Shown: positions 1 through 35,227 of the stretch, piece after piece
Position numbering within the stretch: position 1 is the stretch's first letter
Layout: each line of letters begins with the position of its first letter
Assembly: GCA_003561145.1 (NCBI GenBank)
Contig: PWXL01000228.1
Location: 1-35,227 of the forward strand
DNA length: 35,227 bases
DNA from: Candidatus Atribacteria bacterium
GTDB lineage: Bacteria; Atribacterota; Atribacteria; Atribacterales; Atribacteraceae
Reading direction: 5' to 3'
Notes under the pieces: generated by a model
Databases searched by the model: none
The model's input: the letters and a program-made list of their open reading frames with translations, nothing else
Told to the model about the DNA's origin: nothing
Made by a program: the position numbers and the translations under genes

Positions 1-795
1 GCTGAAGAATACAAAAATTTTATTTTTGAAAACCCCCGTGATGAAAGACGTTATGCAGAATCCCGCTGTGACATTATAAACAATGGAGATAGCTTCGGCA
101 CATTGCCCTCCTATCGTGAAGTGTTGGATGGCAACCGATCAAAATTTGCCATATTCGGATCGGTGTGCGAGCCACATGAGGCTATGTGGCGCATTCGAGG
201 CACAGAAGGTCTTCTCATGGATTTAGCAATGTACCCGGACCAGGTGAAATCTTTCGCGGAAAGGGTTACTGATTTCATGCTTGGGATAGCCGAGCGACAG
301 ACAGAAATTGCTGATCTTACCGGGATGATTATTTGGGGTGACGTGGCCTACGACAAGGGTATGTTTTTTTCCCCCCGTACATGGCGGGATATTTATTTTC
401 CCTGTGTGAAACGGTTGTGTGATTGTATCCACTCGCAAGGCCTGTTAATCGTTTACCACGGGTGCGGGCGGAGTCTTGATATTTTCGAAGGACTTATCGA
501 AGCGGGCATTGATGTCTATAATCCCTTGGAAGCGAAGGCCGGAATGGATCCGGTAGAGTTAAAAAAACAATATGGTGATCGAATCGCGTTTTATGGAGGT
601 TTGGACATGAGGCTCCTGGGGGAAGGCTCCTGGGAAAAGATTGAAGAGGAAGTCTTATACAAGTTACAAGCAGCACAGGGAGGAGGCTACATGCCGGCTT
701 CTGACCATTCTGTAGCTTCTAACGTCGATCCACTTCATTATGACAAGATGATGCGTTTACTGAAAGAAAAAGGACGCTATCCACTGACAGTATAG
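1..795 (+). CDS. Uroporphyrinogen decarboxylase (UroD)-fold methyltransferase-like protein, 5'-truncated by window start
   Basis: Frame 1 is open from base 1; C-terminal UroD-like sequence with HxC motif (VYHGCGR), 'IAFYGGLD' and 'ASDHSV'; paralogous to the 1890-3005 product. Confidence 0.85.
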   Translation, partial: AEEYKNFIFENPRDERRYAESRCDIINNGDSFGTLPSYREVLDGNRSKFAIFGSVCEPHEAMWRIRGTEGLLMDLAMYPDQVKSFAERVTDFMLGIAERQTEIADLTGMIIWGDVAYDKGMFFSPRTWRDIYFPCVKRLCDCIHSQGLLIVYHGCGRSLDIFEGLIEAGIDVYNPLEAKAGMDPVELKKQYGDRIAFYGGLDMRLLGEGSWEKIEEEVLYKLQAAQGGGYMPASDHSVASNVDPLHYDKMMRLLKEKGRYPLTV

Positions 796-822
796 GAATG
801 TACTTTCGGAGAGGGAAAAACC

Positions 823-1893
823 ATGGCGACAATATATGATATAGCGGTGCGGGCGGGGACATCTCCCGCCACCGTTTCAAGAGCTTTGAGCGGTACGGGC
901 AGTGTACGGGAAGAAACCAGGCGCCGCATCGTTGATATTGCCAGAGAGATGAACTATTCACCAAACCTTTTAGCCCGCAGCCTGGTGAAAAAGAAAACGT
1001 ATACCATCGCCCTGGTTATATCCGATATCACAAACCCTTTTTTCACTACCTTGGCCCGGGGTGTAGAGGATACCGCCGCGCGTCATGGATTCAATACCAT
1101 TTTCTGTAACACCGATGAAAACCAGGAAAAAGAAGAGACATACGTTGAGCTGATGTTACAGCGCAGGGTAGACGGTATAGTGATAGCGAGCTGCGGAAGC
1201 GGCAATACACTGAAAGGGCTGAAAGAACGTGGACTCCCTGTTGTCCTGGTTGATCGCAAAGTAAGCGGTACGGACTGGGATTGGGTGGTGGGTGACAGTG
1301 AAGAAGGAGGATATCTTCTTACCCGCCATCTTGTAGAAACCCATAAAAAACGCGAAATTGCAATGGTAGCGGGGCCCCTCACAATTTCAACGAGCCGTGA
1401 GAGACTGGAGGGGTACCGAAGGGCTTTAAGGGAATACGAGATCGAATCCCGCCCGGAATGGGTGACTGAAGGAGTATACAAGGAAGATTATGGGTACCGA
1501 ACCGCCATGAATTTTTTTCAGCGGAATAAAATGTTCCCCTCGGCTCTTTTCGCCGCCAACAATTTTATTGCGCTTGGAATTATCAAGGCGGCAAGTGAAT
1601 TGGGGCTTCGCATTCCGCAGGATGTGTCCCTGGTAACTTTTGACGATTTTGAGATCGCTTCATTTATATATCCCTTTCTCACCGTAGCACGCCAGCCGGC
1701 CTATACCATGGGAAGCGTAGCCACTGATTTCCTTTTACAGCGGATCAGCGGAGAGCGGATTCAAGAGAGGCGCGGTGTTGTACTGAAGCCTGAGATTATC
1801 ATACGTCGATCTTGTGGATGCGATGTTCAGCAAGGCAAGGAAAAAGATCAACAGGTTAAGGATCTTGAGAAAACAACAGGGGGAATACCATGA
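823..1893 (+). CDS. LacI family transcriptional regulator
   Basis: N-terminal HTH 'TIYDIAVRAGTSPATVSRALSGTGSVREETRRRI' plus periplasmic-binding-like sensor domain; GGAGAGG upstream of ATG. Confidence 0.95.
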   Translation: MATIYDIAVRAGTSPATVSRALSGTGSVREETRRRIVDIAREMNYSPNLLARSLVKKKTYTIALVISDITNPFFTTLARGVEDTAARHGFNTIFCNTDENQEKEETYVELMLQRRVDGIVIASCGSGNTLKGLKERGLPVVLVDRKVSGTDWDWVVGDSEEGGYLLTRHLVETHKKREIAMVAGPLTISTSRERLEGYRRALREYEIESRPEWVTEGVYKEDYGYRTAMNFFQRNKMFPSALFAANNFIALGIIKAASELGLRIPQDVSLVTFDDFEIASFIYPFLTVARQPAYTMGSVATDFLLQRISGERIQERRGVVLKPEIIIRRSCGCDVQQGKEKDQQVKDLEKTTGGIP

Positions 1894-3005
1894 CTTCCAA
1901 GGAGCGAATGCTTCTGGCCATTAATAGGGAAAAGCCTGACCGGTTACCTGTGACCGTCCACCAGTGGCAGAAATATCATCTGGATACACAACTCGGAGGG
2001 ATCACGGACCTGGAAGCGTTTGAACGCTTCGGCATGGATGCCGCCGTTCAATATTTTCAGGATATGGGCCAATTTTGGCTTCCTGACGTAGATTTCGCAA
2101 AATTTTCCACTGCACAATGGCGTGACGATGTGCAGATTGTGAGCAATGATCCGGACAACCGTATAGCTGCCCATACCATCTCTACCCCGGAAGGGACACT
2201 TACCTACAAAACCGCCGGTGACCGCAAAACCACCTGGATCACGGAGTACATGGTCAAACATGACGAGGATATCGACCTCATACGTAAGTATATGCCTGTT
2301 CCGGAGCTTGACCCTCGACCGGTGAATACCCTTTATGATCAAATAGCAGACAGGGGTATCCTCAGAGGATTTGTATGGGGTGATCAGGCAGGGTGCTGGC
2401 AGCACGCCGCCTGCCTCATGGATATTAACCAGCTCATCATACGGGCACTCGATACGCCGGACTGGGTACACGAATTTCTGGGTGTTTTACTGGAAAAAAA
2501 GCTTCGTTTTATTGAATCCATGAAGGGGGCTCGCTTCGACCTCGTGGAGACCGGGGGCGGTTCTTCGTCTTCCACTTTGATTTCTCCTCACATGCACCGC
2601 GAGTTTTGCCTTCCCTACGATCTTCGTATTCATAATACCTTGCATGATGCTGGATACAAGGTAACATACCACACCTGTGGAGGGACATTTGGTATCCAGG
2701 ATATGATTGTAGCGAATGGTACAGATGTATCAGAGACATTAGCCCCTCCTTCAATAGGAGGGAACCAGGAGCCCTGGGAATTCAAGAAAAAAGTGGGTGA
2801 CAAGATTGCTCTCATCGGAGGCATGGACCAGTTTAACGTACTGACCGCGGGAACTCAAGAAGAAATACGCTCGAAAGTCTTCGAACTTTTCGAAAAAGTC
2901 GGCAAAAACGGAGGGTATATCCTCTCCTGCGCTGATCACATTTTTGAAACACCGGTGGAAAACCTTGCCACGTACGCTCAAGCAGCGAGGGAATGCGAGT
3001 ATTGA
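1890..3005 (+). CDS. UroD-fold methyltransferase-like protein
   Basis: ATGA overlap with the LacI stop; UroD-like fold motifs with HxC (YHTCGG) and late Cys/His (SCADH). Confidence 0.9.
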   Translation: MTSKERMLLAINREKPDRLPVTVHQWQKYHLDTQLGGITDLEAFERFGMDAAVQYFQDMGQFWLPDVDFAKFSTAQWRDDVQIVSNDPDNRIAAHTISTPEGTLTYKTAGDRKTTWITEYMVKHDEDIDLIRKYMPVPELDPRPVNTLYDQIADRGILRGFVWGDQAGCWQHAACLMDINQLIIRALDTPDWVHEFLGVLLEKKLRFIESMKGARFDLVETGGGSSSSTLISPHMHREFCLPYDLRIHNTLHDAGYKVTYHTCGGTFGIQDMIVANGTDVSETLAPPSIGGNQEPWEFKKKVGDKIALIGGMDQFNVLTAGTQEEIRSKVFELFEKVGKNGGYILSCADHIFETPVENLATYAQAARECEY

Positions 3006-3104
3006 GTGAAAGAAAAATACCTAACCAGGGGGGGTGATATCTTTCTCTGTACAGTGAGACGGTTCAGTCAGAAAAAAAATAATATTTCAATGAGGAGGAG
3101 AAAC

Positions 3105-4424
3105 ATGCGCAACATTTTGGCAATTATGTTGATTGGAATGATAGTTGTCGGAGTGGCGGTTGCAGGGGCACAAGAACTTCCTCGCTTCGATGGCGTAACG
3201 CTGAGAGCTTCCTTTATCGGCGGTGGGGATTATGAGAGGATTTACGAGAGATTTATTCCGGAATTTGAGGAACTCACAGGAGCGCAGGTCGAGATAGTCT
3301 TCAAAGGCACCGGTTTTGACGTGGATCAGAAACAGAAAATCGACTTTGCAGTCGGGACAGTGGATTACGATTTGTGTTGGAATCACACCAGTTTTTTTAC
3401 ACAGTACATTGATTTCCTGGAACCGTTGGAAGGATATTTCAGCGAAGAGGATCTGGCTGGCTTTTCAGAACAAGTTATGAGTTATGCATGGAAAGATGGT
3501 TCATTATGGTTTATCCCCCGCCATGCTGACATAAGTGCCCTTCACTACCGCACGGATCTGTTTGAGGATCCTGAACTCCAGGAATCATTCGAGGCTGAAT
3601 ACGGCTATCCCCTTGCGGTACCGGAAACCTGGGATCAATTCGAAGACATCGCGCTTTTCCTGAGCGACCCACCCGAGATGTATGGAGCCCAGTTTGCGGG
3701 GACGGAAGAAGCTCTTTCCGGTCGTTTTTGGGATATTCTCATGGCGCATGGCGGCCAGATTATCGATGAGGATTACCAGCCGGCTTTCCATGGACCGGAA
3801 GGGATTAAGACCGCAACCATGCTGCGCAACCTCTACCAGGCCGGAGCCATGCCTCCCGGCATGGTCACGTTTTTATGGGATGATGTTGCGGGTACCTTCG
3901 CAAGCGGCATCATAGCCATGTACACGGAATGGTACGGGTGGTACAGTTATTTTCAGGATCCTGACGCTTCCCAGGTCGCGGGCATATTCGGGTTGGCTCG
4001 CCAACCCCAGGGAGATGCCGGCATCCATTCCGGTTGGGCAGGGGCACATGCCTGGTCGATCACCAAGGCCAGCGAAAACAAGGAAGCTGCCGCTGCCTTC
4101 ATCAAGTTCATTACAGATTACGAACCCATGCTTTATGAAGCGGAAATTGGCTATATCCCGGTGCGAAACTCGGTATTTGAGACTATCATCGAGGCTGCAG
4201 AAGACGCGGATGACCCCCTTGCTAAAGAGCGGCTTGAACTGATGCAGCTTCAAATAAGCGAGGATTTCACTCCTCCACCAGTCGTTGCGGAGTGGTTACC
4301 AATTTCTGACGTATTGTACCCTACACTGCAAGCCATCATGCTGGGGGATGTAGAGGTTGAGGACGGCCTGAACGAAGCTGCACGTGCCGTAGAAGAAATA
4401 ATGCGTGACGCCGGGTATTACTAA
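3105..4424 (+). CDS. Extracellular solute-binding protein (ABC sugar-type), copy 1
   Basis: ORF track start 3006 trimmed to ATG 3105 with AGGAGGAG RBS; signal peptide MRNILAIMLIGMIVVGVAVAGAQ; SBP-type sequence (PETWDQFEDIA, GWAGAHAWSITKAS). Confidence 0.9.
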   Translation: MRNILAIMLIGMIVVGVAVAGAQELPRFDGVTLRASFIGGGDYERIYERFIPEFEELTGAQVEIVFKGTGFDVDQKQKIDFAVGTVDYDLCWNHTSFFTQYIDFLEPLEGYFSEEDLAGFSEQVMSYAWKDGSLWFIPRHADISALHYRTDLFEDPELQESFEAEYGYPLAVPETWDQFEDIALFLSDPPEMYGAQFAGTEEALSGRFWDILMAHGGQIIDEDYQPAFHGPEGIKTATMLRNLYQAGAMPPGMVTFLWDDVAGTFASGIIAMYTEWYGWYSYFQDPDASQVAGIFGLARQPQGDAGIHSGWAGAHAWSITKASENKEAAAAFIKFITDYEPMLYEAEIGYIPVRNSVFETIIEAAEDADDPLAKERLELMQLQISEDFTPPPVVAEWLPISDVLYPTLQAIMLGDVEVEDGLNEAARAVEEIMRDAGYY

Positions 4425-4469
4425 AGCATTTTGTCTTGGAAAAAAACATTTACAAAGGAGGTTATTCTT

Positions 4470-5792
4470 GTGAAACGCTTTATTGTTTTTCTGGTGGTTT
4501 CGTTATGTTGTATGTTGATCACTTCATTGGCATGGGCCGGTGAAGGGGAACGTTTTGATGGGGTGACACTCAGGGCTGCATTCATCGGTGGCGGTGACTA
4601 CGAAAGACTCTATGAAGAAGCAATACCCAAGTTTGAGGAAGCTACAGGGGCACGGGTAGATATCGTCTTTCGCGCTCACCATTTTGATTTGGATAAAAAA
4701 TTAAAGGTCGACTATGCCGCCGATGCGATAGACTACGATGTTTTTTCTTCACACACCAGTTTTTACTCCCAATATATCGATTTTACTGAACCACTTGATG
4801 AGTACTTTACCGAGGAGGAATTGGAAGATTTCCTTCCCATGGTATTGAATTTCTGCCGGCGGGATGGGTCTTTGTGGACTATTCCGCGACATGCTGATAT
4901 AAGCGCACTCCATTATCGCACTGATCTGTTCGAGGACCCTGAACTTCAGGAAGCCTTTGAAGCGGAATACGGTTATCCTCTGGCAGTGCCTGAGACATGG
5001 GACCAGTTTGAAGATATAGCTATTTTCTTCAGTGACCCACCCGTATTGTACGGAACACAGTTTGCGGGAACCGAGGAGCCTCTTTCAGGCAGGTTTAAGG
5101 AAATAATGACGGCGCATGGCGGCCAGATTATCGACGAGGATTACCGGCCGGCTTTCCATGGACCGGAGGGAATCAAGGCGGCGACCATGCTACGCAACCT
5201 CTACCAGGTCGGTGCCATGCCTCCCGGCATGGTCACGTTTTTGTGGGACGATGTCGCGGGTAACTGGGTAAGCGGTATCATAGCCATGTACACGGAATGG
5301 TACGGGTGGTACAGTTACTTCCAGGATCCCGAAGCGTCAGTGGTGGCGGGCAAGTTCGGCTTGGCACGCCAGCCCCAGGGAGATGCTGGTATTCACTCGG
5401 GCTGGGCTGGAGCACATACCTTTTCCGTTACCAGGACCAGCCAGAACAAAGAGGCAGCTGCCGCGTTCGTCAAGTATTTGACTGACTTTGAGTCCCAGTT
5501 GTTCGAAGCTGAAATCGGATATATTCCTATACGTGACTCAGTGTTTGAGACCATCATTGAAGCTGCGCAAGATGAGGATGACCCACTTGATCTTCACAGG
5601 CTTGAGCTCATGCAGTTACAGATGAGCAAAGATTTCACCCCCCCGCCTCTTCTACCGGAATGGTTTGAAATATCTACCGCTTTGTTTCCCCGTTTGCAAG
5701 CCATCATGCTGGGAGACATAGAGGTGGAGGCCGGCCTCAATGAAGCAGCTCGAGAGGTGGAGGAAATAATGAGTGATGCCGGGTATTACTAA
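4470..5792 (+). CDS. Extracellular solute-binding protein (ABC sugar-type), copy 2
   Basis: GTG 4470 with AAAGGAGG RBS; signal peptide; strongly similar to the 3105-4424 product along its whole length. Confidence 0.9.
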   Translation: MKRFIVFLVVSLCCMLITSLAWAGEGERFDGVTLRAAFIGGGDYERLYEEAIPKFEEATGARVDIVFRAHHFDLDKKLKVDYAADAIDYDVFSSHTSFYSQYIDFTEPLDEYFTEEELEDFLPMVLNFCRRDGSLWTIPRHADISALHYRTDLFEDPELQEAFEAEYGYPLAVPETWDQFEDIAIFFSDPPVLYGTQFAGTEEPLSGRFKEIMTAHGGQIIDEDYRPAFHGPEGIKAATMLRNLYQVGAMPPGMVTFLWDDVAGNWVSGIIAMYTEWYGWYSYFQDPEASVVAGKFGLARQPQGDAGIHSGWAGAHTFSVTRTSQNKEAAAAFVKYLTDFESQLFEAEIGYIPIRDSVFETIIEAAQDEDDPLDLHRLELMQLQMSKDFTPPPLLPEWFEISTALFPRLQAIMLGDIEVEAGLNEAAREVEEIMSDAGYY

Positions 5793-5821
5793 GCACGCGA
5801 TGTCATGAGCTTGATGTTGGT

Positions 5822-5867
5822 AGTACACGTGTGGGGTGGAAATATCCCCCCACACGTGTACTTTTTT
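5822..5867 (+). terminator. Rho-independent terminator after the second SBP gene
   Basis: Perfect 15-bp stem AGTACACGTGTGGGG / CCCCACACGTGTACT (5822-5836, 5848-5862) followed by a T-run. Confidence 0.9.
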
Positions 5868-5977
5868 CATATAGCATATCAATGGGAACACACTGCCTCC
5901 CTCTATGGAAGCACTTCTTGCTTTTTTACACGACTCACAAGGTACGACTCACTGCATGTGCAAAGGGGGTGATTTCT

Positions 5978-6385
5978 TTGGATTCAGTATCTTTTGGTCC
6001 AAGTCTGCGTGAAGCAACAAGGAGATTGGGCGAAGCCCTGGTAAATACAGAGGTGTATCGGGAATATGATAAAAGCCGCAAGGCACTCCTTTCAGATCCG
6101 GAAGCTATGGAGCTGTTGGGTGCTTTTGACACGGAACACCGTCGCTTGCAAGAAATTGCTTGTGAGCGAGAACTTTCAGAGGAAGACATAGATGATTTAA
6201 CTTATATGCAAAAGAACATGCTTTCTCATCCAGTAGTGAGGGAGCATTTTTCAAAACAACGTCATCTTATCGACATGATGCGCGAGGTGAATGCGCATAT
6301 CAGTGCTCTCTTGGGTGTCGATTTCGCCGGTTACGTTGCTTCCTCAAACGGTGAAGAGGGCGGGCAGGAAAGAGAATGGGAGTAA
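5978..6385 (+). CDS. YlbF/YmcA family protein
   Basis: TTG 5978 preceded by AAAGGGGGTG RBS; helical 'ALVNTEVYREYDKSRKALLSDPEAMELL...VREHFSKQRHLIDMMREVNAHIS' characteristic of YlbF-type proteins. Confidence 0.75.
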   Translation: MDSVSFGPSLREATRRLGEALVNTEVYREYDKSRKALLSDPEAMELLGAFDTEHRRLQEIACERELSEEDIDDLTYMQKNMLSHPVVREHFSKQRHLIDMMREVNAHISALLGVDFAGYVASSNGEEGGQEREWE

Positions 6386-6400
6386 AGGTACTCTCGTTTT

Positions 6401-7189
6401 TCATGTATTTTGGCTTCCTGTGTTTTTTTCAGTATCCTTGTCCAGAAGAAGGAGAAGATACCGGGTTCGGCCCATTTCAGGAATCCCGTCGCGGCGGGCT
6501 GATTCTTCCCGGAAGAGGAAGCGGCGACACCTGTCAGGAGGTAAAAAAGGATCATTGATTTTTTTTCCTGCGTAGAGGGAATCCCATCCCATGTCTTTCA
6601 TGCGTTGTGCTACCGAAGGTGGACAGAGGCTTTCCACTGATTGACGTTCCTTGATTACCGTGCATTTTCCTCCCTCTTCTGTACTCAGGGGAAGATTTCC
6701 GGTTGAACGCTCAAAGTAAACGCAATACCTGCAACAGTCAAAGCGGAGCTCACAACGCGGGCAAGGAAGAGGTCGGCGTTTTACCCCTATGCCTTTGTTC
6801 GGTACCGGCTGTAATGCATCGGGGACCTCTACCCGGCAGAAAGGGCAGAGTACAGAGCCGGGATGCTTGACCTTGGTTCGGGCACGGGCAGCATCAAGGA
6901 TTTGGGAACGTTCCCGGGAGTCCAGGGGTAAGCACAGCCGAACCCTCCATTGATATTGTGGAAAATGGATGAAAGCAATCAAAAAATGCCAGAGCGATTT
7001 ACCCAGGCTTTGCTTACAATGCCGGGAAAAAAGAAATGCTTGCAGGGCAAAGTAACCGGGGACCGCAAACCAGAAGACGGGGATTCCTATACGGGCAAGT
7101 ACACCCAAAATATACACGGGGAATGAAAAAAAGAGTACATATGTAACCACCCAAAAAAAGAATAATGCGAGATGCCAGTACCAGCTCAC
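6401..7189 (-). CDS. Membrane protein with multiple Cys pairs (zinc-ribbon-like), function unknown
   Basis: Two N-terminal hydrophobic segments followed by CPFC...CPRC...CCRYC; starts about 1 bp after the cysE stop. Confidence 0.7.
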   Translation of the reverse strand: MSWYWHLALFFFWVVTYVLFFSFPVYILGVLARIGIPVFWFAVPGYFALQAFLFSRHCKQSLGKSLWHFLIAFIHFPQYQWRVRLCLPLDSRERSQILDAARARTKVKHPGSVLCPFCRVEVPDALQPVPNKGIGVKRRPLPCPRCELRFDCCRYCVYFERSTGNLPLSTEEGGKCTVIKERQSVESLCPPSVAQRMKDMGWDSLYAGKKINDPFLPPDRCRRFLFREESARRDGIPEMGRTRYLLLLLDKDTEKNTGSQNT

Positions 7190-7190
7190 T

Positions 7191-8111
7191 TCAACTCTCG
7201 AGGTTTTGCATAATTCTCAGGCGGGGTTCCTCGATGATGACCTTGGTATGAGAAGGGATTGAATTGGTAAGCCACACGTTGCCTCCCACCACTGAGCCTT
7301 TACCGATTTCTGTTCCCCCTCCCAAGATTGTTGCTCCGGCGTACAGCGTAGCGTTATCAGCGATAGTAGGGTGCCGCTTGGTTCCACGGATGATTTGTCC
7401 CCTTTCGTCTCGTGGCAAGGAGAGAGCTCCCAGGGTGACTCCCTGGTACATTTTTACATTGTCTCCAATAACAGTTGTCTCCCCGATAACCACCCCGGTC
7501 CCATGGTCGATAAAAAATTTTCGTCCGATGGTAGCTCCAGGATGAATGTCGATTCCGGTGACGCTGTGTGCGTATTCCGTCATCATACGAGGTATGAGAG
7601 GTATACCCTGTAAAAAGAGTTCATGTGCCATACGAAAGATAGAAATCGCTACCACGCATGGATAGCTGAAGATCACCTCATCTACATCCCGAGCTGCCGG
7701 GTCACCATCGAAAGCTGCTTGCACGTCTTCCTCCAGGAGAGAGCGGATGGCGGGAATTTTCTGGAAAAATTGAAGTGTTTCCCGGCAGGCACGGCCCTGG
7801 CATTCAGAACAGGTGGCGTCTTGGGAGGTATGCGCCGGATGGTTAAAAGACTTCGATATCTCGCCACTCATTTCGTTAAATAACCTGTCTAGAGTTGCTC
7901 CTACATAGTATTCCACGTTTTCCCAGCAAAGAGTAGTACGTCCCAAGTATCCGGGAAAGAGAAGCTCCCGTAATTCTTCTGTGACGCGGATAACAGCTTG
8001 ACGGGAAGGGAAACTTTTTTTTTCGATGTTCGTGATACTGGTGGTTTTCCGGTAGCTCTGTACAAGGGAGCTTGCCAGCCCCCCGACAGATACACGGTGT
8101 TCTTCTTGCAT
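7191..8111 (-). CDS. cysE: Serine O-acetyltransferase
   Basis: Left-handed beta-helix hexapeptide repeats (GIDIHPGATIGRKFFIDHGTGVVIGETTVIGDNVKMYQGVTLG); GGAGGATC RBS on the minus strand. Confidence 0.92.
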   Translation of the reverse strand: MQEEHRVSVGGLASSLVQSYRKTTSITNIEKKSFPSRQAVIRVTEELRELLFPGYLGRTTLCWENVEYYVGATLDRLFNEMSGEISKSFNHPAHTSQDATCSECQGRACRETLQFFQKIPAIRSLLEEDVQAAFDGDPAARDVDEVIFSYPCVVAISIFRMAHELFLQGIPLIPRMMTEYAHSVTGIDIHPGATIGRKFFIDHGTGVVIGETTVIGDNVKMYQGVTLGALSLPRDERGQIIRGTKRHPTIADNATLYAGATILGGGTEIGKGSVVGGNVWLTNSIPSHTKVIIEEPRLRIMQNLES

Positions 8112-8146
8112 GGGTGATCCTCCTTGGTGTGGGAAGGGGAGAGACG

Positions 8147-8374
8147 TTATAAATTGGTGAATACGGTTTCCACTCTGTTCATTAAACTTTCGGGGAGGGG
8201 AAAATCCAAAGAAGAAGTCCGAAAAAAGCTCCAGAATTTCTCTTCGAACTGGTAATATTTATTACATTTAAGGCATTGATCCAAGTGTTCTTCTATTTCT
8301 CTGCGCTCCTGTGGGGTCAGTACTTCACCGTCCAGGTAAAAATACAGCTTATTTATGACTTCCTGGCAGGACAT
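8147..8374 (-). CDS. Zinc-binding anti-sigma factor (zf-HC2/ZAS-like)
   Basis: HxxxCxxC motif (EEHLDQCLKC) with an N-terminal Cys (MSCQEV); start overlaps the end of the ECF sigma gene. Confidence 0.85.
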   Translation of the reverse strand: MSCQEVINKLYFYLDGEVLTPQERREIEEHLDQCLKCNKYYQFEEKFWSFFRTSSLDFPLPESLMNRVETVFTNL

Positions 8375-8946
8375 TCTTCGTGTATCTCCCTCGCCGCGGT
8401 TTTTTTGTTAGAGGAGTATTCACACAACATTTTTTGTAACAACTTACGGCCCCTGTGGAGCCTGGACATGACGGTACCGATTGGTATGTCCAGAATCTCC
8501 GAGGTTTCTTTATATGCAAAACCTTCGACAAGAGTAAGTATCACAACCGCTCTGAACTCAAGTGGTAGAGCCTCAATAGCTTGTGTGATATCCTCACGCG
8601 TCAATGTATTCAACAAAGCTTCTTCAGGTGTTATTCCCTCAAAAACGGGTTGGAAAGCATTTTCGTCTTCCATTTCATCTAAAGAAGGGAGCTTGTCTCT
8701 TTCTCGTACCCGGTAATAGTTGTTGATAAAGGTGTTGGTCAAAATCTTGAATATCCATGCCCGGAAATTGGTACCGCGCTCGAAACGCTCAAAGGCAGCA
8801 AAAGATTTTACGATAGTTTCCTGCACCAAATCCTCTGCGTCTTCGCGTTTGCGGGTCATGCGTAAAGCGGTACGGAACAATGCCCCCAACTCGGGCATAA
8901 GAAGTTCCTGAAACGTTGTTTTTTTATTTTCCTTGACTGTATTCAT
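8353..8946 (-). CDS. ECF-type RNA polymerase sigma factor (RpoE/SigR-like)
   Basis: Region 2 'LFRTALRMTRKREDAEDLVQETIVKSFAAFERFERGTNFRAWIFKILTNTFIN' and region 4 'LPLEFRAVVILTLVEGFAYKETSEILDIPIGTVMSRLHRGRKLL'. The track start at 8955 is possible; ATG 8946 preferred. Confidence 0.93.
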   Translation of the reverse strand: MNTVKENKKTTFQELLMPELGALFRTALRMTRKREDAEDLVQETIVKSFAAFERFERGTNFRAWIFKILTNTFINNYYRVRERDKLPSLDEMEDENAFQPVFEGITPEEALLNTLTREDITQAIEALPLEFRAVVILTLVEGFAYKETSEILDIPIGTVMSRLHRGRKLLQKMLCEYSSNKKTAAREIHEECPARKS

Positions 8947-8962
8947 AAGCAACAATCCTTTG

Positions 8963-9265
8963 TCACATATCTTTCAAAAAATCTGCATTCTTCAGTTTAT
9001 CCAGTTCTTTGTGGAACTCAATAATTTCATCAATGGTTATTTGGCCGCTGGGATTATCCTTTTTCTTTTTCCGCGAAATCCTGGCCACGTCATCCATTTT
9101 TTCCAGGCTGAATGTGGCCTCTCCAAATTCCCTGCAATAGGTACAAATATAACGAAGGTAGGCCGATCCCCTGTATGCCGGGATTTTATATATTCCAATC
9201 TCAGTGAGATCATCCTGAGAAATCAGAGCTTTGCAATTTTTACATCTCAAGGGAAGCTCCTGCAT
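8963..9265 (-). CDS. Small protein with two CxxC pairs (zinc-ribbon-like), function unknown
   Basis: CKNC...CTYC; ATG 9265 preceded by GGAGGAAACC; 16 bp upstream of the sigma gene. Confidence 0.65.
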   Translation of the reverse strand: MQELPLRCKNCKALISQDDLTEIGIYKIPAYRGSAYLRYICTYCREFGEATFSLEKMDDVARISRKKKKDNPSGQITIDEIIEFHKELDKLKNADFLKDM

Positions 9266-9296
9266 GGTTTCCTCCACCGACTTGTGTTTTGTTAGT

Positions 9297-9325
9297 ATTC
9301 TATCAAGAGAAACTCAAGAAGACAA
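9297..9325 (-). promoter_or_regulatory. Sigma-70-type promoter for the 9265-to-6401 minus-strand operon
   Basis: Minus strand TTGTCT (9325-9320), 17-bp spacer, TAGAAT (9302-9297). Confidence 0.5.
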
Positions 9326-9590
9326 GCAGGTGGGGATTGCCTTAATTATGAGATATTTTTGAAAAAAGGTTGGGGAAACCCCTTCAAGTATGTTATATTT
9401 GGTTAACCCTTATACGGTCCGGTGTTTCCGGGTTACAGATACCGGTTACTGCTTGCTGATTATTAACAGAGGAGAAGCCACCCTGCTACTGCATGGTGGC
9501 ATCGAAGATGTAAATTGCAGTTGAGGGTTTGGGTGTTTTTCCACTACTCACGACTCCCTACTCACTGCATTTAGATAGGAGGTAATTGGT

Positions 9591-10115
9591 ATGACAGTGG
9601 AAGAAGTCCTGGAGGAAGCGTTAAAGCTTGAAGAAGACGGAAGGGCTTTCTATCTTGAAGGCATGAACAGAGTGAAAAACGGCCTCAGCAAGGAATCCCT
9701 CCAACGACTGGCGGATGAAGAGCTTACCCACATGGAACGTATTCGCGACGGATACCAGCGTATCCAGGAAGGTAAAAGCTTCGCATGGGAATCGCGCAAC
9801 AACATTCGCAAATCATCTCGGGAGTTTTTTGAGAATGTATTCACAGAAGCGCAAAAAAAGATGGAAGAACTGGTAACACCGGCCTCGGTAGAAACCGATG
9901 TATTGAAGACCGCCATGGAACTTGAGTCTAAAGCTCATCGCTTCTACCTGGATCAGGCAAAAGTTACCCATGAAGAAAAGGTAAAGGAATTCCTGGATTT
10001 TCTAGCCAGTGAAGAATACCGTCATTACAACCTTTTATACAATACTCTGGAGTATATTAGCAATCCCACTGAATGGAATTACAGGGAGGAAAAACCGATT
10101 TTTGAAGGTGGTTGA
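9591..10115 (+). CDS. Ferritin-like/rubrerythrin-family diiron protein
   Basis: Repeated E...ExxH pattern: 'ALKLEEDGRAFYLEG...LADEELTHMERI' and 'AMELESKAHRFYLDQ...LASEEYRHYNLL'; AGGAGG RBS. Confidence 0.88.
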   Translation: MTVEEVLEEALKLEEDGRAFYLEGMNRVKNGLSKESLQRLADEELTHMERIRDGYQRIQEGKSFAWESRNNIRKSSREFFENVFTEAQKKMEELVTPASVETDVLKTAMELESKAHRFYLDQAKVTHEEKVKEFLDFLASEEYRHYNLLYNTLEYISNPTEWNYREEKPIFEGG

Positions 10116-10168
10116 TTGAAGCACCGAATCTTCCCGGGGGCTGTGCTTATCAAGGCAGGGTGCAGTCC

Positions 10169-10735
10169 CTAAGAAGATTTTTGCCGCTGTGAAACCTGTG
10201 GCATAAGAATGGCTACAGGTTGAGCTTTCAGGAGGAGTGAGAAGAGGTAGAAATATAAAACAACCTGCACCGGGACACTTACCATGCGGGGGACCATGAC
10301 GATACCCCAGGGTATATCAAACAGGATATGAAGAAAAAAAGGAGTTAAAATCAAACCGCCCGTAACCTGTGAGAGAATAATGCCGATGAAAAGAGCCCCT
10401 CTGTTTCCCAATCGATAGGCTCTCAGTGATGAAAGCCGAGAAGTAAAAAACAACCCGGGAATGAAACCCTGTAATGCTGCGGTAAGGGTGAAGTGAGGCA
10501 TATAGGGACCGAGTGGGCTCAAGATATACCCCACTATATCAGCTGTTGCTCCCACCACTGCACCTGACACAGGACCGAAAAATACTCCAGCCATGATAAG
10601 AGGTAAAGCCCCGAGGCCGATTCGTATTCCTTCGACCCCGCCAAAAGCAAGGCGGACGCTTGCAAAACGGGTGAGCACCACGCAAAGAGATATAAGAAGT
10701 GCCTGTATGACAAGATTTTGTGTGTTACGTCGCAT
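10169..10735 (-). CDS. folT: ECF transporter S component, folate family (FolT-like)
   Basis: Multi-TM protein with 'GIRIGLGALPLIMAGVFFGPVSGAVVGATADIVGYIL' typical of S components; substrate inferred. Confidence 0.75.
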   Translation of the reverse strand: MRRNTQNLVIQALLISLCVVLTRFASVRLAFGGVEGIRIGLGALPLIMAGVFFGPVSGAVVGATADIVGYILSPLGPYMPHFTLTAALQGFIPGLFFTSRLSSLRAYRLGNRGALFIGIILSQVTGGLILTPFFLHILFDIPWGIVMVPRMVSVPVQVVLYFYLFSLLLKAQPVAILMPQVSQRQKSS

Positions 10736-10825
10736 TCTCTATCCTCCCGAAGATCAACTTAGCAATGATTATACTGGTGTTGTATCATAATTGGCAAGGG
10801 AAGGTGGAGGAAGAGGAGGAGAACC

Positions 10826-11563
10826 GTGGACGAGAAAATGATAAGAGATACAGCACATATACTGGTGCAGAAAAAGCCCTGGATCGTACTTACTGGTGCG
10901 GGCATTTCAACTGAAAGCGGTATACCCGATTTTCGGTCTCCCGGCACCGGTCTGTGGGAAAACGTTGACCCGATGGAAATCCTGTCGGTGAGGACATTGC
11001 GGGAAGACCCCCGTACTTTTTACCGCTTGGGCTTATCCGTTCTTTTGCGTTTCCGTGACGCTGCACCTAACCTGGCCCACCACATTCTCGCACGATGGGA
11101 ACGGGAGGGATTGACCAACGGGGTTATCACGCAAAATATCGATGACTTGCACCGGCGCGCCGGCTCGAAAAGAGTACTTGAAATACACGGTCATTTACGT
11201 TCTTTCCTTTGTGAACAGTGTGGTTCGGATACGCCTACAACGGAAGTAGAAAAACAGGTAAAGAGCCGCGTTCCACCGCTTTGCGGGTGTGGCGGTTTGT
11301 TGAGACCGCGGGTCGTATTGTTCGGTGATATGCTTCCCCCGGTATTCCAGGAAGCAGAAGAATTAGCCCGCTGCCATCCTCTCATGGTGATCGGGTCAAG
11401 CCTGCAGGTTTCCCCGGCAAACTTCCTGCCTTCTCTGGCTCCTGTCCTTGGGGTGATAAACAGGGAACCCACCTCCTTTGATCAACGGGCTGTATTTGTC
11501 CTCCGCCAAAGCGCCGCGGAAACCTTGACCGCACTGGATAAGTTTGTAAAAGAACTGGTTTAA
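10826..11563 (+). CDS. Sir2 family NAD-dependent protein deacylase
   Basis: GAGISTESGIPDFRSPGTGLW, TQNIDDLHRRAG, EIHGHL and a CEQC...CGCG zinc site; GTG start with GGAGGAG RBS. Confidence 0.95.
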   Translation: MDEKMIRDTAHILVQKKPWIVLTGAGISTESGIPDFRSPGTGLWENVDPMEILSVRTLREDPRTFYRLGLSVLLRFRDAAPNLAHHILARWEREGLTNGVITQNIDDLHRRAGSKRVLEIHGHLRSFLCEQCGSDTPTTEVEKQVKSRVPPLCGCGGLLRPRVVLFGDMLPPVFQEAEELARCHPLMVIGSSLQVSPANFLPSLAPVLGVINREPTSFDQRAVFVLRQSAAETLTALDKFVKELV

Positions 11564-11597
11564 CTATCTGCGAGGGTGAATTTTCTGTGAGAACATA

Positions 11598-12635
11598 TCA
11601 GGCTGGTTTCCCTTGGGGCCGTTTGCGGTAAAATTGTATATAACCCTTGAGTACTCCGGCTACCGGAATGGCAAGAATAAGACCTAAGGCTCCATATAAC
11701 TGTCCCCCGACCATGAGAGCGAATAAAACAGTGAGAGGATGAAGGCCTGTTTCTTTTCCCATGGTGCGGGGAACTATGACCACGCCTTCAGCCAGATTGA
11801 TCAGGATAAAAGCCAGGCATACTCCCACAAAAATCCATAGAGACTTGGTTGCAGCAAAGACCAGGGCCGGCAAGGCTCCCACCACGGGGCCGAGGTATGG
11901 GACAATATCTGCCAGGCCAGCGAAAAAACCGATTACGAGTGGAAACTCGATACCTAAAAGATACAGAACAACACTCACAGATACACCCACAAACAGGCAA
12001 AGCAACAACCTGCCCCTGATAAAACCGCCGAGCACCCTGTCGATCTCGCGGACAATTGCGATATAGTGACGTCTCTTGTCCCGTGGGAACAGACCCACCA
12101 GCGTACGCCGTATCTTTACTGCATCAACCAAAAAATAATACAGTATAAAGGGGGTAAGAATGAATCCAAAAAAAAGAATGGTCACCACCAGTGTGACCAG
12201 GTCCACGATATTACGCAGAACCGTTGTGAGATATGCTTGCAGATTTTCAGAAAGGTCGAGCAGAAAATCCTCAACCGTTTCGGAAATGTTGAGGCCGGGG
12301 TAACGTTCGTCAATCGCCTGGGTTATGCCGATGATTCGTTCTGTGTAATCGGGCAAGTCATCAGCCAATGTTCTAAATTGAGAAACAGTTTCGGGAATGA
12401 TGAGAAAAAAAAGCAGAAGGAAAAACAGTAAAAGTCCAAGGAAGATAATCAATACGGACATCTTCCAGGATAATCCTCTCCTGTTCAAAGTTTGAGTGGC
12501 AGGTGTAAGCGCATACGCCAGGATTCCTCCCAAGGCGAAGGGTAAAAGCACAACCCGCAGGAGATAAATCACATACAAAAGCAACAGGGCGAGGCCAAGA
12601 TGGTACATGTGGTTGAAAGCGTTGTTGGATGACAA
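11598..12635 (-). CDS. AI-2E family transporter (YtvI/PerM-like)
   Basis: Multi-TM protein with 'VVGALPALVFAATKSLWIFVGVCLAFILINLAEGVVIVPRTMGKETGLHPLTVLFALMVGGQLYGALGLILAIPVAGVLK'. Confidence 0.9.
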   Translation of the reverse strand: MSSNNAFNHMYHLGLALLLLYVIYLLRVVLLPFALGGILAYALTPATQTLNRRGLSWKMSVLIIFLGLLLFFLLLFFLIIPETVSQFRTLADDLPDYTERIIGITQAIDERYPGLNISETVEDFLLDLSENLQAYLTTVLRNIVDLVTLVVTILFFGFILTPFILYYFLVDAVKIRRTLVGLFPRDKRRHYIAIVREIDRVLGGFIRGRLLLCLFVGVSVSVVLYLLGIEFPLVIGFFAGLADIVPYLGPVVGALPALVFAATKSLWIFVGVCLAFILINLAEGVVIVPRTMGKETGLHPLTVLFALMVGGQLYGALGLILAIPVAGVLKGYIQFYRKRPQGKPA

Positions 12636-12733
12636 ATCTCTTTTCCTTCTTGCCGTATTGTGTATAATATTCTAAAGGTTTTTATGCAGAATTCAAAGAC
12701 AACATCGAAAAAGGGAACAAAAAGGCTGAAATT

Positions 12734-13453
12734 ATGCTTGATGGACGGAGTGTTTCTGCGCTCGTACCCGCCTATAATGAAGCTCCCCGGCTCCCCAGTG
12801 TATTGAAAGTGCTGTGTGGAGCTCATTTTGTTGATAAGGTTTTGGTTATCGACGATGGTTCAACAGATAACACCACAGAAGAAGCCAGCCGGTTCCCGGT
12901 AGAGGTCATCCATTCAAAGACCAACCGTGGGAAGGCGGCTTCGCTTGTGGACGGCATACGTAAAGCCAGCTCAAGCGATATATATCTTTTTCTTGATGCT
13001 GATCTTATCAACTTACAGGAAGAACACATGGCGGCCCTTGTTGAACCCTTATCCCGCAACCCAGGTATGGATATGTCTATCGGCGTGTTCAGGGGGGGGC
13101 GTGGAACAAGTGACCTGGCCCAGCGGTTGTGTCCTATTCTTAATGGCCAGAGGGCACTGCGGGGGGAATGGGTGCGCAACCTTCCTGACTTTTCCTGGGC
13201 TCGATTCGGAGTGGAGGTATTCCTCACCCGTTTTGCCCGTGATTTTGCGTCAAAGGTTGCTATGATTCCCCTCTGGGGTATATCGCATTTCCATAAGGAA
13301 GAAAAGTACGGACCTGTATTGGGTGTGTATCACCGGATAAAAATGTATTATGAAGTCACCCGCGGCTATCTTCTATACGAGGGTAGAATCAAAATCCCTG
13401 AAACAGTCTGCAACGAAGAAAGAAAGGAGGAAAATGTCTATGCAGGAGTGTAA
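12734..13453 (+). CDS. Glycosyltransferase family 2 protein
   Basis: SALVPAYNEAPRLPSVLKVL, VLVIDDGSTDNT, LFLDADL. Confidence 0.9.
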   Translation: MLDGRSVSALVPAYNEAPRLPSVLKVLCGAHFVDKVLVIDDGSTDNTTEEASRFPVEVIHSKTNRGKAASLVDGIRKASSSDIYLFLDADLINLQEEHMAALVEPLSRNPGMDMSIGVFRGGRGTSDLAQRLCPILNGQRALRGEWVRNLPDFSWARFGVEVFLTRFARDFASKVAMIPLWGISHFHKEEKYGPVLGVYHRIKMYYEVTRGYLLYEGRIKIPETVCNEERKEENVYAGV

Positions 13454-13640
13454 ATTACAAAAAAATCAGTCACGGTGCAGCTGCACCTATGACCCATGCC
13501 CTCGCAAGGGTGTATGTTGTGAATGCATAATGTACCATAATTCTCAGGGTGAGCTCCCTGGCTGTCTTTTTCCACCTGATGTGGAACGTACGTACGACCG
13601 CTCAGTCAAGCGTTATCTGCGGGCCATGCAGGGGAGCTGA
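13434..13640 (+). CDS. Small Cys-rich protein, DUF6485-like
   Basis: ATG 13434 with AAAGGAGG RBS, overlapping the GT2 end; 'CSCTYDPCPRKGVCCECIMYHNSQGELPGCLFP'. Confidence 0.8.
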   Translation: MSMQECKLQKNQSRCSCTYDPCPRKGVCCECIMYHNSQGELPGCLFPPDVERTYDRSVKRYLRAMQGS

Positions 13641-13652
13641 AAACTCGTTTTC

Positions 13653-14312
13653 TTATCTCTGAAGGCTCTGTATTTTTCGCCGTGCTTCCCGTAGCCAGTA
13701 CTCCCCTTCAGGATTGCCGGGGTTCAGGGCGAGAAAACGCTCCAGTGCCCACTCAGCGTTTAACGCGTCCCCCAGTTGGAGTGAGGTGACACCGAGCCAG
13801 TAGTAGGGAAGATCAAAAGAAGGGTTTTCAGATATCGCCTGTCGAAAATGGTAAGCTGCTTCGAAGAAGTTTCCCTCTCCATATGCAACATGGCCCGCTT
13901 CATATTCCTGCCAGGCGCTTTTTCCATATTGGTTCCATTTTTGTACGGCCCGCTTAAAATACCTGGCAGGTTCATAACCGGGATCGAGTTGTAACACCCG
14001 GTCCCAGGCCACGATGGCATTCCTGTAACGGCCGGTTTCCTGGTAGGTGCGAGCCAACCATTCCCATGCCTTGGAGAATTCAGGCCAAGCCGACACTGCC
14101 TCGGTGAAAAATTCAACCGCTCTCTTCAACTCACCGCGCTGATAAAGATTATAGCCGGAGTCGAACATCACCTGTGCGTATCCTTCGGGAGTAATACCGT
14201 ATTCTCCGAAAACCGAGGAGGAATGAACGGATGAGGCATGTATCACCGGGCACACAAGAATTGACAATACACAAACAATAAGGACGAATTTCCAAACAGT
14301 TGAAATGCGCAT
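13653..14312 (-). CDS. Secreted TPR-repeat protein
   Basis: Signal peptide MRISTVWKFVLIVCVLSILVCPVIHA; TPR units with 'FSKAWEWLARTYQETGRYRNAIVAWDRVLQLDPG'; ATG 14312 with GGGAGGTGAG RBS. Confidence 0.85.
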   Translation of the reverse strand: MRISTVWKFVLIVCVLSILVCPVIHASSVHSSSVFGEYGITPEGYAQVMFDSGYNLYQRGELKRAVEFFTEAVSAWPEFSKAWEWLARTYQETGRYRNAIVAWDRVLQLDPGYEPARYFKRAVQKWNQYGKSAWQEYEAGHVAYGEGNFFEAAYHFRQAISENPSFDLPYYWLGVTSLQLGDALNAEWALERFLALNPGNPEGEYWLREARRKIQSLQR

Positions 14313-14470
14313 TGAACTCACCTCCCTGTGGTACAATTATTCTCTCCCTCAAGTATGGGTTCCTCTCAAATCATGTTCATTGAGTATTATGTTCTGTCTT
14401 GTCTATGCCTCGCCGACTTCAGGTCTCCGCGTACTCCCCTCAGGTTACAAAGAGCAAGTGTCAGTGTGTT

Positions 14471-14498
14471 TTGATTTTTTTCACTGGTTTGTTATACT
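14471..14498 (+). promoter_or_regulatory. Sigma-70-type promoter for the sugar isomerase gene
   Basis: TTGATT, 16-bp spacer, TATACT, about 65 bp upstream of the CDS. Confidence 0.6.
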
Positions 14499-14503
14499 GT
14501 GTA

Positions 14504-14517
14504 TGCATACGTTTTCA
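14504..14517. promoter_or_regulatory. Candidate LacI-family operator
   Basis: TGCATACGTTTTCA: imperfect CG-centred 14-mer resembling LacI/GalR-type sites, a few bp downstream of the -10 box. Confidence 0.4.
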
Positions 14518-14562
14518 TGAAAAAAGTTCCTGACACATAGGAGCCAAAGGAGGTATGAATAC

Positions 14563-15474
14563 ATGCCGAAAGCAAAGATATCAATCGGTAGCTGGGCGTA
14601 TGTTATCGGACCTTACTCAGACCACCCCGTCATGCTGGATGAGGTGGTGACCAGGCTTTCCCAGTTTGGTTTCGATGGCATTGAATTGGGCGGGTTCAAG
14701 CCTCATGGTCACCCCGATTTATACCCCACCAAAGAAGACCGCAAGCGGTTGGTTGATTTCCTGGAGAAAAACGGTTTGGGCGTAAGTGCCTATGTTCCCG
14801 ACCTCTGGCATCTCCCGTTTGCCGCCGGTAAACCCGAGGTTTTGACCGAGTACCATGATACTTTTGATCGATCACTTGAATTGTGTGTAGATTGTGGTTT
14901 CCGGAAACTCAGGGTCGACACGGTAAGCGGTACTCCCTTCCCTGCTGACTGGGATTATCAAGAGACCTGGGAAAGAGTTGTATCTGTTTTCCGGGAATGC
15001 TCAGATAAGGCGGCGCAGGTAAACAAAGAGATAGTATGGGAGTTCGAACCGGGCTTCATATTCAATAAACCCTCTGAGATTGTAAAAATGTACGATGCAG
15101 TGAAGCGGCCTAACTTCTCCGTTCTCTTTGATACAAGCCACGCACAAATGTGTGCCGTGGTTGGTGCGAAACAGAGGGAACCGCGCGAGATCTTGCCTGG
15201 TGGAGTGATGGAGTTCCTACGGATGCTGCGAGGAAAGGTGGGTCACGTACACCTAATCGATTCCGACAATACTTTACACGATGATGAGACCAGCACCCAT
15301 GCTCCCTTTGGGACCGGGTATGTAGATTTTGAGCAGGTTATTCCAGCGCTGGTTGAAAACGGGTATGGCTCGCCATGGTGGTGCATAGACTTGTGTTTCT
15401 GGCCGAACGCCTGGGATATTACCTCTGACTCCATTCGTTATCTCCGGGATTTGTTCTCCCGTTTGAATATGTGA
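14563..15474 (+). CDS. Sugar phosphate isomerase/epimerase (xylose isomerase-like TIM barrel)
   Basis: 'FDGIELGGFKPHGHPDLYP', 'VWEFEPGFIFNKPSEIVKMYDAV', 'FSVLFDTSHAQM', 'GHVHLIDSDNTLHDDETSTHAPFGTGYVDF'. Confidence 0.92.
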   Translation: MPKAKISIGSWAYVIGPYSDHPVMLDEVVTRLSQFGFDGIELGGFKPHGHPDLYPTKEDRKRLVDFLEKNGLGVSAYVPDLWHLPFAAGKPEVLTEYHDTFDRSLELCVDCGFRKLRVDTVSGTPFPADWDYQETWERVVSVFRECSDKAAQVNKEIVWEFEPGFIFNKPSEIVKMYDAVKRPNFSVLFDTSHAQMCAVVGAKQREPREILPGGVMEFLRMLRGKVGHVHLIDSDNTLHDDETSTHAPFGTGYVDFEQVIPALVENGYGSPWWCIDLCFWPNAWDITSDSIRYLRDLFSRLNM

Positions 15475-15489
15475 GGAAGGAGGAAAATT

Positions 15490-16569
15490 ATGAGTAGCGG
15501 CACAATGAAAGCCTGGATTTTCCAGGAGCCTGAATCTATGCAACTCGAAGAAAGAGAGATACCCAGTCCGGCTGCTGATCAACTTCTCATCAGGGTAAAG
15601 GCCTGTGGGGTGTGTGGTTCCGATGTAGCTTACTACTGGGGTGAGTCATCATTGGAAACACCGGATGGGAAAGGACCCCTTGTATTGGGACATGAATTTT
15701 CCGGTGAGGTGGCAGAAGTAGGGGATATCCCCGCCTCAAAAAACCTTTTCCAGCCAGGAGACCGGGTAACAGTGAACCCGGTACAATATTGTAATACCTG
15801 CGAGGTATGTCACCGTGGGCAGGTCAACCTCTGTGAGAACAAGGGTGTCCTGGGTGTTTCGGCCGACGGAGCTTTTGCAGAATACGTCTTGTCCCACTAC
15901 CAGCATGTATACCGATTGCCGGAAAGCGTGTCTTATGAGGCCGGAGCCTTTACTGAACCACTGGCCTGCGGGACCTATGCAGTAAAAAACCTGGATATTT
16001 CATTGGGGGATACGGTGGTTGTTTTGGGTCCGGGAGCCATTGGATTGTCCATTGTCGCTTTGGCCAAGGCAAGCGGAGCCGGCAGAGTCATCCTGGCTGG
16101 AACCCGCGACTATCGTCTCGAGACGGGGAAAACAGTGGGAGCAGATGTATTAATGAATACAAGCGATGTTTCTTCCCAGTATTACTGCGCTGATATCACA
16201 CAAGAAATAAACAAGCAGACCCGGGGGAAAATGGCCGAAAGGGTGATTGTAGCTACAGGTTCCACGCAAGCCATGCATCTTGCCCTGGAAATCAGCGGAC
16301 GCCGGTCGTTGATTGTATACTTCGGTCTTCCGGGGGACCGCGATAAGGTGGAAGTACCCGCATTGCAGTCGATCCTTTGGGATAAAACAATCAAGTTCTC
16401 TTGGTTGGCTGCCTTTACGTGGGTAGAGGCTCTTGAAGCCATTCAGAGTGGTTTGGTGAATACCTCTCCTCTCATCACTCACAGTTTCCCTCTGGATCAG
16501 CTGATGGAAGCACTGGTTGTGTCCAGGGAAAAGAGGGGAAACCCCCTGAAAGTAATGGTGACAATGTAG
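15490..16569 (+). CDS. Zinc-dependent medium-chain alcohol/polyol dehydrogenase
   Basis: 'CGVCGSDVAYYWGE', 'LGHEFSGEV', structural zinc Cys cluster 'CNTCEVCHRGQVNLC', 'VVLGPGAIGL'; RBS AAGGAGG. Confidence 0.95.
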   Translation: MSSGTMKAWIFQEPESMQLEEREIPSPAADQLLIRVKACGVCGSDVAYYWGESSLETPDGKGPLVLGHEFSGEVAEVGDIPASKNLFQPGDRVTVNPVQYCNTCEVCHRGQVNLCENKGVLGVSADGAFAEYVLSHYQHVYRLPESVSYEAGAFTEPLACGTYAVKNLDISLGDTVVVLGPGAIGLSIVALAKASGAGRVILAGTRDYRLETGKTVGADVLMNTSDVSSQYYCADITQEINKQTRGKMAERVIVATGSTQAMHLALEISGRRSLIVYFGLPGDRDKVEVPALQSILWDKTIKFSWLAAFTWVEALEAIQSGLVNTSPLITHSFPLDQLMEALVVSREKRGNPLKVMVTM

Positions 16570-16666
16570 GGTGTGTCATACAACACGGCGAGAGAATGAA
16601 GCTGTGGAAAAGGAAACTCACACAACATTTTCTTACATATATGAGAGAGACTTCGGGAGCATATTT

Positions 16667-16715
16667 CACCACCATGCCCGCTCTCACGGGTCATGAGAGA
16701 GCGGGCATGGTGGTG
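16667..16715. repeat. Perfect 19-bp inverted repeat (hairpin), 11-nt loop
   Basis: CACCACCATGCCCGCTCTC (16667-16685) / GAGAGCGGGCATGGTGGTG (16697-16715). Confidence 0.95.
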
Positions 16716-16793
16716 TGTCGCCCATGTTGCAAGGAAAACCCACTCATTGTTCATCCTTTTACAGTTTTTCTATGCACGGGAGGTACTTGTTCA

Positions 16794-17834
16794 GTGAGCT
16801 CAAACGACCGAAACCGGACCAAAGCCACGATGCGCGATGTGGCACGGGAAGCCGGTGTGGCCCAGTCAACGGTGTCTCATTACATCAATAAAACCGCCAC
16901 CGTTGCACCAGGGACGAAAGGGAAAATTCGAGAAGCTATACGGAAAATGGATTACAGGCCGAACATGGTAGCGCGTAACCTGAAAACCCGGGGTTCCAAT
17001 ATACTCCCGCTCTTTGTGCCGGATATTACCAACCCCTTTTATTCTGAACTGGCAAAAGGCGTAGCCGATGCAGCACGCAAGGAGGGTTTTGATATAGTTC
17101 TCTATGATACGGGATACCAGCGTAACAGGGAAGATGACTATCTTGAACTTGCCTTGCGTCAACAGGCAGGTGGAGTGGTGATTGGATATAACCTGCTTAA
17201 CGACCGTTTGTGGGAACGGCTGGAAAAGACACATACACCATCGATCTTGATTGATGTATACCCTCCCAACAATTCGTGGTCATCAGTAGTGGTGGATAAT
17301 GAAGAAGGTATCCGTCTTGCAGTTGATTACCTCTACAGTTTGGGTCACCGTGATATCGCTTACCTTTCCGAACCTCCCTATTTGTTACCCCTGATCAAGA
17401 GGCTGCGAGAGTTTATTCGGATATTGAAAGTACGTGGTCTTGAAGTTCGACGGGAATGGATACTGGTGGAAAAAGAGCAGATGAACAGGGTGAAAATAGG
17501 TTCTTCCCTCGGAAAAAAACTCTTGGCTTCACCGTTGCGACCTACAGCAGTAGTAACGAGTTCAGATCTCGTAGCGATAGGAGCATTGAATGCCTTTCTT
17601 TCCAGTGGAATCATGGTACCTTCAGATCTTTCCCTGGTCGGTTTTGATGACATCATTCTTGCCTCTTATGTGTATCCATCTCTCACAACAATCAGGCAAC
17701 CAAAATTTGACATGGGACAGCGAGGTGTGAAAATATTAATGAAACTTATGTCACAGGTTGAGGAACATTCACCGATGGTGGAGATTATTCCCCCCCAATT
17801 GATCGAGCGTCAATCATGTTGCGCTAGGCGTTGA
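16794..17834 (+). CDS. LacI family transcriptional regulator
   Basis: HTH 'ATMRDVAREAGVAQSTVSHYINKTATVAPGTKGKIREAI'; GTG 16794 with GGGAGG RBS preferred over track start 16596. Confidence 0.92.
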   Translation: MSSNDRNRTKATMRDVAREAGVAQSTVSHYINKTATVAPGTKGKIREAIRKMDYRPNMVARNLKTRGSNILPLFVPDITNPFYSELAKGVADAARKEGFDIVLYDTGYQRNREDDYLELALRQQAGGVVIGYNLLNDRLWERLEKTHTPSILIDVYPPNNSWSSVVVDNEEGIRLAVDYLYSLGHRDIAYLSEPPYLLPLIKRLREFIRILKVRGLEVRREWILVEKEQMNRVKIGSSLGKKLLASPLRPTAVVTSSDLVAIGALNAFLSSGIMVPSDLSLVGFDDIILASYVYPSLTTIRQPKFDMGQRGVKILMKLMSQVEEHSPMVEIIPPQLIERQSCCARR

Positions 17835-18022
17835 TTCCTTCTGTTGCAGCATTCCCTCATAATTTTCTCCACCTGGACCATCCATGTGGCAGGATATTTT
17901 TCCCATTGAACTCATGTTTGCACTTATGTATAGTAGTTTTTCGGTGTATAATACAAGTGTAAAAAAATGAGTGTAGCACAGGCAAAGCGAATCGGAAAAA
18001 CACAAAAAAAATCGGCATTGAC

Positions 18023-18049
18023 TCAAGTTTCCTTTGCATCGGTCGATGT
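18023..18049 (+). promoter_or_regulatory. Candidate sigma-28 (FliA/SigD-like) promoter
   Basis: TCAAGTTT-N11-GTCGATGT versus consensus TAAAGTTT-N11-GCCGATAA: 7/8 and 5/8 matches with exact spacing. Confidence 0.55.
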
Positions 18050-18093
18050 ACAGGTGTAGAGATGAGTGGGATACGAAGGGGTGCGATACGGGT

Positions 18094-18414
18094 ATGAAGA
18101 TACAATCAAACCAGGTGGAGTCGATAATGAAATTGTATCAGGACCGTTGTGCGGAGGGTAAAGAAAAAGCCGAGAGAACCGGTGTGAAAAAAACCCGAGA
18201 TGACCGGCTTACACCTTCTCCAACAGCGCGGGAGTTGATCCGGTTGAAAGGCCGTTATAGAGAGATTGCGTCCATGAGAGAACAATTGGTTGAAGAAATC
18301 AAGCAACGGGTGAAAGACGGTACATACAAGGTTCAAGGGAGACAGGTAGCGGAAAAATTAATCAACCGGGAAATGGTGGACTATCTGATCGAGCGAGGGA
18401 AGGAACGCATGTGA
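18094..18414 (+). CDS. flgM: FlgM-like anti-sigma-28 factor
   Basis: 'MKIQSNQVESIMKLYQ...DRLTPSPTARELIRLKGRYREIASMREQLVEEIKQRVKDGTYKVQGRQVAEKLINREMVDYLIE' matches the FlgM C-terminal pattern. Confidence 0.78.
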   Translation: MKIQSNQVESIMKLYQDRCAEGKEKAERTGVKKTRDDRLTPSPTARELIRLKGRYREIASMREQLVEEIKQRVKDGTYKVQGRQVAEKLINREMVDYLIERGKERM

Positions 18415-18772
18415 TTACCAATGGTCATCTCCTGGGGGTGCCCCCTCCAGATGAACCAGTATCGCCCAAGGCAAACCATCCGTGAGTACCCTTTTTACCG
18501 TTTAAGTATTGCGACTTTTTCATCTTGATCCTTCACTCTTATCCGTGTTGCCAAAGCATAGACTTTGGTAGGCAATAACCGATAACGGAGAAACAGGTTC
18601 CACATGTTTCCATCACCGCCTGTGTCCTCCTGAATGTTTTCTTCTACTTCCTTCTTCAGGCACTATAGAAAATACCGCTTTTTACTATATCATATCCTTA
18701 CCGGGAATGAAGGGGAACGGGCAAGCATTGAAAAGAGTATACTTGTAAAGAATATGAAAGGAGAACCACTGT

Positions 18773-19543
18773 ATGCGACTGAGCAGGATTATTTGTTTTG
18801 GTCTGGTGCTGGTAATTGTGTGGTGTGCAGGTGGCGGGTTGATACATGCCCGTGAGGCTCCTGATTTTACCCTGCCGGGTCTGAGCGGGGATTCCGTTTC
18901 ACTGTCTGATTGGACGGGTTACCCGCTCATCATTTCTTTTTTTACCACCTGGTGTCCATTTTGTACTGAGGAACTGACTCATTTGGAGGAATTGTACCAG
19001 GAACATGCTTCTGTAAGAGGTTTAAGGGTAGTGGCTGTGAATATTGCAGAGCCTGAGGAGAAAGTACAAGAGATGGTTTCCCGCCTTGGTCTTACATATA
19101 CCGTTGCCCTTGATGAGGGAAGCGGGGTAGCGAGCCGGTACAGAATTGTAGGTTTACCCACCTCGTATCTCGTGAATCCTGATGGGACGATTTCGGATAT
19201 GATTATTGGAGCGACGCGACCATCCGTATGGATGGAAAAATTGGAAAAAATATTTTGGTATGATGGTCTGAGAAAAGAGGATATAGAGGATGTAGCTTCT
19301 GCAACTTCGGAACTGGTGGTTCTTGATTTACGGGAGGAAAAGGGAAACCCCTTTCCCGGTCATCATGGTGTGCGTTACCTCCAACGTGCGAATACCGACA
19401 ATATAACAGAAGGCCTTCACCCCGATGAGGTACACCTGATCTATGCCGATTCAAATAAAAAAGGTGCTGCAGCATCTCGTAAGCTCGCTCAAGAAGGCTT
19501 TACGATGGTTTACTACCAACTCGCCGATGAGACGGAGCCCTGA
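18773..19543 (+). CDS. Secreted TlpA/redoxin-like thioredoxin fused to a degenerate rhodanese-like domain
   Basis: Signal peptide; 'APDFTLPGLSGDSVSLSDWTGYPLIISFFTTWCPFCTEELTHLEELY' (CPFC); C-terminal 'LVVLDLREEKGNPFPGHHGV...VHLIYADSNKKGAAASRKLAQEGFTMVYYQ'. Confidence 0.82.
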   Translation: MRLSRIICFGLVLVIVWCAGGGLIHAREAPDFTLPGLSGDSVSLSDWTGYPLIISFFTTWCPFCTEELTHLEELYQEHASVRGLRVVAVNIAEPEEKVQEMVSRLGLTYTVALDEGSGVASRYRIVGLPTSYLVNPDGTISDMIIGATRPSVWMEKLEKIFWYDGLRKEDIEDVASATSELVVLDLREEKGNPFPGHHGVRYLQRANTDNITEGLHPDEVHLIYADSNKKGAAASRKLAQEGFTMVYYQLADETEP

Positions 19544-20102
19544 CAGAGGGACCTTTCTTCTCATAATTTCCTCTATCATCGTTCTTTTCTGGACCGGATA
19601 TTATTTTTGGGGAAGCATTCCGCCATCTCCTCCCCTTGGGGAGGAAGGGGAGGAGATGGTGTATGAGCCGGCCCAACTTGAGGTAAACCTTGAGATGGCT
19701 GAAATAAGCGCCTTCAGTGGAGAAAGAAGGGAATGGGAAATCCAATCCCGTTCAATAATTAAACGGAATTCCATGTTGCACCTCCAGGACGTGGAGGGTG
19801 AGCTGTATCGTGACCGGCTTCCTCCATTGCGGTTACAGGCGGAAACAGGAAATGTCGATATCGACCTGGGTCGTATTGAACTTGCAACGATCCGATTGGA
19901 ATCGCAAGAAGAGGGGACAATCAGCGGAGAAAGCCTTACCTGGGCAAGCGACAGGGAAGTATTTCTGCTCAAGCATATTTCAATGGACACGGGGACGGCA
20001 CACATACGTGCGGGGTCTGGAACCATTTACCCTCACAGCGGCAAGGTTCGGCTGGAGGAAGAGGTTGAAGTACGCTTCAAGGTAGCTGGCTTTTCCCGGT
20101 AA
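19527..20102 (+). CDS. lptC: LPS export periplasmic/membrane-anchored LptC-like protein
   Basis: N-terminal TM followed by beta-rich 'YEPAQLEVNLEMAEISAFSGERREWEIQSRS...'; ATG 19527 overlaps the end of the upstream gene; directly upstream of lptA/lptB-like genes. Confidence 0.72.
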   Translation: MRRSPDRGTFLLIISSIIVLFWTGYYFWGSIPPSPPLGEEGEEMVYEPAQLEVNLEMAEISAFSGERREWEIQSRSIIKRNSMLHLQDVEGELYRDRLPPLRLQAETGNVDIDLGRIELATIRLESQEEGTISGESLTWASDREVFLLKHISMDTGTAHIRAGSGTIYPHSGKVRLEEEVEVRFKVAGFSR

Positions 20103-20137
20103 ACTTCTGAGGAGTAAACTTCTGAGGAGGAGAAAGC

Positions 20138-20839
20138 GTGAGAAAGAAAAAGGTATTTTCGGGTTTGCTTGTGCACATTGCAGCGGTGTTGCTCGCCCTT
20201 ATACCGGCATGGGCGGAAGCGGTTGAGGATGAAGTGGTTATTCGGACTACCATGGCCGAGTACGACGAGGAAACGGGTCGTATCTATGCCCAGGGGGAAT
20301 CCACCATCACCTGGCAGGGGGTGACCATGGTGTGTCCCTATTTGGAATTGGATACCCGCACCCAGGAAGCCACCAGTTCAGGAGAAATCATTATTACCTG
20401 GGAGGGAGCGAGAGTGGAAGCACAGGAAATGTTTTTTTCCGGGGAAAAAAACCAAGCCCGGCTTTCCCGGGTGAGGGGAGTGAGCGATGAATACGCTTTC
20501 TCCGCCGCAGAGGTTGATTTTGATTTTACCGGTGAACGCATGGTAATGAAGGGAGACCCACTGCTGGAGTTGAGTGAGTATACTGTACGCGCTCTTTCGA
20601 TAGAGCACTCTTTTCCCTCAAAAGCCTGGTTTGCTTCCTCGGTAACACTTACCCGGCCGGGGTGGGAAGGGCGTTCTTCACGAGCTATGTTCCGGGAGGG
20701 AGATGATGTGATTGAACTTTCAGGTGATGCACGGATACGCAGAGAGGACAGTACTCTCCGTGGAGAAAAGGTACTGGTGTTTTTAGAAACAGGTCGGGTC
20801 AGAGTTGAAGGTGATGTAGAGATCACCATAACCCAGTGA
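20138..20839 (+). CDS. lptA: LptA/OstA-like LPS transport protein
   Basis: Signal peptide; 'TMAEYDEETGRIYAQGESTITWQGVTMVCPYLELDTRTQEATSSGEIIITWEGARVEAQEMFF' OstA-type repeats. Confidence 0.8.
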   Translation: MRKKKVFSGLLVHIAAVLLALIPAWAEAVEDEVVIRTTMAEYDEETGRIYAQGESTITWQGVTMVCPYLELDTRTQEATSSGEIIITWEGARVEAQEMFFSGEKNQARLSRVRGVSDEYAFSAAEVDFDFTGERMVMKGDPLLELSEYTVRALSIEHSFPSKAWFASSVTLTRPGWEGRSSRAMFREGDDVIELSGDARIRREDSTLRGEKVLVFLETGRVRVEGDVEITITQ

Positions 20840-21591
20840 TGGTGGTGACGGGATTGAACAACGGTCATTGGACAACGCTGCGGGGAGAGACACTTTCCAA
20901 GGCATACAATCGTAAGCGTATTGTGAACGAGGTTGACGTTGAAGTAAGCCGAGGTGAAATCGTAGGTTTATTGGGACCTAACGGTGCAGGAAAGACCACA
21001 ACATTTTATTTAATGGTCGGCTTGGTCAAACCGGATGGCGGAACCGTCTATCTTGACGATTTGAAGCTTACCCCATATCCAATGTATTCACGTGCACGCA
21101 TGGGGGTTGGGTATCTTCCCCAGGAAGCATCGGTGTTCCGCCGTTTAAGCGTACAGGAAAATATAGACCTGGTGCTTGAAATGCAAGGTTTGCCACGACA
21201 AAAAGTGTTACAGAGGAGAAACGAGTTGTTGGAAGAGTTCGGCATTGCACCCCTCTCTCGTTCCCAGGCAAATCTTCTCTCGGGTGGTGAGCGCAGGCGG
21301 CTGGAGATTGCCAGAGCCATAGCAACTTCACCATCTTTCCTGCTTTTGGATGAACCATTCACCGGCATCGATCCCATTGCAGTCGAAGAGATTCAGAGAC
21401 TTATTCAGTTTTTGGCTTCCCGTAATATCGGAGTACTTATCACCGACCATGCAGTGAGAGAAACCCTGGCAATCACCGATCGCTCCTACATCATGTTTGA
21501 GGGAAGTATTTTAACTTCCGGAACATCGAAGGAAATTATAGAATCCGAATTGAGCCGGAAGCATTACCTGGGTGAACGGTTTAACCTGTGA
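20836..21591 (+). CDS. lptB: LPS export ABC transporter ATP-binding protein
   Basis: Walker A GPNGAGKTT, signature LSGGERRRLEIARA, Walker B FLLLDEPFTGIDP, 'ITDHAVRETL' characteristic of LptB. Confidence 0.95.
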   Translation: MMVVTGLNNGHWTTLRGETLSKAYNRKRIVNEVDVEVSRGEIVGLLGPNGAGKTTTFYLMVGLVKPDGGTVYLDDLKLTPYPMYSRARMGVGYLPQEASVFRRLSVQENIDLVLEMQGLPRQKVLQRRNELLEEFGIAPLSRSQANLLSGGERRRLEIARAIATSPSFLLLDEPFTGIDPIAVEEIQRLIQFLASRNIGVLITDHAVRETLAITDRSYIMFEGSILTSGTSKEIIESELSRKHYLGERFNL

Positions 21592-21630
21592 GATGAAAAT
21601 CTTTTTCATTACAAAAATCGACAGTCAGTT

Positions 21631-22719
21631 ATGACAATTCTGGATCGATATATCCTCAAACAAGCAGTGGTAAATTTTGCCTTCGGGGTTACTCTGTTTG
21701 TTACTATTCTGACAGCCGGTGACCTTCTTTTCCGACTGACCCGTTTGTGGTTGCAAGCGGGTTTAGCCTTCGGGACTGTTGTAAGAGTTTTTGTCTATAG
21801 TATTCCATCATTTCTTATTTATGTATTGCCCATGGCGGTGCTGCTGTCGGTCTTGCTCACTATGAGCCGACTGGCAGCGGGAAGTGAAGTGATCGCTTTC
21901 AGGTCGAGCGGAATAAGCCTGAAGAGAGGAGCACTTCCTTTTTTCCTGCTCGCGCTATGGGCATGCACAGGAACCGTCATTCTCAGTGAATGGGCCTTAC
22001 CGGCATCCGTTATACGTTTACAGCAGGTCGTGGGAGAGGAGAGCGCCCTACCGGATTGGCTGGTACAGGAAAACACATTTTTTACCGATACAAGCGTGCC
22101 CGGCACGGAACGGGTTTTTTATGTCAAACGTATCGACCGGGAAAAAGGTCAACTGCATGATGTTATTGTACAGGAGTTTGACCAGCGAGGCCTCACCCGT
22201 ATCATTAACGCGGAACAAGCCTTTATTGGGACCAACCAGTGGGTTTTCCTCAATGGCGTGTATTACGAAATGGACGAGGCAGGCAGGGTCGAACGGGTTG
22301 TCCGTTATCAGAGGGAAGTGATATCCACGCGGCAAACAATAGCGGAGATGGTCGAGGCAAGACGCAAGCCCCAGGAAATGAGTTTTGCGGAACTCTCCGC
22401 TTTCATTGACCGCGAAGGAAAACGGGGACAGCATACTGCTCCTTTGGAACTTATGCTCTGGCAGAAAACAGCTATACCATTCGCCTGTCTTGTGTTTGCC
22501 CTGTTAGGGGTTCCCCTGGGGGTTACATCGCCCCGGGCAGGCAAATCAGTAGGTATCGGTATAAGTATATTGATAGTTTTCGGTTATTACGTGTTTTTTT
22601 CTTTGACTGGAGCTCTTGCGGAGGGTGGGACAATAGGTCCGTTTTTTGGAGCATGGTTTGGGAACTTCATCGGGGTAGCTGCCGGTATGATATTGTTGTG
22701 GGTGAAAGATAGCCACTGA
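21631..22719 (+). CDS. lptG: LptF/LptG family (YjgP/YjgQ) permease
   Basis: 'TILDRYILKQAVVNFAFGVTLFVTILTAGDLLF' and 'TAIPFACLVFALLGVPLGVTSPRAGKSVGIGISILIVFGYYVFFSLTGALAEGGTIGPFFGAWFGN'. Confidence 0.9.
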   Translation: MTILDRYILKQAVVNFAFGVTLFVTILTAGDLLFRLTRLWLQAGLAFGTVVRVFVYSIPSFLIYVLPMAVLLSVLLTMSRLAAGSEVIAFRSSGISLKRGALPFFLLALWACTGTVILSEWALPASVIRLQQVVGEESALPDWLVQENTFFTDTSVPGTERVFYVKRIDREKGQLHDVIVQEFDQRGLTRIINAEQAFIGTNQWVFLNGVYYEMDEAGRVERVVRYQREVISTRQTIAEMVEARRKPQEMSFAELSAFIDREGKRGQHTAPLELMLWQKTAIPFACLVFALLGVPLGVTSPRAGKSVGIGISILIVFGYYVFFSLTGALAEGGTIGPFFGAWFGNFIGVAAGMILLWVKDSH

Positions 22720-22764
22720 GGATTTTTTATTCCAGGCTCCAGGAGAATCGACGGGGAGTGAACA

Positions 22765-23886
22765 ATGGATTTTTCGTCTTTTTTATTAATTTTTTCGATA
22801 TTGCTTATCAGCGGGGTTATCGCCTACCTGGGGGATATTCTCGGTCGGCGCATTGGTAAACGCAGGTTATCGGTGTGGAAGCTTCGCCCGCGTTATACCG
22901 CGGTTCTCATGAGTATAGTTACCGGTATCCTCATCGCGGCGGTGACTTTGACACTGTTAAGCCTGGCCTCTGAAGATGTGAGAACAGCGCTTTTTGGCAT
23001 GGCTGAACTGCGGGAACGGTTGGAGGAACTGAACCTCGAGGTGATAGAGCGCAATGTGGAACTCGCCGCTGCCCGCCGTGAAGTAGAAAATTACCAGCAG
23101 CTTATTGGAGAACTTGAACAGAGAGAGAGGGATTTACAGGTTTCAAGCGTGGCACTTGAAGAACAAGTGGGTTCGCTTTCGACTGAAGTGAGAGAATTGC
23201 GGAGTCAACGGGATGAACTACGGGAGGACATTCAGCTTTTCCAAGTCGAATTGACCCGGTTGCGTACAGCTATAATGGCGATTCGGCAGGGTGAAATTCT
23301 CTTTCGGGATGATGAAGAAATATTACGAGCCATCGCTCCACAAGCCATGGCTGAGCGTGAGGCGGAAGAATTTTTAGTAAGTCTTATTCGACGGGCCGAT
23401 GAATTGGCTGTATTGGCGGGAGCCGGAAGAGATGTAGATACCCAACGCTCAATCTTTGTGCTGGAAGATAACTTCACCCAGGCCCTTGAATGGATGACCG
23501 GTGCTGCCAGTGAACATGTGGTCCGGCTTGTTGCCTCGATTAATGTGCTGAAAGGAGAGCCGGTTATTTCCCGTTTTCTAGTGGATGAAAACCGTCTTAT
23601 TTTTTCTGATGGTGAAGTGGTGATGGAACGAACACTGAACCTCGAGGAAGGAAAAACAAACGTTGAGCTCCTCATGGGTGAGCTCCTACAAGACCTGAAT
23701 ACCTTGGGGGTAAGAAGAGGCATACTTCCTCAGCAAGGCCGCGTAGGTGTTATATCCGCCGCGAATCTCTCCGAAACCACGCGAGCCCTTGAGGGCATGA
23801 GCGGCGAAGTGGTTCTTCAAGCTGTGGCGCTGGGTGATGTGTATACGGCCGGACCTCTTCGGTTACGATTACATATAAGGGACTAA
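22765..23886 (+). CDS. DUF3084-like membrane-anchored coiled-coil protein
   Basis: Two N-terminal TM segments ('GDILGRRIGKRRLSVWKLRPRYTAVLMSIVTGI'), coiled coil, C-terminal domain ending 'AVALGDVYTAGPLRLRLHI'. Confidence 0.8.
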   Translation: MDFSSFLLIFSILLISGVIAYLGDILGRRIGKRRLSVWKLRPRYTAVLMSIVTGILIAAVTLTLLSLASEDVRTALFGMAELRERLEELNLEVIERNVELAAARREVENYQQLIGELEQRERDLQVSSVALEEQVGSLSTEVRELRSQRDELREDIQLFQVELTRLRTAIMAIRQGEILFRDDEEILRAIAPQAMAEREAEEFLVSLIRRADELAVLAGAGRDVDTQRSIFVLEDNFTQALEWMTGAASEHVVRLVASINVLKGEPVISRFLVDENRLIFSDGEVVMERTLNLEEGKTNVELLMGELLQDLNTLGVRRGILPQQGRVGVISAANLSETTRALEGMSGEVVLQAVALGDVYTAGPLRLRLHIRD

Positions 23887-24774
23887 CAGGCTCCAAAGAG
23901 GAAGCGAAACAAGCGATACTACAGTAGTGAGAAAGATGAAACTGGAACAGAGATCGAGGTCCAGGTTATAAATAGACGCAAGGGCATATGAAATCATGAG
24001 AGTCGGGGTAGCCGCTTGTAAAACCATTACTTCCCGGTACAGCTCCTGAAGAGGGAGAAAACTGACAACGATAAGGAAGAAAAGAGGTAAAAGCGCCAAT
24101 TTAATTACTGTACCCGTAAGGAGAGGCTTTAAAAAACGCGAGATATGTTTGGCGGAAAGCGAGAGTCCTATAGCCACCATAATAACGGGTACAGTGGTAT
24201 CTGCCAGTGAATCTACGATGGTCAGGGCAAAAGAAGGGAGAGGGGCTTGCTGTAAAACCAATGCCAGCAGAAAAGCTATGAATGGCGGAAGCTTCAGTAT
24301 CTCCCGGAAGTTCCGAAACGTAAATCTTCCTGTGCGGTTGTAGACAAAAAAAGCAACTCCAACCGAGTACAGAGAGAGGAAGTTTGCCATCTGGTCGAAA
24401 AAGATCGCGGGAGGTAAAGCTTGTTCACCGCGGAAAGCCAGGATAAAAGGGTATCCGAGAAAAGCGGTATTTCCGAAAGATACACACATGGCGAAACTTC
24501 CCGCACTTTCCTGTTTGAGTGAAAGCCATTGTTTTGCCAGGTAATATGAAGCGATGAAGGTGAGACTGATCAGAAGAAAGGCCGGTGGAGGTATCGCCCA
24601 CAAAGCTGCTTCAATATCCGCTTGCCACAGAGAGCGGAAAACCAGGCAGGGAAAAGCGATATAAAACACAAAACGATTGAGGACATGTGCTGACTCGGGA
24701 GGAAAAACCCGTACCGCCCGCAAGAGCGCGCCCAACCCTATGAGCGCGAAGATGATCCCCAATACTTCATACAC
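23869..24774 (-). CDS. AEC (auxin efflux carrier) family transporter
   Basis: Multi-TM protein with 'FGNTAFLGYPFILAF' and 'TVPVIMVAIGLSLS'. Confidence 0.88.
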   Translation of the reverse strand: MYEVLGIIFALIGLGALLRAVRVFPPESAHVLNRFVFYIAFPCLVFRSLWQADIEAALWAIPPPAFLLISLTFIASYYLAKQWLSLKQESAGSFAMCVSFGNTAFLGYPFILAFRGEQALPPAIFFDQMANFLSLYSVGVAFFVYNRTGRFTFRNFREILKLPPFIAFLLALVLQQAPLPSFALTIVDSLADTTVPVIMVAIGLSLSAKHISRFLKPLLTGTVIKLALLPLFFLIVVSFLPLQELYREVMVLQAATPTLMISYALASIYNLDLDLCSSFIFLTTVVSLVSLPLWSLLVPYM

Positions 24775-24779
24775 GGCTC

Positions 24780-25556
24780 TTATTCCTCCTGAACAGGGTT
24801 GAAAAGTTTCCCAATTCCCTCTATTTCCACCTCGACACAGTCTCCGGAGTGGAGGGGCCCGACTCCCGAGGGGGTACCGGTAGCGATGACATCTCCGGGA
24901 AGGAGGGTCATGACGGCACTGATGAAAGCGACTAGCTCTTCTACCGGAAAGAGAAGGAAGGAAGTGGAGGAAGACTGCCGGATTTCCCCATTTACCCTCA
25001 GGGACACCGCAAGATCGGCCGGTTCCACTTCGGTTTCCACTGTGGGTCCAAGTGGTGCGAAGGTATCGAACGATTTACCCCGCGTCCATTGACCGTCTGA
25101 GCGTTGCACATCCCGGGCGGTGACATCATTGAAGCAGGTATATCCCAGGATATACTCCCTTGCCCGGTCGACCATGACATGGCGAGCTTTTTTTCCAATG
25201 ACTACCGCTAGTTCAGCTTCATAATCGACCTGGCGGGAAATGGAAGGCAAAATGATTGCTTCACCGGGACCGATAACAGCAGTTGACGGCTTCATAAAAA
25301 GGACAGGGTTGTCGGGCATGCGGTGTCCGAATTCCTCGATATGGTCCCGATAGTTCAAGCCCACAGCTATCACTTTGGAGGGAATGACAGGTGGAAGGAT
25401 TTTCAATTCCTCCAGTGCGTAGGTTTTACCATTCACGGTGAGAGTCGAAAAGAATGATTTTTCCTCGATTTCCTCTATTGTGTCATCCTTCACTACACCG
25501 TAAATTATGCATTGGGAGTAGGGGTTCAAAAAACGGCCCAGCCTCACAGATTTCAC
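24780..25556 (-). CDS. Fumarylacetoacetate hydrolase family protein
   Basis: 'AVGLNYRDHIEEFG', 'PVLFMKPSTAVIGPGEAI', 'VDYEAELAVVIGKKA', 'GYTCFNDVTARDVQ', 'GDVIATGTPSGVGPL'. Confidence 0.95.
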   Translation of the reverse strand: MKSVRLGRFLNPYSQCIIYGVVKDDTIEEIEEKSFFSTLTVNGKTYALEELKILPPVIPSKVIAVGLNYRDHIEEFGHRMPDNPVLFMKPSTAVIGPGEAIILPSISRQVDYEAELAVVIGKKARHVMVDRAREYILGYTCFNDVTARDVQRSDGQWTRGKSFDTFAPLGPTVETEVEPADLAVSLRVNGEIRQSSSTSFLLFPVEELVAFISAVMTLLPGDVIATGTPSGVGPLHSGDCVEVEIEGIGKLFNPVQEE

Positions 25557-26642
25557 CTAAACTTTCTGCATCGAGGCAATGATCGCTTCCCCCACTTGAG
25601 AGGTGGAGGCGGCTGTTGGATCGTCCCGATATGGTTTCATGTCGTACGTTACAGTTTTACCTTCACTGATGACATGTGCCAAAGCACGTTCGAGACGGCC
25701 GGCTTTTTCTTCCTCGCCAATATGGTGCAGCATCATCATGGCGGAAAGAAGCATGGCCATGGGATTTACCCGGTTGTGCCCCTTGTACCGGGGAGCAGAT
25801 CCGTGCGTGGGTTCAAAGACAGCGTAATGATTACCCAGGTTGGCTCCCGGTGCCACACCCAAACCCCCGATGAGTCCCGCTCCCAAATCCGAAACGATAT
25901 CGCCGTACAGATTGGGCATGACAAGCACGTCATACAGTTCGGGTTTTTGTACAAGCTGCATACACATATTGTCAACTATGCGGTCTTCGAATTCTATATC
26001 CGGGAATTTCGCAGCAACTTCCCTCGCTGTTTTGAGGAAGAGTCCGTCAGAATACTTCATGATATTTGCCTTGTGCACAGCTGTCACTTTCCTGCGTTGA
26101 TGCTGACGGGCATACTCAAAAGCAAAACGCACAATACGTTCTGTACCAGACACCGAAATTGGTTTCAGGCTTATCCCGGCATCTTGACGGATTCGCCCCC
26201 CACCAAGTTTTTCTACCGTGCGAGACAGTTCCAGTGTTTCGGGTTTCCCCATCTCGAATTCAATGCCGGCGTACAGATCTTCCGTATTTTCTCTAACAAC
26301 CACAAGATCAATATTGTCATAACGGGAACGGACCCCTTGATAGCTTTTGCAGGGTCTCACACAGGCAAAAAGATCAAGCTCTTTCCGCAAGGCGACATTC
26401 ACACTGCGGAAGCCTGTTCCTATTGGAGTTGTGATGGGTCCCTTCAAGGCAACGTGTGTACGTCTGATAGAATCAAGAACTGCCCTGGGGAGAGGGGTAC
26501 CATATTTTTCCATAACGTCGGCGCCGGCCTCCTGTATGTCCCATTCTACCTGAAGTTCGAGAGCTTGCAGGACACTTGTGACAGTTTCAGTGATTTCGGG
26601 TCCGGTCCCATCTCCGGGAATCAAGGTAATCCTGTGTTTCAT
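25557..26642 (-). CDS. NAD(P)-dependent isocitrate/isopropylmalate dehydrogenase family protein (IDH-like)
   Basis: 'ITLIPGDGTGPEI', 'LDLFACVRPCKSYQGV', 'VVVRENTEDLYAGIE', 'NLYGDIVSDLGAGLIGGLGVAPGANLG', 'FEPTHGSAP'. Confidence 0.95.
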   Translation of the reverse strand: MKHRITLIPGDGTGPEITETVTSVLQALELQVEWDIQEAGADVMEKYGTPLPRAVLDSIRRTHVALKGPITTPIGTGFRSVNVALRKELDLFACVRPCKSYQGVRSRYDNIDLVVVRENTEDLYAGIEFEMGKPETLELSRTVEKLGGGRIRQDAGISLKPISVSGTERIVRFAFEYARQHQRRKVTAVHKANIMKYSDGLFLKTAREVAAKFPDIEFEDRIVDNMCMQLVQKPELYDVLVMPNLYGDIVSDLGAGLIGGLGVAPGANLGNHYAVFEPTHGSAPRYKGHNRVNPMAMLLSAMMMLHHIGEEEKAGRLERALAHVISEGKTVTYDMKPYRDDPTAASTSQVGEAIIASMQKV

Positions 26643-26722
26643 GCGATCTTCTCCTCTTCTATACGATTACTATTGTTGTGCGATTATATTTACAAACAAA
26701 GATAATATCATACTGGGAAGAC

Positions 26723-26752
26723 TTGCAAAAGTGAAGAGGGCGGGACTATACT
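26723..26752 (+). promoter_or_regulatory. Sigma-70-type promoter for the PLP decarboxylase gene
   Basis: TTGCAA, 18-bp spacer, TATACT upstream of GTG 26816. Confidence 0.5.
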
Positions 26753-26815
26753 TGCATTCATGTACAACTTGACACAACTCTTTCGAGGTACGGGAAGGTA
26801 TCGGAGGGTAACCGG

Positions 26816-27970
26816 GTGAGTGAAATAGCGGTATGGAAGAACAAGAATGGCCGGGTACTGAGTGAAGAAACAATAAGTGATTTGGTTGGTAAGTATGATA
26901 CACCCCTGTTTGTCATTGTGCGTGATTCAATCATAAGAAATTTTCGCGCTTTTAAGAAATACTTTCCTGGAGTGGAGCCGTTTTATGCGGTAAAAGCTAA
27001 CCCCCACCCTTCCATTGTGCAGGTGCTGCACGAAGAAGGTTCTTCTTTTGATGTCGCCTCAAAAAATGAGATCGAGCTCGCTCTGCGTTGCGGCGTATCA
27101 CCCGGAAACCTCATATTCGCCAATACTATAAAACGGAAAAAAGGAATACGCTTTGCCAAGGAGATGGGCGTTTCTCTTTTTACTTTCGACAACGATAACG
27201 AAATTGGTAAAATGGCTTCCATTTTTCCCGGTGCTGAAGTGCTTTTGCGTCTCAAGACGGCTTCTGAAGGGAGCCGTATCAATCTCTCTTACAAGTTCGG
27301 GGCGGAGGAACAAGAAGCCATGGAATTGCTGAGAAAAGCCCGTGGAGCTGGTTTACGGCCTGTTGGCTTCAGTTTTCATGTAGGTTCGCCATGCCACAAT
27401 CCACATAACTATACCGTAACGCTCCAGGTTGTTGAAAATCTTGTATCTGAGGCCGCAGCTGAGGGATTTGAGCTCAAGGTGGTGGATATTGGCGGGGGAT
27501 TTCCCCTCCACCTCACCCGCGATGAAAATCCAGTGGAAAGCGTAGAAAGTATGGCCGAAGCAGTATTTCCCCACCTTTCTGAATGTATGAGAAGGGGAAT
27601 CCGGGTAATCGCCGAACCGGGGCGTTGTCTGGTTGGAAGCGCATGTGTGCTCATAACCAAGGTTATCGGAAAAGCTCGACGGTCAGGAAGGTACTGGTAC
27701 TACTTGGATGACGGTATATATGGAACCTTTTCAGCGGTTCCATTTGATAAAGCCACCTTTGATTTTCATACCTTCCACCGTGATGTTCCTCTGGAACCAT
27801 GCGTATTAGCAGGACCCACTTGCGATTCATTGGATGTGATCGCAGAAGATGTATTGATCCCCCCCCTGGAACTTGATGACAAAATTATAGTGGAAGACAT
27901 CGGGGCTTATTCCTGGGCTTCGGCAACTGCTTTCAATGGTTTCGAAAAACCAACGGTAGTATTGGTATGA
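26816..27970 (+). CDS. Fold type III PLP-dependent (ornithine/lysine-type) decarboxylase
   Basis: 'PFYAVKANPHPSIVQVLHEEGSSFDVASKNEIELAL', 'FHVGSPCHNP', 'VVDIGGGFP', 'AEPGRCLVG', 'GPTCDSLDVI'. Confidence 0.93.
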   Translation: MSEIAVWKNKNGRVLSEETISDLVGKYDTPLFVIVRDSIIRNFRAFKKYFPGVEPFYAVKANPHPSIVQVLHEEGSSFDVASKNEIELALRCGVSPGNLIFANTIKRKKGIRFAKEMGVSLFTFDNDNEIGKMASIFPGAEVLLRLKTASEGSRINLSYKFGAEEQEAMELLRKARGAGLRPVGFSFHVGSPCHNPHNYTVTLQVVENLVSEAAAEGFELKVVDIGGGFPLHLTRDENPVESVESMAEAVFPHLSECMRRGIRVIAEPGRCLVGSACVLITKVIGKARRSGRYWYYLDDGIYGTFSAVPFDKATFDFHTFHRDVPLEPCVLAGPTCDSLDVIAEDVLIPPLELDDKIIVEDIGAYSWASATAFNGFEKPTVVLV

Positions 27971-28006
27971 GAATATCAGCTTTCCCCAAGGGCAAGCATG
28001 TGGTAT

Positions 28007-28957
28007 TTATGCGAAACGCAGGTTGAACTCGGGACAGCCTGGTAGGCAATACCCGCATGTGAGGCATGTATGCTGATCAACCTCGGGTTTTTTCTCACCC
28101 ATCCTGATTGCCCCTGAAGGGCAGGTTTCTACACAACGGTGGCAGCGCCTGCAATATCCGAGAACCACAACTTTTTTCTTTTTCCGGTCCAGGCATTGTG
28201 TGAGCATTTCTTGAGAAACAGGCAGCTCATTGAATATACTGACATGAACGTCCAGTTCTATTTCCCGTACTATTCCTACGGCGACCGAGTCCATTTCCCG
28301 CAAATTGCGGACAAATTCGATGGCATCAAGGAAGCGATCCAGGTAATGACCCCCGCCGAGTGCTTTCATGGCATATAAACCTTTGCCGGTTTGATGCACA
28401 GCTTGCACCGCTTTCAACATATCAGAGAGGGTTCCGCGTAAAATTCCCAAACCATCAAGATTGACAATAGGGAAAACGATATCAATAGCATCGTGGACTG
28501 CGGCTTCTTGTACCACATCCACTGCATGGGTGGATATTCCTATTGTTCGAATCAACCCTTTATCCCTGTAATCGAGCAGGCATTGTAATGCTCCTTCCCG
28601 TTCCTGGAAAACCTCCCGCTTTGCACGTGCAGCATGTAGATGAAAGATATCAATTGTTTCTCTGCCCAGAGCCTCCAGGGCGTCAAAAAGACTTTTTTCC
28701 ATGGCCGGGTATGTTTCTGCGGTAGACTTGGTAGCGATCACCACATCTTTTTCTTTTTCGAAGGCATTTTTCAAATACGGATACGTACCATACAGTTCCG
28801 CTGTATCGTAAAAGTTAATGCCGTTTTCAAGGGCTTTGTGCAGAATGCGAACACCTTCGTTGAGGGGGATACCGGCCTGCAGGGGACCCATTGGAAGTGT
28901 ACCGAAACAGAGCTGAGAAATGCGGATATCAAGTTTCCCCATTCGGTTCATTCTCAC
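28007..28957 (-). CDS. Aldo/keto reductase with C-terminal 4Fe-4S ferredoxin domain
   Basis: AKR motifs ('NFYDTAELYGTYPYLKNAF', 'ETIDIFHLHAA') plus CRRCHRCVETCP and CLTCGYCLPGCP. GTG 28957 with AAGGAAGG RBS chosen because a near-consensus promoter lies inside the longer track ORF. Confidence 0.9.
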   Translation of the reverse strand: MRMNRMGKLDIRISQLCFGTLPMGPLQAGIPLNEGVRILHKALENGINFYDTAELYGTYPYLKNAFEKEKDVVIATKSTAETYPAMEKSLFDALEALGRETIDIFHLHAARAKREVFQEREGALQCLLDYRDKGLIRTIGISTHAVDVVQEAAVHDAIDIVFPIVNLDGLGILRGTLSDMLKAVQAVHQTGKGLYAMKALGGGHYLDRFLDAIEFVRNLREMDSVAVGIVREIELDVHVSIFNELPVSQEMLTQCLDRKKKKVVVLGYCRRCHRCVETCPSGAIRMGEKKPEVDQHTCLTCGYCLPGCPEFNLRFA

Positions 28958-29050
28958 TGCGGCAACCTTCCTTTTTGTGTTGTAGGTGTTACTTTGAATT
29001 TCCAGAATCACGAGTGTGAAAAATATACCGGCCGGACATGGTGACTCTTT

Positions 29051-29080
29051 ATTATAATGAATGTACTTTTTGATTGTCAA
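29051..29080 (-). promoter_or_regulatory. Near-consensus sigma-70 promoter for the aldo/keto reductase
   Basis: Minus strand TTGACA (29080-29075), 18-bp spacer, TATAAT (29056-29051). Confidence 0.75.
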
Positions 29081-29126
29081 AAAAAGAAAAATATCACAAC
29101 TCTTTCTCCTTGGTTGGTTCTTCTTT

Positions 29127-29195
29127 TGTACATTTTGTGATGAGTTGGTTTATTGGTATAATGAATGTGTGCAAGTACCAATCACGAAATGTACA
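29127..29195. repeat. 15-bp inverted repeat flanking a TATAAT promoter (candidate operator pair)
   Basis: TGTACATTTTGTGAT (29127-29141) versus ATCACGAAATGTACA (29181-29195), 14/15 complementary; TATAAT at 29157-29162 between them. Confidence 0.8.
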
Positions 29196-29210
29196 GGGGA
29201 GTTACGTATT

Positions 29211-29438
29211 GTGGTACAGGCGTACATATTGATCCGTACAGAGAGCGGCAAAGCTCTCCACGTTAAAAAAGAACTTGCGTTTATCCCGGGAATGAAGCAA
29301 GTAGACCGGGTAATGGGACCTTTTGATATCATTTCCCTGGTGGAAGCCGAAAATACCAAGCAAATAGGAGATAACATACTGAGGGATATCCAATCAGTTG
29401 ATGGAATCCGTAGGACTCTCACCTGCCCCGTTATTTAA
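29211..29438 (+). CDS. Stand-alone Lrp/AsnC ligand-binding (RAM) domain protein
   Basis: 'VVQAYILIRTESGKALHVKKELAFIPGMKQVDRVMGPFDIISLVEAENTKQIGDNILRDIQSVDGIRRTLTCPVI', no HTH; GTG 29211 with GGGGAG RBS. Confidence 0.85.
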   Translation: MVQAYILIRTESGKALHVKKELAFIPGMKQVDRVMGPFDIISLVEAENTKQIGDNILRDIQSVDGIRRTLTCPVI

Positions 29439-29462
29439 GAGCTGGAACCGCCTGGAGTGAAC

Positions 29463-30104
29463 ATGGAGCCGGAAGAGAAAATTACCAGCAAAGAACAACA
29501 GATTCTGTTCTTCATAGAAGAATACTTTCGCAAACGGGGATATCCTCCAACTGTGAGGGAGATCGGCAGGGCCGTTGGATTACAATCATCATGCAGTGTG
29601 CATTATTACCTGAAAAAGTTGGAAAAGAATGGTTTTCTGCGGAGAGACCCCTCGAAACCCCGTGCCATAGAAGTTCTTCCTCATCTTTTAGGAATAAACC
29701 CGGACAGGGACTCCGTAAACATCCCGTTACTGAATTCCCTGTATCTGGAGGAGGACAAGGTCTGCCTCGATGATATCCAAATGTTCGTTCCCTTTCCCAG
29801 GCATCTTTTAGGGAAAGGTTGTTTTTTCGCTCTGTGCTGGCCAGGCCCGGCATACATGCGACCATTTGTGGCAGAAGGGGATTGGATTGTAGCCCGGACT
29901 AACGAGGAAGATACAGTATTGAATGACGGAGAACTGGTTATAGCGATTGGAGGAGAAGGTGTTCTGATTGGTGAACTCACTCAAGGGGGAGAAGCGATTG
30001 AGCTTTGTCCCTTGGAGAAAGAGGCCCGGAAAATTCGTAAACGACGGTTCCGGATAGCGGGAAAAGTGGAAGGTGTCTGGTCAGGCTTAAAAAATCGGAG
30101 GTGA
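29463..30104 (+). CDS. LexA-like regulator with degenerate S24 autoprotease domain
   Basis: LexA winged HTH 'ITSKEQQILFFIEEYFRKRGYPPTVREIGRAVGLQSSCSVHYYLKKLEKNGFLRRDPSKPRAIEV' and a LexA-like C-terminal domain without recognisable catalytic residues. The track start is 29457. Confidence 0.85.
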   Translation: MEPEEKITSKEQQILFFIEEYFRKRGYPPTVREIGRAVGLQSSCSVHYYLKKLEKNGFLRRDPSKPRAIEVLPHLLGINPDRDSVNIPLLNSLYLEEDKVCLDDIQMFVPFPRHLLGKGCFFALCWPGPAYMRPFVAEGDWIVARTNEEDTVLNDGELVIAIGGEGVLIGELTQGGEAIELCPLEKEARKIRKRRFRIAGKVEGVWSGLKNRR

Positions 30105-30108
30105 AAAA

Positions 30109-30525
30109 GTGGTTGTTACAAGGGAAATAAAAGTTTCTACCAAGGGTCACACAGACATCGTCAATATCACTTCGCAGCTCAAAGAGGCGGTGGGCTCTTC
30201 ACGCCTTACCTCAGGCATAGTGTGTTTATTTGTCCCTGGGACCACGGCAACACTCACGACAATGGAATATGAGCCGGGCTTGATCAAGGATGTACGCTTG
30301 TACTGGGAGAAAGTAGCCGGTTCACGTGATGAATACGAACACAATGTACGTTGGGGTGACGGTAACGGGTATGCCCATGTGCGTTCAGCTTTCAGCGGAC
30401 CCTCACTGGTTATTCCTATTATTGAAGGGAAGCCTGTTTTAGGAACTTGGCAGGAAGTCGTCTTCATTGACTTTGATAACCGGGCAAGGTCCCGCACCAT
30501 ATTCGTTCAAATTGTGGGGGAATAG
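30109..30525 (+). CDS. YjbQ family (UPF0047) protein
   Basis: 'GIVCLFVPGTTATLTTMEYEPGLIKD...GNGYAHVRSAFSGPSLVIPIIEGKPVLGTWQEVVFIDFDNRARSR'; GTG start 5 bp after the upstream stop. Confidence 0.9.
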   Translation: MVVTREIKVSTKGHTDIVNITSQLKEAVGSSRLTSGIVCLFVPGTTATLTTMEYEPGLIKDVRLYWEKVAGSRDEYEHNVRWGDGNGYAHVRSAFSGPSLVIPIIEGKPVLGTWQEVVFIDFDNRARSRTIFVQIVGE

Positions 30526-30529
30526 TATT

Positions 30530-31675
30530 ATGGACGCGTCTTTCGTTTTCCGCTTACCCAAGGAGATATTTTATGGTTCCGGTGAGTTGAGGGAAACAGG
30601 AAAGATCGTTAAAAAATTGGGGAAAAGAGCGCTTGTAGTCTGTGGGAAAAGTGCAGCCCGCAGCACAGGTTTTCTCTCACTGATGGAAGATTCCCTTGGA
30701 AGTGCCCGCATACCTATGAAAATATTTGAAGGAGTGGAACCTGAGCCCTCCCTGGAAACAGTAGACCGTGGAATCAGTGAGGGGATGCAGTGGGGTTGTG
30801 ATATGGTTATTTCCCTCGGCGGTGGGAGTGTGCTGGACTGTGGGAAAGCGATAGCAGGCGTACTTGGAAACGGCGAAAGTGTGATCCCCTTTTTCAAGGG
30901 AGAACCCTTACTGAAACCAGGCTGCCCTTGGATTGCTGTTCCCACTACTGCCGGTACAGGGTCGGAAATGACCAATAATGCGGTTCTTACAGACCGCGCG
31001 AGAAAATTAAAGCAAAGCCTGCGCAGTCCTTACCTGATGGCTAGAGTTGTGGTTACTGATCCTCTCCTCACCCATTCAATGAACCCCTACCTCACGGCAA
31101 CATCAGGTGTTGATGCGATAGTACAAGCCATAGAGGCCTATACAAGCCCCCGCAGTAATCCAGTGAGTGATGTATTGGGATTGGAAGCTGTTGCCCTCCT
31201 GTGGTCTCATTTACCTGAGGCGGTCCGTAGGGGAGATGACCATGTTGCTCGTGAAAAGGTGGCACGGGGAAGTATGTTGAGTGCGATGTCTTTTGCAAAT
31301 TCTTCTTCAGGTCCGGCACATGGGTTGTCCCATATCGTTGGTCCTGAGTTTGGAGTGGTTCATGGAGAAGCCTGTGGGGTTTTCCTTCCTCATGTTATTC
31401 GGTTTAATGCAGAGATCTTGAGAGAGCGATATGCACGCTTAGCGGATACCTTGGGAATACCCTCTCATACTTCAGATCGTGCTGTAGGTGTGGCGGATGC
31501 CCTTGAACAGCTGATGAAGGAGATAGGCTTACGAACCCGCCTGAGCGATTGGGGTATTACGGAGCGGATGCTCGATGGTGTGGTACGAGAAGAAGCGGTG
31601 AGCCGCAATATTCGTGAGAACCCTCGTCCTATAGATAAAAAAGGAATTGAAGAGTTATTACGCCGGACATTGTAA
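30530..31675 (+). CDS. Iron-containing alcohol dehydrogenase
   Basis: 'FRLPKEIFYGSGEL', 'VISLGGGSVLDCGKAIA', 'AVPTTAGTGSEMTNNAVLTD', 'GPAHGLSHIVGPEFGVVHGEACGVFLPHVIRFN'; ATG 30530 preferred. Confidence 0.95.
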   Translation: MDASFVFRLPKEIFYGSGELRETGKIVKKLGKRALVVCGKSAARSTGFLSLMEDSLGSARIPMKIFEGVEPEPSLETVDRGISEGMQWGCDMVISLGGGSVLDCGKAIAGVLGNGESVIPFFKGEPLLKPGCPWIAVPTTAGTGSEMTNNAVLTDRARKLKQSLRSPYLMARVVVTDPLLTHSMNPYLTATSGVDAIVQAIEAYTSPRSNPVSDVLGLEAVALLWSHLPEAVRRGDDHVAREKVARGSMLSAMSFANSSSGPAHGLSHIVGPEFGVVHGEACGVFLPHVIRFNAEILRERYARLADTLGIPSHTSDRAVGVADALEQLMKEIGLRTRLSDWGITERMLDGVVREEAVSRNIRENPRPIDKKGIEELLRRTL

Positions 31676-31707
31676 CGCATGAGGGCACTATTGGGGAGGA
31701 ATGTGAT

Positions 31708-32043
31708 ATGGAACTGGTGAGAGAGGAAGATTTGTCTTTCCGCCATGGGGATTGGGGTATTAAATATCTTTTCCGTGGTCCACGGCTTGATTGGGGAGTA
31801 GTGCTTCTGAGGCCGGGGGAAAGAATGGGTGCACATTATCACCGGGAAGTCGAAGAAACCTTTTTCATACTTGAGGGGACGGGTGAGCTTATAGTAGACG
31901 GGCAAGCCATACCCGTAGATGAAGGAACCGCATGCCGGCTGGAACCGGGGGAACGACACGATCTGGCCGCGTCTTCTCACCATGCATTACGCGGGATATT
32001 CATCAAAACACCCTATCTTCCTGACGATAAGCAAAACTGTTAA
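31708..32043 (+). CDS. Cupin domain protein
   Basis: 'GERMGAHYHREVEETFFILEGTGELIVDGQAIPVDEGTACRLEPGERHDLAASSHHALRGIFIKTP'; GGGGAGGAA RBS. Confidence 0.93.
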   Translation: MELVREEDLSFRHGDWGIKYLFRGPRLDWGVVLLRPGERMGAHYHREVEETFFILEGTGELIVDGQAIPVDEGTACRLEPGERHDLAASSHHALRGIFIKTPYLPDDKQNC

Positions 32044-32082
32044 AAAAGAGAGACATGTTGCCGATTATTAAAAAAAAGAGCA

Positions 32083-32111
32083 TTGGTATCCTGGCGAAAA
32101 TAGTGTAATAT
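32083..32111 (+). promoter_or_regulatory. Sigma-70-type promoter upstream of the DUF2148-like gene
   Basis: TTGGTA, 17-bp spacer, TAATAT. Confidence 0.5.
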
Positions 32112-32277
32112 GGGACAGGAGAAACGCAGTGTAAAAGGGAGAATATGGTACGTCCGTCTGTATTTTTACTGATATACCCTCTTACACGTTACCGTTACCC
32201 GTTCTACTCCACACAGGCGTACGGGGGTGGAAGGGTAGATGCATTGGAGTACCTATTTTCCCAAGGGAGGGAACAGG

Positions 32278-32802
32278 ATGATAGAAGCCATACTCGATGT
32301 TGCCCGTTTCATGGCTATTTCTGCCCGAACGGCACCAAAATCAAAAGGAGAAGACTTTCTTTCCATTGAAATTCTTGAAGGTGAGCAGGTAATATTGGTT
32401 GGGGAAGCCATGGTACAGTGGGGGGAAGAGAATGGTATCGCAGGTTTTGTGCGTGACGGAAGAAATGTTCTTGCTTCAAGTGCAGTGGTTTTAGTTGGTC
32501 TCAAGGATGCAAAACCTTTGGGACTTGATTGTGGAGCATGCGGGTATGACCGGTGTACAGACCTTTTGCCGGCGGAAAAGAGTCAATTCAGAGGACCGCA
32601 GTGTGCTTTCCGCCTCGTGGATTTGGGAATTGCCCTTGGGTCAGCTGTAAAGACCGCTTCACTTTTAAACGTTGATAATCGAATTATGTACCGTATTGGA
32701 ATGATGGCGAGAAAGAAGGGCATAAGCAATGACGATGTGGTCCTGGGTATTCCGCTTTCCGCACTGGGAAAAAATGTGTATTTTGATCGGAAGGAGCAGT
32801 GA
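32278..32802 (+). CDS. DUF2148-like (ferredoxin-domain) protein
   Basis: 'AARTAPKSKGEDFLSIEIL'-type N-terminus (AISARTAPKSKGED), 'LGLDCGACGYDRC'-type Cys motif, 'FRGPQCAFRLVDLGIALGSAVKTASLLNVDNRIMYRIG'; ATG 32278 with GGGAGG RBS. Confidence 0.85.
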   Translation: MIEAILDVARFMAISARTAPKSKGEDFLSIEILEGEQVILVGEAMVQWGEENGIAGFVRDGRNVLASSAVVLVGLKDAKPLGLDCGACGYDRCTDLLPAEKSQFRGPQCAFRLVDLGIALGSAVKTASLLNVDNRIMYRIGMMARKKGISNDDVVLGIPLSALGKNVYFDRKEQ

Positions 32803-32811
32803 GGTGAGGCC

Positions 32812-33828
32812 ATGGAGGGCTTGAGAGTTCAAGATATCATCGGGTTGATTCTGGCCATTCTTATCGTGGCCATTCTGATCAGTATCATCCTTATTCTTCG
32901 AGAAAGTTCCCGGGAGAAAAGAATGTGGCAGCAGGATGATTATGATGAATACGAGGAAACAAAAAAACCTCGCTCCAGGATGAACCTGGAGCGAAAACAA
33001 GGAGTAAAATTCTCCCGTCCCTCCGCTTCCGTACCATCGCAAAAAAAGGAAGAAACCCCTACCTCCGAGCTTGAGACAAAGCGTAAATGGGGGCGAATTC
33101 CACGGGAACGCGATTTTCCTCGTGAGCAGGAGCAAGCACGGGAGGGAGAAAAAACAGTACAGGAACGCAGACCGTTGTGGAAGCGTACGACGGGGGATGA
33201 GGAAGTGGTGATTGAGAAAGTCACTCCACGACCATCACATCCCACTCAACCGCCCGAAAAAGAAGAAGCGGTCTCTCCACCTCCTCCTCAATGGGAAAAA
33301 GAGGAAGAGAAAGAGGTACCATCCCGTGTTCCTCTGGAGGAAGAAAGACCTCACCGCGAGCCCCGACAGGCTGTCTTGGAAAGAGCCTTGAAGAAATTGC
33401 AGGAAACGGGTATTGAGATTCGGGCATTGAAGGTCGGCCTGGGAGAGGAGAATATTGATTTTTCTCCCTTGTTGTGGGAAGCAAGGGAAGAAGTAAAAGC
33501 AGGAAAAAACATCGGTGACATAGTGATCCATACGGTTTTTAAAAATATTCCTGGACGGTCCGGCGAAGATGTTGTGGAATTGTACCGCTCCGGAGATGTG
33601 TCGGTAGTGGATAGGTTGGAAGCCAAGGTGCGCACAGCTGAGGGAAGAGATTACCTGGTAGCCTCTTTGTATCTTTCACATTTTCGCATTCCTGAGCTGA
33701 GTCGTTTGACCAGGAACGGTACCCTTACCGAAGAAGAACTGGAAGTTCTTGCTGCTTTGAAATTTGTTGACCGGAGTACAAAAAAGGATTTTGCCCGGGC
33801 CGTGTATTCACGGATCATGAATGAATGA
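32812..33828 (+). CDS. Membrane-anchored protein: TM helix, Pro/Glu/Lys-rich linker, C-terminal globular domain of unknown function
   Basis: TM 'IIGLILAILIVAILISIILIL', long charged low-complexity linker, structured C-terminal part (about residues 190-338). Confidence 0.75.
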   Translation: MEGLRVQDIIGLILAILIVAILISIILILRESSREKRMWQQDDYDEYEETKKPRSRMNLERKQGVKFSRPSASVPSQKKEETPTSELETKRKWGRIPRERDFPREQEQAREGEKTVQERRPLWKRTTGDEEVVIEKVTPRPSHPTQPPEKEEAVSPPPPQWEKEEEKEVPSRVPLEEERPHREPRQAVLERALKKLQETGIEIRALKVGLGEENIDFSPLLWEAREEVKAGKNIGDIVIHTVFKNIPGRSGEDVVELYRSGDVSVVDRLEAKVRTAEGRDYLVASLYLSHFRIPELSRLTRNGTLTEEELEVLAALKFVDRSTKKDFARAVYSRIMNE

Positions 33829-33865
33829 ACACAATGTACCGGAAGCCAGGAGGCGGTATCCACCT

Positions 33866-34075
33866 ATGAAACCTCCTCAGAAGGGGTTACCCACCTGGAA
33901 TCGGAATTTTGATTGTGTCAATAGAAAAGAGCATCGTAATACCTGGCTATATATGATTGTGATTTTAGTGGCCGTGGTGGCTCTTTTTATTCTCGGGAAT
34001 GTATATTCCCCGGTATTCTACGATGATTACCAGGTATTTGAACGAGTGAACACCGCCCTACGTCTTATTCAATAA
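33866..34075 (+). CDS. Small single-pass membrane protein
   Basis: 'MKPPQKGLPTWNRNFDCVNRKEHRNTWLYMIVILVAVVALFILGNVYSPVFYDDYQVFERVNTALRLIQ'; CAGGAGGCGG upstream of ATG 33866; the alternative track start at 33821 overlaps the upstream gene. Confidence 0.6.
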   Translation: MKPPQKGLPTWNRNFDCVNRKEHRNTWLYMIVILVAVVALFILGNVYSPVFYDDYQVFERVNTALRLIQ

Positions 34076-34110
34076 TACTCGTGTTCAAAGGGAGAGGAGG
34101 TTGACGGTTT

Positions 34111-35227
34111 GTGAAGAATGATCAGGTTTCCCTGTTGGCGATCGTTGCCCTGGTTCTAGCTGCCTTGGCTGTTGTGTTTTGGGCATTTCTTTTTCCAGGG
34201 GTTACAGGAAGACTCGCAACAACTGAGGAAAATATGCAGCGCCACGATTTCCGCTTGCAACACATTGAAGAAAAGGTGGCAGCGATTCCCGAGGATCTGG
34301 AGGAATTTCGTGATGCTATGACTTCGGTTGAGGAGAGGTTGGATGATTTTGAGCACATGGATCAGGAAGTGGCATCACTGGAAGAGCGGATGAGCGATAC
34401 TGATATGACGGTTCAGTCGCTAACCGATGACCTCGAACACCTACAAGCCCATGCAATGCGGTGGGAGGAAGCTGCGGCTCTTATTCAGGAACAACTGGCT
34501 GTTCAGGAAGATCTCCTTCGTTCTCTGGAAGCAAGCTTTCTTTCCCAACAAGCCAAATTGGATGCCCAGATCCTTGAAAGAGAAGAGTTGGTTTCCCTGA
34601 TAGAGGAAGTTGCCGTGGCCTCGGAAAGTATGAGCCAGCGGATCGTTTTTCTTGAAGGAAGTTTGTCCGACATTTCACAGAGAGTTATTGCCGGTGAACA
34701 GCGATTTGATGAATTGGAAGAGTCTCTGGATCACATACTTGAATTAACTCTTGAAGTGGATGCCCTGCGGGAGGAAATGGAATCGCTCAATATTGACACG
34801 CGCTTTCAGGCTGCGCTCAATTATATTGACGTGCTGGTATCCGGCATTCGCACAGAGGTGAATGAAGTTCGTTCGGATGTTACAGAAGGATTTCAAGGAG
34901 CGGCTAGTGAACGGAATGAACTGCAATTGAAACTGCAGACACTGGAAGAAACCCTTATCAGGCAACGTATTACCTTGGAGGAAGTACAGGAAGACCTTTA
35001 CAAAGAAGTTGATGGTCTTCGGAACCAACTTGTCGAGGAAATGATGGGAGTTACAGAAGAAACACACGAAGTTCGTGAAGAGATTCAGGAAAGCATTCGG
35101 CAAATAGAGGAACGTGTACAGGAAATGGCGCTTATAGTTGCAGAGGCCTTGACGCATGAGGAACTCACGGAGTTCAGTGAGGCTTTTATGGCTGAAATCG
35201 AGCAATTCAGGGAAGAGATGACCACCC
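34111..35227 (+). CDS. Membrane-anchored long coiled-coil protein, 3'-truncated by window end
   Basis: Absent from the ORF track. GTG 34111 preceded by GAGAGGAGG; frame open to the end: VKNDQVSLLAIVALVLAALAVVFWAFLFPGVTGRLATTEENMQRHDFRLQHIEEKVAAIPEDLEEF..., TM then heptad-rich Glu/Leu sequence. Confidence 0.85.
   Translation, partial: MKNDQVSLLAIVALVLAALAVVFWAFLFPGVTGRLATTEENMQRHDFRLQHIEEKVAAIPEDLEEFRDAMTSVEERLDDFEHMDQEVASLEERMSDTDMTVQSLTDDLEHLQAHAMRWEEAAALIQEQLAVQEDLLRSLEASFLSQQAKLDAQILEREELVSLIEEVAVASESMSQRIVFLEGSLSDISQRVIAGEQRFDELEESLDHILELTLEVDALREEMESLNIDTRFQAALNYIDVLVSGIRTEVNEVRSDVTEGFQGAASERNELQLKLQTLEETLIRQRITLEEVQEDLYKEVDGLRNQLVEEMMGVTEETHEVREEIQESIRQIEERVQEMALIVAEALTHEELTEFSEAFMAEIEQFREEMTT

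Follow-up and report, generated by a model that had tools for sequence, protein, structure and literature searches.

The window, a stretch of 35,227 nucleotides, comes from an Atribacterota MAG that is 78% complete, and it encodes a LexA homologue (dLexA) that has lost the residues of self-cleavage. dLexA is a separate, order-wide instance of the already known non-cleavable LexA, with all three elements (Ala-Gly site, Ser and Lys) lost and a fixed operon context. Since its catalytic parts are lost and its gene stands in a metabolic operon, dLexA probably now serves a function outside the SOS response to DNA damage. The reading that we favor, with moderate confidence, is that of a LexA-type repressor that acts on nearby metabolic genes as a dimer, neither cleaves itself nor responds to RecA, and keeps its S24 domain for dimerisation. 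The gene and its key positions are:

29463–30104, + strand: dLexA, LexA homologue of 213 aa, winged helix-turn-helix (wHTH) plus catalytically dead S24 domain
29475–29678, + strand: LexA-type winged HTH, residues 5–72 (PF01726, alignment, dN/dS)
29745–29750, + strand: position of the scissile Ala84-Gly85, here Leu95-Glu96 (residue mapping)
29850–29852, + strand: position of the catalytic Ser119 (nucleophile), here Ala130 (residue mapping)
29970–29972, + strand: position of the catalytic Lys156 (general base), here Gly170 (residue mapping)

The reading frame and coordinates of dLexA were verified. The frame starts with ATG at 29463, and an in-frame GTG at 29457 is a possible alternative start. 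The N-terminal domain matches LexA_DNA_bind (PF01726; E 5.7e-20, 71.3 bits against a Pfam cut-off of 23.7), in agreement with an earlier sequence-only reading that had called this winged HTH LexA-like. The Pfam Peptidase_S24 match (18.6 bits) lies under its cut-off of 23.3, and the NCBIfam lexA model TIGR00498 is barely passed (111.6 bits, cut-off 110.95), with several orthologues scoring under it. The wHTH, the TIGR00498 score and the predicted S24 fold together place dLexA in the LexA sequence family. The closest solved structure is Thermotoga maritima LexA (3k2z, residues 7–207), and the nearest named record is from Ca. Atribacteria CSSed162cmB_266, with 79% protein identity. An assignment to the XRE-S24 repressors was rejected, the CI-type HTH_3 being absent from the Pfam matches of dLexA.

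Residues were mapped onto E. coli LexA and 44 further LexAs (comparison set n = 45). The E. coli sequence aligned in full to relatives of the PDB LexA chains. A84 maps to Leu95 (29745–29747) and G85 to Glu96 (29748–29750). The sequence-only reading had reported the loss of the Ala-Gly site, the change of Ser119 to Ala and that of Lys156 to Gly, and the mapping returned the same codons. A84, G85, S119 and K156 are intact in 45/45 comparison LexAs. Among the 17 intact orthologues of the dLexA clade, A84 is found in 0/17, G85 in 2/17, S119 in 0/17 and K156 in 1/17, a clade-wide loss that goes far beyond chance. In genus g10 the cleavage-loop region is deleted altogether. An alternative Ser/Lys pair was rejected, as none is conserved in the clade: the 17-orthologue alignment contains no conserved Ser, Thr or Cys in the C-terminal domain that could act as another nucleophile. 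Conserved Lys in this domain are limited to K201 and K208, near the C-terminal GKVxGxW strand. Both this result and the conservation of the loss across orthologues favor the earlier proposal of a regulator outside RecA-stimulated self-cleavage, a reaction that appears chemically implausible without the Ser-Lys dyad. dLexA is not to be filed as an SOS LexA, because the Ala-Gly bond and the Ser119-Lys156 dyad were tested for and are absent.

A total of 50 genomes of the phylum Atribacterota were examined, including 25 from the window's order of subsurface bacteria; the order name Atribacterales is inferred from the phylum, its two-class structure and the NCBI taxonomy. Orthologues of dLexA are present in 18/25 order genomes, with intact ORFs in 17 genomes from four families and one frameshifted copy. 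The 17 intact orthologues form one clade with 100/100 support. None of the 25 order genomes, one of which is closed (2.27 Mb), was found to contain a canonical LexA, and this again favors the sequence-only reading. dLexA is the only LexA-type protein encoded in the window's genome. In seven genomes of the window's own family (genera g3 and g4), no protein with a LexA DNA-binding domain scores above the family cut-off. In families f5 and f7 (JS1-type, the other class), canonical VAAG, GDSM and VKR motifs are present wherever LexA was read. Sistership of the dLexA clade with JS1-type canonical LexA was not rejected (AU p 0.54), and the tree is compatible with either a Firmicute-type LexA or the phylum's own LexA as the origin of dLexA. 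The frameshifted copy (L041, G017:C180) is normal apart from one frameshift, in the part encoding the C-terminal domain, which is either a mutation or an assembly error.

The AlphaFold2 model of dLexA is of moderate confidence (pLDDT 74.6, pTM 0.55), and its best matches are LexA structures, including those of T. maritima and E. coli. The C-terminal part of the model matches M. tuberculosis LexA and UmuD with TM up to 0.70; the S24 fold is predicted to persist with its catalytic chemistry lost. The C-terminal domain is also the fastest-evolving and least conserved part of the protein, with few invariant residues, and its only widely conserved polar residues are a structural Asp and the two C-terminal Lys. 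The suggestion of the sequence-only reading that a repurposed S24 domain senses a ligand is not supported, given this rapid evolution, the few conserved polar residues and the missing cleavage loop in g10. The C-terminal domain of LexA dimerises the repressor, and this role is the simplest reason for the retention of the S24 domain, simpler than ligand sensing. If a ligand is sensed, the RAM-domain protein encoded next to dLexA is a better candidate.

The genes around dLexA are:

26816–27970, + strand: PLP-dependent Orn/DAP/Arg-type decarboxylase, at the head of the ancestral cluster (synteny; conserved promoter upstream)
29211–29438, + strand: stand-alone RAM (AsnC/Lrp ligand-binding) protein (PF01037 E 1e-9, synteny)
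30109–30525, + strand: YjbQ/UPF0047 protein (PF01894 E 1.7e-31, synteny)
30530–31675, + strand: iron-containing alcohol dehydrogenase, Fe-ADH (Pfam, synteny)
31708–32043, + strand: cupin protein (Pfam, synteny)
32278–32802, + strand: DUF2148 ferredoxin-domain protein (Pfam, synteny)
32812–33828, + strand: conserved protein with an N-terminal hydrophobic segment and no Pfam match (ORF list, synteny)

The conserved operon reads [decarboxylase-SufC-SufBD]-RAM-dLexA-YjbQ-FeADH-cupin-[radical SAM]-DUF2148. Every dLexA-bearing member of the order has RAM, Fe-ADH and cupin genes as neighbors of dLexA, with DUF2148 where the contig reaches; YjbQ usually follows dLexA directly and was not found there in g10. 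In families f2–f4, the end of SufBD lies immediately 5' of RAM. Locus L044 shows the order decarboxylase, SufC, SufBD, RAM, dLexA, YjbQ, Fe-ADH, cupin, radical SAM and DUF2148, and adjacent genes overlap by 4 nt or are separated by short gaps, as is typical of an operon; its SufC, SufBD and radical SAM genes were named from sequence, and SufBD was confirmed by PF01458. The radical-SAM gene is absent from the corresponding place in the window. Three canonical-LexA loci of the other class contain none of the neighbors of dLexA. At another locus (L131, G003:C58), the start of a SufC-like frame upstream of RAM is apparently fused to the end of a SufBD-like frame, which looks like an internal deletion of most of sufC-sufBD; an assembly error is also possible.

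In the favored reading, a LexA ancestor in the order would have lost autoproteolysis and been retained as a dimeric winged-helix repressor that RecA cannot switch off. Its wHTH would still recognize a single, conserved type of operator, with the inactive S24 domain retained to hold the dimer together. We infer that dLexA binds DNA, dimerises and controls its own operon; the SUF/RAM/YjbQ/Fe-ADH/cupin/DUF2148 genes would most likely be its targets, perhaps with others. What sets its activity may be the amount of dLexA, a modification of the protein, or a signal passed on by a partner, for which the neighboring RAM protein is one candidate. The last of these can be extended to a two-protein metabolic switch, in which the RAM protein, as the sensor of an amino acid or a comparable ligand, acts on dLexA and takes the place of RecA as the effector. 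This is conceivable but doubtful. A RAM ORF directly precedes dLexA in all dLexA-bearing order members, RAM (PF01037) is a known ligand-binding domain, and dLexA has lost its own input module. However, seven genomes without dLexA retain RAM, Fe-ADH and DUF2148, without YjbQ there, suggesting that the operon works without dLexA and that RAM has another role.

Two elements ahead of RAM-dLexA were noted:

29135–29162, + strand: putative sigma-70-like promoter TTGTGA-16-TATAAT
29127–29195, no strand: inverted repeat TGTACATTTTGTGAT / ATCACGAAATGTACA flanking this promoter, a weak operator candidate

The inverted repeat (29127/29181) is not conserved even in the sister species and is therefore only a weak candidate. 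Footprinting of the operon promoter revealed no conserved palindrome upstream of the decarboxylase gene, where dyads common to genera exceed shuffled sequences marginally at best. The one conserved element seen ahead of the decarboxylase gene, within 26643–26815 in the window and likewise in relatives, is a sigma-70-like promoter (TTGCAAA/TTGAAAA ... TATACT), common to genomes with and without dLexA. On the minus strand, at 29051–29080, a perfect sigma-70 consensus (TTGACA-18-TATAAT) lies upstream of a divergent aldo/keto reductase-ferredoxin gene (28007–29080).

dLexA might also still be an SOS repressor, one that is eliminated not by cutting itself but through titration or a different protease (Clp/Lon type). 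It is the sole remaining LexA-type protein, recA was found in 17/17 order genomes searched, and no other S24 proteins were found in G011, G012 (closed) and G019. Several observations make this quite improbable. The operon neighbors are metabolic and not DNA repair genes. The recognition helix of dLexA, SSC[ST]VHY[HY], is unlike the SSATAFKY or SSATAHKY of JS1-type canonical LexA. In most genomes another ORF closely precedes recA, which made the comparison of recA upstream regions uninformative, and neither a promoter nor a LexA box was evident there. Many order members also encode an XRE-S24 protein of ~215 aa with IPCG, GDSM and IK, by its motifs probably a cleavable repressor of another build.

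SOS control has passed to XRE-S24 repressors in Bacteroidetes (PMC8565304), and together with HdiR and UmuDAb this precedent indicates that such control can move to S24 proteins with other DNA-binding domains. These repressors combine a CI-type HTH with an intact protease, whereas dLexA combines a LexA wHTH with a dead one. An XRE-S24 protein as the universal replacement SOS repressor was rejected for Atribacterales, with none found in G011, G012 and G019 and only one copy beside umuC among the regions examined. Since XRE-S24 is not universal in the order, a handover of SOS control there is at most a lead. The broader scenario that the whole order dismantled LexA autoproteolysis, turned dLexA into a metabolic switch with its off-signal from the RAM protein, and abandoned RecA/SOS control or handed it to XRE-S24 proteins is, taken as a whole, rather unlikely. 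In G005, a gene for an intact XRE-S24 repressor is divergent from a umuD-like/umuC pair (L186, G005:C1:1800000-1808500, 4513–6127). The UmuD-like protein of 117 aa before umuC has GEDSK for GDSM and no matching Lys, which marks it as a degenerate UmuD.

In the recognition helix SSCSVHYYL, residues S42, S43, C44, V46 and Y48 do not vary across the 17 orthologues, and H47 hardly does. The invariance of Cys44 (29592–29594; 17/17), and the presence of SufC-SufBD in the dLexA operon of families f2–f4, would suit an Fe-S or redox-responsive regulator of the SUF genes acting through this residue. We regard this as very improbable, however: Cys44 is the only invariant Cys, the canonical LexA L117 also has Cys at the same place, and in family f1 the SUF genes no longer lie at the locus (G001 and G005 have them at another place), while two genera still have dLexA there. 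A pseudogene or decaying remnant, to which the G017 frameshift and the loss of the gene from seven genomes might point, is hardly credible and was rejected on the dN/dS values (about 0.05–0.14 for the whole gene where computable, some pairs being saturated at synonymous sites) and the breadth of intact copies over four families. By part, pairwise dN/dS is ≤0.08 for the HTH and mostly 0.06–0.20 for the C-terminal domain, clearly indicating purifying selection that is strong on the HTH and weaker but real on the C-terminal domain. The lesion in dLexA is not private to the window, and the gene is not decaying.

The LexA of Synechocystis sp. PCC 6803 is a natural non-cleavable LexA, with Gly-Gly in place of Ala-Gly and Asp in place of Ser119 (PMC3091678); it has a metabolic/stress role, with phosphorylation control suggested (PMC7567884). 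Like dLexA, it retains the full-length LexA fold and has lost the Ala-Gly site and the catalytic Ser, and by analogy dLexA probably works in a similar manner. The Synechocystis protein is a metabolic/stress repressor with no evident SOS role; for dLexA, the operon context suggests a metabolic role. The two come from unrelated phyla, and Synechocystis is one species departing from a mostly cleavable phylum, whereas here A-G, Ser and Lys are missing throughout an order. The dLexA gene further differs in lying in a SUF/RAM operon that is conserved, and its order has no cleavable LexA left. With canonical LexA (E. coli, T. maritima 3k2z and JS1-type), dLexA shares the wHTH and S24 domains, the equivalent of Asp129 and the GKVxGx C-terminal strand, but it lacks the scissile bond and the Ser-Lys dyad. 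Phage LexA-wHTH proteins (IMG/VR) likewise have a LexA-type DNA-binding domain without self-cleavage, but they are mostly HTH-only and on viral contigs, whereas dLexA is chromosomal, syntenic and full length. A phage origin was rejected, as the nearest viral matches are mostly HTH-only or canonical and the full-length ones only ~25% identical. One phage or prophage LexA-wHTH protein of 144 aa (L216, IMGVR_UViG_2883367716_000004) has a shortened S24-like domain without cleavage site, Ser and Lys, and is perhaps an independent non-cleavable case.

A literature search retrieved no paper linking LexA or the SOS response with Atribacterota. LexA is taken as the marker of the SOS response, and annotation based on TIGR00498 would label dLexA 'transcriptional repressor LexA'; an SOS response deduced from that label is very likely wrong for this order. 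The phylum offers a natural series for the passage from a proteolytic switch to another kind of regulator, with LexA canonical in the other class, dead in most of the order and absent from a few genera. Another question it poses, one that can be tested, is how bacteria that have RecA and no cleavable LexA respond to DNA damage. Elsewhere in the window, at 19443–22719, ORFs read by eye only resemble an Lpt-type export set (periplasmic proteins, ABC ATPase and permease), which, if right, would indicate a diderm cell.
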